Numbered from the stretch's first letter, positions 1 to 64,000 are shown. The stretch: DNA of 64,000 nt from Bacteroidales bacterium (GCA_028698995.1 JAQVVM010000001.1:103200-167199), one strand, 5' to 3'. Numbers and translations: made by a program. Notes: a model not told the origin generated them from the letters alone.

Positions 1-1
1 C

Positions 2-106
2 ATAAGGATTGAAGATGATATTCTTGTAACCAAGGATGGCTATAGAAATCTTGGAAAACCGATTCCCAAAGAAGTGGATGACATTGAGAATTTAATGAGC
101 TGTTAG
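2..106 (+). CDS. C-terminal fragment of an Xaa-Pro aminopeptidase-like M24 metallopeptidase (truncated by window start)
   Basis: Open frame from the window edge reads IRIEDDILVTKDGYRNLGKPIPKEVDDIENLMSC*; (G)IRIEDD.LVT..G is the typical M24 aminopeptidase P C-terminus. Not in the supplied ORF list because the start is missing. Confidence 0.7.
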   Translation: MRIEDDILVTKDGYRNLGKPIPKEVDDIENLMSC

Positions 107-126
107 ATTTTAAGCTCATTCATAAT

Positions 127-1875
127 ATGTCCGGTAAACAAAATCCTATCATCAGTGTCCATGATTTAAGCATCAGTTTTATATCTGATGGTCGTGAGTA
201 TGTGGCTATTAAAGATGTGAATTTCTGTGTAGGTCAAGGTGAAATCGTCGGGATTGTTGGTGAATCAGGTTCCGGAAAATCTGTTACCGCACTATCGTTG
301 ATGCGCTTAATTAATTGCCCTCCTGGGAAAATCAAGAAAGGATCTATTCTTTTTTATGAAAATGAGCATACGCCCGTTGATTTGTTAATGCTTTCGGAAA
401 ATGAAATGCTCAAAATGAGAGGGCGAAGAATGAGTATGATTTTTCAGGAACCAATGACATCTTTAAACCCTGTTTACAAATGCGGAACCCAGGTTAGTGA
501 AGTACTTAAGTTGCACACTAAAATCAGCACAAAAGCTGCTAATGAAAAAGTTATTCAACTTTTTAAAGAAGTGTTATTACCACGTCCTGAAGAAATTTTT
601 AATGCATACCCACATCAGATTTCGGGTGGTCAGAAACAACGTGTTATGATTGCCATGGCTTTAGCATGTAATCCATCTTTACTTATTGCTGATGAACCTA
701 CAACAGCTCTTGATGTTACCGTTCAAAAAACAATACTTGAACTTATAAAAAACATTAGAGATAAATTTAATTTATCCATCATTTTTATTACACATGATTT
801 AGGCGTAATAGCAGAACTGGCAGACAGAGTTATTGTGATGTATAAGGGTGAAATCATCGAAGAAAATTCTGTGGATAATATATTTAGTAATCCAAAACAT
901 CCCTATACTAAAGGGCTTATTGCGTGTCGCCCTGATATGAAAAAACGCCTTCGCCAATTACCGACAGTGAGTGATTTTTTAAATGCATCTGAGAATTCGG
1001 AAACAAAGCTCAATCAAATTCTTAAACAAACAATTACTCCTGAAGAAAGAAAGCTCAATCACAGTATTCTTTATGATTCTGAACCAATACTCAGAATTGA
1101 AAATCTCTCAAAATCGTATCCGTTGGGGAAAAGGTTATTTTCTTTCAAACATCAAAATTTTAAGGCACTTAATGATATTTCTTTTGAAGTATATCAGGGT
1201 GAAACACTTGGTCTTGTCGGAGAATCAGGGTGTGGAAAAACAACACTTGGACGTTCAATACTTCGTTTGATAGAACCAAGTTCCGGTAGAATATTTTATA
1301 GACATCAAGACCTTTCATTGCTTGGTTCTAAAGCTTTACGCTCATTAAGAAAAGATATTCAAATTATTTTTCAGGATCCCTATTCTTCATTAAATCCAAA
1401 ACTTACTATTGGTGATGCCATCACAGAACCTATGAAAGTTCATGGAATTGGAATAAACACACATGACCGTAAAAATAAAGCCATAGCCCTACTCGAAAAG
1501 GTAGGAATGAATGCTTCTCAGCTTAATCGTTATCCTCATGAGTTTTCAGGAGGACAAAGACAACGTATAGTTATTGCGCGAACTTTGGCCTTAAACCCAA
1601 AATTCATTATTTGTGATGAGCCTGTTTCAGCTTTGGATGTGTCTGTTCAGGCTCAGGTACTTAACCTTCTTAATGATCTTAAAAAGGAATTTGGTTTTAC
1701 ATATATTTTTATTTCTCATGATTTATCTGTTGTAAAATTTTTAGCAGATCGCATTATTATTATGAAAAGTGGAAAAATTGTTGAAATAAACGAGGCAGAT
1801 GCACTTTATGCAAATCCGGAAAATTCTTATACAAGAAAACTAATCTCATCTATTCCACAATGCATCAATCAATAG
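127..1875 (+). CDS. Oligopeptide/dipeptide ABC transporter ATP-binding protein with two fused ATPase domains (DppD-DppF/YejF-like)
   Basis: Two Walker A motifs ([17 protein letters not shown]), two signature motifs ([16 protein letters not shown]) and two Walker B motifs ([16 protein letters not shown]) in one 582 aa ORF. Confidence 0.93.
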
Positions 1876-1886
1876 AATAAGCTTCA

Positions 1887-2375
1887 ATGTCAGAGTTATA
1901 TTTTGATCAATGGAAAAGAAGAAAAACCGAATCCCTCATTCAGAACCGGAAATGGTTAAAGAAAATTCCAAAAAGTTCCGAAAAAAGTATCAATGAAAAA
2001 GCAGATATACTTCATGATTTAATTTTTTCAAAAATTGATTGTCTCGATTGTGCAGGGTGCTGTACAGTTTTACCTCCCATTGTAAATGAGACTGATATAA
2101 AAAGGGTAGCGCGTTTTTTAGGTATAAAACCTTCTGAGTTTTCAAAGAAATATATAAATTTTGATGAGAATGATATGATTTTATATCCGACACCTTGCCC
2201 TTTTCTTGAAAGTGACAATAAATGCCGTATTTATGAAGTGAGACCCAGAGCATGCAGGGAATATCCCCATACAGGACATTTACAGTTTATCAAAAATAAA
2301 CACTTGCATGCAATAAATGCCCAATATTGTCCAGCTGTCTTTTATATTATGGAGGAAATTAAAAAAAAGTTTTAA
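1887..2375 (+). CDS. YkgJ-family cysteine cluster protein (putative Fe-S/zinc binding)
   Basis: C-x2-C-x3-CC (CLDCAGCC), PCPFL....CRIYEVRPRACREYP pattern typical of the YkgJ/CxxCxxCC family. Confidence 0.85.
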   Translation: MSELYFDQWKRRKTESLIQNRKWLKKIPKSSEKSINEKADILHDLIFSKIDCLDCAGCCTVLPPIVNETDIKRVARFLGIKPSEFSKKYINFDENDMILYPTPCPFLESDNKCRIYEVRPRACREYPHTGHLQFIKNKHLHAINAQYCPAVFYIMEEIKKKF

Positions 2376-2477
2376 TTTCTTCCGTGAGTTTAGGGAGCAA
2401 CTATCTTCCTTAAAAAATTGACAACTCTGTAAAAATGAAGAAAAAAGAATAAATTATTTAGTTAAAAGATTTACACT

Positions 2478-2511
2478 TTTGCTGAGGATTGAGCAAAAAT
2501 GAGTAGTTTTG
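2478..2511 (+). promoter_or_regulatory. Candidate Bacteroidetes-type promoter for the C10 peptidase gene
   Basis: TTTG (2478-2481), 22 nt spacer, TAGTTTTG (2504-2511) matching TAnnTTTG; spacer at the long end. Confidence 0.4.
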
Positions 2512-2564
2512 TAGCTTAATTCCTTATGAGAACACAGATTAATCAAAAATAAAAATATAATATT

Positions 2565-5063
2565 ATGAAAATTATGACACAAACAAAACAGACTTTTAGA
2601 ATGTTAAGTGCTTTTCTCACAGGTGTTTGCGTATTCCTTTTTATGTCCTTTTCATTTGGTCAGCATGTCAATCTGCAAAGGGCTCAAAATGTTGCGAAAA
2701 ATCTTTACAATCAACAGTTCTCATCAGAACTAAAATCATTTGATGATGTTCAAGTCATTAATGAGAAGATAGTTTACAGGCATGAAATTCCTACACTTTA
2801 TATTTTTAACATGGACGCAGGTGGTTTTGTCATTACTTCAACTGATGAGAGGATTAAACCGGTACTAGGTTATGCACCTGAAGGAGTTTTTGATACAGAG
2901 GATATGTCCTGTTGCGTTTCATGGTTGTTAGATCAATATAGTAATCAAATATATGATGTAATAAACGAAAATAGAAATGCTACTTCATACATTGCTCATG
3001 AAGACTGGAACAGATATGAATCTGCTTCACAGAGATCTGTTGAAGAAACTTCAATTGTTACTCCATTATTAACAACTACCTGGTCTCAAGGGTGTTATTA
3101 CAATGCCATGTGTCCTGCAGATTCAACATTAGGGACAACAAGATGCGGCAGAGTACCGACTGGTTGTGTTGCGACAGCATTTGCACAAGTTCTTAAATAT
3201 CATAATTTTCCTCCACAAGGTATAGGTACAAAATCCTATACACATCCAACCTATGGCACGATATCAGCAAACTTTGCTGCAACAACTTATGATTGGGCTT
3301 CAATGCCAAATAAGTTATTATCAAACAATCAGGCAGCAGCAACGCTTTTATACCATGCAGGTGTTTCTATAAACATGAGCTATGGACCAAACGGTTCTTC
3401 AGCCTATACTACAGACGTAAGAAAAGCCCTTGTTAACACATTCAAATATGCCTCCACCACACAATATGTTTATAAAAGTTCTTATACCGATGCACAATGG
3501 ATCAGTATGATAAAAGCTGAATTGGATGCCCAGAGAGTGGTTATTATCAGTGGCAGCGATCCAAATGCAAATGCAGGACATGCTTTTGTTTGCGATGGGT
3601 ATCAGAATACAGATCATTTTCATATCAACTGGGGCTGGAATGGCAGCTCTGATGGTTATTTTTATCTGAATGCTCTCAATCCTTCCTCCTATGCTTTTAA
3701 CACAAGCGTAGGTGCAATAAAAGGGATAAAGCCTTCAACCACTCCAACTGCATGTTCAGGAACACAAACACTTACCGCTGCAAGTGGCAGTATCAGTGAT
3801 GGAAGTGGAACTGCCAATTATACTGATAATCTAAATTGCAAGTGGCTTATTAAGCCAACTAATGCAGGGACTGTAACTCTTACCTTCACCGCATTTGATA
3901 CAGAAAGCAATTATGATTTTGTTAAGGTTTATGATGGTGAAACGACATCCGCAACTTTATTGGGTTCTTTTAGCGGGAGTTCAATTCCTGCTTCAATTAC
4001 TTCAACTACGGGAAAAATCCTTGTTAATTTTACTTCCGACGGGTCTCAAAACAAAGCTGGATGGGCTGCTAATTATGTGGGAAATCCTATTACATCCTAC
4101 TGCAATGGAACAACAATACTTACACAACCTAGTGCTACTTTTAATGATGGCAGCGGAAGTAATGACTATAAAAATAACACGGATTGTTCTTGGCTCATAA
4201 GTCCTCCTGACTCAGCTGTTATAAAACTTACATTTCAATCATTCAACACACAAGCAAGTTATGATTTTGTGAAAGTTTATGATGGTGCCACAACTTCTGC
4301 ACCCCTATTGGGATCCTATAGCGGAACTACTTTGCCTCCACAACTAACTGCAACTTCTGGGAAAATGCTTGTAAAATTTACATCGAATGGTACCACAACA
4401 AAATCTGGATGGAGTGCTAAATATACAACTCAAACTGCATTTTGCTCAGGTATTACAACTCTTACAGCAAACAGTGGCACAATTACAGATGGAAGCGGCA
4501 ATCTTAATTATAATAACAATGCCAATTGTCAGTGGATTATCAAACCAACAAATGCCAGTGCAGTTACATTAACTTTTACATCTTTCAGTACTGAAGCAAA
4601 TTATGACTTTGTGAAAGTGTATAACGGTACAACAACCTCTTCTCCTTTACTTGGTTCCTATAGTGGAAATAGTCTTCCCGCTCAGATTACAGCTTCTTCG
4701 GGGAAAATGCTTGTGCAGTTTACTTCAGATTATAGTGCAACGGCTGCCGGATTTAGTGCCAACTTCACAAAAGTCTCTAAAGATTTTACCGATATTGAAG
4801 AAGCAGACGTTAATGATAACATTGTTATCTTTCCAAATCCTAATACCGGAAATTTTGTATTAAGCCTTATGGCATCTAATGAAGAGAGTTCCTTTTATAT
4901 TGTTGATATTCTCGGAAAGATTGTTTATCATGGCAGCATAGAATCTGGAGTGGAACAATTAGACTTGAATCTGAATTTATCTGAAGGCATATATTGTCTA
5001 GTTATTGAATCTCCAACAGCGAGAATATCAAGAAAGATTGTTGTTACTGGAAGTAATCAGTAA
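2565..5063 (+). CDS. Secreted C10-family (streptopain-like) cysteine peptidase with three CUB-like repeats and a T9SS C-terminal sorting domain
   Basis: Signal peptide; catalytic-type PTGCVATAFAQ and GHAFVCDGY..NWGWNGSSDGYF motifs; three repeats DGSG..Y..N..C.W.I.P....TLTF..F.T...YDFVKVY.G.TTS..LLGS; CTD IFPNPNTGNFVLSL...GIYCLVIES...RKIVV. Confidence 0.9.
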   Translation: MKIMTQTKQTFRMLSAFLTGVCVFLFMSFSFGQHVNLQRAQNVAKNLYNQQFSSELKSFDDVQVINEKIVYRHEIPTLYIFNMDAGGFVITSTDERIKPVLGYAPEGVFDTEDMSCCVSWLLDQYSNQIYDVINENRNATSYIAHEDWNRYESASQRSVEETSIVTPLLTTTWSQGCYYNAMCPADSTLGTTRCGRVPTGCVATAFAQVLKYHNFPPQGIGTKSYTHPTYGTISANFAATTYDWASMPNKLLSNNQAAATLLYHAGVSINMSYGPNGSSAYTTDVRKALVNTFKYASTTQYVYKSSYTDAQWISMIKAELDAQRVVIISGSDPNANAGHAFVCDGYQNTDHFHINWGWNGSSDGYFYLNALNPSSYAFNTSVGAIKGIKPSTTPTACSGTQTLTAASGSISDGSGTANYTDNLNCKWLIKPTNAGTVTLTFTAFDTESNYDFVKVYDGETTSATLLGSFSGSSIPASITSTTGKILVNFTSDGSQNKAGWAANYVGNPITSYCNGTTILTQPSATFNDGSGSNDYKNNTDCSWLISPPDSAVIKLTFQSFNTQASYDFVKVYDGATTSAPLLGSYSGTTLPPQLTATSGKMLVKFTSNGTTTKSGWSAKYTTQTAFCSGITTLTANSGTITDGSGNLNYNNNANCQWIIKPTNASAVTLTFTSFSTEANYDFVKVYNGTTTSSPLLGSYSGNSLPAQITASSGKMLVQFTSDYSATAAGFSANFTKVSKDFTDIEEADVNDNIVIFPNPNTGNFVLSLMASNEESSFYIVDILGKIVYHGSIESGVEQLDLNLNLSEGIYCLVIESPTARISRKIVVTGSNQ

Positions 5064-5107
5064 TTTCTTTTATCTAAGAAAAAGTATTTTTAATTAAAAT
5101 CAGTTTA

Positions 5108-7720
5108 ATGAAAAAGATAATATTTGTTGCTCTTTTTTTAGTGGCCTTTATTGCTGTTAATGCACAGAATATCAGGAAAAATGTCAGATTGCATAATATT
5201 GAGAGGTTGCCGGCCACTATTAAAGATACCTATCAAAGAACAATGACCCGTAAAGAGATTTCAAGACTTGAAATACCTGAAAGAAACACACACGTGGGTT
5301 CTGTTACAAAGAGCGTTAACAGTATGTGGGATGTTCAGTTTGAGAGAAATGTTGACATTGGAAGTGGAATTGCTACTAATGGCACATCTTTTTTTGTGTC
5401 ACAATGGAGCAATGATACCATATATGTGTATGATTTGAATGGTAATCAAACAGGGAAAAATAAAATTTCTGTAACCGGAATCAGGGACTTAGATTACGAT
5501 GGGACATATTTTTACGGCTCCAACGCATCAAATAAAATTTATAAAATGAACTTTACAAATTTTACTGTTGTTGACTCTATTACATGCCCGGCCAATATAA
5601 GTATCAGACACATAGCTTATGATAATTCTGTAAATGCTTTTTGGGTAGGGGACTGGGATTCTGATATTTATCTTGTTAACCATGCAGGGCAGGTTCTGAA
5701 TACCATTTCTGCTTCTGACCATGAATTATATGGTATGTATGGTTCTGCTTATGACAATGTAACACCTGGCGGACCTTATCTATGGATTTCTGATCAGGGT
5801 GGTGCAGGCTGTGACATCGTTATGCTTAAAATCTCTACAGGAAAACAAACAGGTATTATTCATGATTGCTTTGATGATGTAGCTGACGATCTATTTGAAC
5901 CCATTGCAGGAGGCTTGTTTATTTATTCGGGTTTAATACCCGGTACTGTTACCCTTGGTGGTATAATTCAACGTCAGAGAATATTCGGATATAACCTTGC
6001 ATCACTTGTGGCCACAAATGATGTTGGTGTTGAAGGTGTTCTTTCTCCTATTCTTTATAGTGGTTGTACTCTTGGTGGCAATGAAAGCGTCAGCATCCGT
6101 ATCAGAAACTACGGCCTGAATGCAACAAGCTATTTTACAGTTCAGATGTTACTTAATAATTCAACTTATTCTATTAATGTGAGTACTCCTATCAGTAGTT
6201 TCGGGACAGTGGATGTAACTTTTCCGGGCACTTTTAATTTCTCACAACCCGATGTGTACAAAATGAAATTTTATACGAATTACGGGTATGATAATAATAC
6301 CAGCAATGATACGGGTTATTATAATGTTATTACAGGTAATGGTCTTATTACAGTTGATGTTCTTACTGATGATTATCCCGATGAAACTTACTGGGAAGTC
6401 TATAATAACTTTACCTACGATGTATATGGCAATTCATTGGGAATACCTATGCAGGAAAACACATTATACAGTACCGAAATGTGTGTTGACACAAACTTGT
6501 GTTACGGCTTTACAATTTATGATTTCTATGGCGATGGCATTTATCCTCCAGGATATTATGAAGTGTTTTTTAATAATTATTCTGTAGCATACAATGACAG
6601 CTTTTCAACTCTTTTTGAAGAAATTCCTTATATAGGACATTGTGATTATGCAGACATAGGTGTTGTTGGAATTGTAAATCCTGTTTCGTCATGCCTCCTT
6701 ACAGATGAAGAATTTATAACTGTTATTGTTAAAAATTTCGGAACTCAAACAGTAACAAATGCTTCAGTCTCTTATTCTTTAAATGGCAATATTTTTTCAG
6801 AACCCTTGCCTTTCTCTCTTGACTCTCAGGAAGAAGGAACTTTTACTTTTGTTAATACTTGTGATCTTTCAACCCTTGGTCAGTATAATTTTATTGTTTA
6901 TACTGAGCTTCCAAACGATATGAATCCTTATAATGATACCACCAGAGATGTTTTTGAAAATTATGTGCCTGCTCAGGTTCCCTATATTATAAATTTTGAC
7001 AACTCCTCGGTGAATGCACAACTACTTGTTGAAGATGAAAACCTTGATTATTTTACATGGAGTCTTTATAATACAGGTGGAACAAATAATTCAAGTTGTG
7101 CTATATATTCGTTCAATCCTAATGAACCTGCTAACGATTGGTTATTTACAAAGTGTCTTAATTTAAATTCGGGACAGACTTATACCCTTAATTTTTACAG
7201 TAAAGCTCAAGATCCCCTTTACCCTGAAAAGTTAAAAGTACATCTGGCACAGGTACCTTCATCCGCTGCTGTTTTTTCTGATCCTATCACAGACTTGATA
7301 AATATTATTGATACTTTTTATACATTAACTTCTGTCCCTTTTAATGTTGATGATATGGGAAGCGGCAGTTATTATATAGCCTTCAATGTTTACAGCAGTA
7401 TGTCGGGGTGGAATTTGTACCTTGATGATATTTCCATAACCAATGTAGGTTCTATAAATGAAGATAACTTTTCTGAAAAACTTAGCATTTTCCCCAATCC
7501 TGCACAAGATGTCCTTACTGTTACATTACTTGGTGATGAAACACAATCATCATGTGAAAAACAAATTTTTGTGTATGATTTACAAGGTCAATTGTTGTAT
7601 AAACACAACTTTACGCAACAAAATTGCAACGTAGATATAAGCAGTTTTGAGAAAGGTATGTATATTATTAAGATTGAAACAGAAGATAGTTTTTGGGTAA
7701 GAAAATTTATTAAAAATTAG
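5108..7720 (+). CDS. Secreted T9SS cargo protein with propeller-like N-terminal region and adhesive/CARDB-like repeats
   Basis: Signal peptide, repeated ADIGVVGIVNPVSSCLLTDEEFITVIVKNFGTQT-type segments, C-terminal LSIFPNPAQDVLTV...GMYIIKIETEDSFWVRKFIKN sorting domain. Confidence 0.8.
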   Translation: MKKIIFVALFLVAFIAVNAQNIRKNVRLHNIERLPATIKDTYQRTMTRKEISRLEIPERNTHVGSVTKSVNSMWDVQFERNVDIGSGIATNGTSFFVSQWSNDTIYVYDLNGNQTGKNKISVTGIRDLDYDGTYFYGSNASNKIYKMNFTNFTVVDSITCPANISIRHIAYDNSVNAFWVGDWDSDIYLVNHAGQVLNTISASDHELYGMYGSAYDNVTPGGPYLWISDQGGAGCDIVMLKISTGKQTGIIHDCFDDVADDLFEPIAGGLFIYSGLIPGTVTLGGIIQRQRIFGYNLASLVATNDVGVEGVLSPILYSGCTLGGNESVSIRIRNYGLNATSYFTVQMLLNNSTYSINVSTPISSFGTVDVTFPGTFNFSQPDVYKMKFYTNYGYDNNTSNDTGYYNVITGNGLITVDVLTDDYPDETYWEVYNNFTYDVYGNSLGIPMQENTLYSTEMCVDTNLCYGFTIYDFYGDGIYPPGYYEVFFNNYSVAYNDSFSTLFEEIPYIGHCDYADIGVVGIVNPVSSCLLTDEEFITVIVKNFGTQTVTNASVSYSLNGNIFSEPLPFSLDSQEEGTFTFVNTCDLSTLGQYNFIVYTELPNDMNPYNDTTRDVFENYVPAQVPYIINFDNSSVNAQLLVEDENLDYFTWSLYNTGGTNNSSCAIYSFNPNEPANDWLFTKCLNLNSGQTYTLNFYSKAQDPLYPEKLKVHLAQVPSSAAVFSDPITDLINIIDTFYTLTSVPFNVDDMGSGSYYIAFNVYSSMSGWNLYLDDISITNVGSINEDNFSEKLSIFPNPAQDVLTVTLLGDETQSSCEKQIFVYDLQGQLLYKHNFTQQNCNVDISSFEKGMYIIKIETEDSFWVRKFIKN

Positions 7721-7744
7721 ATTTTTTTAAACATCTAAATCCCA

Positions 7745-8335
7745 ATGATTTTCAAATACAGATTTGTTGTTTTAATTCTATTTGCATTTATATTTTTTTC
7801 CTGCAAGAAGATTAAAAACTGCCCAGCTTTTAACGAGCAGGATTTGAGCTATATGCCCTATAAAAAACCAGATACATTAACGTTTAGAAACTCTGTTGAT
7901 AGTATTTTTGAGATTTATATTCAAAATATTAATACCTCTGATGCTTATAGTTTCGAATGTAGAGATCTGAAAATGACTTGTCCGTGCATCAACTCTGTTG
8001 AAATACTTACAACAGATTCCCGACGAATAACACCCTATGTTTTTTTAAAAATGGAACAAAGTGATGTGTCGGAAATGCAATACTTCTATTATCTTGTTCA
8101 GAATTTTAATTTTGAATTTGATTTCAGAAATGAGCTTCCTTACATTGATCAGATGGGGCACATGGAGTTTGCAGGAGATATTTTAATAGGTAATAGAACC
8201 TATAACAAGGTGGTTATTATCAATAACTTTGACATGTCTCCTGCAAATATTTCGAAAGTTTATTTTAATAAAACTGACGGACTTTTGAGATTTGTTGAGA
8301 AGTCTTCGGCCATGGTATGGGATATTGTAAACTAA
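7745..8335 (+). CDS. Hypothetical lipoprotein
   Basis: Hydrophobic N-terminus followed by FFSC lipobox; no recognised domain. Confidence 0.65.
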   Translation: MIFKYRFVVLILFAFIFFSCKKIKNCPAFNEQDLSYMPYKKPDTLTFRNSVDSIFEIYIQNINTSDAYSFECRDLKMTCPCINSVEILTTDSRRITPYVFLKMEQSDVSEMQYFYYLVQNFNFEFDFRNELPYIDQMGHMEFAGDILIGNRTYNKVVIINNFDMSPANISKVYFNKTDGLLRFVEKSSAMVWDIVN

Positions 8336-8342
8336 GTTTTTT

Positions 8343-9200
8343 ATGATGAAGAATAAAATTAAGGAATTGTACCGTTTTTTAAGCCCTGCCTTTCAAAAAG
8401 CTTACCTTGACTATAAGGTTGATTTATCACCCCGTTATGGTCACGGAAAGGCTCCACATTCTCAGCTGTATGATATAATTAATTCCGAACGAAGCCAATT
8501 TAGGAGCTTTCTTTTGAAAGTATTAAATTATAAAGAAGCATTTTGGGCTATTAAGCAATCGTCTGTTGAAACAGATAGTAGAAAACCGGCTTGGAATAAC
8601 GGTTTTTTACCCGGCTTGGACATTATTACTTTGTACACATTGCTTTCCGAGGTAAAACCAAATAAATATGTTGAGATTGGTTCAGGAAATTCCACAAAGA
8701 TTGCTTACAAGGCTAAAACAGATAATAATCTGCAAATGGAAATTGTATCCATTGATCCTTTACCAAGAGCGGAAATTGACAATTTGGCCAATCAGGTTAT
8801 ACGAAAACCATTTGAAAAATGCGATTTTTCTTTTCTGTTTGATTTAAAAGAAAATGATGTTTTGTTTGTTGATAATTCTCATAGAATTTTACCCAATTCC
8901 GACTCAATGGTATTTTTTATGGAAGTCCTCCCTTTTTTGAAAAAAGGTGTCATCGTTCATATTCATGATATTTATCTTCCTTATGATTATCCTCAGTTCA
9001 TGTGTGACAGATTTTACTCGGAACAATATGGCTTAGCTATGTATCTACTTGCCAATCCAAATAAGTATAAAACATTGCTTCCCAACTATTTTATATCTGA
9101 GGATGCTGAGCTTTCAAAGATAATAACACCTATATGGGAACATGCCAATCTAAAAGATGTGGAAAAGCATGGAGGAAGCTATTGGATTGTAATTGGTTAA
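8343..9200 (+). CDS. Class I SAM-dependent methyltransferase-like protein
   Basis: KYVEIGSGNSTKIAYKA motif I followed by EIVSIDP and DVLFVDNSH. Confidence 0.75.
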   Translation: MMKNKIKELYRFLSPAFQKAYLDYKVDLSPRYGHGKAPHSQLYDIINSERSQFRSFLLKVLNYKEAFWAIKQSSVETDSRKPAWNNGFLPGLDIITLYTLLSEVKPNKYVEIGSGNSTKIAYKAKTDNNLQMEIVSIDPLPRAEIDNLANQVIRKPFEKCDFSFLFDLKENDVLFVDNSHRILPNSDSMVFFMEVLPFLKKGVIVHIHDIYLPYDYPQFMCDRFYSEQYGLAMYLLANPNKYKTLLPNYFISEDAELSKIITPIWEHANLKDVEKHGGSYWIVIG

Positions 9201-9230
9201 TAATGTTTTTTCGAGTTTATTTGGGAAGCC

Positions 9231-9258
9231 ATTTAAACTCATTACTTTGAGTTTAAAT
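9231..9258 (+). terminator. Perfect 10-bp-stem hairpin followed by short T tract; candidate terminator
   Basis: atttaaactc-attacttt-gagtttaaat then tttgtataattttt. AT-rich stem, so modest support. Confidence 0.4.
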
Positions 9259-9338
9259 TTTGTATAATTTTTCATACACACTAAAAAAAATATTTGAATA
9301 TGTGAATATATTCTTTAATTTTAAAATAATATTCAAAA

Positions 9339-9719
9339 ATGTATATGAAGTTCTTAAATCGGTATTATCTGTTTTTTCTTTTAGTATTGTTCCCTTTAAC
9401 AAGCTGCCGTCATGATGCATTAATTCCTAGTGATAGTTATTTTAATAAAGATTGTGATTCTGTAAATGTTACATATAATAATTTTGTAAGAAATTATATG
9501 ATTGATAAAAGTTGCATTCTTTGTCATACAGATGAAATGGGTTTTTCGCCCTATCTTGATGTGTATGACTCAATTGTTAATTATGTTCAGGACACCACAA
9601 ATGCAGCAATTTTTATGGAAAAAGTCTATACCAATCATAAAATTATTGACACACTAAAAATGAATACCCCTTGTGAAGTCAGCAAATTAAGGAACTGGAT
9701 TAATATGATCACACAATAA
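9339..9719 (+). CDS. Small lipoprotein with a single CXXCH haem-binding motif
   Basis: Lipobox LTSC; DKSCILCHTDEMG; C-terminal TPCEVSKLRNWINMITQ resembles the ORF at 9729. Confidence 0.75.
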   Translation: MYMKFLNRYYLFFLLVLFPLTSCRHDALIPSDSYFNKDCDSVNVTYNNFVRNYMIDKSCILCHTDEMGFSPYLDVYDSIVNYVQDTTNAAIFMEKVYTNHKIIDTLKMNTPCEVSKLRNWINMITQ

Positions 9720-9728
9720 CATATTTTA

Positions 9729-10079
9729 ATGGAAAAAGTTTTTTTTGCTATAATATTGTTGATGTTTTTTTTGAGTGCATGTTATAATGACAATGAAGAG
9801 GATGTATATGAAAAATTTAATACGGAATTGCCATGTGATACTATTGATGTAAATTATTCCGAAAATATTAAATCCATATTTGAAAAGGAATGTGTTTCTT
9901 GTCATGGTGCATCTCACCCAACATGTAAGCTGGATAATTATATCAATGCAAGAAACTATGCATTGCAAGTTAATACAAATTTATATACTGTGGTTTCTGA
10001 CAATGACCATAAAGGCCGTTTTCTTAGTCCTTGTGAACTAAAACAAATTAAATTGTGGATACAATATGGTGCTCAATAA
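9729..10079 (+). CDS. Small cytochrome c-like lipoprotein with a single CXXCH motif (paralogue of the 9339 gene)
   Basis: Lipobox LSAC; CDTIDVNYSENIKSIFEKECVSCHGASH; C-terminal SPCELKQIKLWIQYGAQ. Confidence 0.8.
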   Translation: MEKVFFAIILLMFFLSACYNDNEEDVYEKFNTELPCDTIDVNYSENIKSIFEKECVSCHGASHPTCKLDNYINARNYALQVNTNLYTVVSDNDHKGRFLSPCELKQIKLWIQYGAQ

Positions 10080-10959
10080 ATCATACATATTTCTTTTCAT
10101 TTTAATATTTTGTTGTTGGCATAATGAAATTTGTGCTCAGGAGATTGATGTATTTGAAGAAACTGAGTTTATTGAACAAACCTTCTTCAACACACGTGTG
10201 GCAAATAACCACTCTTCTGAAACCCTGGAAAGAGGTTATTTAGATTTTCGTCTGTCCCATCGTATGGGAAGAATCAGTAGTGGCGTTTCAGAAATGTTTG
10301 GACTGAATCAGGCTTTTTCACAGTTTGCTTTGGAATATGGCATAACCAATAATTTAATGTTTGGTGTTAACACTAATTCATCAGAAAAAATTTATTCGGG
10401 TTTCATAAAATTTAAATTTATCAAACAAAGTACTGGTAAAGTAGAAATGCCCTTAACAATGACATGGTTTTCAAATTCTGAAATTAAAACAGGTACATTA
10501 GACTATCCAAACAATCAATATTATTTCAGTTCCCGATTATTTTTTACCCATCAACTCATTATTTCCAGAAAATTCACAGATAAGATTTCATTTCAGATTT
10601 CACCAACATTGGTACATAAAAACATGGTAAAAACCAGAAATGATAATAATAATATTTTTTTGACAGGGATAGCTTTAAGGTATAAATTCAAAAGGAAAAT
10701 GGCATTTAATGCAGAATACAATTATGTTTTTCCAGGACAAATTTATTCGGATATTGATGGTCATAGACCTGTTAATTGTTTGTCAGTTGGTATTGATATT
10801 TATACGGGGAAACATAATTTTCAGCTTTTTTTTACAAATGCAGTTGCAATGAATGAAAAATCTTTTTTAACGGAAACGACTGAAAATGTTTTTAAAAAAG
10901 GGATACATTTTGGTTTTAATATTACTAGATTATTTAATATTGTAAATTATTATGAATAG
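10066..10959 (+). CDS. DUF5777-like outer-membrane beta-barrel protein
   Basis: Signal peptide; ..FFNTRVANNHSSETLERGYLDFRLSHRMGRISSG.SEMFGLNQAFSQFALEYGITNNLMFGV typical of this family; overlaps upstream gene by 14 bp. Confidence 0.75.
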   Translation: MVLNKSYIFLFILIFCCWHNEICAQEIDVFEETEFIEQTFFNTRVANNHSSETLERGYLDFRLSHRMGRISSGVSEMFGLNQAFSQFALEYGITNNLMFGVNTNSSEKIYSGFIKFKFIKQSTGKVEMPLTMTWFSNSEIKTGTLDYPNNQYYFSSRLFFTHQLIISRKFTDKISFQISPTLVHKNMVKTRNDNNNIFLTGIALRYKFKRKMAFNAEYNYVFPGQIYSDIDGHRPVNCLSVGIDIYTGKHNFQLFFTNAVAMNEKSFLTETTENVFKKGIHFGFNITRLFNIVNYYE

Positions 10960-11500
10960 AAAATTTTACCGTATAATGCAGTCACCCTTGTTATTATTGG
11001 CACTTTTATTTATTTTGAGTATTTCTTTCTCCGCTTTTATTTCAACAGAAAATACACCTGCCGGTTATACAGGATCGCCAAAGGATGATAAGGATTGTTC
11101 TTCGTGTCATAGGGCAAGACCTAAAAATGAAGAGGGTATTATTTTAAGTAATTGCTCAGGGAATTCGTACGAACCATTAAGAACATATACCCTAACTATT
11201 AAGCTTAAAGGCAATGAAAGTTCAAGGAAATTTGGTTTCCAGATAACCCCCCAGACTCCTACCGGAAAACTGCAAGGAAGATTGATTGTTACAGATGCTG
11301 AACAAACAAAACTTGCAAATGCCAAATATCTAAATCAGACGGCCAATGGTGTTGATGGAAATGGAGAAAAAACATGGTCGTTTGATTGGCAAGCACCTGC
11401 TTCAGGCTCAGGCAATGTTACTTTTTACGGCTCTTTTCTCATTGGAGGAAGACCTGAAATTGTTCTTAATTCATCATTAACCCTTACCGAAAAAAGATAA
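10952..11500 (+). CDS. Choice-of-anchor V/Reelin-like exported protein with CXXCH motif
   Basis: ENTPAGYTGSPKDDKDCSSCHRARP near the N-terminus followed by a beta-sandwich-like domain (GFQITPQTPTGKLQGRL..W.FDWQAP..GSGNVTFYGSF). Confidence 0.7.
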   Translation: MNRKFYRIMQSPLLLLALLFILSISFSAFISTENTPAGYTGSPKDDKDCSSCHRARPKNEEGIILSNCSGNSYEPLRTYTLTIKLKGNESSRKFGFQITPQTPTGKLQGRLIVTDAEQTKLANAKYLNQTANGVDGNGEKTWSFDWQAPASGSGNVTFYGSFLIGGRPEIVLNSSLTLTEKR

Positions 11501-11519
11501 TTTATTAAACTTAAATTTT

Positions 11520-12332
11520 ATGAATAAACAATTTTCTCTATTTGCAAAAATGACAATCATAATGTTCATTTTTATATTGAATTTTAATTCTAATGCCCAA
11601 ACATCAGGGAATCTGAGCTTTTCATTAACAGTAACTGAACCATCTGGGGGCTATAATAATAAAATCGTTATTGCAATCTGGCTTGAAGATTCACTTACTG
11701 GTAATTTTGTTAAAACAAAAATGCGCTATGCAGTTACAGAGGTACAATATTTAAACGTGTGGATTGCCAAATCCGGTCAAAATGTTGTTGATGCCATTAC
11801 AGGAGCCACTACACAACCTGGCCAATTTTCAATTATATGGAATGGGACAGATGTAAGTGGCAATGTGGTGCCTGATGGTCCCTATAATGTCTGGATTCAG
11901 TTCAGCGATAAAAACAGTTCAGGTCCTACTAAATTCTGCTCCTTTGTTAAAGGCCCTAATGCTATTTCCGGTCAGACATACCCAAACTCAGGGAATTTTA
12001 CCAATATGGTTTTAAGTTGGACTCCTATTACAGCATCAGTCCAATATAATTTTAACCAAAACAATCCTATATATATATATCCCAATCCGGCTCGAGATAA
12101 TATCAGTATCTCTTTTAACCTTTTGAAAGACAAACCTGTTGATATTTCCGTTTACAATATGAAAGGACAAATTGTTAAACACATTGCTAGCTTAATACAA
12201 GCTGATGCAGGCCATAATATTATGAGCTGGGATGCTACAAACGACTCTTTTCAAAAGCTTCCAAATGGCGTTTATTTTATTAGGATAAGCTGCAACGAAT
12301 TTGATAAAGTAGCCAAGATTATTCTTTTATAG
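11520..12332 (+). CDS. DUF2271/FlgD-Ig-like exported protein with T9SS C-terminal sorting domain
   Basis: VTEPSGGYNNKIVIAIWLEDSLTGNFVKT...W.ATTQPGQFSIIWNGTDVSGNVVPDGPYNVWIQFSDK; C-terminal IYIYPNPARDNISISF...GVYFIRI...KIILL. Confidence 0.75.
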   Translation: MNKQFSLFAKMTIIMFIFILNFNSNAQTSGNLSFSLTVTEPSGGYNNKIVIAIWLEDSLTGNFVKTKMRYAVTEVQYLNVWIAKSGQNVVDAITGATTQPGQFSIIWNGTDVSGNVVPDGPYNVWIQFSDKNSSGPTKFCSFVKGPNAISGQTYPNSGNFTNMVLSWTPITASVQYNFNQNNPIYIYPNPARDNISISFNLLKDKPVDISVYNMKGQIVKHIASLIQADAGHNIMSWDATNDSFQKLPNGVYFIRISCNEFDKVAKIILL

Positions 12333-12373
12333 AAAATATATAAGAACAAGTATCTTGCTTTAGTCCAAAAAAT

Positions 12374-12494
12374 GAGGCTGTATCAAAAGCTAAAAACATG
12401 TCATACTGAGCGAAGCGAAGTATCTGATTATCAAATTTATAAGATTTTTCACTGCGTTCAAAATGACAAATATGAATGCTTTTGATACAGCCTC
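12374..12494. repeat. 121 bp MITE-like/palindromic element with perfect 17 bp terminal inverted repeats
   Basis: GAGGCTGTATCAAAAGC (12374-12390) and GCTTTTGATACAGCCTC (12478-12494); inner arms TGTCAT...ATGACA; contains TGTCATACTGAGCGAAGCGAAGTATCT. Confidence 0.75.
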
Positions 12495-12497
12495 TCC

Positions 12498-12531
12498 AAA
12501 AAAAAAGTTGCCCAGGGGCAACTTTTTTTTT
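12498..12531. terminator. Bidirectional intrinsic terminator between convergent genes
   Basis: aaaaaaaagttgccc-ag-gggcaactttttttt: GC stem flanked by A and T tracts, between the ends of the 11520 (+) and 12547 (-) genes. Confidence 0.9.
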
Positions 12532-12546
12532 GAATAAAAACGCTGA

Positions 12547-14568
12547 TTATTGCATGTTATTTACTCTATTCTCAAGTTCATTTATTTTCTCTTGTTGTTG
12601 TTCAATAAGAGCTTTTAAGCTTTCGATAATCTCTTGTTGCTCTTGAATGGCTTTAATTGAAATTACAGAAATCTGAGAATAACTCAAGAGTTTTAATCCT
12701 TCGTCTGATTCTGTTACAAGCTCGGGAAACTGTTCTTCAAATTCTTGTGAAATAAAACCAATTTTCAAAGAATTTTGTAGATCATCTTTAAAAGTATATG
12801 ATGATGGTCTTAATGCCATCACTTTGCTTAATACATTTCCAAGGGGGTTAATGTTGGTCTTTAAAGACCTGTCGGAAATTGTAGAATAGACACCATCAAC
12901 ATTGGAAATATTACCTTTACCTGTTCCGTTATACTGATACCTATAACTTTTTGTTGAAGTTCCAATTCCAGTTTCCCAGTAATCTGTTGCGGTTTCATGT
13001 TCAGTTCTTATTGCTGCGTTTGCACCAGTTTGTTTGATGTGAAGACCTAAGCCAGGAGTGGTTGTATTAACACCTAAATTACCACCAACATGTACATCAT
13101 TTACAAAATATCCGGCCCAGTTTGTTGTTCCACCAGTTGCGGTTGCATAAATACCGTAGTTTGTTGCACCAGTAGCAGCAGAACCGGCTTGGAAATAACC
13201 TGCATGAACATCACCAGTACCACCTGAATAACGGTAAGCATAGGCATGAATAGCTCTGTTAGTGCCATTGGAATAGCTGTATGCATAAAACTGTCCTGCA
13301 TAATTTGAATTACCAGCAGAACCAATACCATTTTGATAAGCATAGGCAGTAATACCTCTGTTGTCTCTTGAAGCTGAGTTAGATAAAAAATAACCTGCAT
13401 AATTGTAGCCTGGGTTACCGGTGCCTGTAAAATTGGCTTCGGCATATACCCCATAAGAGCTACCAGATGTTGCAGTGTGCTTGAAATAACTACCATAGCC
13501 TGTATTTGTACCTGTATTCATATTGTTATAAATCCCATATGTATAAGCAGTATCATTGGCTATTTTTAGTCTATCTCCAATGAGTCCGATTGGTCGAAGG
13601 TAAGTGGTTTGGTTTGACCAATTTGAGCCGCCTCCACTTGGGGTTTGCCATGTAGCAGTACCATTGGCATCAGAAGTCAAAACCTTGCCTACTCCGGGTG
13701 TTCCTGCGCCAGCAAAACGTACAGTGCCGGTTGTATGAAGTTGTGCAGCTGGACTGACTGTACCAATACCTAAATTATTCTGAATATATGCATCACCTTG
13801 TCTGTTGAAAAAGGCTCTCTGAACTCCGTCAATTTCAATAGATAGCGCATACCAACCATTACCAAATGCATTTTTTAAAGACACAGGATAAGTTGATGAG
13901 CCCATTAAGATATCACCATAAACACTGAGTTTTTCGGTTGGAGTAGTCGTACCTATACCAATATTTGTATTGTTGTTGAAGAGGATGCTGTTTCCTACCC
14001 AGTTTGTACCATCATGTCTTAATGTTTGTCCGGATGTGCCTGGGATATTAATAGAGCCTGTTGGACCTGTTGGCCCTGTTGCTCCGGTAGTACCAGCTCC
14101 TGTTGGACCTGTTACACCTGTTGGACCTGTGGGGCCGGTTGCTCCGGTTGGGCCTGGTGTTCCTGAACCTCCTGAAGAAGCTGAATATAAAGCATAAGGA
14201 ACACTTAGCAGTTGTGTGGCTCCCATATCCACGTATCCTGAACCAGCATTAACTTCTATTTGAATATAATAGTTGTTTGTACCCCATGAGATAGTCGAAA
14301 AATTTCCGCTAACGACTGTACCATTACCAATATTCAAATTTACTAAGCCATACTGATTGGTTGTTGGACTGAAAGTCTCCTGATAAACAGTTGTTCCTCC
14401 TGATGAACCCTGATGAATAGAAACCCTGATTGGGGTATTCTGATTGGCGATAATATTACCTCCATTGTCACGAAGAACGGCCTGATATTTAAAACTTTGT
14501 GGGGCTTGTGCCCAGATTGATACAGCAGTTAAAACTGCAATTAAAAATGTAAATAGGATTTTTTTCAT
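12547..14568 (-). CDS. Tail fibre domain-containing protein with collagen-like repeats and C-terminal endosialidase-chaperone (S74) domain
   Basis: GPTGATGPTGPTGVTGPTGAGTTGATGPTGPTGS triplet repeats; C-terminal SDRSLKTNINPLGNVLSKVMALRPSSYTFKDD..KIGFISQEFEEQFPELV. Confidence 0.88.
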   Translation of the reverse strand: MKKILFTFLIAVLTAVSIWAQAPQSFKYQAVLRDNGGNIIANQNTPIRVSIHQGSSGGTTVYQETFSPTTNQYGLVNLNIGNGTVVSGNFSTISWGTNNYYIQIEVNAGSGYVDMGATQLLSVPYALYSASSGGSGTPGPTGATGPTGPTGVTGPTGAGTTGATGPTGPTGSINIPGTSGQTLRHDGTNWVGNSILFNNNTNIGIGTTTPTEKLSVYGDILMGSSTYPVSLKNAFGNGWYALSIEIDGVQRAFFNRQGDAYIQNNLGIGTVSPAAQLHTTGTVRFAGAGTPGVGKVLTSDANGTATWQTPSGGGSNWSNQTTYLRPIGLIGDRLKIANDTAYTYGIYNNMNTGTNTGYGSYFKHTATSGSSYGVYAEANFTGTGNPGYNYAGYFLSNSASRDNRGITAYAYQNGIGSAGNSNYAGQFYAYSYSNGTNRAIHAYAYRYSGGTGDVHAGYFQAGSAATGATNYGIYATATGGTTNWAGYFVNDVHVGGNLGVNTTTPGLGLHIKQTGANAAIRTEHETATDYWETGIGTSTKSYRYQYNGTGKGNISNVDGVYSTISDRSLKTNINPLGNVLSKVMALRPSSYTFKDDLQNSLKIGFISQEFEEQFPELVTESDEGLKLLSYSQISVISIKAIQEQQEIIESLKALIEQQQEKINELENRVNNMQ

Positions 14569-14586
14569 AAGATTAATTTTTAAATT

Positions 14587-15075
14587 TTACTTTGTTTTAA
14601 TTACTTTAAAAGTTTTTGATTGATTTGTACTACTGCTTAATACTTGTAAGTAGTATATTCCTGTTGCAAGATCATGAGCATCAAGCGTTTGTAAACCACT
14701 TACTTCTTTTTGTTGACTTACTAATCTACCAAGATCATCAAAAAGAGTGATGTTAAGCATGTCGTAACCTGCGGGTATATCAATGTTGATATACTCATTT
14801 GCGGGGTTAGGATATACGTTGATTTCTGAAAACAATTCTGGATTCTCAATGGCAACAAGTGTCAGGTTGGTTTGATGAAAACCTTGAGTAATTGTATTAC
14901 CTCCCGATGTGAATGTTTCAACAACAATCTCTCCAAGGGTGTAATCCATCTTAACATTTCCTGAGGAAGCAGAAGCTCCTGTGCTTGAAATCACTGAATT
15001 TTGAATTGTCTGACCAAAAATCATTGAACTTGAAAGAAACAACCCCATTGCTAAAAAAAAGAGTTTTTTGTTCAT
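14587..15075 (-). CDS. Small T9SS type A sorting domain-containing exported protein
   Basis: Signal peptide, MDYTLGEIVVETFTSGGNTITQGFHQTNL, CTD INVYPNPANEYINIDI...TGIYYLQVLSSSTNQSKTFKVIKTK. Confidence 0.85.
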   Translation of the reverse strand: MNKKLFFLAMGLFLSSSMIFGQTIQNSVISSTGASASSGNVKMDYTLGEIVVETFTSGGNTITQGFHQTNLTLVAIENPELFSEINVYPNPANEYINIDIPAGYDMLNITLFDDLGRLVSQQKEVSGLQTLDAHDLATGIYYLQVLSSSTNQSKTFKVIKTK

Positions 15076-15445
15076 AGATTTTGTTTTTAGATTAAAGAAA
15101 TGAATTAATATAATATTTGCAAAATTACAAATTATATTTGAAATTTTAATTTTTATGTTAATATTTTATTTGTACGTTATTGTAAACCATCTTTTATTCG
15201 AACAAAATAAGTTATTATCAAAAAATAAGAAATTGTAAATTTTAATTAATGTAGGAGTGAAAAAAATAATTTACCCATAATATTCAAAGCACCTAACTAC
15301 ACAAGATATTGATTATTAGTGTTTTAAAATCAATGTGAATGATTGTGTTTCTGTGTTATAGTGGTTAAAAAGAAGTTTTGTAATGATCTTATTAAATCAT
15401 AAGGATAAAAATGAATTTTTGAAAATGAAAGCTAAATATTTGTAG

Positions 15446-15853
15446 TTAATAACAATACTCGTCAAGTAATAATTTTGAGTCATTATAGCCCAAATTGTAA
15501 GCTTTTTCCCAGTCTGCACAGGCTTTGTCCATTTTTTCTAATAATGCATACACAATACCTCTGTTGTGATAAGCAATAGTGTAAAAATCAACAATCTCGA
15601 TGGCTTTTGTGTAATCCTCTATAGCCCCCTCGTAATCTGCAATTTTTCTTTTACTCAAAGCTCTGTTAAAATAGGCCATAGCGAAATCAGGTTGTAATTC
15701 AATAGCTTCAGTATATTCTCTAATGGCTCCTGCATAATCACCAAGTTCATCTTTTGCATTGCCTTTTAGTAATGACATTTCTGAATTTTGAGCGTATGAC
15801 TGACTACTGATGGCTGTAAGAATAATAAAAAATAAGATAAAATTGCTTTTCAT
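15446..15853 (-). CDS. Exported TPR-repeat protein
   Basis: Signal peptide plus TPR units (AKDELGDYAGAIREYTEAIELQPDFAMAYFNRALSKRKIADYEGAIEDYTKAIE). Confidence 0.85.
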   Translation of the reverse strand: MKSNFILFFIILTAISSQSYAQNSEMSLLKGNAKDELGDYAGAIREYTEAIELQPDFAMAYFNRALSKRKIADYEGAIEDYTKAIEIVDFYTIAYHNRGIVYALLEKMDKACADWEKAYNLGYNDSKLLLDEYCY

Positions 15854-16006
15854 AATGTAAATAAATTTTTGAATATTTGACAGGCATATTGAAATGATGC
15901 TGTAAAATTAATGATTTTTTAATTAATGGATGTAACATTAACATGATTAATATCGTCATAAGAACAGAAAACCCAATTTTGTTTAATTTTTTTAAAAATT
16001 TTAATT

Positions 16007-17443
16007 ATGAAAACGACAATCTTTAAATCAATAAAATTAATGATTTTTTTAATTCCCTTTTTTCAATTTTCCTTTGCATATTCTCAGGATGATTTGATTG
16101 AAAGAGAAATCCAATTAGATAACATTAAAGTCCTTAAAGTCAGTGGCCTGGCAAATATCTCACTCGAGCAAGGAACAAGTAATTCTTTATTTATCAAAAG
16201 TAGTACACAAGATTATGAAAGAATTGAACACAGCCAGAATAATGGTACATTAAACATTGATGTTTCAGGTACTGAAAGTGGCTATACAATTAAAGTTGTT
16301 TTAGTTGATCTTGATGAAATAGAAGCAGATGATGTTTCAAGAATTAAAAGCACAACAACTCTAAGAACTGGAACCCTTAAAATTGAGGCGGAAGGTACAG
16401 CAAACATTAATCTGAATCTTGAAGTTGAAGAACTGATAACCGAAATTTCGGGTGCATGTGTTCTAAAACTTTCAGGGAAAGCAAATACCCATAAAATTGA
16501 TATTTCAGGGGCTTCAAATATCAATGCGCAGACACTTGAAACCCAAAATACTGAAATTAACATTTCTGGTGCAGGAATAGCGAATCTTAATGTTACAAAT
16601 AACCTCAGCGGTTCTATAAGCGGATTTGGTAATATATTTTATGTTGAAGAACCTTCAAATGTAAATGTTGAAACCTCAGGGTTGGGTAGCGTCAGAAAAG
16701 CAGGTGCAGGAACAACTTCTCAAGAAAATTCGGATACAACCAGAATTAGAATAGGGCAAAGTGAGGTTCTTATTTTGTCGGATGAAGATGATGAAGAAAA
16801 TGGCATTGTCGAAAGAAAGAAATTTGATGGTCATTGGGGTGGTGTAGGATTAGGACTTAATCTACTTACTGACAATAATTATAAACTGGATATGCCTGTA
16901 GGTTATGGCTTTTTGGACATTAAAATGAGTAAGTCCATTGCCTTAAATTTGAATATTTATGAACAAAATTTCAACTTAGTTAAAGACAGATTTGGATTGA
17001 TTACAGGATTAGGTATTACATTTAATAATTATCATTTCTCTCAAAATATTGTTTTATTGCCTGGTCAAAATTCAGTAAGTGCAGTGCAGGATACTGTAAA
17101 TGATTTTATTAAAAACCGACTTAGGGTTGTTTATGCAACTTTGCCAATTATCTTTGAAGTTCAAACAGGAGAAAAAACGGACTTACATTTCGGTGCAGGT
17201 ATGATTATGGGGCTTAAAATAGGCTCACATACAAAACAGGAATATAAAACAGGGGATGTTAAATTCAGAGACAGAACCTATGATGATTTCAACTTGAACC
17301 CATTTAAAGCTGATGCCACAGTAGAAATTGGTTGGGGAATAATAAATCTTTATGCAAATTATTCAATCCTGCCTTTGTTCAAAACTTCGAAATCTCCTGA
17401 ACTTTATCCTCTGACATTTGGAATAAAAGTATTAGGTTGGTAG
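16007..17443 (+). CDS. DUF2807 (head GIN-like) exported protein with C-terminal barrel-like domain
   Basis: VLKVSGLANISLEQGTSNSLFIKSS...EISGACVLKLSGKANTHKIDISGASNINAQTL typical auto-adhesin/DUF2807 repeats. Confidence 0.75.
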   Translation: MKTTIFKSIKLMIFLIPFFQFSFAYSQDDLIEREIQLDNIKVLKVSGLANISLEQGTSNSLFIKSSTQDYERIEHSQNNGTLNIDVSGTESGYTIKVVLVDLDEIEADDVSRIKSTTTLRTGTLKIEAEGTANINLNLEVEELITEISGACVLKLSGKANTHKIDISGASNINAQTLETQNTEINISGAGIANLNVTNNLSGSISGFGNIFYVEEPSNVNVETSGLGSVRKAGAGTTSQENSDTTRIRIGQSEVLILSDEDDEENGIVERKKFDGHWGGVGLGLNLLTDNNYKLDMPVGYGFLDIKMSKSIALNLNIYEQNFNLVKDRFGLITGLGITFNNYHFSQNIVLLPGQNSVSAVQDTVNDFIKNRLRVVYATLPIIFEVQTGEKTDLHFGAGMIMGLKIGSHTKQEYKTGDVKFRDRTYDDFNLNPFKADATVEIGWGIINLYANYSILPLFKTSKSPELYPLTFGIKVLGW

Positions 17444-17461
17444 TTTGATTTTCAAAAAACG

Positions 17462-17493
17462 AAAAAGCCCCTGTGAGTTTTACAGGGGCTTTT
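17462..17493. terminator. Bidirectional intrinsic terminator
   Basis: aaaagcccctgt-gagttt-tacaggggctttt between convergent genes ending at 17443 (+) and 17512 (-). Confidence 0.9.
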
Positions 17494-17511
17494 CCTTTTT
17501 AAAGATTGTTT

Positions 17512-18360
17512 TTATTGCATTACCAGAGGATAAGTTTGCCCCTCGTAAATTACGTCTGCATTAGGGTCGCAGGAGCCACTGCCATAGTCAACGCGAATGG
17601 GAGACATATTATCAATATTAATGTCAATTATTCCACTTTTTATCCATTGGCAACTCAAATGAATATATAATGGGTCAATGATATCTATGGTGTAATTTTC
17701 ATTTCCGGAGCTTACACCTGCGTAACTTCCTGTTATCATATAACCATCATCATAGGGGTTTAATATGGTGGGTTCTCCTTCAATCCATTCGTGCTCTCTT
17801 TGAGAAGCCCATGTGAGAAAAGTATTATCCGGTTTGGTGATTTTTGCATTCTGCACATCTACACTATAAACAAGATTATTGCTTGCATTACGTCCATCGT
17901 TGGTAATTATTTCTGTACCTTCAACTTTGTAATTGTCAATATAATAATTATCAAAGCTTATTGTTACAACAGTACCAGGTATTTTCCATTCTCCGGTTGC
18001 ATGGATAGTAATAATTCCTCTTCTGTTACGTCCATCACTGCCAAGACAATCAGATGGTCCAAAATCAACTGTAATAAGTTTAGGCCAAGTTAAATCAAAA
18101 GGAGAGATTGTTACAGTTGGGCAACCTGATTGAACATACTGGCCACTTTTATTTTTGCTTTGTTCTTCCGCATCGGCCACTGATTTTCCTGCCTGATTAA
18201 ATACATCAGCAAAAATATTATCGGCTATTGCATTGTCTCCAATGGCTTTAAAACTTGGTTTTTTTCTGCCAAATTCACGATCTTTCATACAAGCTGTAAA
18301 TAAACTTGCTGTTAAAATGATGATGCTTAAGATTAAGCTTGTTCTTTTTAATGTTTTCAT
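17512..18360 (-). CDS. Hypothetical lipoprotein
   Basis: Signal peptide with LFTAC lipobox; no recognised domain. Confidence 0.65.
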   Translation of the reverse strand: MKTLKRTSLILSIIILTASLFTACMKDREFGRKKPSFKAIGDNAIADNIFADVFNQAGKSVADAEEQSKNKSGQYVQSGCPTVTISPFDLTWPKLITVDFGPSDCLGSDGRNRRGIITIHATGEWKIPGTVVTISFDNYYIDNYKVEGTEIITNDGRNASNNLVYSVDVQNAKITKPDNTFLTWASQREHEWIEGEPTILNPYDDGYMITGSYAGVSSGNENYTIDIIDPLYIHLSCQWIKSGIIDINIDNMSPIRVDYGSGSCDPNADVIYEGQTYPLVMQ

Positions 18361-18487
18361 GGCTTTTAGGATTTAGGGTTAGTATTTTCTTTTTTTGTAA
18401 TACACACAGAAATTGTCTTACCCTTATTCCACACTTTTTTATTTGAAGGATAAACAAATTTTAATGTAATTTTATGCTTATCAAATT

Positions 18488-19405
18488 GTGTTTCTCAATA
18501 TGAGTATTCAAATTTCAATAGTTGTTCCTCTGTATAAATGTTCGGAAAGCATTATGGGGCTTTATAACGGGCTTAATAAGATATTAAATGAACTTTCTTA
18601 CTCCTTTGAAATAATTCTCGTAGTAGATAAAAGTCCGGATAGAGATTGGCAGATAGTAAAAGAACTGGCTGAGAAAGACAAAAACCTGAAAGGTCTAAAT
18701 TTAAACATGAATTATGGACAGCATAAAGCAATTAAATGCGGTATAAATCATGCCTCAGGGGAAATTATTTTAGTGATGGATGGCGATATGCAGGACGACC
18801 CCTATAACATAAAACAACTTACTGATGAATTAGCAAAGGGATTCGATATTGTGTTTGCAATAAGAAATAAGATTGATGTTTCAAAAACCAATATTATTAA
18901 ATCCTTTTTTTATTTTTTATTAAAAAAAGTATTAAAAATTGATTTTATTGATGGCATTGGAACTTTTTGTGTTTTTTATAAAGAGTCATTGCAAAAAATC
19001 TCTGATAAAAATTATTTAGAGTTCTTACCTGGTTTGTTTTACGATAAAAGTTTGAATGCCGGTTTAATTGAAATATCAAAAAATATAAGAACACAAGGGC
19101 GTACATCTTATAGTTTTATTGCAAAATTATTATTGGGAACCGAGATATTATGCCGCTTTACAAAGCCCGTTCTGAAAAATATTGTATGTGGTTCATTAAT
19201 TTTTATTTTAGTTTCTGTTTTTTTGACGGGTTTCTGGGTCTGGCCAAATATTTTTTATTCCTTTTCATCCTTTAATCTTTTAATGGGTCTCTTTCTGCTT
19301 GTAGTTTTTTTTTCATTGTCCTTTTTTTTATATGTAATTATAAGAGTGATGAAGCGAATAAGGAACAATGATTTGATAGTTAATGAATTTATTAATCTTG
19401 TCTGA
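18488..19405 (+). CDS. Family 2 glycosyltransferase (DPM1/GtrB-like) with C-terminal TM helices; start may be 18500
   Basis: ISIVVPLYKCSESI...LVVDKSPDRDW...VMDGDMQDDP and two hydrophobic helices at the end. Confidence 0.88.
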   Translation: MFLNMSIQISIVVPLYKCSESIMGLYNGLNKILNELSYSFEIILVVDKSPDRDWQIVKELAEKDKNLKGLNLNMNYGQHKAIKCGINHASGEIILVMDGDMQDDPYNIKQLTDELAKGFDIVFAIRNKIDVSKTNIIKSFFYFLLKKVLKIDFIDGIGTFCVFYKESLQKISDKNYLEFLPGLFYDKSLNAGLIEISKNIRTQGRTSYSFIAKLLLGTEILCRFTKPVLKNIVCGSLIFILVSVFLTGFWVWPNIFYSFSSFNLLMGLFLLVVFFSLSFFLYVIIRVMKRIRNNDLIVNEFINLV

Positions 19406-19420
19406 AAATTCTTATAATTT

Positions 19421-20461
19421 ATGAGTCCTGAGTATTACATGAAACGTTGTCTTGAACTAGCCAAAAAAGGCTTGGGGAATGTATCCCCAAACCCTTTGGT
19501 TGGATGTGTTATTGTACATGATGACAAAATTATTGGAGAAGGATATCACATTAAGTATGGTCAAGCTCATGCAGAAGTAAATGCCATTAATGCAGTAAAA
19601 GATAAAAGTGTGCTTAAACATGCTGCTCTTTATGTTAATTTGGAACCTTGTTCTCATTATGGCAAAACACCTCCCTGTGCTGATCTGATTGTGAAGCATA
19701 AAATTCCAAAAGTTTTTATTGGTTGTGTTGATTCTAATATTAAGGTAAGCGGCAAAGGAATATCAACTCTTGAGGCAGGGGCTTGCCATGTTACATTAGG
19801 AGTACTCGAGGAGGAAAGCCGTTTTATCAACCGCAGGTTTTTTACTTTTCATGAGAAGAGAAGACCCTATATTATATTGAAGTGGGCACAAACTCAAGAT
19901 GGATTTATTGATATTTTGAGATCTGAAAATACCCCCAATTCGCCGAATTGGATTACTGCTGAAGAAACACGCTGCCTTGTGCATAAATGGCGAACCGAAG
20001 AAGATGCTATTATGATAGGCACAAAGACTGCAATTGCTGATAATCCAGCTTTGACAGCCAGAGAATGGCATGGGAAAAATCCAGCAAGGATTGTAATTGA
20101 CAGAAACATGAAATTGCCTAATAATCTCAATATCTTTAATATTGATGCACGTACAATTGTATTTAATTGCCTCGAAAATAAAAAATATAAAAATATTGAT
20201 TTTGTAAAAGTTGAATTCAACGATAGTTTGATTGATGAAATTTGTACTTATTTGTATGAACAAAATATTCAATCGGTGATTATTGAGGGTGGAGCTATGC
20301 TCCTGAATAGTTTTATTGCTGGAAATTTATGGGATGAAGCGCGAATTTTTTATGGAAAAAAAACATTTAAACTTGGATTAAAAGCTCCAGAGATTTATGG
20401 ATATACACTAAAAAATCAGAAATGTGGCAATGATAGATTGGAAGTTATTATTAATAAATAG
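19421..20461 (+). CDS. ribD: Bifunctional diaminohydroxyphosphoribosylaminopyrimidine deaminase / 5-amino-6-(5-phosphoribosylamino)uracil reductase
   Basis: MKRCLELAKKGLGNVSPNPLVGCVIV, HAEVNAI, LEPCSHYGKTPPCAD deaminase motifs; MIGTKTAIADNPALTAR..P.RIVIDR reductase motifs. Confidence 0.95.
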   Translation: MSPEYYMKRCLELAKKGLGNVSPNPLVGCVIVHDDKIIGEGYHIKYGQAHAEVNAINAVKDKSVLKHAALYVNLEPCSHYGKTPPCADLIVKHKIPKVFIGCVDSNIKVSGKGISTLEAGACHVTLGVLEEESRFINRRFFTFHEKRRPYIILKWAQTQDGFIDILRSENTPNSPNWITAEETRCLVHKWRTEEDAIMIGTKTAIADNPALTAREWHGKNPARIVIDRNMKLPNNLNIFNIDARTIVFNCLENKKYKNIDFVKVEFNDSLIDEICTYLYEQNIQSVIIEGGAMLLNSFIAGNLWDEARIFYGKKTFKLGLKAPEIYGYTLKNQKCGNDRLEVIINK

Positions 20462-20477
20462 AATGATTTTATTTTAA

Positions 20478-22187
20478 ATGGGATTAATCAAATCGAATTA
20501 TTATAAAATCATGAAAAAAAATATAAAGGATTTAATAAGAAACAGAGAAATTAAAATTTCATTTCTTATTGTGTCGTTTGTTTTTTTATTGACTGCATTT
20601 CTACGTGGCTTTATTTATGAGATACTTGATGATATATGGATTGAGGAAGCATTAAGGGGTTTTTACTGGGAAACACCAATTACAAATCATCCTGTTTTTT
20701 TTAGAGCTATCTCTCATTTATATGTTTTGTTATATAGATACTTTAATTATGGAATAAATTTTTTTGGATGGTCACTCCTTTTAACAAACTTTGTTTCATA
20801 TCTGATAATAGTATTCTTTTTAATAAAGAAAGAAAATATAAAATTTTCATTTGTATTAGTTTTGATCTTTCTTTTTGCAAGTTATCAAAATGTTTATTTG
20901 ATAAATTCTACCCGCATTTCAATAATAACAGCATTTGCTGGATTCCTGTTGAGTGAATATATTTTATTTGATTCTAATCATAAAAAAACAAAGTTTTTCT
21001 TATTCATAATTTCATCTTTCCTTATTTTAATTTCTTGTATTTTTAGATTTCAAGGCACATTACTCGCATTGCTTTTATATATGCCTTTCATTTTTTTACA
21101 TCTTTATAGGAATAATTTTAGGGTTAAAAGTTATTGGATTTTCTTGGTTTTTATGCCTCTGATTTTATTCTATTTTATTGATAATAGTTTTTTAAAGAAA
21201 ATAGAACCTGTTCCTGAAACAAAGCATTTAGTTAAGCTTATTGATTATAATATGACCTTCTCTCCGAAGAACAAAGAACAGGAGAAACTCTTATTTGAAT
21301 CAAAAAACTGGTTTTTAACTGATAGCGAAACCATGAAATTAATAGAGTATGAAAATGAATTTGTAAATAATGGGAAAGACTATTTGTTATTAAAGGAGAA
21401 GAATTTTATTAAACTTGCTGATAGGATTCTTTGGAAATTTAAAAAATATTGTTCGGAATTTCCCCTTTTAATTTTGCTTTTATTTTTATCCTTGTTGAAT
21501 GCTTTTTCATTTATTGCAATCAGGTTTAAAGAAAGTATTTTGTTGATTTTCTTTTCATTATGTTGTTTTTTTCTTTGGCTTTACATTTTTTTATTTATGA
21601 AACTCGAAAACAGAGTAATAATACCATTCTTTAGCATTTGGCTTTTTAATCTGTTGTTTATTCTGACAGATTTATATCAATTGTACAAAAGGAAAATTCA
21701 TAAATACTTCCTCATATTTAGTATTTTTTTGATTTTAATTTGTTTGCCCTTTCAGTTTATCTCTATACGAAAAGATCTTGATAAAAGATATTACAGAGCC
21801 ATACTCAGTTCCGAAATGCAGCAAAGGTATTACATGGCCAATAAAGTAGATTACATTTTTCTGACATTGGCGCATCACGGGTACAACTATTTTGCAACAA
21901 GGCAAAGTCCCCAAAAAAACACAGCCGTTCAAATTCCCATTTTTGGTTGGCTACCACTTCTTGAACCGGATAACTATTTGTTCAGGCTGACAGGCAGTAA
22001 TAATGTGAAAGGTTTATTCGAATGGATGGCAGATAATGCTGAAACTACTTATTTGTACTCTGACGTTGAATGGAATTTAATTTTAGAGGAAATATTTGAA
22101 TATAATGGGTTTTCAGGAAGGATTGTCCCTGATCTGATATTCGATGAAAAAACTAAAGAAGGCTTTTATAAAATTGAAAGATATTAG
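20478..22187 (+). CDS. Polytopic membrane protein, possible GT-C type glycosyltransferase (start may be 20511)
   Basis: Many predicted hydrophobic segments in a 569 aa ORF; the N-terminal DDIWIEEA resembles the acidic first loop of GT-C enzymes. Confidence 0.6.
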   Translation: MGLIKSNYYKIMKKNIKDLIRNREIKISFLIVSFVFLLTAFLRGFIYEILDDIWIEEALRGFYWETPITNHPVFFRAISHLYVLLYRYFNYGINFFGWSLLLTNFVSYLIIVFFLIKKENIKFSFVLVLIFLFASYQNVYLINSTRISIITAFAGFLLSEYILFDSNHKKTKFFLFIISSFLILISCIFRFQGTLLALLLYMPFIFLHLYRNNFRVKSYWIFLVFMPLILFYFIDNSFLKKIEPVPETKHLVKLIDYNMTFSPKNKEQEKLLFESKNWFLTDSETMKLIEYENEFVNNGKDYLLLKEKNFIKLADRILWKFKKYCSEFPLLILLLFLSLLNAFSFIAIRFKESILLIFFSLCCFFLWLYIFLFMKLENRVIIPFFSIWLFNLLFILTDLYQLYKRKIHKYFLIFSIFLILICLPFQFISIRKDLDKRYYRAILSSEMQQRYYMANKVDYIFLTLAHHGYNYFATRQSPQKNTAVQIPIFGWLPLLEPDNYLFRLTGSNNVKGLFEWMADNAETTYLYSDVEWNLILEEIFEYNGFSGRIVPDLIFDEKTKEGFYKIERY

Positions 22188-22320
22188 GATAACCGGATAC
22201 TCTATCTGTCTGTTTAAAGTGTGATTTCCACTTTTCAAAGATTTAAGTTTTATAAATTTTAATGAGCGCATTAATTTTGACTCGTAAATTAAAATATTAC
22301 TAATTTTAAAACTTATTAAA

Positions 22321-23046
22321 ATGGAAAAAAATTATGAACGTAGAAAATGTAATTCTATGAAAAAAGGAGTTTTTGGTTTTATATTGCTGATAGCCGGTGC
22401 TTTGATGCTCTCATTCAATCTTGGTGTGTTGCCTGCTGAATTTAAAAGTGTTATTTTTTCATGGCAGATGTTACTCATTGCTATAGGTTTGATAAACATT
22501 TCTTCCAAGGATAGCTTTATTCTTGGTGTAGTTCTTATACTTGTTGGAGGTTTTTTTATTTTGCCAAAATTTTTAGTTCTACCTGATAATTTTATTTCTC
22601 TATTCTGGCCTGTAATTCTGATTTTGGCAGGCTTAATGATTTTGTTGAAAAAATGGACACTTCGTCACCATTTTCATGTTGCTAAAGAAACAAATAATGA
22701 CTCAGGTTTTATTGAGGAAACAAATATTTTTGGTGGTAACAAAACCAAAATTAATGCTCCCACATTTAAAGGAGGTAAAATTGTCAATGTTTTTGGTGGA
22801 TCTGAAATAAATTTAATGCATACACAACTTGATGAGGGTAAAAACCTTCTCGAAATTGTTTGTGTTTTTGGCGGTGTGTTATTGATTGTACCTGCTGACT
22901 GGATTATTAAAGTTGAAGTAGCATCAGTCATGGGAGGTTTTTCTGATAAACGTGTCAGTATTAAAAGCAAGACAGATGATACCAGGGAATTAATTATCAA
23001 GGGGGTTGTAGTTTTTGGCGGTGGCGAACTGAAAAGTTTTGGTTAA
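22321..23046 (+). CDS. LiaF/DUF5668-like membrane protein with C-terminal repetitive beta domain
   Basis: N-terminal TM pairs, then NIFGGNKTKI...GKIVNVFGGSEINL...VCVFGGVLLIVPADWIIKVEVASVMGGFSDKR. Confidence 0.78.
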   Translation: MEKNYERRKCNSMKKGVFGFILLIAGALMLSFNLGVLPAEFKSVIFSWQMLLIAIGLINISSKDSFILGVVLILVGGFFILPKFLVLPDNFISLFWPVILILAGLMILLKKWTLRHHFHVAKETNNDSGFIEETNIFGGNKTKINAPTFKGGKIVNVFGGSEINLMHTQLDEGKNLLEIVCVFGGVLLIVPADWIIKVEVASVMGGFSDKRVSIKSKTDDTRELIIKGVVVFGGGELKSFG

Positions 23047-23061
23047 ACTGAATTTTGCGAA

Positions 23062-24120
23062 ATGAACCACCCATTTTTTAGAAATCGCAACACGTTTTAT
23101 TTTTATTGTATAGTATGGATACTTATTGCAAGTATTCATACTGCCGTTTTAATTTTTTTCTACCTCTATTCCTTACAATGGGCTCTGGCCGACAGCCTTA
23201 TTTTTAATTCCATTTTCTTTGTTCTGGGTTTAAGTATCTGGTTCCCTTTAGAATACTATAAAAAGAAGGAAACAGTTTTTAATGTTATTATCAACCATCT
23301 GACAATTTTGGCTATTATTGAAATTATCTGGATTGGAGCCGGGTACAATATGTTAAGCTGGGTAGCTTCCGAAAATGGGACCTACCTTGTTTTTCTAAAT
23401 GATTCATTGATGATTCGTGCTCTGACAGGTGTTTTTTATTATTCAAATACTGTTTTAATATACTATGTTCTAAGTTATTATAAAAATCTTCAGGATAAAA
23501 TTAAAAATGAAGCCAGACTGGAAAAATTATTAAATGATGCTGAATTGAACTTTTTGAAAGCTCAGATTAATCCACATTTTTTATTCAACAGTCTAAATTC
23601 TGTTAGTGCATTAACAATTGTTGAGCCTGAGAAAGCTCATAAAATGATTATCCAGTTATCCGATTTTTTAAGGTATTCCATTTCCCAACCTGAAAATAGC
23701 ATTGTGAAATTGGAAAATGAAATACAAAACATACGTCGTTATCTTGAAATTGAAAAAATCCGATTTTCAGACAAGTTAAACTTTAGCTTCGATTTGGATA
23801 AAAACTGTATAAACGGACTTATTCCTGTAATGTTACTACAACCCCTTTACGAGAATGCTATTAAACATGGTGTTTATGAAAGTCTTAAACCTGTTTTTGT
23901 TGATTCAAAAATTAATCTTGAAAATAATGTGCTAACTATTATAATATCAAATGATTATGAAATAACAAGTATTAAAAAATCAGGAGCAGGCATTGGACTT
24001 CAGAATGTAAAGGAAAGATTATTCCTTATTTTTGGGAGTCACGATTTAATAAGAATAAATAAAACAGAATCACTTTTTCAAGTTGAACTTAAAATTCCTC
24101 AAAATTCATTACACTTATGA
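23062..24120 (+). CDS. LytS/YehU-type sensor histidine kinase
   Basis: ELNFLKAQINPHFLFNSLNSVSAL (His_kinase domain) and LLQPLYENAIKHGV; GAGIGLQNVKERL. Confidence 0.93.
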   Translation: MNHPFFRNRNTFYFYCIVWILIASIHTAVLIFFYLYSLQWALADSLIFNSIFFVLGLSIWFPLEYYKKKETVFNVIINHLTILAIIEIIWIGAGYNMLSWVASENGTYLVFLNDSLMIRALTGVFYYSNTVLIYYVLSYYKNLQDKIKNEARLEKLLNDAELNFLKAQINPHFLFNSLNSVSALTIVEPEKAHKMIIQLSDFLRYSISQPENSIVKLENEIQNIRRYLEIEKIRFSDKLNFSFDLDKNCINGLIPVMLLQPLYENAIKHGVYESLKPVFVDSKINLENNVLTIIISNDYEITSIKKSGAGIGLQNVKERLFLIFGSHDLIRINKTESLFQVELKIPQNSLHL

Positions 24121-24866
24121 TATTAAAAGCAGTTATCATTGAAGACGAACAACTCGCACGTAGTATCGTTAAAAATTATCTTGAAGATGAATCAAATGTG
24201 CAGCTTATAGGTGAGTATGCTGATGGTTTCAGTGGTGTTAGGGCGATTAACGAATTGAGACCGGACCTTGTTTTTTTAGATATTCAGATGCCTCGACTTA
24301 CTGGTTTTGAAGTACTTGAGCTTATTGACTATCAACCCTTGATAATTTTTACAACTGCTTATGACAGTTTTGCTGTTAAAGCATTTGAAGTAAGCGCTTG
24401 TGATTACCTTATGAAGCCTTTTTCTAAAGAGCGTTTTAATAAAGCAGTTGCTGCTGCTGTTGAAGCATATAGCAGTAAAGTATCTAAAATGGCCAATATT
24501 AATAAATTGCATAAAACTATTGAAAATTCAGGAGAAACACTTCAAAGAATAGCAGTAAGAACTGGCAGCAAGGTTGATGTAATTTCTGTAGAAGACATCA
24601 CTTATATTGAAGCTCAAGGTGATTACGTTGGCTTGCATACAGGCAAGGACATGTTTCTGAAAGAAAAACCTATGAGTTTTTATGAGAAAAAATTGGATCA
24701 AAATATTTTTGTGCGAATTCACCGCTCTTATATCCTGAATATCAATTGCATTGAGAGGCTTGAATATTATGATAAAGAAAATTATGTTGCAAGGCTTAAA
24801 AATAATAAGACTTTGAAAATTAGCAGAAATGGCTATAAATTGTTGAAAGAAATTTTGCATTTATAA
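24117..24866 (+). CDS. LytTR-family response regulator
   Basis: Receiver motifs VIIEDEQLA, DLVFLDIQMP, TTAY, KPF; C-terminal LytTR DITYIEAQGDYVGLHT...FVRIHRSYILNI; 4 bp ATGA overlap with kinase. Confidence 0.94.
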   Translation: MILKAVIIEDEQLARSIVKNYLEDESNVQLIGEYADGFSGVRAINELRPDLVFLDIQMPRLTGFEVLELIDYQPLIIFTTAYDSFAVKAFEVSACDYLMKPFSKERFNKAVAAAVEAYSSKVSKMANINKLHKTIENSGETLQRIAVRTGSKVDVISVEDITYIEAQGDYVGLHTGKDMFLKEKPMSFYEKKLDQNIFVRIHRSYILNINCIERLEYYDKENYVARLKNNKTLKISRNGYKLLKEILHL

Positions 24867-24920
24867 AGAGATACAACATAAAAATTTATCTTTGTCTGCA
24901 TTTTTCAAAACAACTCTTTC

Positions 24921-25775
24921 ATGCTGTATCTTTTACTTGCAATTGCACAATCCACCCTAATAGTTGTTTTGTTCAAGCTTTTTACAAGATACAAAATTGA
25001 TAATTTACAAGCTATTGTAACCAATTATCTGGTGGCATCTGCTTTGGGTTTTTTACTCAGCACTGGTTTTGGGGGTGTTAAAGACATACATGCTCAGCAA
25101 TGGCTGCCTTATGCGCTTTTGTGTGGCTTTTTCCTGATGTTTGTTTTCAATATTTTTGCTCTTTCTGCACAGAAAGTAGGTATGGCTATCACGGCTGTGT
25201 CAAGCAAAATGTCGGTGGTTATTCCTGTACTTTTTGGTTTTTTGCTTTTTAAAGAAAATCTAAGCCTTTTAAAGATTGCCGGTATTATTACGGCTATGTT
25301 GGCTTTTTTTCTTACTTTTTGGAAGAAAGAAAAAGTTAAAATTAAAGGGATTTATTGGTTTATAACATTTATTTTGTTCTTTGGAACAGGAACAAATGAC
25401 TTTCTGCTTAATTATGCTGAAAGACAATTCCTTAACGGAGATGTGATGTATTTCCTGGCAACTGCTTTTTTAATAAGTTTGTTCTTTGGACTTATTTTCA
25501 TTTCTTTAAAAAGTATCATAATCCCTCAGGTAATTGAACTTAAGAATATTTTTGCAGGTGTTATACTTGGGTTATTAAATTTTGGTTCAACTTTACATTT
25601 TTTAATGGCCATGGGATATTTCGAGAGTTCCGTCTTTTTCCCTGTTTTCAATGTAAGTATTGTAGCAATTGCGGCACTTATCGGCTTTTTTATATTCCAT
25701 GAGCCGCTCACTAAGGTGAATTGGATGGGGATTTTATTAGCAACTTTGGCTATTGTGGCTATGGCAATAGCTTAA
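24921..25775 (+). CDS. DMT-superfamily (EamA-like) transporter
   Basis: About ten hydrophobic helices, VSSKMSVVIPVLFGFLLFKENLSLLKIAGIITAMLA and a repeat of this pattern at the C-terminus. Confidence 0.85.
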   Translation: MLYLLLAIAQSTLIVVLFKLFTRYKIDNLQAIVTNYLVASALGFLLSTGFGGVKDIHAQQWLPYALLCGFFLMFVFNIFALSAQKVGMAITAVSSKMSVVIPVLFGFLLFKENLSLLKIAGIITAMLAFFLTFWKKEKVKIKGIYWFITFILFFGTGTNDFLLNYAERQFLNGDVMYFLATAFLISLFFGLIFISLKSIIIPQVIELKNIFAGVILGLLNFGSTLHFLMAMGYFESSVFFPVFNVSIVAIAALIGFFIFHEPLTKVNWMGILLATLAIVAMAIA

Positions 25776-25861
25776 ATTATTTTTTTTAAGTTTCCTGAAA
25801 TCATTGTCAGTTAAGGATTGGATAATAATAATTATTTTTGTTGGAATAAATTAAATCCAAT

Positions 25862-27409
25862 ATGCAAAAACTTAAGTTTTTCTTAACAACCGAATTTATA
25901 CCTTCTTCAAGAGGGAAGGTGTTCTTTTTTGTAATTGCACTTCTTTTCAATCTGTTTTGGTTGAATGTAGCTAAAACTACCCATAATCCTGATGGCAAGG
26001 AAATATTCTTCCGTTCTGGTGTAGAGATGGAAAAGGATTTGTTTGCAGCCGAAAATTTTATAGAACATGGCTCTTTTTATTTCGGTAAAAACTTTAGAGG
26101 GGAAGAAGATTTCACTTATCGCATGCCGGGGCAACTTTTTGTATATCTGCCTTTTCGACTGTTTCTGAGTATTGAAAACACTATGTGGGCGTTTGTAATT
26201 TTTAATTTGCTTTTAGGGGCTCTGGCATCCGTGCTATTGGCTCTCATTGTTTTAAGTCTGACAAAAGATTATCGGTTTTTTTATTTAGCTTTTATATTGT
26301 TTTTAGGAAGCGGATATGTACAACATTATAATTTTGGAGCAGGAAGAGAAGCTACAACCACTTACATAATGGTAATTGCTTTTTATCTTTTTATTAATTG
26401 GTTGAATAAAAGGAAAATATATCAACTTCTTTTGTTCTCTTTATTGCTTACATGGTGTATTCTATACCGCCCATTTATGGGATTGCCAATATTTCTGATT
26501 TTTGGTATTATTATTATCAAACAATGGAAATCAAACCAAAAGTTTCCCTTAAAATCGTTTGCCATATTATTTCTCCCTTCCTTTCTCTTTTTCTCATATT
26601 GGATACCAAGAAACTATATCCTTACAAAAAGATTTATTCCGTTAGAGACAGTCTATTTAGGTTATGCACACTCTTACAGAGCAATTTCCGTTTTAGTCGG
26701 TACTTGGGCCGGTGAAACATTACCTTGGGTTAAAAACTCTGAAGCAGCATGGTTTAATCCCGCACATTGGAATGGGGGTGCTTTAGTTAATGATAGTGTA
26801 CTCCCCGATTTTCTTTTTAATGATGTTTTAACATTAGACACTTTAAAAAAAGCGAGGAATTATTATTGGTTTGCTCACGATACCGCTAATTATACGTTTG
26901 AAGAAAGAATACTCTGGGATACTAAAGCTACAGCTATTCTTGATAAATTCATTTCTTTTCAGAGGGAAGAATACCCCTTTCGTGCCTATTTAGGGGCAAA
27001 GATGATTCTTTTATCTCGTTTCTTATACCAGCCCATAGGTATACCTGTCAAAACACTCAAGTATCCCTTGAATGTTTTTCTTGCTTTTACATCTTCTTTT
27101 ATCAATCTATTGCTGATTATTGGTGGATTTATAGCTTCGTTTGTGTTAATTTTTAAAAGGAATAAAGATATGGTCCTGACTTTTTCATTGATATCAGCGC
27201 TTTATCTGACCTTATTATTTCCTCTTTTTTTTGATATTGAACTGCGGCGCATAGCTCATGCCATTCCTTTTCTGCTTGTCAACATCCTTTGTGTAGTTAA
27301 ATATTCGTACCACAAATATAAGAAAGCAACTACAATCTTTAGTTTTTTATTCTTTTTTGCATTAATATATTTTTCTGTTTTGGTGTGCAAAACCTATATT
27401 AATTGGTAG
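25862..27409 (+). CDS. Polytopic membrane protein, possible GT-C glycosyltransferase
   Basis: Hydrophobic multi-span ORF of 515 aa adjacent to glycan genes. Confidence 0.55.
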   Translation: MQKLKFFLTTEFIPSSRGKVFFFVIALLFNLFWLNVAKTTHNPDGKEIFFRSGVEMEKDLFAAENFIEHGSFYFGKNFRGEEDFTYRMPGQLFVYLPFRLFLSIENTMWAFVIFNLLLGALASVLLALIVLSLTKDYRFFYLAFILFLGSGYVQHYNFGAGREATTTYIMVIAFYLFINWLNKRKIYQLLLFSLLLTWCILYRPFMGLPIFLIFGIIIIKQWKSNQKFPLKSFAILFLPSFLFFSYWIPRNYILTKRFIPLETVYLGYAHSYRAISVLVGTWAGETLPWVKNSEAAWFNPAHWNGGALVNDSVLPDFLFNDVLTLDTLKKARNYYWFAHDTANYTFEERILWDTKATAILDKFISFQREEYPFRAYLGAKMILLSRFLYQPIGIPVKTLKYPLNVFLAFTSSFINLLLIIGGFIASFVLIFKRNKDMVLTFSLISALYLTLLFPLFFDIELRRIAHAIPFLLVNILCVVKYSYHKYKKATTIFSFLFFFALIYFSVLVCKTYINW

Positions 27410-27470
27410 AGGAAATCTTTTCAAAAATAACGTCACAAGCCAAAGTTTTATTAAATTTGCGTAAATTATT

Positions 27471-28121
27471 TTGTTAAAAATATTCTCTATGCAAGATCTG
27501 TATTTATTCCCTTTTAATGGTAATGCTTTGGAAGCTGTTAACTGCATTGATAAGGGAAAATACAAACTTATGGGGTTTGTTGATGATACACCCGAAAAAC
27601 AAGGTCAAATTGCTTGGGGTTTTCAGGTTTTCTCCAGAGAAGTATTGACGGAAAATAACCATGCCAAAGTGTTGGCAGTTCCGGGTAGTCCATCATCTTA
27701 CATTCATCGCACTGAGATTATTACTAAGCTCGGTATATCTGAAGAACGATTTGTCACAATTATTCACCCCTTAGCCTCAGTATCGCCTTTTGCAAAAATT
27801 GGATATAATGTACTTATAATGGCTGGTGTTGTGATAACGAGCAATGCCGTTATTGGAAATCATGTGTGCATTCTGCCAAATACGGTTGTTCACCATGATT
27901 CTATTATTGAAGATTACAGCCTTATCGGATCTAATGTAACAATTGCAGGAAATTCAATTATTAAAAGTAACTGCTATGTAGGATCTGGTACATCAATTAT
28001 TAATGGTGTAACTGTAGGAGCCTTCTCATTGATAGGACTTGGTAGTAATGTAATTACTAGTATACCTGAAAATAGTAAAGTAGTGGGTAATCCCGGACGT
28101 GTAATCGGTAAAATAATATGA
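27471..28121 (+). CDS. NeuD/PglD-like sugar O-/N-acyltransferase (left-handed beta-helix); start may be 27489
   Basis: N-terminal YLFPFNGNALEAVNCI...GFVDD; hexapeptide repeats VLIMAGVVITSNAVIGNHVCILPNTVVHHDSIIEDYSLIGSNVTIAGN; C-terminal KVVGNPGRVI. Confidence 0.9.
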   Translation: MLKIFSMQDLYLFPFNGNALEAVNCIDKGKYKLMGFVDDTPEKQGQIAWGFQVFSREVLTENNHAKVLAVPGSPSSYIHRTEIITKLGISEERFVTIIHPLASVSPFAKIGYNVLIMAGVVITSNAVIGNHVCILPNTVVHHDSIIEDYSLIGSNVTIAGNSIIKSNCYVGSGTSIINGVTVGAFSLIGLGSNVITSIPENSKVVGNPGRVIGKII

Positions 28122-29059
28122 AAAAAGATTTAACCATAATAATCCCATTTTTGAATGAATCAGAAAATCTTCCTATACTTGTAAGGGAGCTGAATGTTTT
28201 TTTATCGGATAAATCTTTGAATGCTGAAGTTATCTTTGTTGATGATGGTTCAGTGGACGATTCAACAGATGTTTTAAAAAAGCAGGAATTTAAATCATTT
28301 GAAGTTAAATTGATCAAGCTTTCCCGAAATTTTGGTTCTCATGCTGCTTTAAGGGCAGGTATTAAGAATGCAACCGGAGATAAAATATGTTTTATTTATG
28401 CTGATTTGCAAGACCCTTTGAATGTGATTGAGAAAATGTATGTTGAGATGGTCAATTCGTTTGATATTGTTTGGGGGCACCGAAATTCAACAGCTTATGG
28501 ATTTTTTGAAGGCCTCTTTTCAGGCATTTATAATAGCTTGATGAAGCGGTTTGTTCATTCCGGATTTCCTAAAACCGGCTTTGATATTGTTATGTTTAAC
28601 CAAAAAGTTAAAAGAGAATTAGACGATAATATTGAGAATAATTCATCAATTTTTATACAAATACTTTTAATGGGCTTTAAACAAAGTAGTATAAGTTACG
28701 ATAAAGTTAAACGTGAAAGAGGGAAATCTAAATGGACATTAGGGAAAAAAATTAAGCTGTTTGTTGATTCTTTTGTGGCATTTTCTTTTGCTCCAATTAG
28801 ATTTGTAACAACTATTGGTATTTTGTTTTTTGTTTTTGGGATAATATATGCGCTTTTTATTGTCTTTTATCAGATATTTGTTGGAGGCTTAATGCTGGGT
28901 TGGCCTACATTAATTTTTGTAATTATGATAGGTTTTGGTACAACCAATATATCTCTTGGCATTATTGCAGAATATTTATGGCGTACTTTAGATGCATCTC
29001 GAAAAAGAAAGGTTTTTATTATAGACGAAATTATTGATTTAAAAAAAGAAAGTAAATGA
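28118..29059 (+). CDS. Family 2 glycosyltransferase (GtrB/ArnC-like polyprenyl-phosphate glycosyltransferase)
   Basis: LTIIIPFLNESENLPIL...VIFVDDGSVDDS...YADLQDP; RGKSKWTLGKKIKLFVDSFVAFSFAPIR; two TM helices. ATGA overlap with the previous gene. Confidence 0.92.
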   Translation: MKKDLTIIIPFLNESENLPILVRELNVFLSDKSLNAEVIFVDDGSVDDSTDVLKKQEFKSFEVKLIKLSRNFGSHAALRAGIKNATGDKICFIYADLQDPLNVIEKMYVEMVNSFDIVWGHRNSTAYGFFEGLFSGIYNSLMKRFVHSGFPKTGFDIVMFNQKVKRELDDNIENNSSIFIQILLMGFKQSSISYDKVKRERGKSKWTLGKKIKLFVDSFVAFSFAPIRFVTTIGILFFVFGIIYALFIVFYQIFVGGLMLGWPTLIFVIMIGFGTTNISLGIIAEYLWRTLDASRKRKVFIIDEIIDLKKESK

Positions 29060-30021
29060 AAAAAATTTTTATGACCGGTGGTTGCGGATTTATTGGGTCT
29101 CATCTTACCGAGCGTCTTGTGGCAGAAGGATATGCTATCAGGATATTTGACAACATGCACCGTAATGCGGCGCAATATACAAGTATTCTTGATCACCCTA
29201 ACGTGGAATTTATTAAAGGTGATATTACTATTCCTGAAGAATTGGAAAAAGCAATGAAAGGTTGTGATATGGTAATTCACATGGCTGCCATTGCAGGTGT
29301 GAGCAGTTATCATAAATTTCCGGCTAGAACAGTTCAGGTTAATCTTATTGGCACTTTTAATGTCATTGAAGCCATAAGAAAAAATGGCATCACGCGCCTT
29401 ATTGACATGTCAACAAGCGAAGTATTTGGTACCGAGGTTGTTGATGTTAGTGAAAACAGCTATTTGCGTATTGGTCCTCCTCACGACAAGAGATGGTCGT
29501 ATGCTGTAAGTAAAATTGCAGGGGAGCAGATGATTTACCGTTATTCTGAAGAATATAACTGGGATGTAACCATTGTAAGACCTTTTAATGTTTATGGCCC
29601 CAGACAGGTAGGTGAGGGTGCTATAAGTAACTTCTGCAAATGGGCTATTGATGGAGAAAGTCTGAAAATTGAGGGACTTGGCAGCTCTATCAGAAGCTGG
29701 TGCTATATTTCAGATTTTATTGATGCTTTGATGTGTTTTATTGAAAAACCCAATAAAAATGCCGAAGCTTTTAATGTGGGATCGCCATGGACTAGTGTTT
29801 CAAATCATTTTCTGGCCGAAACAATACTTAAGTTTGCTCATGAAGACCCCAAAGTAATTATAAAACCTAATATATCCTATCATCCTATGCCTTACACAGA
29901 TATTAAAGTAAGATGGCCCGATATTGGAAAGATGATAAGTACTTACGACTGGAAACCAAAGGTGGGTATTGAAGAAGGTCTCTATAATACCTATAAATGG
30001 TTCAGTGATACTTTTAAATAA
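29056..30021 (+). CDS. NAD-dependent sugar epimerase/dehydratase
   Basis: GGCGFIGSHLTERL Rossmann motif; STSEVFG...YAVSKIAGEQ (YxxxK); RPFNVYGPRQ. Confidence 0.93.
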   Translation: MKKIFMTGGCGFIGSHLTERLVAEGYAIRIFDNMHRNAAQYTSILDHPNVEFIKGDITIPEELEKAMKGCDMVIHMAAIAGVSSYHKFPARTVQVNLIGTFNVIEAIRKNGITRLIDMSTSEVFGTEVVDVSENSYLRIGPPHDKRWSYAVSKIAGEQMIYRYSEEYNWDVTIVRPFNVYGPRQVGEGAISNFCKWAIDGESLKIEGLGSSIRSWCYISDFIDALMCFIEKPNKNAEAFNVGSPWTSVSNHFLAETILKFAHEDPKVIIKPNISYHPMPYTDIKVRWPDIGKMISTYDWKPKVGIEEGLYNTYKWFSDTFK

Positions 30022-30032
30022 ATCCTCAATTT

Positions 30033-31166
30033 ATGATACCTATTACAAGACCTTGTCTAAATGAAAAAGAAGCACAGGCAGCTTATGACGTGGTTATGTC
30101 TGGTTGGGTTGTGCAGGGGCCAAAGGTCTTAGAATTTGAAGAGGTTTTTGCAGCTTATACAGGCAGTCGTTATGCAATTGCAGTATCCAGTTGCACAACT
30201 GCTTTACATCTGGCACTTAAAGTTGCAGCTATTGGGGTGGGGGATGAGGTAATCTGCCCTTCGATGAGTTATATTGCTACTGCAAACTCTATAGTACATA
30301 GCGGAGCTGTTCCTGTGTTTGCAGAAGTGAAACCTGTTACCTACAACCTTGATATAGAGGATGCAGCAAGACGTATAACGAATAAAACCAAAGCTATTCT
30401 CCTCGTCCATCAGATTGGAATGCCAGCCGACATTGATGGTTTTTCGTCATTATGCAAAAAACATAATTTAATTCTTATTGAAGATGCAGCCTGTGCGCTT
30501 GGATCAGAGTATAAAGGTAAGAGAATTGGCTCTCACAACGATTTGGTTTGTTTTTCGTTTCACCCCCGAAAAGTCATAACAACGGGTGATGGCGGCATGG
30601 TTTGTACAAACAATAAAGCATTTGCGGACAGATTGCGCACTTTACGTCAACACAGCATGGACTTGTCTCCCCTTGATAGACATAACAATGAGAGTAAAAT
30701 GGCTGTAGAAAAATATGATGAAGTTGGATATAATTATCGCATGACAGACATCCAGGCAGCCGTTGGTATTGAACAAATGAAAAAGATGGCAGACATTGTA
30801 TCTTCAAGACGTTCTATTGCCTACAAATACCATGATGCCTTTAAACATATTCATTGGATAGATTTGCCTTATGAACCTTCTAACTGTATCTCAAACTACC
30901 AATCATACAGTATTTATCTGAACAAAAAAGCACCAATAAAAAGGGATGAATTTATGACTATTATGACCCAAAAAGGCATATCTACCCGCAGGGGCATAAT
31001 GACAGCTCACATAGAACGTGCGTATGCTGACCTAAATTATAAATTACCAGTTACAGAAGATTTGTCAGAGAATTCTGTTTTAATTCCGATTTATGCAGGA
31101 TTATCAGAGGAAGACATATCTTATATTATCAGAGCGGTTATTGAACTAGACAATAGAACTAATTAA
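30033..31166 (+). CDS. DegT/DnrJ/EryC1/StrS-family sugar aminotransferase
   Basis: ITRPCLNEKEAQAAYDVVMSGW, SSCTTALHLAL, ILIEDAACALGSEYKGKRIG, CFSFHPRKVITTGDGGMV (PLP lysine). Confidence 0.94.
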   Translation: MIPITRPCLNEKEAQAAYDVVMSGWVVQGPKVLEFEEVFAAYTGSRYAIAVSSCTTALHLALKVAAIGVGDEVICPSMSYIATANSIVHSGAVPVFAEVKPVTYNLDIEDAARRITNKTKAILLVHQIGMPADIDGFSSLCKKHNLILIEDAACALGSEYKGKRIGSHNDLVCFSFHPRKVITTGDGGMVCTNNKAFADRLRTLRQHSMDLSPLDRHNNESKMAVEKYDEVGYNYRMTDIQAAVGIEQMKKMADIVSSRRSIAYKYHDAFKHIHWIDLPYEPSNCISNYQSYSIYLNKKAPIKRDEFMTIMTQKGISTRRGIMTAHIERAYADLNYKLPVTEDLSENSVLIPIYAGLSEEDISYIIRAVIELDNRTN

Positions 31167-32304
31167 TTTTCAAAACAGAGTTAACAATAAAATTTTCTAT
31201 TGTTTTGCAAATAAAGCCGACATCAGTAATGCTTAGCTCATAATACATTGGAAGTCGCACTAAAGTGTCAGCAAATTTATCACTCATTGATAAGCTACCG
31301 CCTGAATATTTATCCTTATAATAAGGTGATTTGTGAAGGGATTGATAGTGAAAAACACTGTAAATATTATGCTCTTTTAAATAAGAAATGAGTTCGCTCC
31401 TTATTTGCTCATTCATGCATTGTAAATAGAATATATGTGAATTATTAGTCGCGTAATCAGGAATGACAGGCATTTTAAAAACACCTCTGATTTCAAGCAT
31501 CTTAAGGTTTTTATAATACTCTTGCCATATCTTTGTGCGTTTAGCTTGTATGTCGTCAATATTTTCAAGTTGAGCAAAAAGAAAAGCAGCTAAAATATCC
31601 GAGGGTAGAAACGAAGAACCGGTATCAACCCAGCTATATTTGTCAATTTCACCGCGCCAGAATGCTGCCCTATTGGTGCCCTTTTCCCAAATGATTTCGG
31701 CACGCTTTTCAAATGGTTTGTGATTGATAACGAGCATGCCACCTTCACCACATTGAATATTTTTAGTTTCGTGGAAAGAGAAACAGGCCAGATGCCCAAA
31801 TGAACCTAATGGTTTGCCTTTGTAAAAAGAATGAATAGCATTAGCAGCGTCTTCAATTAACCATAGCTTGTATTTTTTAACAAGACCTGAAATTACATCC
31901 ATGTTGCATGCCACACCCCCATAATGCACACAAATGATGGCTTTAGTGCGAGGTGTAATATTTTTTTCTATCTGGGATTCATCTATGTTCGGATTATCTT
32001 GACGGCTATCAATAAAAACAATTCGAGCTCCTTGCCGAATAAATGCAAGTGCGGTGCTTACATATGTAAATGAAGGCATTATGACTTCATCCCCTGGTTT
32101 AATGTCAATGAGCATTGCCGCCATTTCCAAGGCATCAGTACAAGAAGTTGTTAGTAAACATTTGCCAAAATTGTACTTGTTTTCAAAAAAATGATGACAC
32201 TTTTTTGTAAACTCACCATTGCCAGAAATGTGACCACTGGCAACCGCTTGTTTTATATAGTCAGTTTCTTTACCTGTTAGATAGGGTTTATTAAATGGAA
32301 GCAT
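31159..32304 (-). CDS. dTDP-4-amino-4,6-dideoxygalactose transaminase (WecE/RffA-like)
   Basis: LPFNKPYLTGKETDYIKQAVASGHISGNGEFTKKC, LLTTSCTDALEMAA, IKPGDEVIMPSFTYVSTA, CFSFHETKNIQCGEGGML closely resemble RffA. Confidence 0.92.
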   Translation of the reverse strand: MLPFNKPYLTGKETDYIKQAVASGHISGNGEFTKKCHHFFENKYNFGKCLLTTSCTDALEMAAMLIDIKPGDEVIMPSFTYVSTALAFIRQGARIVFIDSRQDNPNIDESQIEKNITPRTKAIICVHYGGVACNMDVISGLVKKYKLWLIEDAANAIHSFYKGKPLGSFGHLACFSFHETKNIQCGEGGMLVINHKPFEKRAEIIWEKGTNRAAFWRGEIDKYSWVDTGSSFLPSDILAAFLFAQLENIDDIQAKRTKIWQEYYKNLKMLEIRGVFKMPVIPDYATNNSHIFYLQCMNEQIRSELISYLKEHNIYSVFHYQSLHKSPYYKDKYSGGSLSMSDKFADTLVRLPMYYELSITDVGFICKTIENFIVNSVLKIN

Positions 32305-32523
32305 TTTAATTTTTGGGAAGTTTTCTGTGTTTTATTACTTAGATATTAATATTTGAAAAAATACAAAACCACATTATATTTGTTCAAAAATACAAAGATA
32401 TTAATAGTTGTTGTAAAAATTATCATAACATTAAATCTCAATAAATAAGATATTAATTTAATAGTGTGTATATTTTTCATAAGTTTGCATTCAAATATTA
32501 TTTTTTAAAGACAAGATAGAATT

Positions 32524-34236
32524 ATGAAAAAGCAGTTGAAAATCAGAGATTTAACTTTAAGAGATGGTCAACAATCAGCCTTTGCAACGAGGATGAATCA
32601 GAATCAGGTGGATAGGGTTTTACCATATTATAAGGAAGCCGGTTTTTATGCTATGGAAGTGTGGGGTGGAGCTGTTCCGGATTCAATTATGCGTTTTTTG
32701 AATGAAGACCCATGGGAAAGACTTGAATCAATAAAAAATGCAATTGGCGATTCTTCATTACTTACAGCTCTTTCAAGGGGACGTAATTTGTTTGGTTATA
32801 ATCCGTATCCTGAAGAAGTCATTGAAGGTTTCAATCGGAATGCTATCAAGTCGGGTATTGGAATTATGAGGATATTCGATGCTCTTAATGATGTTGACAA
32901 TATGAAGTCAACAATTAAATATGTTAAGGAAAATGGGGGATTAGCTGATTGTGCTGTATGTTTTACAGTTGACCCAAAGTTCTCAAAATCACAAAGATTA
33001 AAGTCTATTTTTAGTGGAAAAAAATTACCTAAGAAAATATTTACAGTAGATTACTTTGTCCGGTTAGCCAAAGAATTGGAAGCTATGGGGGCGGACATGA
33101 TTTCTATTAAAGACATGGCCGGCTTAATAAATCCATCAGTTTCCGGACAGATCATAAGCCAGATGAAAAAAGAAATCAAAATTCCAATTGACTTCCATAC
33201 ACATTGCACCCCAGGCTATGGATTGGCTTCTGTACTTAATGCCATTATAAAGGGCGTTGATATTGTAGATACAAATATTTTTAACTTTTCCGGAGGTCCT
33301 GCTGCTCCAGCTTTTGAGCTTATTCAATTATTTTGCAATAAACTGGGAATTGAAACAGGAGTTAACTTGGAAGCGGTTGTAAAAATAAATAAAATCCTTA
33401 AAACCGTAAGAGAGGAATTGGCAGAATATGACAGTAATAAAATGTTTCCGATAGAATTTGATATTACAAAAGATACCCTGCCTCCCCATATTGACAAACT
33501 TTTTGATGAAGCAATTTTATATGCCCGTCAGGATAATGAAGAGAAACTGTTACAAACAGTCTATGCTATAGAAAAGTACTTCAATTTTCCCGAACCCGAT
33601 GCTCAGGTAAAGTTTGCAGAAATACCAGGTGGTATGTACACCAATATGTTATCTCAATTGAAGCAATTGAAACTTGATCAGCTTTTACCTAAGGTTCTTG
33701 AGACAGTTCCTATTGTTCGTGTTGCTTCCGGTTGTCCTCCACTTGTAACACCCACAAGCCAGATTGTTGGTGTGCAGGCTGTAAATTATGTAATAGACAT
33801 TAATAAAGGTGTACCCCCCTATACAACTAAATCTACACAATATGTTAATTTGGTTAAAGGTGTTTATGGTAAAACTCCAATTCCTGTTGACCCTGATTTC
33901 AGGGAATTTATTTGCGGGCATAAAGAAGAGAAACCCTACGATACATCAAAATACAAAAAACAAAACAATCCTATTTTATCAGAGTTTGGAGATGTAAAAC
34001 TAGCTGAGAATGAAAAAGAAGAACTGCTTCTTGAATTATTTCCTGCTGTAGCTGAACCTTTTCTTAAAAAAAGAAAAGAAGATGATTATTATACAAAAAT
34101 AAATGAAGAAAAGGAAAGAAACCAAAGAAAGTATGAAGAGGCTCGAAAAGCTTTCCAAAACTTAAGTCCTGAAGAAAAAGAAAAAAGGCTTATGGATGGA
34201 CTCTACAATTACAAATGGACTACATTTGATTTGTAA
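32524..34236 (+). CDS. Biotin-dependent carboxylase carboxyltransferase subunit (oxaloacetate decarboxylase alpha / pyruvate carboxylase subunit B-like), without biotinyl domain
   Basis: LKIRDLTLRDGQQSAFATRM, MEVWGGAVPDSIMRFLNEDPWERL, MISIKDMAGL, DFHTHCTPGYG; no C-terminal AMKM motif. Confidence 0.9.
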   Translation: MKKQLKIRDLTLRDGQQSAFATRMNQNQVDRVLPYYKEAGFYAMEVWGGAVPDSIMRFLNEDPWERLESIKNAIGDSSLLTALSRGRNLFGYNPYPEEVIEGFNRNAIKSGIGIMRIFDALNDVDNMKSTIKYVKENGGLADCAVCFTVDPKFSKSQRLKSIFSGKKLPKKIFTVDYFVRLAKELEAMGADMISIKDMAGLINPSVSGQIISQMKKEIKIPIDFHTHCTPGYGLASVLNAIIKGVDIVDTNIFNFSGGPAAPAFELIQLFCNKLGIETGVNLEAVVKINKILKTVREELAEYDSNKMFPIEFDITKDTLPPHIDKLFDEAILYARQDNEEKLLQTVYAIEKYFNFPEPDAQVKFAEIPGGMYTNMLSQLKQLKLDQLLPKVLETVPIVRVASGCPPLVTPTSQIVGVQAVNYVIDINKGVPPYTTKSTQYVNLVKGVYGKTPIPVDPDFREFICGHKEEKPYDTSKYKKQNNPILSEFGDVKLAENEKEELLLELFPAVAEPFLKKRKEDDYYTKINEEKERNQRKYEEARKAFQNLSPEEKEKRLMDGLYNYKWTTFDL

Positions 34237-34253
34237 AATCCTATTTTCAAAAT

Positions 34254-36182
34254 TTATTTCCGATTAGATATTTGGATATCCAAACCTGTTATATCTGCAC
34301 CAAAAAAGTCGGCATTTTCAATATTGGCACCTGATAAAAGAGCATTTGATAATTGAGCATTTTTAAAGTTTGCTCCGTTGAGGTTTGCATTTCTAAAGTC
34401 AGCATAAGAAAGATCTGCATTTTCAAAATTGGCGTTAATCAAATTTGCATTTTTCAGGTAAGCACCCTTAAGATTAGCCCCATGAAGATTCAGAGGTCTT
34501 TCAGGGGTTGTATTTGCAATGAGCATCCAAAGGTCTTTATCACTTAATATTCTTTTCTCATCGTCCTTAGGTTTTGTTTGCAACAGTTTATTTCCAATTA
34601 CACTGTCTGCATGAGAGCCCTGCAAATCCCCTAATTCGTGCCTAACTTCAGCCCTGTTCAAATAGGCTTCTGCAAATTCATTATTAAGAGTGATGGCTCT
34701 GTTAAAATCATTTAATGCTGAGACAGGGTTGTTTATTTTCATAAAAGAAAGTCCCCTGTTGTTGTATAACTGTTCGTTTTCAGGGTCAAATTTTATGGCA
34801 AATGAATAATTCGCTATAGCTTCTTCAAATTTTTCATTATAAAACATTGTATTTCCTATGCTGTTATAAGCTTCAGGAAAATCCTCACGCAGGGCAACAG
34901 CTTTTTCAAAATCAGTTAAAGCCAGTTCAAATTGTTCCTGTAATTGATAGATGATCCCACGATTGTAATAGGACTCTGCATCTGTCTCATTTTGTTTGAT
35001 GACTTCATTGAAATCTTTCAAAGCACCCTCCAAATCATTCAATTCCGCCTTTACATTTCCCCTTAGATAAAAAACTTCATAGTGTGTTACATCCAAATCA
35101 ATTAAAATATTCAAGGTATTTAAAGCATCATTGAAGGACTTTAATGCAAATTCAACTTTTGCCTTATTGAAAAGTACTTTTGTGTCAGAATTATTTAACT
35201 GAAGAGCACTCAAAAAATCCTTAAGTGCCAATTTAAAATCACCCTGAACAAAATATAAATAACCCCGATTATTAAAATATTTTGAATCTGATGGGTTTAA
35301 TTCGATGGCTTTATTAAAATCTTTCAAGGCTTCTTCGGGCATATTTAGTTCTTTCTGTAGAAGTGCCCTATTGAAAAATGCATCATCGTAATCAGGTTTT
35401 AATTTTATGGCATCATTGTAATCTTTGAGAGCCATATCAAATTCTCGAAGGCAAGCACGGGCATTGCCACCATTATTAAATGCAGTTGGGTTCATTGGAT
35501 TCAATTCCACAGCTTTGTTGTAATCATCTAATGATTCTTCATACAACCCCTTACTTATCTTTAAATTAGCCCTGTTTATATAGGCTTCAGTAAATAATGG
35601 ATTGAGATTTATAGCTTCATTATAGGCCTGCAAAGCAGCTTCAATTTCTTTAAGCTTTACCAACGCATTTGCTTTATTAAAAAAAGCGTTAGCATCCATG
35701 GGTTTCTGCTTGCAAACAACATTGTAATCATTTATTGAGCCCTGAAAGTCCTTTAAATAAAATTTAACAAGTCCTCTGTTGTTAAAAGCTTCCGAAAAAT
35801 CAGGATTGAGTTCGATAGCTTTATTAAAAGAACGAAGTGCTTCATTGTAATTTTTTAATTTTAGTAAAGCTAAACCTCTATTATAATATGCATCAGGATA
35901 GTTTTCGTTTAGTTTAATGGCCTTTTCAAAATCAACTAAAGCTTTTTCAGTTTCACCAATTAGCGCGTAAATATTTCCTCTATTGTTGTGTAATTTATAA
36001 CAATCAGGAGATTTTATTATTTCTCTGTCAAAAACCATCAATGCCTGTTTGTTTTTCTGAATAAATTCTTCGTTAAGGATAAACTGTTGTGATACATATA
36101 CAGAACTTATGTGGGAAGTTTTAAAGTTTTCTCTTACCCATTTATCAATATTTTTAATAGTAGTATTTGAAATTAGTGTCAT
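34254..36182 (-). CDS. TPR-repeat protein with C-terminal pentapeptide repeats
   Basis: At least a dozen TPR units (NRGLALLKLKNYNEALRSFNKAIELNPDF etc.) then GANLKGAYLKNANLINANFENADLSYADFRNANLNGANFKNAQLSNALLSGANIENADFFGAD. Confidence 0.92.
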   Translation of the reverse strand: MTLISNTTIKNIDKWVRENFKTSHISSVYVSQQFILNEEFIQKNKQALMVFDREIIKSPDCYKLHNNRGNIYALIGETEKALVDFEKAIKLNENYPDAYYNRGLALLKLKNYNEALRSFNKAIELNPDFSEAFNNRGLVKFYLKDFQGSINDYNVVCKQKPMDANAFFNKANALVKLKEIEAALQAYNEAINLNPLFTEAYINRANLKISKGLYEESLDDYNKAVELNPMNPTAFNNGGNARACLREFDMALKDYNDAIKLKPDYDDAFFNRALLQKELNMPEEALKDFNKAIELNPSDSKYFNNRGYLYFVQGDFKLALKDFLSALQLNNSDTKVLFNKAKVEFALKSFNDALNTLNILIDLDVTHYEVFYLRGNVKAELNDLEGALKDFNEVIKQNETDAESYYNRGIIYQLQEQFELALTDFEKAVALREDFPEAYNSIGNTMFYNEKFEEAIANYSFAIKFDPENEQLYNNRGLSFMKINNPVSALNDFNRAITLNNEFAEAYLNRAEVRHELGDLQGSHADSVIGNKLLQTKPKDDEKRILSDKDLWMLIANTTPERPLNLHGANLKGAYLKNANLINANFENADLSYADFRNANLNGANFKNAQLSNALLSGANIENADFFGADITGLDIQISNRK

Positions 36183-36320
36183 ATGTTTAATTTTTTAATT
36201 TATACAAAATTATCAAAAATTGCGTTTACCTTTTAATTTCAATTTTTATATTTTTCTAAAACAAAAGAATTTTCTTTAAATTTGAATGTTTTTTCTACAC
36301 ATAAACTTAAAAATTAAACC

Positions 36321-37151
36321 ATGAAGAGATTGTTTTTTTTATTTTTTATTGTTTTTTCAATTTTCATTTTTGGATGTTCTCATTCAGATAAGAAATATTT
36401 TGAAGCAGGAGCAGCGGATATTACTGAAGAAGGCGCGGTTGTAAGTGCTGATGAAATGACAACACCACAACAGGAATCAACTCCGGAAGTTAGTATTGAT
36501 AATCGAAAACTGATAAAAGAAGGTATTTTGATTTTTGAAACCGAGGACCTTAATAAAACCAAAAATAATGTAACCCAAGCCATAAAAGTAACCGGAGCCT
36601 ATGTTTCAAACGAGCAGGAGTTCAGTTCTGAGAGCAGAAATACACATTATCTCGAAATTCGTGTACCATCAATTAAGTTTGATACTCTTGTTGAGTTAAT
36701 CAGTAAAGATGTCAGTGTCTTTGATACAAAGGATATTACTCTTGCTGATGTTACTGAAGAATTTCTAGATATACAGGCCAGACTAAAAACAAAAAAAGAA
36801 CTTGAAACACGTTATCTTGAATTACTCAGTAGAGCAAATAATGTAAGAGAAATACTAGAAATTGAAAGGGAAATAACGAACCTTCGCGGTGAAATTGAAT
36901 CTATTGAAGGGCGCCTGCAATATATGAGCGATAGGATAAGCCTTTCAACTCTGAAATTGACATACTATAAAGAACTTGGCAGATCAATGAATTTCTTTAA
37001 AAATGTTGGTGATGGGTTTAAGAATGGTGCTAAAGCTTTTGTATGGGTTCTTATTGGCCTTGTTTATGTTTGGCCTTTTTTATTGATTGCTTTCCTTATT
37101 GTTTTTCTTGTTAGAAGAAGGAGAAACAAAAAGAAAAAACAAGCAGTTTAA
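36321..37151 (+). CDS. DUF4349-domain lipoprotein
   Basis: IFGC lipobox; RKLIKEGILIFETEDL...YVSNEQ..YLEIRVPSIKFDTLVELI...EEFLDIQARLKTKKELETRYLELLSRANNVREILEIEREI; C-terminal TM. Confidence 0.85.
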   Translation: MKRLFFLFFIVFSIFIFGCSHSDKKYFEAGAADITEEGAVVSADEMTTPQQESTPEVSIDNRKLIKEGILIFETEDLNKTKNNVTQAIKVTGAYVSNEQEFSSESRNTHYLEIRVPSIKFDTLVELISKDVSVFDTKDITLADVTEEFLDIQARLKTKKELETRYLELLSRANNVREILEIEREITNLRGEIESIEGRLQYMSDRISLSTLKLTYYKELGRSMNFFKNVGDGFKNGAKAFVWVLIGLVYVWPFLLIAFLIVFLVRRRRNKKKKQAV

Positions 37152-37201
37152 AATATTTATTATGTTTTTATGTTATTAATTTGTTAAAAAAAAATTAGCT
37201 T

Positions 37202-37408
37202 ATGTTTTCAAATACTAAAAAATTTGCTGCTTATGTACTCACAGCTATTGTTTTATGTCTTACTGTAATTGCTCTCCTTGGGATTTGGGAAGTCATTAGT
37301 TTTGAGTATATTATAAGAAAGGTATTAACCTCATTATTTGTTGTTTTTCTTTCTACGGTTATTATACTTTTTATTTTTGGCGTTGTGTTGCGAGATGATG
37401 AGAAATAG
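37202..37408 (+). CDS. Small two-TM membrane protein
   Basis: 68 aa hydrophobic ORF in an intergenic space, no competing ORF with better features. Confidence 0.5.
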   Translation: MFSNTKKFAAYVLTAIVLCLTVIALLGIWEVISFEYIIRKVLTSLFVVFLSTVIILFIFGVVLRDDEK

Positions 37409-37459
37409 ATTAAGAGCATTCTCAGAATACTAAGCCAGATGTCATTACCTAAACTAAAT

Positions 37460-37481
37460 ATGTGATAATTTAATATCACAT
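37460..37481. repeat. Perfect 8 bp inverted repeat upstream of glycosyltransferase pair
   Basis: ATGTGATA-atttaa-TATCACAT, about 40 bp upstream of the -33 box. Confidence 0.5.
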
Positions 37482-37520
37482 GATATTCGATTTTGAATTC
37501 CTGACATAAAATAAATATTC

Positions 37521-37549
37521 TTGAAGTTGACACTTTTTTATTAACTTTG
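37521..37549 (+). promoter_or_regulatory. Candidate Bacteroidetes promoter giving a near-leaderless transcript
   Basis: TTG (37521-37523), 18 nt spacer, TAACTTTG (37542-37549), with ATG at 37555. Confidence 0.6.
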
Positions 37550-37554
37550 AATTT

Positions 37555-38826
37555 ATGTCGGTAAAGATTTTACATATCATATCCTATGATTGGGGAGGTG
37601 CAGCAAAAGCGGCTATCAGACTGCATGAAGGCCTTATTCAATCTGATGTTGAGTCTTCAATTTTACTAAAATGGCAATCCCAGAAAAGTATTAGAAACTC
37701 TTATGAATTTAAACTTCAACCAGAGAAATATTCTTTAAGAAGAAAGCTAAAGAATAAAATTAAACAATATAAAAACTTATTGTTTCCCCAAAAACAGGAA
37801 ATTGATTATCTCAGAAATGCACCTGAAGGATATCATTTATTTACTATCCCCAATTCAAAGTTTGATATTGCCAAACATCCATTGATTTCAAAAGTTGACA
37901 TTGTGCATCTACATTGGGTGTCCGAATTTATAGATTATTCAACATTTTTCAAAAAAGTTGATAAACCGGTTGTTTGGACAATGCACGACATGAATCCATT
38001 TACAGGAGGTTGCCATCATTCATTGGAATGTAACAAATATAAAGATGATTGCAAAAATTGTATCCAATTACATGGTACTATTAATCCCGATATTGCTTAT
38101 GATATCCAAAATTTGAAGTATGATGCCTTAATACCATTTAATAAACTCTATTTAGTTACTCCTTCTCTTTGGTTATCAGAATGTTCTTTGCAAAGCAGAA
38201 TCCTTAATAGATTCCCCCACAAAGTAATTCCAAATGGTACAGATTCCGAAGTATTTAAAATTATGAATAAGACATTCTGCAGGGAACTTCTTGGCTTGCC
38301 CAAAGATAAAACCATTCTATTATTTGTTGCAGGAGATATAAATTGTAAACCCAAAGGTTATCACCTACTTAAGGCTGTTTTTGCTGAAGTCTGTAAAAAC
38401 ACAGATTATGCTCTTTGTGCAGTAGGACAATTTAATTCAAATGAAGAAAAATTAGATAATATTATTGAATTAGGTTATATTAATGATGATAGATTGATGA
38501 GCGTGGTATATGCAGCTGCAGATGTTTTTGTTACACCTTCACTTGCTGATAACCTCCCTAATACCATTGTTGAATCATTAATGTGTGGTACTCCTGTGAT
38601 TGCCTTTCCGGTTGGCGGGATAAAACAAATGATTATAAATAATGTTAATGGAATATTATGTAAAGATATTGATGTTGAAAGTCTTAAGGATGCCATTCTA
38701 TTTTTTCTTGAAAATAGAAGTATTTTCGATAGTACAAAAATCTTCGAAAATGCCAAAAACACTTACGAAATCAAACACGTATTAAAACAATATAATGACC
38801 TTTATAAGAGTATTTTAGAAAAGTAA
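37555..38826 (+). CDS. Family 4-like glycosyltransferase
   Basis: ILHIISYDWGGAAKAAIRLHEGL; VDIVHLHWVSEF; C-terminal DVFVTPSLADNLPNTIVESLMCGTPVIAFPVGGIKQMI. Confidence 0.92.
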   Translation: MSVKILHIISYDWGGAAKAAIRLHEGLIQSDVESSILLKWQSQKSIRNSYEFKLQPEKYSLRRKLKNKIKQYKNLLFPQKQEIDYLRNAPEGYHLFTIPNSKFDIAKHPLISKVDIVHLHWVSEFIDYSTFFKKVDKPVVWTMHDMNPFTGGCHHSLECNKYKDDCKNCIQLHGTINPDIAYDIQNLKYDALIPFNKLYLVTPSLWLSECSLQSRILNRFPHKVIPNGTDSEVFKIMNKTFCRELLGLPKDKTILLFVAGDINCKPKGYHLLKAVFAEVCKNTDYALCAVGQFNSNEEKLDNIIELGYINDDRLMSVVYAAADVFVTPSLADNLPNTIVESLMCGTPVIAFPVGGIKQMIINNVNGILCKDIDVESLKDAILFFLENRSIFDSTKIFENAKNTYEIKHVLKQYNDLYKSILEK

Positions 38827-39833
38827 TGAATAAAAGAAGTGTTCAGAAAGCTGTTTTATCCGTTGTTTTAGGGAGTTATAATAGAAAGAATTTCCTGAAA
38901 CTTACAATTGCAGGAATTAGAGATGAGCTAAAAAGACTTTCTGTTAAATCAGAAATTATTGTTGTTGATGGTGGCTCAACTGATGGCACACTAAAATGGC
39001 TTTTGAAACAGAAGGATATAATTTGTATCATTCAACACAACAGAGGAGAGTGGCAAGGAAAAGCTATTGAGAGAAGAAGCTGGGGATATTTTATGAATAT
39101 GGCTTTTAAAGCAGCAGAAGGGAAGTACATTTGTATGGTAAGCGACGACTGCCTTATCGTTCCGGGTGCCATTATTAATGCCTATAATCTTTTTGAAAAT
39201 AAATTAAACGGTGGTGAAAAACTTGGAGGTCTTGCTTTCTATTTCAGGGATCTACCTCACGATACAACTTTTCATGTCAACAAAACCATTGATAACACAA
39301 TGATGATAAATCATGGGCTATTTTTGAAAGAAGCACTTGAGGTTGTTCATTATATTAATGAGGCAGACTACATGTTTTATCATGCTGATGATGATTTGGC
39401 TCTTAAAATTAAACAAGCGGGATATTTAATTCTTGATTCAAAAAATTCATATGTTGAACATTTTCTTCACGCAAATATTGTTTTGAGGCAAAATGTGTAT
39501 GAAACCGAGAGAAGTGATTATGCTTTTTTGATTGAAAATTGGATGCCTATTTTTCAAATAAACGACAAGAACAAAATTCATTCAAGAATTGATATAGAAT
39601 ACAATTATAAGCACCCTTCTCTGAACAAGTTTTATCTTTTATATCAGAATGATTTGAAAAGAATAAAATATCGACATTATAAATATTGGCTTAACCAAAA
39701 GCTAAAAAATTTTTTTACCGAATTATTTTATATCTCAAAATATTTAGGAGAATCTCTTTTTTTATTGTTTACCAATCCTAAAAAGCTTTCAGAGAAACTA
39801 AATAAATCAAAAATTAAATATTTCAGTAAATAA
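38826..39833 (+). CDS. Family 2 glycosyltransferase
   Basis: LSVVLGSYNRKNFLKLTI...IIVVDGGSTDGT...ICMVSDDCLIVPGAI; TAATG overlap with the upstream gene. Confidence 0.88.
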   Translation: MNKRSVQKAVLSVVLGSYNRKNFLKLTIAGIRDELKRLSVKSEIIVVDGGSTDGTLKWLLKQKDIICIIQHNRGEWQGKAIERRSWGYFMNMAFKAAEGKYICMVSDDCLIVPGAIINAYNLFENKLNGGEKLGGLAFYFRDLPHDTTFHVNKTIDNTMMINHGLFLKEALEVVHYINEADYMFYHADDDLALKIKQAGYLILDSKNSYVEHFLHANIVLRQNVYETERSDYAFLIENWMPIFQINDKNKIHSRIDIEYNYKHPSLNKFYLLYQNDLKRIKYRHYKYWLNQKLKNFFTELFYISKYLGESLFLLFTNPKKLSEKLNKSKIKYFSK

Positions 39834-39835
39834 AA

Positions 39836-39858
39836 AGGCTGTCCTTTTGAGACAGCCT
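39836..39858. terminator. Hairpin terminator between convergent genes, downstream of the rpoC-DUF3467 operon
   Basis: aggctgtc-cttttga-gacagcct; flanked by an A tract (+ side) which is a T tract on the minus strand. Confidence 0.8.
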
Positions 39859-39882
39859 CTAAAATTTACTTGTAAATTTTTG

Positions 39883-40200
39883 TTAAGCCTGACCTGTAGG
39901 CCCACCCAAATTAATAGGCATACCGCCAACACTTTCTCCTTCTTTGATGGTGCCATGTAAGGATTCATACTTGCTGATATTATCTTTTAGTGCAGCAAGA
40001 AGTCTTTTGGCATGTTGTGGAGTCAATACTATTCTAGATTTGACTTTGGCTTTAGGAACACCGGGCATAACACGAATAAAATCTATTATAAATTCAGCAT
40101 TAGAATGTGTAATAACTGCTAAATTCGAATATATACCTTCAGCAACATCGTCTGAAAGCTCAATGTTAATTTGATTTGGATTATTTTTTTCGATTTCCAT
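39883..40200 (-). CDS. DUF3467 protein
   Basis: INIELSDDVAEGIYSNLAVITHSNAEFIIDFIRVMPGVPKAKVKSRIVLTPQHAKRLLAALKDNI. Confidence 0.92.
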   Translation of the reverse strand: MEIEKNNPNQINIELSDDVAEGIYSNLAVITHSNAEFIIDFIRVMPGVPKAKVKSRIVLTPQHAKRLLAALKDNISKYESLHGTIKEGESVGGMPINLGGPTGQA

Positions 40201-40210
40201 TATAATAATT

Positions 40211-43200
40211 TTATGTTAACAGTTTTGATGCCTTAAGTTTTTCGAACTCTTCCAGAGAAGCAACCTGAATATTTTCATATTCTCTCAAGCCTGTTCCTGC
40301 TGGAATAAGATGCCCAACAATAACGTTCTCTTTCAGACCATTGAGGGTATCTGCTTTTGCATTCACAGCTGCTTCAGTAAGAACTTTTGTTGTTTCCTGG
40401 AATGAAGCTGCAGATATGAAACTTTTTGTCTGAAGAGAAGCCCTGGTTATTCCTTGTAGAATCTGATTAGCTGTTGCTGGTTTTGCATCTCGTGCTTCAA
40501 CTAAAACTTTATCTTGTCGTTTCAACATAGAATTCTCTTCTCTTAGCTTTCTGATAGTAACTGGTTGACCTAATTTTAAAGTTGTTGAATCACCTGCATT
40601 TGTAACTATCTTTTTGTCAAATAATGAGTCATTTTCCACCTGAAAATCAAATTTGTTTACCAATTCTCCTTCAAGGAAAGAGGTATCGCCCTGATCAATA
40701 ATTTGCACTTTGCGCATCATCTGACGGACAATAACTTCAAAATGTTTATTATTGATTTTTACACCCTGCATTCGGTAAACTTCCTGAACTTCGTTAACGA
40801 TATATTCCTGTACCTTTGTTGGACCGCTGATTGCAAGAATATCAGAGGGCGTAATAGCTCCTTCAGAAAGTGGCATTCCAGCTTTTATAAAATCGTTTTC
40901 TTGTACGAGAATTTGTCTTGAAACAGGAATCAGATATTTCTTTTCTTCGTCAAGTTTTGAAGTGATAATGACCTCTCTGTTACCTCTTTTAATCTTCTTT
41001 CCAAAGGTTACAATACCATCAACTTCAGCAACTATTGCAGGATCTGAGGGATTTCTTGCTTCAAATAATTCAGTAACACGTGGTAAACCACCGGTAATAT
41101 CACCAGTTTTTCCAATAGCTCTTGGAATTTTTACAATCTTTTCACCGGCTTTAATTTTTGTGTTGTTTTCTTTTAAGATGTGAGAGCCAACAGGAATATC
41201 ATAAACTCTGATCGGTTCACCGTTTTTATCAACAACTTTAATGATTGGTGTTCTTGTTTTATCCTTAGTTTCAATGATGATTTTTTCTGCATAGCCGGTT
41301 GCATCATCCGATTCTGTTTTATAGGTTATACCTTCAATGATATTTTCATATTCAATTTTACCGGGAAATTCAGAAATAATAACGGCAATAAAAGGATCCC
41401 ATTCACAAATAACTGTTCCTTTGCTAATAGCGGTGTTATTCTTAAAAAACAGATTTGCACCATAAGGAATGTTATTGGTCATTAATGTTATTTTGGTGTT
41501 TTTATCAATAATTCTCATTTCTGCTGAACGACCTATGACAACATCAAAAACATTCCCATTTTCATCTGTAGTTTCTACAGATTTTAATTCATCAATCATG
41601 AGGATACCATCATATTTTGCTTCAACACGGGATGCTGTTGCAATGTTTGATGCAATACCCCCAACGTGGAATGTACGCAGAGTAAGCTGAGTACCGGGTT
41701 CTCCAATTGATTGTGCAGCAATTACACCAACTGCTTCTCCTCTTTGAACCATCTTACCCATTGAAAGATTTCTACCATAGCATTTGGCACAAACACCATT
41801 TGTTGATTCACAAGTAAGAACGGATCTTATTTCTATTGATTCAAGCGGAGATGCTTCAATAAGTTTTCCATGAGATTCATTAATCTCTTCACCGGCACTA
41901 ATAATCAGATCTCCTGTTAAGGGATGATAAATGTCGAACAAAGTAACTCGTCCTAAAATGCGGTCATACAGTGATTCAACTATTTCTTCATTTTTCTTGA
42001 GTGCAGAGATTGTCAATCCCCTTAGTGTTCCACAGTCTTCTTCTGTAATGATAACATCTTGGGCAACATCTACAAGACGTCGGGTAAGATAACCAGCATC
42101 TGCAGTTTTAAGAGCAGTATCGGCAAGACCTTTACGAGCACCGTGTGTAGAAATAAAGTACTCAAGAATTGACAGCCCTTCTTTAAAGTTAGAAAGAATA
42201 GGGTTTTCAATGATTTCACCACCTTGTGAAGCTGATTTCTGAGGTTTTGCCATCAAACCACGCATCCCTGACAACTGACGAATTTGTTCTTTTGAACCCC
42301 TTGCACCAGAATCAAGCATCATGAAGACAGGATTAAACCCATCCTGATCTTGTGAAATTTGTTTGATGAGTATATTGGTTAATTTAGAGTTGGCATGTGT
42401 CCAAACATCAATAATCTGGTTATACCTTTCTGTATTTGTGATAAAACCACTGCCATAATTTAACATGATGCTGTCAACTTCTTCATCGGCATCTTTTATA
42501 ATTTTTTCCTTTTCTTCAGGAATAAAAATATCAGATAATTTGAAAGATAAACAACCTTCGAATGCCATTCTGAAACCCAGACTTTTTATGTCATCAAGGA
42601 ATTGAGCAGTAAGGGCAGTATTTGTTTTTTTCAAAACATCACCAATATAGTCACGAAGAGCTTTTTTGGTTAGAAGTTCATTAATAAAACCATAACCTTG
42701 GGGTACTACCTGATTGAAAAGAACCCGCCCAACAGTCGTTTCTATCATTTTATTGATAATCTGACCGTTTTCATTAACATCAACTTTAACAAAAATATAA
42801 GCGTTAAGGTCAACTTTCTTTTCATTGTAAGCAATAATAACTTCTTCGGGTGAATAAAATTTATAGCCTTCACCTAATACTTTTACCCTATCATTGCTTC
42901 TCCTGCCCTTTGTCATGTAGTAAAGTCCTAAAACCATATCCTGTGAAGGTACAGTAATAGGGGCTCCGTTAGCAGGATTTAGGATGTTGTGAGAAGCAAG
43001 CATAAGTAATTGTGCTTCAAGAATTGCAGCATGACCTAATGGTAAATGTACGGCCATTTGGTCACCGTCAAAGTCAGCATTAAAAGCTGTACAAACAAGT
43101 GGGTGGAGTTGAATGGCTTTTCCTTCAATAAGTTTTGGTTGAAATGCCTGAATACCAAGTCGGTGTAGGGTAGGGGCTCTGTTAAGTAAAACGGGGTGAC

Positions 43201-44491
43201 CTTTAAGAACATTTTCTAAGATATCCCAGACAATAGGTTCTTTTTTGTCAACAATTTTCTTTGCAGATTTTACTGTTTTAACAATTCCTCTTTCAAGAAG
43301 TTTTCTGATAATAAATGGTTTGTAGAGCTCTGATGCCATTTCTTTTGGCAAACCGCATTCGTGTAATTTTAATTCAGGTCCAACAACAATTACAGAACGG
43401 GCTGAATAGTCAACCCTTTTTCCTAACAAATTTTGACGAAAGCGACCTTGTTTTCCTTTAAGACTATCACTTAATGATTTCAGAGGACGATTTGCTTCAG
43501 TTTTAACTGAATTACTTTTTCTAGAATTATCAAAAAGTGAATCCACAGCTTCCTGTAACATTCTTTTTTCATTTCTGAGAATAACATCAGGAGCTTTGAT
43601 TTCTATAAGCCTTTTCAAACGGTTGTTTCTGATAATAACTCTTCTGTAAAGCTCATTTAAGTCGGATGTGGCAAAACGACCTCCGTCCAAAGGAACAATT
43701 GGTCTTAATTCGGGTGGTATTACAGGAATAATCTTCTGCATCATCCACTCAGGACGGTTTTCCATCCTTTTTTGAGCTTCTTTAAATTCTGTTACAACTT
43801 TCAATCGTTTTAACAACTCGGTTTTTCTTTGTTGAGATGTTTCATTGTCAGCTTTTGTTCGGAGTTCATAAGATAAGTCCTCAAGATTTATTTTTGATAA
43901 AATATCATAGAGTGCTTCTCCGCCCATTTTAGCAACAAATTTATCGGGGTCATCATCATCTAGAAGTTGATTTTCTTTTGGTAAAGTATCAATTATATTG
44001 AAGTATTCTTCTTCAGATAGAAACTCCATAAATGGCACTTCATCTCTTTTAATTCCAGGGTTTATTACAACGTATTTTTCATAGTATATAATAAGTTCAA
44101 GCTTTTTTGAAGGTAGTCCTAATATATAACCAATACGGTTTGGAATTGATTTGAAAAACCAGATGTGAGCAACAGGAACAACTAATTGAATATGTCCGGT
44201 TCTTTCTCTTCTGACTTTTTTCTCAGTTACTTCAACGCCACATCTGTCGCAAACAATACCTTTATATCTTATCCTTTTATATTTACCGCAATGACATTCC
44301 CAATCCTTTACAGGACCAAAAATTCTTTCGCAAAACAGACCATCTCTCTCAGGTTTATAAGTCCTGTAATTGATTGTTTCAGGTTTGAGAACTTCGCCTC
44401 TTGAATTTTTTAATATTTCTTCAGGAGAGGCTATACTTATTGTGATTGTTGAAAAGTTACTTTTTACAGGTGTTTCTTTTCTGTAAGCCAT
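40211..44491 (-). CDS. rpoC: DNA-directed RNA polymerase subunit beta'
   Basis: [16 protein letters not shown] catalytic motif; zinc-binding [23 protein letters not shown]. Confidence 0.98.
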
Positions 44492-44512
44492 GTTATTTAT
44501 TTTTAAATAAAA

Positions 44513-47500
44513 TTATTCAAATGTAATATTAAGCCCTAAGCCTTTAAGTTCATGCACAAGTACATTAAAGGATTCTGGTAAATTTGGATCAGGCATTCTA
44601 TTGCCTTTGACTATTGATTCGTATGCTTTTGCTCTTCCAACAACATCGTCAGATTTCACAGTTAAGATTTCCTGTAAAATATTGGCTGCGCCAAATGCTT
44701 CAAGTGCCCAAACTTCCATCTCTCCAAAACGTTGACCACCAAACTGTGCTTTACCGCCAAGTGGTTGTTGTGTTATAAGTGAGTAAGGTCCTATAGAACG
44801 GGCATGCATTTTATCTTCAACCATGTGGCCTAATTTCAAAACGTAGATAACACCAACGGTAGCTGGTTGCTTGAATTTTTCACCCGTTTCACCATCATAT
44901 AAGTATATTTGGCCATTTTCGGGCAGTTCAGCCTGATGTATGTATTCGTTAATCTGTTCAATTTTGGCACCATCAAAAATGGGTGTCCCAAAAGTAAGTC
45001 CAAGTTTAAGCCCAGCCCAACCAAGTACTGTTTCATAGATTTGCCCTACATTCATACGGGATGGTACACCTAGCGGATTAAGTACAATATCAACCGGTGA
45101 GCCGTCTTCTAAGAAAGGCATATCTTCTTCTCTTACAATTCTTGCTAAAATACCTTTGTTACCATGTCGCCCAGCCATTTTATCTCCAACAGTAAGTTTT
45201 CGTTTTTTTGCTACAAAAACTTTAGCCAGTTGAACTATACCGCTTGGTAAATCATCACCAATTGTTGCTGTAAACTTTTTCCTGTTATAAACACCCAAAA
45301 TATCTTTTCGTTTGATGTTATAATTATGGATAAGTTGTTTTATTTGATCGTTCCTTTTCTTATCAGTAGTCCATTTGTTGGGATTAATTGAGGAATAATC
45401 AACCGCATTAAGAATCTTTTGTGTGAATTTTGTTCCCTTTGGAATGATAAGCTCCTTATAATTATTATTGATTCCCTGAGATACTTTTCCGCTGACAAGA
45501 ACAATAAGTTTATCAATTAATTTTGACTTAAGTTCTTCAGTTCTTTTTTCGAACTCACGTGTTAACTCCTCAATAATAATTTTTTCTTTAGCTTTAGCCT
45601 TTTTATCTTTGAAAACTTTTGAGAAAAGCTTTTTATCAATAACAATACCTTTAAGTGAAGGAGGTGCTTTTAAGGAAGCATCTTTAACATCACCTGCTTT
45701 ATCACCGAATATCGCTCTTAAAAGTTTTTCCTCAGGTGTAGGATCTGTTTCTCCCTTAGGTGTAATTTTTCCTATAAGAATATCTCCTTCTTTTACTTCT
45801 GCACCTATTCTAATAAGACCATTCTCGTCAAGATCTTTGGTAGCTTCTGCACTAACATTTGGAATATCATTAGTTAGCTCTTCCATACCTCTTTTGGTAT
45901 CCCTTACTTCGAGGTTATACTCATCTATATGTAAGGAGGTAAAATAATCTTCTCTTACAATTTTTTCGGATAATACGATGGCATCTTCAAAATTGTAACC
46001 TTTCCATGGCATAAAAGCAACTTTAAGGTTACGACCGAGTGCAAGTTCTCCATTACGGGTTGCATAACCTTCACAAAGTACCTGTCCTTTTATCACTTTT
46101 TCACCTTTTCGAACAATAGGTTTCAGGTTTACTGTAGTATTTTGATTGGTTTTAGTAAATTTTGTAAGTTTATAAGTTACAATATCCTCATCAAAGCTTA
46201 CCAATCTTTCTTCTTCTGTCCTGTTGTATTTAATAACAATCTGAAAAGCATCCACATATTCAACAACACCATTTCCTTCTGCGTTAATAAGAACACGTGA
46301 AAATTTTGCAACATCTTTTTCCAGTCCTGTGCCCACGATTGGAGCTTCCGGCCAAAGCAGAGGTACTGCTTGACGCATCATATTAGATCCCATCAATGCT
46401 CTGTTGGCATCATTGTGTTCGAGGAAAGGAATAAGTGATGCAGCAATAGATGCAATCTGATTGGGTGCAACGTCCATTAAGTGAACCTGATCTTTTTCAA
46501 TTATTGGATAGTCAGCAAGATACCTTGCTTTTACTTTATCATTAACAAATGTACCATCAGAATCAAGGAATTCATTTGCTTGAGCAATGATTTTTTTCTC
46601 TTCTTCTTCTGCACTCAGGTAAATAGGCTCATCAGCTAAATTTACTTTCCCATTATCAACTTTTCGGTACGGAGTTTCAATAAATCCAAGTCTGTTTATT
46701 TTTGCATAAACACACAAAGATGAAATTAAACCGATGTTAGGTCCCTCTGGAGTTTCTATTGTGCATAAGCGTCCATAATGCGTGTAGTGTACGTCACGGA
46801 CTTCGAATCCTGCTCTTTCTCTTGATAAACCTCCCGGTCCTAAAGCTGAAACCCTTCTCTTGTGAGTTAATTCAGCAAGAGGATTGGTTTGATCCATAAA
46901 CTGAGAAAGTTGATTTGTTGCAAAAAATGAATTAATTACTGAGGACAGTGTTTTTGCATTAATAAGGTCAATGGGTGTAAACACTTCATTGTCTCTTACA
47001 TTCATTCTTTCTCTGATTGTTCTGGCCATTCGTGCAAGACCAACTCCAAATTGAGCATATAATTGCTCACCTACAGTACGTATTCTTCTGTTACTCAAGT
47101 GGTCAATATCATCAAGCTCTGCCTTTTCATTAGAGACTTCAATGATGTGTTTGATAATTGAAATTATATCTTCTTTAGTTAAAACTCTTGTTTCAACAGG
47201 GATATCCAGCTTCAACTTTTTATTGATTCTGTATCTTCCAACTTCTCCAAGGTCATATCGTTTATCTGAAAAGAATAATTTATCAATAATTCCTCGTGCA
47301 GTCTCTTCATCAGGAGGATCTGCATTTCTTAATTGTCGGTAAATATATTCTACAGCTTCTTTCTCTGAGTTTGCAGGGTCTTTTTGAAGTGTATTGTAAA
47401 TTAACGAATAATCTTTTCTTTCTTCTCCTTCAACTGTTTCTTTATGAATAAGAATTGTTTTTACACCACTGTCAACAATTAAATCAATATGTTCTTTTTC

Positions 47501-48328
47501 AATAATGGTTTCTCTGTCAATAACAACTTCAGTTCTTTCTATAGAAACAACTTCTCCCGTATCTTCGTCAACAAAGTCTTCAATCCATGTTCTGACAACG
47601 CGTGCGGCTAATTTCTTCCCAATAATGCTTTTTAAGCCTGTTTTAGAAACTTTTACTTCATCAGCTAAATCAAAAATTGTTAAAATATCTTTGTCTGTTT
47701 CAAAGCCGATAGCTCTTAAAAGAGTAGTTACAGGTAATTTCTTTTTTCTGTCAATATAAGCACAAAGGACATTATTAATATCTGTTGTAAATTCCATCCA
47801 AGAACCTTTAAAAGGAATAATCCTGGCAGAATATAAAAGAGTCCCGTTTGGATGTCGTGAAGACCCAAAAAATACACCAGGGGAGCGGTGTAACTGAGAT
47901 ACAATGACACGTTCTGAACCATTGATAACAAAAGTACCTTTATTAGTCATGTAGGGAATTGTTCCAAGATACACATCTTGTGTAATGGTTTCAAAATCTT
48001 CATGTTCAGGATCGGTGCAAAATAATTTCAATTTTGCTTTTAATGGTACCCCATAAGTAAGTCCTCTTTCAAGGCATTCTTCTATAGAATATCTGGGAGG
48101 GTCAATAAAATAATCGATAAATTCGAGAACAAAATTGTTTCGGGCATCGGAAATTGGAAAGTTTTCACAAAAAACTTTGAAAAGTCCTTCATTTTGCCTT
48201 TTTTCAGGAATTGTTTCCAATTGGAAAAAACTCTGAAAGGAATCAACTTGAATCTCCAGAAAGTCGGGATATTCACATTTTGCTTTAGTAGCAAAACTAA
48301 TTCTTTGGTTTTTAATGATTTGAGTCAA
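44513..48328 (-). CDS. rpoB: DNA-directed RNA polymerase subunit beta
   Basis: [61 protein letters not shown]. Confidence 0.98.
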
Positions 48329-48382
48329 GGTTGAAGGTTTTAAGTTAAAAGAAATAAATAATTTACTACCATAAATAGAAAT

Positions 48383-48415
48383 AAGTATTAGGCTTTTTTT
48401 TAAAACCTAATACTT
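48383..48415 (-). promoter_or_regulatory. Hairpin in the rplL-rpoB intergenic region (possible attenuator/processing site)
   Basis: 10 bp perfect stem aagtattagg...cctaatactt; no T run after it on the minus strand. Confidence 0.5.
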
Positions 48416-48438
48416 AATTTAATCAGAAGGCTGAATAT

Positions 48439-48819
48439 TTACTTAATTTCAACCTCGGCACCTGCTTCTTCCAATTGACTTTTTAATGCTTCAGCTTCAT
48501 CTTTAGAAACACCTTCTTTGATAGCTTTAGGTGCAGCATCTACTAATTCTTTAGATTCTTTAAGACCTAAACTTGTTAATTCTTTAACCAATTTTACTAC
48601 TGCCAATTTTGACTGACCAGCATGTTTAAGAATTACATTAAAAGATGTTTGTTCTTCAACTTTTACTTGATCATCTCCGGCACTTGGTCCTGCTGCTACT
48701 GCTACTGCTGCTGCTGCTGGTTCAATACCATACTCATTTTTTAGAATTTGAGCTAATTCGTTTACTTCTTTTACTGTTAGGTTAACTAACTGCTCTGCAA
48801 AAGCTTTTAAATCTGCCAT
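48439..48819 (-). CDS. rplL: 50S ribosomal protein L7/L12
   Basis: [19 protein letters not shown]..., [57 protein letters not shown]. Confidence 0.98.
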
Positions 48820-48866
48820 TTTTATTTTGTTTTAGATAGTTTTTAAATTTGATTAATTACAATTTT

Positions 48867-49385
48867 TTATTCTTTTTCTGATAAAGTTTTTACAAGACCT
48901 GCAAGAATATGTTTACCTGAACTAAGAGCTGATATAACATTGATAGCCGGAGATTTGAGGCTAAGAATAACATCTGCAATTAATTCATTTTTAGATTTGA
49001 TATTAATAAGATAATCTATCTTATCATCACCTAAAATAGCCATATCTTGAATGAATGCTGCTTTTAATTTTGGTTTATCAGAAGTTCTTCTGAATTCCTT
49101 TATAAGTTTGGCTGCTTCATTGGGTGAGTCAGAAATTAATAACGAAGTTGTTCCTTTTAATACGCCATATAATTCTTCGTAATTTTTTTCTGTTTTCTCC
49201 ATTGCTTTGCGCAGTAAAGAATTTTTAACCATCAAAAGTGATATGTTTCTTTTAAAACACCTTCTTCTAAGGTCAGTTGTTTTCTCTGCATTGAGGTCTG
49301 AAATGTCAGCAATGTATAAATATTCACTTTTAGTCAGTCTTTCTGCTAAGGAATCAATTAATACTTTTTTTTCTTCTTTTTTCAT
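48867..49385 (-). CDS. rplJ: 50S ribosomal protein L10
   Basis: KKVLIDSLAERLTKSEYLYIADISDLNAEKTTDLRRRCFKRNI..MVKNSLLRKA. Confidence 0.96.
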   Translation of the reverse strand: MKKEEKKVLIDSLAERLTKSEYLYIADISDLNAEKTTDLRRRCFKRNISLLMVKNSLLRKAMEKTEKNYEELYGVLKGTTSLLISDSPNEAAKLIKEFRRTSDKPKLKAAFIQDMAILGDDKIDYLINIKSKNELIADVILSLKSPAINVISALSSGKHILAGLVKTLSEKE

Positions 49386-49420
49386 AATTATAACCTGCTA
49401 TGAGTTTTTATTTTTTCTAA

Positions 49421-50116
49421 TTAGTCAGCGACTGATTTTGGCTCAATTTTGATACCCGGACTCATAGTGCTTGACATAAAAATACTTCTAACATATGTTC
49501 CTTTAGCTGCTGCAGGTTTCAACTTTATTATTGTTTGAATAAGTTCTTTTGCATTATCAATAATTTTATCGTTTGCAAAAGATACTTTTCCAACTGCGGA
49601 ATGAATTATTCCGTATTTGTCAACTTTAAAGTCAATCTTACCTGCTTTAGCTTCTTTAACAGCCTTTCCAATTTCCATTGTTACCGTTCCGGTTTTTGGA
49701 TTTGGCATTAAACCGCGTGGTCCAAGAATTTTTCCAAGTGCGCCGACTTTAGGCATAACAGAGGGCATGGTAATAATTACGTCCACATCTGTCCATCCTT
49801 TTTTTATTTTATCAACGTACTCATCTAAACCTACGAAATCTGCACCTGCATTTTTTGCTTCATCTTCTTTGTCAGCTGTACACAACACTAATACACGAAC
49901 ATCTTTACCGGTACCGTGAGGAAGTGTTACTGATCCTCTTACCATTTGATTGGCTTTTCGAGGGTCAACTCCAAGTCTGATGTCTAAGTCAACAGATGAA
50001 TCAAATTTCGTATAAGTTATTTTCTTTAAAACTTCGGCAGCTTCCAGCAATGTATAGGTCTTTTCTGAATCAAACTTTTCTTGCGCTGCTTTTTTATTTT
50101 TTGATAATTTTGCCAT
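49421..50116 (-). CDS. rplA: 50S ribosomal protein L1
   Basis: [52 protein letters not shown]. Confidence 0.98.
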
Positions 50117-50174
50117 TTTTTTAATAATTTAAACGGTCATCCAATTAAATAATACAATTTTGCCCGAATTCTTA

Positions 50175-50612
50175 TCAGAGAGACATTTCTCCACTGATTT
50201 TGATGCCCATGCTTCTAGCTGTTCCGGCTACCATTTTCATAGCAGATTCAATAGTGAAAGCATTTAGGTCAGGCATTTTTTGTTCTGCAATGGCTTTAAC
50301 TTGTTCCCATGTTACCGTTGCTACTTTTTTTCTGTTGGGTTCTGCTGAACCGGATTTTAATTTAGTAGCTTCCAATAATTGAACTGCTACAGGCGGTGTT
50401 TTGATAACAAAATCAAAAGACTTATCCTTGTAAACTGTTATGAGTACAGGAATAAGCTTACCCCCTTTATCTTGGGTTCTTGCATTAAATTGCTTGCAAA
50501 ACTCCATAATATTAACACCTTTAGCACCTAATGCAGGGCCAACAGGAGGAGCGGGGTTTGCTGCGCCACCTTTTATTTGTAATTTAATTATACCACTAAC
50601 TTCTTTTGCCAT
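50175..50612 (-). CDS. rplK: 50S ribosomal protein L11
   Basis: [52 protein letters not shown]. Confidence 0.98.
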
Positions 50613-50643
50613 TTTTACTTAATTTTCAAGGTGAAATACCACA

Positions 50644-51192
50644 TTATTTTTCTTTGTCAACTTGTAGGAAGCTTAACTCTAAAGGTGTCTTGCGTCCAAA
50701 AATCTTTACCATTACTTTTAATTTCTTCTTCTCTTCATTTACTTCTTCAATAACGCCGGTAAAGCTTTTAAATGGACCATCAATAACCATAACACTCTCA
50801 CCTACAATAAAAGGTTCTGTTAACTCCTCATCTTTTTCCGAGAGTTCATCAATTTTTCCTAAGATGCGATTGATCTCAGATTGACGAAGTGGAACAGGAT
50901 CTTTTTTTGTGCCTAAAAAAGTCATTACGCCAGGAAGGTTTCTGATAGTGAAAAATAATTCAGCATCATACACAGCTTCAATAAGCACATAACTGGGAAA
51001 ATAATTTCTCTCACTGCTTACTTTTTTACCCTTGCGTATCTGATATACTTTTTCTGTGGGAATGAGTACTTGCGAAATAAGGTCTTCAGCCTCTAAGCGT
51101 TTGATTTCGTGCTCGATATACTCCTTCACTTTTTTTTCCTTACCGCTTAAGGTTTTTACAACATACCACTTTTTTTCCTTCTTGTCGCTCAT
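50644..51192 (-). CDS. nusG: Transcription termination/antitermination protein NusG
   Basis: [30 protein letters not shown]-terminal [50 protein letters not shown] (KOW). Confidence 0.97.
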
Positions 51193-51233
51193 ACTTAATT
51201 AATACAAGTTGATTATTATAGAGAATAATTATT

Positions 51234-51428
51234 TTAAAACAATCTATAGAATTGTTTTAAAATTGAACTGAATGTTGTGTCCATCAAATATACGACTAAA
51301 GCGAATATAAGTGAAGCTATGGATACAACTATGGCACTGCTTTGAAGTTCTTTCCAAGTAGGCCACGAAACTTTATTTAACAGCTCATCATAGGATTCTT
51401 TGATGTAATTTTTTATCTTTTTAAACAT
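51234..51428 (-). CDS. secE: Preprotein translocase subunit SecE
   Basis: IKESYDELLNKVSWPTWKELQSSAIVVSIASLIFALVVYLMDTTFSSIL, in the canonical tuf-secE-nusG position. Confidence 0.95.
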   Translation of the reverse strand: MFKKIKNYIKESYDELLNKVSWPTWKELQSSAIVVSIASLIFALVVYLMDTTFSSILKQFYRLF

Positions 51429-51459
51429 TCTAAAATAGAATTAAAATAATACTACTCTG

Positions 51460-51532
51460 CACGGGCGGAGCGGCTCGAACGCCCGACCTGTGGTTTTGGA
51501 GACCACCGCTCTACCAATTGAGCTACGCCCGT
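51460..51532 (-). tRNA. tRNA-Trp (anticodon CCA)
   Basis: Minus strand acgggcgtagctcaattggtagagcggtggtctCCAaaaccacaggtcgggcgttcgagccgctccgcccgtg; cloverleaf with acceptor acgggcg/cgcccgt. Confidence 0.96.
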
Positions 51533-51547
51533 TCTTATAAAACCAGA

Positions 51548-51575
51548 CCAAAAGGAGTCAATTAACTCCTTTTGG
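51548..51575 (-). repeat. 11 bp perfect inverted repeat between tuf and tRNA-Trp
   Basis: ccaaaaggagt-caatta-actccttttgg (plus strand). Confidence 0.8.
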
Positions 51576-51592
51576 ATTTTGTTTTATTTGAT

Positions 51593-52780
51593 TTAGTCAA
51601 TTAATTCAATAACCTGACCTGCTCCAACTGTTCTGCCACCTTCTCTGATAGCAAATCTTAGATTCTTACTCATGGCAATTTCTGCAATAAGTTGAACAGT
51701 AATGGTAAGGTTGTCACCGGGCATAACCATTTCAACACCATCAGGGAGAATAATTTCACCTGTTACGTCTGTTGTTCTGAAGTAGAACTGAGGACGGTAT
51801 TTGTTGTGGAATGGGGTGTGACGTCCGCCTTCTTCTTTTTTCAAGATATAAACCTCGGCTTTGAAATTTTTGTGTGGTTTGATTGAACCCGGTTTGGCAA
51901 TAACCATACCTCTACGGATTTCATTTTTATCAATACCTCTTAACAATAAACCTACATTATCACCGGCTTCACCTCTGTCAAGAATTTTTCTGAACATCTC
52001 AACACCAGTACAAACTGATTTAAGTTTCTCAGCTCCCATACCAATAATGTCAATCTGGTCACCTGTGTTAATAACACCAGTTTCAATTTTACCAGTTGCA
52101 ACTGTACCACGACCTGTAATTGAGAAAACATCTTCAATTGGCATCAAGAATTCTTTTTCAACTTCACGAACAGGAATTGGAATATATTCATCACATGCTT
52201 GCATCAAATCCATGATTCTATCAACCCATTGTGGTTCTTTGTTCAAACCACCCAATGCAGAACCTCTGATAATTGGTGTGTTGTCACCGTCAAATTCGTA
52301 GAATGATAAAAGTTCTCTGATTTCCATTTCAACGAGATCAAGAAGTTCTTCATCATCAACGAGGTCAACTTTATTCATGAAAACAACAAGACGTGGAACG
52401 CCAACCTGACGAGCCAAAAGTATGTGTTCTCTTGTTTGTGGCATAGGGCCGTCTGTAGCAGCTACAACGATTATAGCTCCATCCATTTGGGCGGCTCCGG
52501 TTACCATGTTCTTTACGTAGTCAGCGTGTCCGGGACAATCTACGTGTGCATAGTGTCTGTTTGCTGTGGAGTACTCAACGTGTGCAGTATTAATTGTAAT
52601 ACCTCTTTCTTTTTCTTCTGGGGCGTTATCAATTGAATCGAATGAACGAAACTCTGATAAACCTTTTTCTGCTAAAATTAAGGTGATAGCAGCTGTCAAA
52701 GTAGTTTTGCCGTGGTCAACGTGACCAATAGTTCCGATATTAACGTGTGGTTTGGAACGGTCGAATTTTTCTTTTGCCAT
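51593..52780 (-). CDS. tuf: Translation elongation factor Tu
   Basis: [69 protein letters not shown]. Confidence 0.98.
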
Positions 52781-52851
52781 ATCTAATAATTTGTTTTGGT
52801 TTTATAAAAAAATAATAATAATTAAAAAAAATCTCTATTTAATAATTTTCG

Positions 52852-52924
52852 AGCCAATGACGGGATTTGAACCCGTTACCTCGTCCTTACCAAGGACGCG
52901 CTCTACCAATTGAGCTACATCGGC
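52852..52924 (-). tRNA. tRNA-Thr (anticodon GGT)
   Basis: Minus strand GCCGATGTAGCTCAATTGGTAGAGCGCGTCCTTGGTAAGGACGAGGTAACGGGTTCAAATCCCGTCATTGGCT. Confidence 0.95.
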
Positions 52925-52933
52925 CTAAAAAAG

Positions 52934-53006
52934 AGCGGAAAACGGGGCTCGAACCCGCCACCTACAGCTTGGAAGGCTGTCGCTCTACCAAATGAGCTAT
53001 TTCCGC
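52934..53006 (-). tRNA. tRNA-Gly (anticodon TCC)
   Basis: Minus strand GCGGAAATAGCTCATTTGGTAGAGCGACAGCCTTCCAAGCTGTAGGTGGCGGGTTCGAGCCCCGTTTTCCGCT. Confidence 0.95.
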
Positions 53007-53015
53007 TTGCTATTG

Positions 53016-53097
53016 TGGGGGGAGGAGGATTCGAACCTCCGAAGGCTGTGCCAACAGATTTACAGTCTGCCCCATTTGACCGCTCTGGTATCCCCCC
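53016..53097 (-). tRNA. tRNA-Tyr (anticodon GTA), long variable arm
   Basis: Minus strand anticodon arm CAGACTGTAAATCTG; acceptor GGGGGGA/TCCCCCC; 82 nt class II-like tRNA. Confidence 0.95.
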
Positions 53098-53120
53098 AAA
53101 TAATGATGTTAAAGAACTGG

Positions 53121-53194
53121 AGCCGATAGAGGGATTCGAACCCCCGACCCGCTGATTACAAATCAGCTGCTCTGGCCAACTGAGCTACATCGGC
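53121..53194 (-). tRNA. tRNA-Thr (anticodon TGT)
   Basis: Minus strand anticodon arm GCTGATTTGTAATCAGC; acceptor GCCGATG/TATCGGC. Confidence 0.95.
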
Positions 53195-53203
53195 AATAAA
53201 AAA

Positions 53204-53228
53204 CAGTCGCCCTTTAAAAAAGCGACTG
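53204..53228 (-). terminator. Intrinsic terminator after hpf, directly ahead of the tRNA-tuf operon
   Basis: Minus strand CAGTCGC-TTTTTTAAAGG-GCGACTG followed by TTTTTTATT. Confidence 0.8.
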
Positions 53229-53259
53229 CAAAAATACACATTATTTCTTTACGAACAAA
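53229..53259 (-). promoter_or_regulatory. Candidate Bacteroidetes promoter of the tRNA-tuf operon
   Basis: Minus strand TTTG (53259-53256), 19 nt spacer, TATTTTTG (53236-53229), matching TTTG/TAnnTTTG. Confidence 0.75.
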
Positions 53260-53320
53260 TATTTTTTTGTTTTTTTTTAATTAAATTAAATATAATTGCA
53301 AATAATTGAATAAGAGATTG

Positions 53321-53620
53321 TTACATCTTTTTTGTTTTCTCTTTATATCTTGTAAGTTGTTTTTTTAGTGCTTCAGTGGCACTATCAATTGCTTCTTCGA
53401 AAGTTTTACTTTGCTTTTTTGCGTATAAATCATTGCCTTTTACACTGATTTTTACTTCTGCAATTTTATTTTCTAGTGTATTGTTATTTTCAACTTTTAA
53501 CATCACATCACTGACCAATATATTATCATAATAAACATTAAGCTTCTCAAGTTTTTCATGAATGAAACCTTCCAACTTCTTGTCAATTTTAAATTTAATT
53601 GCATTTAATTTTATTTCCAT
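53321..53620 (-). CDS. hpf: Ribosome hibernation promoting factor (HPF/RaiA family)
   Basis: 99 aa; FIHEKLEKLNVYYDNI..VSVMLKVEN-type pattern; AEVKISVKGNDLYAKKQSKTFEEAIDSATEALKKQLTRYKEK. Confidence 0.92.
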   Translation of the reverse strand: MEIKLNAIKFKIDKKLEGFIHEKLEKLNVYYDNILVSDVMLKVENNNTLENKIAEVKISVKGNDLYAKKQSKTFEEAIDSATEALKKQLTRYKEKTKKM

Positions 53621-53663
53621 AATAACCTCCTTTTTGTTTAATATTAAAATTTAATATGAATTA

Positions 53664-54551
53664 TCACGCTTTGGGATGCGCTTGTTTATAAACTTTTTTT
53701 AATTTTTCAACGGTATTGTGTGTATATATTTGTGTGGCTGATAAATTGGCATGACCTAATATTTCTTTGATTGCATTGAGCTCTGCACCGTTATTAAGCA
53801 TATGTGTTGCAAAAGTATGCCGTAAGACATGAGGGCTTTTTTTCGTGATTGTAGTTACCATGCTAAGGTAGTAATTTACGATGCGATATGCAAGTTTTTC
53901 GTAAATTTTTTTACCTTTTTCTGTAACAAAAAGCATATCTGTTTGACAATCAGGCAACTTTGATCTTTCTTCAAGATATTCTTTCAATTGTTTTATTATA
54001 TATGGACTCAAAGGAATTATTCTTTCTTTATTTCTTTTCCCAAGAACTTTAATTTGTGATTTACTTGTGTTTATATCATCTTTCTTTATATGAATCAATT
54101 CACTCAAACGCATTCCTGTGCCATAAAAAAGTTCGATAAGCATCTTATCCCTATATCCTTTGAATGAGTTTTCAAAGGGAAAATCATTTACAAGTAAATT
54201 CATTTTGTCTGATTCAACAAATTCGGGTAGTTTTTTTGATGCTTTGGGTGCAATAACCATCGACATTGGATTGACTGAAATTACACCTTCTCGTTTAAGA
54301 AATTTATAAAAAGATTTTAAACTTGAGATTTTTCTGTTAACGGAACGTGGCGTTATGTCATTTTCTAATAAATGAACAATCCATGAACGAATGATCTGGT
54401 GTGTTACATCATTGATATCTTTGATGTCAAATTCGTTAAGAATAAAATCGTTGAATTGGCTCAGGTCTTTCTTATAAGCCATCAGAGTGTGTGGCGAACA
54501 TCGTTTTTGATGTTGAATATATTTGCAGAAATTCTCTGAATGAAGAACCAT
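53664..54551 (-). CDS. Tyrosine recombinase (XerC/XerD family)
   Basis: ELFYGTGMRLSELIHI; SPHVLRHTFATHMLNNGAELNAIKEILGHANLSATQIYTH (catalytic R..HxxR..H..Y). Confidence 0.95.
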   Translation of the reverse strand: MVLHSENFCKYIQHQKRCSPHTLMAYKKDLSQFNDFILNEFDIKDINDVTHQIIRSWIVHLLENDITPRSVNRKISSLKSFYKFLKREGVISVNPMSMVIAPKASKKLPEFVESDKMNLLVNDFPFENSFKGYRDKMLIELFYGTGMRLSELIHIKKDDINTSKSQIKVLGKRNKERIIPLSPYIIKQLKEYLEERSKLPDCQTDMLFVTEKGKKIYEKLAYRIVNYYLSMVTTITKKSPHVLRHTFATHMLNNGAELNAIKEILGHANLSATQIYTHNTVEKLKKVYKQAHPKA

Positions 54552-54556
54552 TATAA

Positions 54557-54622
54557 AAAAATTTGCTTCGCTAGCCTTAAAAACATAAAGTTAATAAAAA
54601 AATTGTAGCGAAGCAAATTTTT
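54557..54622. repeat. 17 bp perfect inverted repeat between rpsU and the xer gene
   Basis: aaaaatttgcttcgcta (54557-54573) and tagcgaagcaaattttt (54606-54622). Confidence 0.8.
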
Positions 54623-54630
54623 AATTTTTT

Positions 54631-54825
54631 TTAAGAAAATTGTTGGTCTTTTAAATTTTGAATGTAGCGAGCTTTAATAATCTCATGCCTTCTTATTACG
54701 GAAGGTTTTGTAAATTTTTGGCGCTCGCGCAATTCTTTGACCACTCCTGTTTTTTCAAACTTTCTTTTAAGTTTTTTTAAAGCTTTATCAATGCTTTCGC
54801 CTTCTTTAACAGGTACAATAATCAT
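54631..54825 (-). CDS. rpsU: 30S ribosomal protein S21
   Basis: MIIVPVKEGESIDKALKKLKRKFEKTGVVKELRERQKFTKPSVIRR. Confidence 0.97.
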   Translation of the reverse strand: MIIVPVKEGESIDKALKKLKRKFEKTGVVKELRERQKFTKPSVIRRHEIIKARYIQNLKDQQFS

Positions 54826-54942
54826 AAAAACACGCTCTCTTTCTTTAATTAAGTTAATAAAAAATTATCCCTTTTTGGGTTTGCAAAATTAATAATAAGT
54901 TTTTAATTGACAAAAATAAAAATAAAAAGTTTTTACTTAATG

Positions 54943-54972
54943 TTGCTGATAATAGAAATTTTTATAACTTTG
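54943..54972 (+). promoter_or_regulatory. Candidate promoter of the rpsF-rpsR-rplI operon
   Basis: TTG (54943-54945), 19 nt spacer, TAACTTTG (54965-54972). Confidence 0.7.
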
Positions 54973-55019
54973 CACCCCAAATTTTAAAATAGTATTAATA
55001 TAAACTAAATTTTTGTAAC

Positions 55020-55370
55020 ATGCAAAAACAGTATGAAACCGTTTTCATTATGACTCCCGTTTTGTCTGATGAACAGATGAAGGAAACGGTAAAAAAGTTC
55101 AAAAGTTTGCTCGTTGAAAAAGGAGCAGAGTTGATTTATGAAGATCACTGGGGTTTGAAAAAGCTGACTTACCCCATAAAAAAGTTATCAACGGGATTTT
55201 ATCAGCTACTTGAGTTTAAAGCAGAAGGGTCATTAATTGCTGATTTAGAACTGGCATTTAAACGTGATGAAAGAATATTACGTTTCCTAACCGTTGCGTT
55301 AGATAAGCATGCTGTGGCCTATAATGAGAAGAAACGTCTTCAGGCACAGGAAAAAGCTTCTCAAAATTAA
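55020..55370 (+). CDS. rpsF: 30S ribosomal protein S6
   Basis: [54 protein letters not shown]. Confidence 0.97.
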
Positions 55371-55398
55371 TTAATGTTTAATCTCAAAAATTCAGAAA

Positions 55399-55671
55399 AT
55401 GAGTACAAATAATTCATCAGAAATAAGATATCTTACGCCAATAGCCGTTGATATCAAGAAAAAGAAGTATTGCCGCTTCAAAAAAAACAAAATCAGATAT
55501 ATTGATTATAAAGATGCCAACTTCCTTTTGAAGTTTGTGAACGAACAAGGTAAAATTTTACCCCGACGCCTCACCGGAACATCTCTAAAATATCAGAGAA
55601 AAGTTGCTCAGGCTATTAAAAGAGCAAGGCATATAGCACTATTACCGTATGTTGCAGATTTATTAAAATAA
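55399..55671 (+). CDS. rpsR: 30S ribosomal protein S18
   Basis: [64 protein letters not shown]. Confidence 0.98.
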
Positions 55672-55684
55672 GGAGGAAAATAAA

Positions 55685-56134
55685 ATGGAAATAATTTTAA
55701 ATCAGGATATTCCTAAATTAGGATTCAAAGATGATATCGTAAAGGTAAAAAATGGTTATGCCAATAATTTCCTTATTCCTAAAGGTCTTGCCATTATGGC
55801 AACTGCTACGAACAAAAAAGTTCATGCAGAGAATTTAAAACAAAAATCTCGTAAAATTGAGAAAATGGTTCAGGAAGCTGAAGCATTGGCGAAAAAACTC
55901 GAAGTTTTGACTGTGAAAGTAGGTGCAAAAGTTGCCAGTTCAGGAAAAATTTTTGGTTCTGTAAACAATATTCAAATTGCCGAAGCCATTAAAAATCAGT
56001 TCGATTACGAAATTGACAGAAAGAAAATTGTTATTGATGCTGAATCCGTAAAGGAATTAGGTACATATACAGCAAAAATCAATTTGTACAAAAACATCAA
56101 TGCTGTGGTCAATTTTGAAGTTATTGCCGAATAA
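55685..56134 (+). CDS. rplI: 50S ribosomal protein L9
   Basis: MEIILNQDIPKLGFKDDIVKVKNGYANNFLIPKGLAIMAT. Confidence 0.97.
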   Translation: MEIILNQDIPKLGFKDDIVKVKNGYANNFLIPKGLAIMATATNKKVHAENLKQKSRKIEKMVQEAEALAKKLEVLTVKVGAKVASSGKIFGSVNNIQIAEAIKNQFDYEIDRKKIVIDAESVKELGTYTAKINLYKNINAVVNFEVIAE

Positions 56135-56210
56135 ATCGGAATTATAATCCGAAATTAATTTGGTTTTATCATGCAACTAATTGATTGAGCAAGGATAAAA
56201 TTATTAATTT

Positions 56211-56239
56211 AGCCCTGTGTAAACGACAGGGCTTTTTTT
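56211..56239 (+). terminator. Intrinsic terminator after rplI
   Basis: agccctgt-gtaaacg-acagggct followed by a T run ending directly before the next ATG (56240). Confidence 0.88.
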
Positions 56240-57010
56240 ATGATTTCTGCAACTAAAATTAAATATATTAAAGCATTAAAGGATAGAAAATTCCGAAGTG
56301 AATGCCGTCAGTTTATTGCAGAAGGACCAAAGGTTGTAATAGATTTATTGGTTAACCGTTTTGAAATTGTTGAGCTTTATGCCACCCCCTCTTTTATCGA
56401 AAAAAACGAAGATGTATTGTCCATGTGGCATATCAATACGATTCCAATAAGCCCTAAAGAACTGGATAGGATGAGCCATCTCTCTGCACCCAATGAGGTA
56501 TTGGCAATTTGTTCCATGCCAACATATTCAATAGATTATAATTTAATTTTTAACCAATGGTCGTTTGTTCTGGATGGTGTTAATGATCCCGGAAACCTTG
56601 GTACTATTATTCGCATCGCTCATTGGCTTAATATCAAATATCTTTTTTGTTCAAACGATACAGTAGATGTATTTAATAATAAGACTATTCAATCTACAAT
56701 GGGGTCTATTGCTCATGTTAAAGTAGTTTATATTGATTTAGTTGATTTTCTTAAAACTGCATTACCTAAAATTTCTGTTTTTGGAACATATATGAATGGA
56801 CAAACCCTTTATGAAACAAGTTTTGAAAATAATGGAATTGTTGTTTTTGGAAATGAAACCCATGGCATATCCGATAAGCTGTCTCAATTAATACAACATA
56901 GAATAACAATACCCCGCATACATAATAATATAGGGCCCGATTCTCTTAATGTGGCTGTATCGGCAGCTATTTTTGGCAGTGAGTTGTTAAGAAGAAAATT
57001 ACTTGCTTAA
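56240..57010 (+). CDS. TrmH/SpoU-family RNA 2'-O-methyltransferase
   Basis: KYIKALKDRKFRSECRQFIAEGPKVV; LDGVNDPGNLGTIIRIAHW; VVFGNETHGIS; IGPDSLNVAVSAAIFGSELLR. Confidence 0.94.
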   Translation: MISATKIKYIKALKDRKFRSECRQFIAEGPKVVIDLLVNRFEIVELYATPSFIEKNEDVLSMWHINTIPISPKELDRMSHLSAPNEVLAICSMPTYSIDYNLIFNQWSFVLDGVNDPGNLGTIIRIAHWLNIKYLFCSNDTVDVFNNKTIQSTMGSIAHVKVVYIDLVDFLKTALPKISVFGTYMNGQTLYETSFENNGIVVFGNETHGISDKLSQLIQHRITIPRIHNNIGPDSLNVAVSAAIFGSELLRRKLLA

Positions 57011-57052
57011 TTTTTTTGTAATTTTGTCGGTGTATTATATAATATTATTTCT

Positions 57053-57256
57053 ATGTTGAAAATTCTTATTTTATCGGTATTGCTTGTTGCATTTGCAGTT
57101 GCTGCTCTTGGTGTTAAAATGTTTTTCAAAAAAGATGGCCAGTTTACTAAAACATGTGCCAGCATGGATAGTAATGGGAAAAAAGTGCCCTGTTCTTGCA
57201 AAGCATCAGGAGAGGATAAGTGTGAGAATTACGAAGCTCATCACAATGATTTATAA
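57053..57256 (+). CDS. Small membrane/secreted Cys-rich protein
   Basis: 67 aa: N-terminal TM and CASMDSNGKKVPCSCKASGEDKCENYEAHHND. Confidence 0.65.
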   Translation: MLKILILSVLLVAFAVAALGVKMFFKKDGQFTKTCASMDSNGKKVPCSCKASGEDKCENYEAHHNDL

Positions 57257-57338
57257 TTGTAAATTGTAAGTGCTTCGCACATTTCAAATTTTAAATTGAT
57301 GTTTGCTCTAATTCATACTTCATAATTCATAATTGAAT

Positions 57339-58538
57339 TTATTCTTTCATAAACTTCTTCACAATCACCCCTTTTTCTGTTTGTAAGTAAACAAAGTAAA
57401 TTCCTTTCCCCAGCCCACTCACATCCACACTAAGCCTCTTCTCCCGCGCTTCCTGCCGCCAAACCTCCTGCCCCAGCAGGTTGGTAATGCAAAGGGTGGC
57501 GTTTGTTACAGAGCATTCTATGGTGAGTTGGTGGGTGGTAGGATTAGGATACACCCCAAACCCACGGTTTAACCCGTGGGTTGCCTCATTCAACCCAGTC
57601 CCATACACACTCACCGTTACCGTATCAAAGCTTACATTTCCACATATCGTCTGCTCTAAAACATAAGTAGTAGTACTATCCGGCCACACCCACAGCCCCG
57701 CCACCGTATCTATGGGTAACCCATTTACAAACCATATACAATCCTCATCCAAGCCTATCTCCGGCTGCCTGCCAATAAACACACTATCGCCCGGCTGTAT
57801 AAGCGTATCGTTACCGGCGTAGGCGGGGAGGTTGGTGGGGATGACGGAGACGTCGTCTATGTAATATGTAGAAAACCAGTAAGTTACCCAATATACAATT
57901 TGAGAGAGAGAATCAGGGAAGAAATTACCTATGGTTATATACTCCTCTGTACCTGTTGCGACAAATGAACCTTCTATTTTCATCCAGTTTATTGTGTCAC
58001 TTAATGGTTGTGTGTTGTTATATACTTGAGGTGTAACAGCTACTAATCCCATATGTATAGGTGTAAAAACACTGCTATCATCAAAATAGGCACCCAATGG
58101 TTTAATATAAGCGTGGCTTTTATCTGATAAGCTTGCATAAAATTTAACACAATAGGTATGACCAGAAGTAAGACCTTTTTTAAGTTTGCTTTGAATATAT
58201 TCTCTCCAATTATCAATATAATAACTAATTGCTACAGCTATCCCAACATATCCATTTCCAGAATGTGGGTATTGAAAAGTAGAATTACCTGTATTGAAGG
58301 GCACACCACATATAAAAGGATTTGTACAACAAGCATGAAACAAATCAGGACTCCCCCCACCACCATTAATAAGTGTGCCCCATCCTATAGCAGAATCAAT
58401 TTGACCAAAATCATTTGGACATGAGTATATCATTTCAAAGCTTGGGTTTGCAACTAAATTAACCTGAGCTAAAGAAACTGTATATGCTATCATTAAGATA
58501 GCACATACTGATAGTTTTCTAAGAATTTTTATTCTCAT
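57339..58538 (-). CDS. Secreted T9SS type A sorting domain protein
   Basis: Signal peptide; LVANPSFEMIYSCPNDFGQIDSAIGW (carbohydrate-binding-like); CTD FGVYPNPTTHQLTIECS...GKGIYFVYLQTEKGVIVKKFMKE; ATGA overlap with upstream gene. Confidence 0.85.
   Translation of the reverse strand: MRIKILRKLSVCAILMIAYTVSLAQVNLVANPSFEMIYSCPNDFGQIDSAIGWGTLINGGGGSPDLFHACCTNPFICGVPFNTGNSTFQYPHSGNGYVGIAVAISYYIDNWREYIQSKLKKGLTSGHTYCVKFYASLSDKSHAYIKPLGAYFDDSSVFTPIHMGLVAVTPQVYNNTQPLSDTINWMKIEGSFVATGTEEYITIGNFFPDSLSQIVYWVTYWFSTYYIDDVSVIPTNLPAYAGNDTLIQPGDSVFIGRQPEIGLDEDCIWFVNGLPIDTVAGLWVWPDSTTTYVLEQTICGNVSFDTVTVSVYGTGLNEATHGLNRGFGVYPNPTTHQLTIECSVTNATLCITNLLGQEVWRQEAREKRLSVDVSGLGKGIYFVYLQTEKGVIVKKFMKE
57559..57582. 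repeat. REP-like palindrome inside the coding sequence
   Basis: aacccacgg-tttaac-ccgtgggtt: 9 bp perfect stem, 6 nt loop, translated in frame as part of (E)ATHGLNRGFG. Confidence 0.7.
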
Positions 58539-61500
58539 TTGATTACAATAATTTTTTCTGAATTGTAAATGTTACCCTTTGAATCTTTTACAGAAATAAA
58601 ATAAATACCGTTATTTAGGCCTGCATCAAAGTTACCCATATTATCACGTAATTGCAAATTAAACTCATTCATTTTATTTCCCAAAATATTATAAATGCTC
58701 ACGACAGCACTTTCGGATATTGAATTACTTCCAAACAGTGAAATTGTGAAGATGCCGGTATTAGGATTTGGAAAAACCTGTAATGATAAATTTGCCGGAT
58801 TTGATTTTTCTGTATGTGCATCAGACAACATTTTAGCAGAATTATTGTCAATACAAATATCAGAATACAGTGTATAGTCTCTGTAAATCATACTGTACAG
58901 TGTTCTGGCTTTATGTACAGCCAAGCCGTCTCTTGCAGGACAACCGTCAACCAAAGCCTTGAGAATAATTGAATCGGCAACCGTAAAGGTGCTGTCTCTA
59001 TAATGAATATACACATTATAGAAATCAATATAATTCGATTCAATATCATTCTGTGGCGTTACACTTGCAAGCGTAGAAATTGACTGAGACAAATGTCCGT
59101 TTGCAAGGTTGTTTTCAGCATTTACAAGCGCACCTATATTTCCATTATGGGCAGTATTATAAAAATTTTTTAAAATTACTGAGTTGTCCTTTAGTGCGGG
59201 TTGCATTTCGAGTATTCGATAAACACGGAACATATCGTTGATGTGTTGTTGTACAGGGAAAACCGTATAATTAACACTATCCTTGACAAGCCGCTCTAAC
59301 CAACTTATTTGGCTATTTAATCCCATGCCTGTTGATGTCAATAAATTACCGCTTGTATTTGCAGACTTATATTGAGGGACATCACAATTTGTAGTGTTTG
59401 TGTTTGGAGGAGTGATGTGAGTAATTCCCTGCATTGGTATTGTTTTATACATTAGGTTTTGATCCGATTGATCATTCCAATTAAATCCGGTTCCACCAGA
59501 TTCAGGATTTTGATGGGGGTCTGAAGCATCAATAAACAGCTCAGAATTAACTGGGTTAGAACCCATCACCGTATATGTTTTAAACTGTTGCCCTAAAGTA
59601 TAAGAGGTTGTCGGCCATTTATTGCTACTTGCATAGGGGTCATATCCCTGTTGACCAAGAATGCCGGCATTTAACACAAATCCCATTTGACTGCCATCCA
59701 TAGTATTATTTAAAAATGTTGTTGGGAATTGGTCTCCCTGAAATTCAATGCCTATTCCGGTATTTACAACATTATTACATTTAACAATTTGCTCATGCCC
59801 TGTCACATTTGTCCACGTTGCATTACTGGCGCATCTTATGCCATAATATGCCAAGTCGTCATTGTCAAAACCCTGAACATTATTCTCTTTTATTACTCCA
59901 TTGAAGTTTTGTACTGTGTTAATTCCAAATTGAGAATTACCTACGCCCGGGTCAACAAGAGAAATGTAATTGTTTGAAATCACAGGGCGGTTTCCATAGC
60001 AATATAGTTCATTATAATAATCCAAATAATAATTTACCCAGTTTTCCATCTGAATGCCGTTTCGCACATTATATAAATGATTATAAGTAACATTCAGTTC
60101 ATTACAATCATCAGGGGTTATCTGATTTAATCCCAAAAGTAGGTTGCTCACAACAATACCCAAAATTACATTTCCGCTAATATATTGATTATTACCCAGT
60201 AAATCAGCTTGAATAATGTTGTTATTGATATTAAAATCGCCATGAATGTGTTGTCCATTTGGATACGAAGGATCATAATAAGCATTTGAGGCAGTAAAAT
60301 TAATCCCCCAAGAAACATTAGTGATTGTATTAGAATTAACATTTATTTCTGAGCATTGAGGTGTTTTTATATTTACGCCAATAAATCCTTCTAATGTGCC
60401 TTGGTCGCTCCGAATATTTACATATTCAATATTCACCACATCATAGTTTAATACATCAATAGCTATCTTATTGTCGTAAAAGAAGTTATTACCACCATTT
60501 ACCTGTATTCTGTTAATAGGCAATGGAAGTTGCGTACTGGTGTTTATAGCTCTTAAAGCCATACCATCAGTCCATGTGGCTGTGCCTGTAATATACTGAA
60601 ATGCATTGTTTGAGCAAGTCAGATTGCTGTTTGTAGCATTAATGCCAAAATACAAGTTGTCGAAAATATTTACGGTAGTGCCAGTTATGTTGGGGTCGTC
60701 GCCGTTAATTAATACCTCATAGTGAATTCCTCCAGCATAAGTTCCCACATTTTCTAATTTAATACCTATCATACTTGGTTGATTACTGAGTGTTAATGAA
60801 CTTCCATAAATTGCAACACGATAACGCTCGTTTAAAGAACCCTGATTCAACATCTCTGAAAGATTAAATAACCATGCAGTATGTGCTGGAATAGGCCATG
60901 TGAGCAGAGTTGTAACTGGTGTGAAGTTTCTACTGGTGAAAACCGTATTTGTAACCTCAAATGGATAACTCCCAGATTGAGTATAATCTTTAATACGAAT
61001 ACCTGTAGTGTTCTTATTAAAAACTGAACCGTCAACAGATAGTAGTGTAGGTGTTGAATTGTCAATATCTACTGCAATAATTGCATCCTCTATCAGTGTT
61101 CCGTTGTTAATAATCAAAGTTCCTGTACCTTCAATCACAATGCCTTGCCACATACTATCGCAGGCAAACAAATGACAATGATTAAGTGTAAGAGACGCAT
61201 TTGAGGGAATCGTGATTTTGATAGGATTGATAGGAAGAGATACGTCATCAATCCTGATTGAAACATCATTCAGAACAACATTGCCTTGAATTGTAATATC
61301 ATGTTGTAAATCATATAATGTATTTGGAGCAAAATTGGGGTTACCGGAACTAATAATAGTTTGATTAATCACTTCTCCGATACACTCACAAAGTGGGGCA
61401 ACATTAACAACTACATCATTTGACGCTGTACATCCATTTACTTGAGTTACTGTAACTGTATAAGTTGTTGTTGTGTTTGGTGTTACAGTAATTGATGAAG

Positions 61501-64000
61501 TTGTTTCTCCGGTACTCCAATAATAAGTACCACCTCCTGAAGTAGTAAGAGTATGTTCATATCCCATGCAATTGTACTGGGGGTTAGTAATTGTTATTGC
61601 AGGTTCCCATTTCTTTCCGAATTCAATATCATCAAGCGCAAAATCACATCCGTAAAATATATAGTCACCATGAATAATTTCAATCTGTAATGAGGAGGGT
61701 GCAGGATCTGGTATCACAAATTCATAACACAACTGATGCCACAACTCATCATTGTCAAGGTGAAGATATAGTGATGGGGTAATTGTGCTTGTACAATATT
61801 GCTCAACTCCGTTAATTCTCAAATAAAGTAATGGTGGGTTTGAATTAGTATTACCTATTGTAAACAAATTAGTAGCCCAAAATCTGGAATAGTATATATT
61901 TCCAGCTGTAAAAGGTCCATTAACAGTTGTGCCCCATACAACCTTTTGAATATATGAATATAAACCCACACAACCAGGATAAGAAAAGATAGCATCCGGT
62001 TCTGCCATACCATTTGCTATTAAATAATAGCCATTTGGTAAATTTGGCGTATTATTATTTGGATCCCACCAAGGTTGTAAGAAAGTTGGTCCGTAATCCA
62101 ATACTGAATTTTGATTTGTGATTATTGCTTCACATGGCATCAAAGGCGTTGGGGGACTGGATATCCCTTCGTCGTATTCTGTTGAAAATATATGTGGCCA
62201 TGTTCCCAATATTTCAAAATCGCCATTGTAGATTAAATTATTTATACAAAATTGATCGCATGGATAAAAAACATCTGCATTTGGTATAGTTCTGGAAATC
62301 AGGCAAATAGTTGAATTGAATTCTTGAGTTTGATTATTTACTATCTTTACATAATATGTATTATTGATTTGTAAAGAATTGCAAGAGAAGAAAAAATATT
62401 TGTTATTAGAAAAATAATACAATTGTGTTAGACTATTACATTGATTTTTATATACATATACTTCAATGTCGTTTGATAAAGGTTGAAAAAGTGTATTTTC
62501 TAATTGTATTACGCAGCTTGTATCTGTTGCAGTAAACATGAACCAATACTCAGGTTGATTTAGAATAAACCTAAATTCGTGTTTATGGCATATTGTATCG
62601 TTAGTAACTTCTATTGCGTTATTACATGTTGTACCTTGAACTGTAATGCTAACAGTATCGTAATTTAAACAACCAATTGAGTTTTCAACTGTCAATTTAT
62701 AAGGAGTGTTTGATAAAGGCTTTGCCCATGGATTTGAACTCATTGGGTCGCTCAATCCATTTGTAGGTGTCCACGTATAAGTGTTGCCACCAATCGGGCT
62801 GCTGCCAATTTGTACACTATCACTGATATTAATTGTAGTGTCACTCCCCGCATCAGCCACAGGCAAATCATAAACTGTAACAGTAATAGACGAGGAACTC
62901 ACCGTACCACAACTGCCCGAAGTTACATTTTTTCTGTAACAAGTTGTTTGTGTGAGGTTGCCACCCTGATACGTGCTTGCCGTTGCCCCTGAAATATTAC
63001 CCCAGCCGCTGCCGCAACCACCTACTGTGGTGCTTTGCCATTGGTAAGTATAGCTTCCTGTGCCACCAGAAGGAGCAACAGTTTGAGTAAAGAGTGAAGG
63101 AGAAGTATTGTAGCATATAGATTGGTTGCTGCCTACGCTACCTGCTGTGAGATTGGCATAAACTGTTACACTAATAGCCGCAGAACTTACAGTCCCGCAA
63201 CTGCCCGAAGTTACATTGCGGCGGTAGCAGGTGGTTTGTGTAAGGTTGCCCGCCTGATAGGTGCTTGCAGTTGCTCCTGATATATTGCCCCAACCACTGC
63301 CACAACTAGAAACTGTTGTGCTTTGCCATTGATAAGTATAGCTTCCTGTGCCGCCTGAAGGAGCAACAGTTTGAGTAAAGAGTGAGGGGGAAGTATTGTA
63401 GCATATTGACTGGTTGCTTCCTACGCTACCTGCAGTAAGATTGGCATAAACTGTTACATTAATAGCCGCAGAACTCACTGTTCCACAACTGCCCGAAGTT
63501 ACATTGCGGCGGTAGCAGGTGGTTTGTGTAAGACTGCTTGCCTGATAGGTGTTTGCCGTTGCTCCTGATATATTGCCCCAGCCACTGCCGCAACCGCTTA
63601 CTGTGGTGTTTTGCCATTGGTAGGTATAGCTGCCGGTACCCCCTGTGGGTGCAGTCGCTTGTGTAAAAGCTGCAGGGCTTGTATTGTAACAAATAGACTG
63701 GTTGCTGCCTACGCTGCCTGCTGTGAGGTTGGCATAAACCGTTACTGTTATAGCTGCCGAACTCACCGTACCACAACTACCCGATGTAACATTTCTGCGG
63801 TAACAGGTGGTTTGTGTAAGATTGCCTGCCTGATAGGTGTTTGCTGTTGCCCCGGAAACATTGCCCCAGCCACTCTCGCAGCCGCTTACTGTGGTGTATT
63901 GCCATTGGTAGGTATAGCTACCTGTGCCACCTGTAGGTGCTCCTGTTTGCGTAAAAGCCGTAGGACTTGTGTTATAGCATATTGACTGGTTGCTACCTAT
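58535..64000 (-). CDS. Giant secreted T9SS protein with Ig/PKD-like tandem repeats and parallel beta-helix-like region (truncated at the 5' end by window edge)
   Basis: The frame stays open past the ORF-list Met (63766) to the window edge (IGSNQSICYNTSPTAFTQTGAPTGGTGSYTYQWQ...). CTD LQVFPNPNTGIFTISLFG...GIYFISVKDSKGNIYNSEKIIVIK. Confidence 0.85.
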   Translation of the reverse strand: MGSNQSICYNTSPTAFTQTGAPTGGTGSYTYQWQYTTVSGCESGWGNVSGATANTYQAGNLTQTTCYRRNVTSGSCGTVSSAAITVTVYANLTAGSVGSNQSICYNTSPAAFTQATAPTGGTGSYTYQWQNTTVSGCGSGWGNISGATANTYQASSLTQTTCYRRNVTSGSCGTVSSAAINVTVYANLTAGSVGSNQSICYNTSPSLFTQTVAPSGGTGSYTYQWQSTTVSSCGSGWGNISGATASTYQAGNLTQTTCYRRNVTSGSCGTVSSAAISVTVYANLTAGSVGSNQSICYNTSPSLFTQTVAPSGGTGSYTYQWQSTTVGGCGSGWGNISGATASTYQGGNLTQTTCYRKNVTSGSCGTVSSSSITVTVYDLPVADAGSDTTINISDSVQIGSSPIGGNTYTWTPTNGLSDPMSSNPWAKPLSNTPYKLTVENSIGCLNYDTVSITVQGTTCNNAIEVTNDTICHKHEFRFILNQPEYWFMFTATDTSCVIQLENTLFQPLSNDIEVYVYKNQCNSLTQLYYFSNNKYFFFSCNSLQINNTYYVKIVNNQTQEFNSTICLISRTIPNADVFYPCDQFCINNLIYNGDFEILGTWPHIFSTEYDEGISSPPTPLMPCEAIITNQNSVLDYGPTFLQPWWDPNNNTPNLPNGYYLIANGMAEPDAIFSYPGCVGLYSYIQKVVWGTTVNGPFTAGNIYYSRFWATNLFTIGNTNSNPPLLYLRINGVEQYCTSTITPSLYLHLDNDELWHQLCYEFVIPDPAPSSLQIEIIHGDYIFYGCDFALDDIEFGKKWEPAITITNPQYNCMGYEHTLTTSGGGTYYWSTGETTSSITVTPNTTTTYTVTVTQVNGCTASNDVVVNVAPLCECIGEVINQTIISSGNPNFAPNTLYDLQHDITIQGNVVLNDVSIRIDDVSLPINPIKITIPSNASLTLNHCHLFACDSMWQGIVIEGTGTLIINNGTLIEDAIIAVDIDNSTPTLLSVDGSVFNKNTTGIRIKDYTQSGSYPFEVTNTVFTSRNFTPVTTLLTWPIPAHTAWLFNLSEMLNQGSLNERYRVAIYGSSLTLSNQPSMIGIKLENVGTYAGGIHYEVLINGDDPNITGTTVNIFDNLYFGINATNSNLTCSNNAFQYITGTATWTDGMALRAINTSTQLPLPINRIQVNGGNNFFYDNKIAIDVLNYDVVNIEYVNIRSDQGTLEGFIGVNIKTPQCSEINVNSNTITNVSWGINFTASNAYYDPSYPNGQHIHGDFNINNNIIQADLLGNNQYISGNVILGIVVSNLLLGLNQITPDDCNELNVTYNHLYNVRNGIQMENWVNYYLDYYNELYCYGNRPVISNNYISLVDPGVGNSQFGINTVQNFNGVIKENNVQGFDNDDLAYYGIRCASNATWTNVTGHEQIVKCNNVVNTGIGIEFQGDQFPTTFLNNTMDGSQMGFVLNAGILGQQGYDPYASSNKWPTTSYTLGQQFKTYTVMGSNPVNSELFIDASDPHQNPESGGTGFNWNDQSDQNLMYKTIPMQGITHITPPNTNTTNCDVPQYKSANTSGNLLTSTGMGLNSQISWLERLVKDSVNYTVFPVQQHINDMFRVYRILEMQPALKDNSVILKNFYNTAHNGNIGALVNAENNLANGHLSQSISTLASVTPQNDIESNYIDFYNVYIHYRDSTFTVADSIILKALVDGCPARDGLAVHKARTLYSMIYRDYTLYSDICIDNNSAKMLSDAHTEKSNPANLSLQVFPNPNTGIFTISLFGSNSISESAVVSIYNILGNKMNEFNLQLRDNMGNFDAGLNNGIYFISVKDSKGNIYNSEKIIVIK
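62870..64000 (-). repeat. 288 bp (96 aa) in-frame tandem repeat, three full copies plus a partial fourth
   Basis: The GATTGGCATA-like landmark recurs at 63151, 63439 and 63727 (spacing exactly 288 bp), with the equivalent boundary near 62863; each unit encodes ..YANLTAGSVGSNQSICYNTSP..FTQ..APSGGTGSYTYQWQ.TTV..CGSGWGN.SGATA.TYQ..NLTQTTCYRRNVTSGSCGTVSSAAI. Confidence 0.93.

Follow-up and report, generated by a model that had tools for sequence, protein, structure and literature searches.

A compact operon of five genes in a 64,000-nt stretch of Bacteroidales DNA (the whole of which is referred to as the window) stands, in our estimation, an even chance of encoding a cell-envelope electron-transfer module that is built on a core conserved in Bacteroidota and in which haem c would act together with an outer-membrane barrel, and flavin at the surface. 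The individual parts are of known kinds; their combination is new.

All five ORFs are located on the plus strand (Table 1), separated by gaps of 9 and 19 bp or joined by overlaps of 14 and 8 bp. An earlier, sequence-only reading of this DNA had described the same coordinates and spacing, two lipoboxes, one CXXCH motif in each of three proteins, an outer-membrane barrel and a T9SS sorting domain, all of which were reproduced. The three CXXCH genes are, however, not consecutive as had been stated, since the barrel gene separates the second from the third; moreover, only the first two CXXCH proteins (P1 and P2) possess a lipobox, the third not being a lipoprotein. The window holds 49 non-overlapping ORFs of 100 aa or longer, and among them the CXXCH motif is confined to these three proteins. 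By our own arithmetic, the chance that three random picks fall inside five neighbours is ~1.5%; as evidence for clustering beyond chance, conservation in relatives is far stronger than this figure.

Table 1. Genes and terminator-like element of the operon, with positions in the window
Feature	Position	Strand	Characteristics
P1 lipoprotein, family MH2	9339..9719	+	lipobox LTSC; single CXXCH (CILCH)
P2 lipoprotein, family MH2	9729..10079	+	lipobox LSAC; acidic stretch CYNDNEED; single CXXCH (CVSCH)
DUF5777 outer-membrane barrel	10066..10959	+	PF19089; 12 predicted strands
Exported choice-of-anchor V / Reeler-domain protein	10952..11500	+	NF041895, PF02014; N-terminal CXXCH (CSSCH)
T9SS-exported FlgD_ig/DUF2271 protein	11520..12332	+	PF13860, PF10029, PF18962; candidate flavinylation motif DAITGAT (residues 91-97)
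Bidirectional intrinsic-terminator-like hairpin, end of operon	12497..12532		17-nt perfect inverted repeat, A/T tracts

The operon starts 138 bp 3' of an unrelated methyltransferase-like gene (8343-9200), which was considered as a further member and rejected in view of this gap and of none being noted among the neighbours in relatives. A scan for consensus promoters remained at shuffle level, the consensus being uninformative in this phylum. Folding of the region 12330-12545 yielded z = -9.35, a value that takes in a neighbouring repeat besides the terminator hairpin. Just 5' of the terminator, a 121-nt imperfect hairpin (12374-12494) was observed, whose 17-nt terminal arms (GAGGCTGTATCAAAAGC) are perfect and separated by 87 nt; it contains CTGAGCGAAGCGAAGTATCT and resembles a small MITE/REP-like repeat; its inner 20-mer occurs as a single copy in the window. 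Convergent with the operon lies a minus-strand gene (12547-14568) for a surface protein that has G-x-x repeats like those of collagen and, at its C-terminus, a Peptidase_S74 (endosialidase chaperone) domain. Elsewhere in the window, a T9SS-exported C10-family cysteine peptidase with three CUB domains and a propeptide resembling I69 inhibitors (2565-5063) and a large minus-strand ORF with repeated GWGN[IV]SGAT motifs, probably a repeat-rich surface protein (58535-63766), were noted.

DUF5777 was detected in 117 of 298 Bacteroidota genomes (~40%), representing 67 of 142 genera, and was absent from all 14 control genomes. Its gene neighbourhood was studied in two samples, namely 78 phylum-wide loci, the neighbours of which were grouped by coverage-filtered clustering and counted if on the same strand, and 78 named loci with the closest DUF5777 relatives. 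In the phylum-wide sample, the neighbours comprise YceI (60 loci), the monohaem lipoprotein family MH2 (36), an OB-fold protein (tRNA_anti-like; 24), a CX4CH lipoprotein related to MH2 (18) and a dihaem lipoprotein (14), and missing cytochromes are often replaced by a Rieske protein (9), a di-haem protein like MauG (4) or another redox protein. The named loci display a recurrent order, DH5-MH2-OB-YceI-DUF5777 (DH5, dihaem lipoprotein; OB, OB-fold protein), with a cytochrome at 71, YceI at 68, MH2 at 66, the OB-fold protein at 63 and either a cytochrome or a Rieske protein at 72 of them; some of the remaining ones sit on truncated contigs. At ten of the named loci, L173 among them, a lipoprotein which we take to resemble the secreted-repeat COG4315 type stands where the dihaem lipoprotein would be, and at three named loci it is presumably a haem-binding-domain-like protein. 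Places in related genomes that match P2 adjoin a DUF5777 gene in 10 out of 11 cases. Inspection by eye of three loci of the phylum-wide sample (L132, L134 and L136) revealed DUF5777 together with a haem protein akin to ethylbenzene dehydrogenase, small FeS proteins of Tat type and an NrfD-like membrane protein, contexts which hint at a respiratory version of the DUF5777 module.

The sequence-only reading had proposed that mono-haem lipoproteins act with the barrel, and lack of conserved co-occurrence in related genomes, or loss of the CXXCH motif in orthologues, had been set beforehand as the observations to refute it. The motif is kept in all of the 70 P1/P2 relatives examined and DUF5777 co-occurs with CXXCH lipoproteins at 71 of the 78 named loci, and therefore the idea holds at sequence level. 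As to the wider proposal of a surface redox or haem-handling module, the lipoprotein-barrel core proved to be conserved, whereas the choice-of-anchor V and DUF2271 proteins are not part of the conserved system; it had been overlooked that the usual partners, missing from this operon, are YceI and the OB-fold protein, and that both lipoproteins lack the axial Met.

Cytochromes aside, no partner recurs at the named loci as constantly as YceI. YceI lipocalins bind isoprenoids and ubiquinone-8, and in Burkholderia YceI and cytochrome b561 detoxify lipid peroxyl radicals (PMC9113575), from which an outer-membrane antioxidant module could be construed, wherein DUF5777 and the haem lipoproteins would remove lipid peroxyl radicals and the window would harbour a reduced version. 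Canonical relatives indeed pair YceI with a cytochrome as does the BcnA/LcoA YceI-cytochrome b561 system (PMC9113575). The genome under study, in contrast, contains neither YceI nor a haem-copper oxidase, the cytochromes of the window are c-type lipoproteins rather than b561, and the Rieske, NrfD/FeS-like and MauG-like contexts indicate general electron transfer, so that a role in radical removal appears quite improbable.

The assignment of the two lipoproteins as cytochromes draws on their relatives. Searched alone, P1 had no Pfam match and P2 matched CBB3/PccH cytochrome c models weakly. With HMMs of relatives, P1 was recognised by MH2 (E = 8.8e-15) and by the second domain of DH5 (E = 1.8e-10), and P2 by MH2 (E = 2.1e-31); judged by this homology, P1 and P2 are members of one monohaem lipoprotein family, MH2. 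The family profile in turn matches cytochrome c6 structures across the CXXCH and Met region (best E = 1.8e-4). As class I c-type cytochromes, P1 and P2 thus possess the CXXCH motif and the family homology, and lack the distal Met ligand: the downstream axial Met-Pro is present in 68 of the 70 relatives versus neither of the two window lipoproteins, the respective segment being deleted in P2. This loss suggests that the potential is lower or otherwise altered, or that the haem site is open; it could instead signal degenerating cytochromes. P1 may be a shortened DH5, reduced to the C-terminal domain, because its lipobox context (CRHD) is similar to that of DH5 (CKHE/CVHD) and both come first in the locus. 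The AlphaFold model of P2 (pLDDT 84.7) had no significant match, cytochromes included, in a fold search, the top match being the monohaem cytochrome PccH of Geobacter (E = 1.9), and was therefore left out as support; sequence similarity between MH2 and PccH is weak as well (E = 3e-4, below the cut-off). Genes for CcmE, CcmC and CcmF-like proteins in the genome render haem attachment feasible, and P1 and P2 probably bear covalently bound haem. At least three acidic residues at positions +2 to +9 after the lipid-bearing Cys occur in 47 of 73 MH2 family members. The acidic stretch of P2 is a candidate surface lipoprotein export signal (LES), in which a polar or positive residue and then acidic ones come right after the lipid-bearing Cys, but does not conform to the strict C-X-K-(D/E)2 (PMC5080379), and CRHD of P1 is a weak candidate.

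The barrel protein matches PF19089 over its full length (profile 1-247/247, E = 2.6e-76). Its AlphaFold model (pLDDT 89.7, pTM 0.82) was related by Foldseek to the porins NanC, KdgM and OmpG (best target-normalised TM 0.78, for KdgM). When the barrel profile was searched against PDB sequences, there was no match. Three His residues (H65, H184 and H250) and other polar residues are invariant across an alignment of 42 barrel sequences. The encoding of an outer-membrane barrel with c-type cytochromes recalls the MtrCAB/PioAB porin-cytochrome conduits. In MtrCAB, a large barrel is threaded by a multihaem cytochrome, whereas the barrel of the window is small and its lipoproteins would carry a single haem each; a conduit of this type was ruled out by barrel size (12 strands) and haem count (one CXXCH per protein).

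The narrow porin-like model, the invariant His and polar residues and the di-haem MauG-like proteins at four loci would also be compatible with metal handling, in which the barrel would serve as a small iron or copper pore and the haem lipoproteins, joined by MauG-like partners in some genomes, would change the oxidation state of the metal so that it is taken up or detoxified; a link of flavinylation gene clusters with the reduction and assimilation of iron has been published (PMC8238504). The recurrent neighbours, however, include no recognised family of TonB receptors, siderophores or metal transporters, and we consider this explanation unlikely. The antioxidant and metal-handling explanations have the cytochrome assignment in common and differ in the substrate. 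A metal-handling module of this kind would resemble the MbnP/MbnH copper system. An iron-limitation lead from Riemerella (upregulated YceI-like gene B739_2003) could not be tied to any DUF5777 locus.

The two downstream genes set the window apart. The fourth protein matches choice_anch_V (E = 3.3e-23) and the Reeler domain (E = 3.5e-5), and its N-terminal motif is kept as CXXCH or CX3CH in the relatives read. The fifth matches FlgD_ig (E = 9e-17) and DUF2271 (E = 1.1e-10, over the cut-off and partial, covering profile positions 20-101 of 136) and has the C-terminal sorting domain of T9SS cargo (PF18962, E = 1.2e-11; TIGR04183, E = 3.9e-12). Its clustering with proteins of L074 and L089 is probably an artefact of the T9SS tail.

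DUF2271 had been counted among the families with little functional description; it is in fact a published substrate of ApbE, which flavinylates it at [S/T]GA[S/T] (PMC8238504). The fifth protein is not functionally blank, because its VDAITGATT represents this known motif and aligns with the site of the ApbE-linked DUF2271 proteins of L159, L161 and L162; the aligned Bacteroidota proteins adjoin PepSY-like and ApbE-like genes. The pattern D..[ST]GA[ST] is absent from all other ORFs of the window and from 1105 background ORFs (0/1105). Including the window protein, six of eight DUF2271 homologues possess the motif, the other two having TGST or AGST in its place. Two DUF2271/FlgD relatives adjoin genes for a multihaem cytochrome and ResB/CcsA. 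The genome has just one ApbE gene, the product of which bears a lipoprotein signal; it lies on a contig (C28) other than that of the operon (C85). On the basis of the motif, the fifth protein is a putative carrier of FMN. With the ApbE-flavinylated DUF2271/PepSY-like systems (PMC8238504), the window shares the DUF2271-type domain, a D-x-x-[S/T]GA[S/T] site and the presence of ApbE in the genome; it differs in the FlgD_ig-type domain, the T9SS tail, a cluster devoid of PepSY and apbE, and haem c and a barrel as partners.

Linkage of this pair to DUF5777 is rare. Choice-of-anchor V adjoins DUF5777 in one of ~34 other genomes that contain both families (G041, in the order DUF5777-YceI-MH2-choice-of-anchor V). 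The expected co-occurrence of DUF2271 with DUF5777 was not borne out: no DUF2271 gene adjoins DUF5777 in the phylum-wide sample and none is found on the same strand at the 78 named loci. The downstream pair, unlinked to DUF5777 elsewhere but for this one exception, therefore represents either a lineage-specific addition or a chance arrangement, and may be a passenger.

In the window as in the canonical locus, MH2 lipoprotein genes are positioned directly 5' of DUF5777 with the same strand and order. The window locus is unlike the canonical one in the missing OB-fold and YceI genes, the single-domain P1, the lost Met ligands and the two extra downstream genes. YceI was detected neither in the operon nor in the whole genome, the same search being positive for 6 of 14 controls. 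An OB-fold (tRNA_anti-like) protein is not encoded in the operon; genome-wide, the search for it had no match, but gave none in the controls either. Haem-copper oxidase (COX1) was not found in the genome, and the operon has no gene for a transmembrane donor of electrons (PepSY, NrfD, quinol oxidase). Absences from the genome are provisional, because the assembly is a draft with an estimated contamination of 3.4%.

Missing partners, missing Met ligands and a downstream pair unlinked to DUF5777 elsewhere could also mean that the locus is a degenerate or rearranged remnant, i.e., a canonical locus decaying after loss of YceI, the OB-fold protein and the axial ligands, with two unrelated exported genes located downstream by chance. 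To this explanation we attach a low probability, considering that five intact ORFs are tightly spaced, that CXXCH is kept in three proteins and that the barrel is of full length with its conserved residues; furthermore, DAVTGAT is retained in the DUF2271 homologue of G298, which belongs to the same family (62% identity), even though that homologue lies outside any such operon.

According to the favoured electron-transfer reading, P1 and P2 would function as c-type cytochrome lipoproteins anchored in the outer membrane, and the 12-strand DUF5777 barrel would be their membrane partner or a pore for a redox substrate. In most relatives, the module further includes an isoprenoid/quinone-binding YceI lipocalin and an OB-fold protein. 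Here, these two would be replaced by the haem c-containing choice-of-anchor V protein and the T9SS-secreted DUF2271 protein, presumably carrying covalent FMN, so that haem c and flavin would exchange electrons at the surface of the cell; the potential lowered or the haem site opened by the Met loss would suit a flavin partner. Surface exposure, complex formation and the direction of electron flow we infer, and as a first guess the substrate would be iron or another small extracellular acceptor or donor. Taken further, and here with more doubt than confidence, the core may be a widespread and seemingly undescribed outer-membrane redox machine of Bacteroidota that combines the DUF5777 barrel and monohaem lipoproteins with quinone-carrying YceI, and the quinone-lipocalin half of which was swapped in this lineage for a T9SS-secreted covalent flavoprotein, both cytochromes being re-tuned by removal of Met to yield a haem-to-flavin surface relay.

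No paper in the searched literature names DUF5777, nor was a description of the YceI-barrel-cytochrome locus in Bacteroidota found there, subscription journals having been mostly outside the search, such that a description elsewhere is possible. With a core conserved across Bacteroidota and no study found in this search, the locus is well suited as a candidate for an electron-transfer system of the cell surface that has so far escaped characterisation. The tie of DUF5777 to c-type cytochrome lipoproteins, YceI and the OB-fold protein provides this family with a concrete, testable role in electron transfer in the envelope, and the locus offers protein variants for testing, such as those with the Met ligand restored or removed and T97A in the TGAT site. 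The variant in the window predicts that ApbE flavinylates a protein secreted by the T9SS and suggests that quinone/lipocalin and flavoprotein partners are interchangeable.
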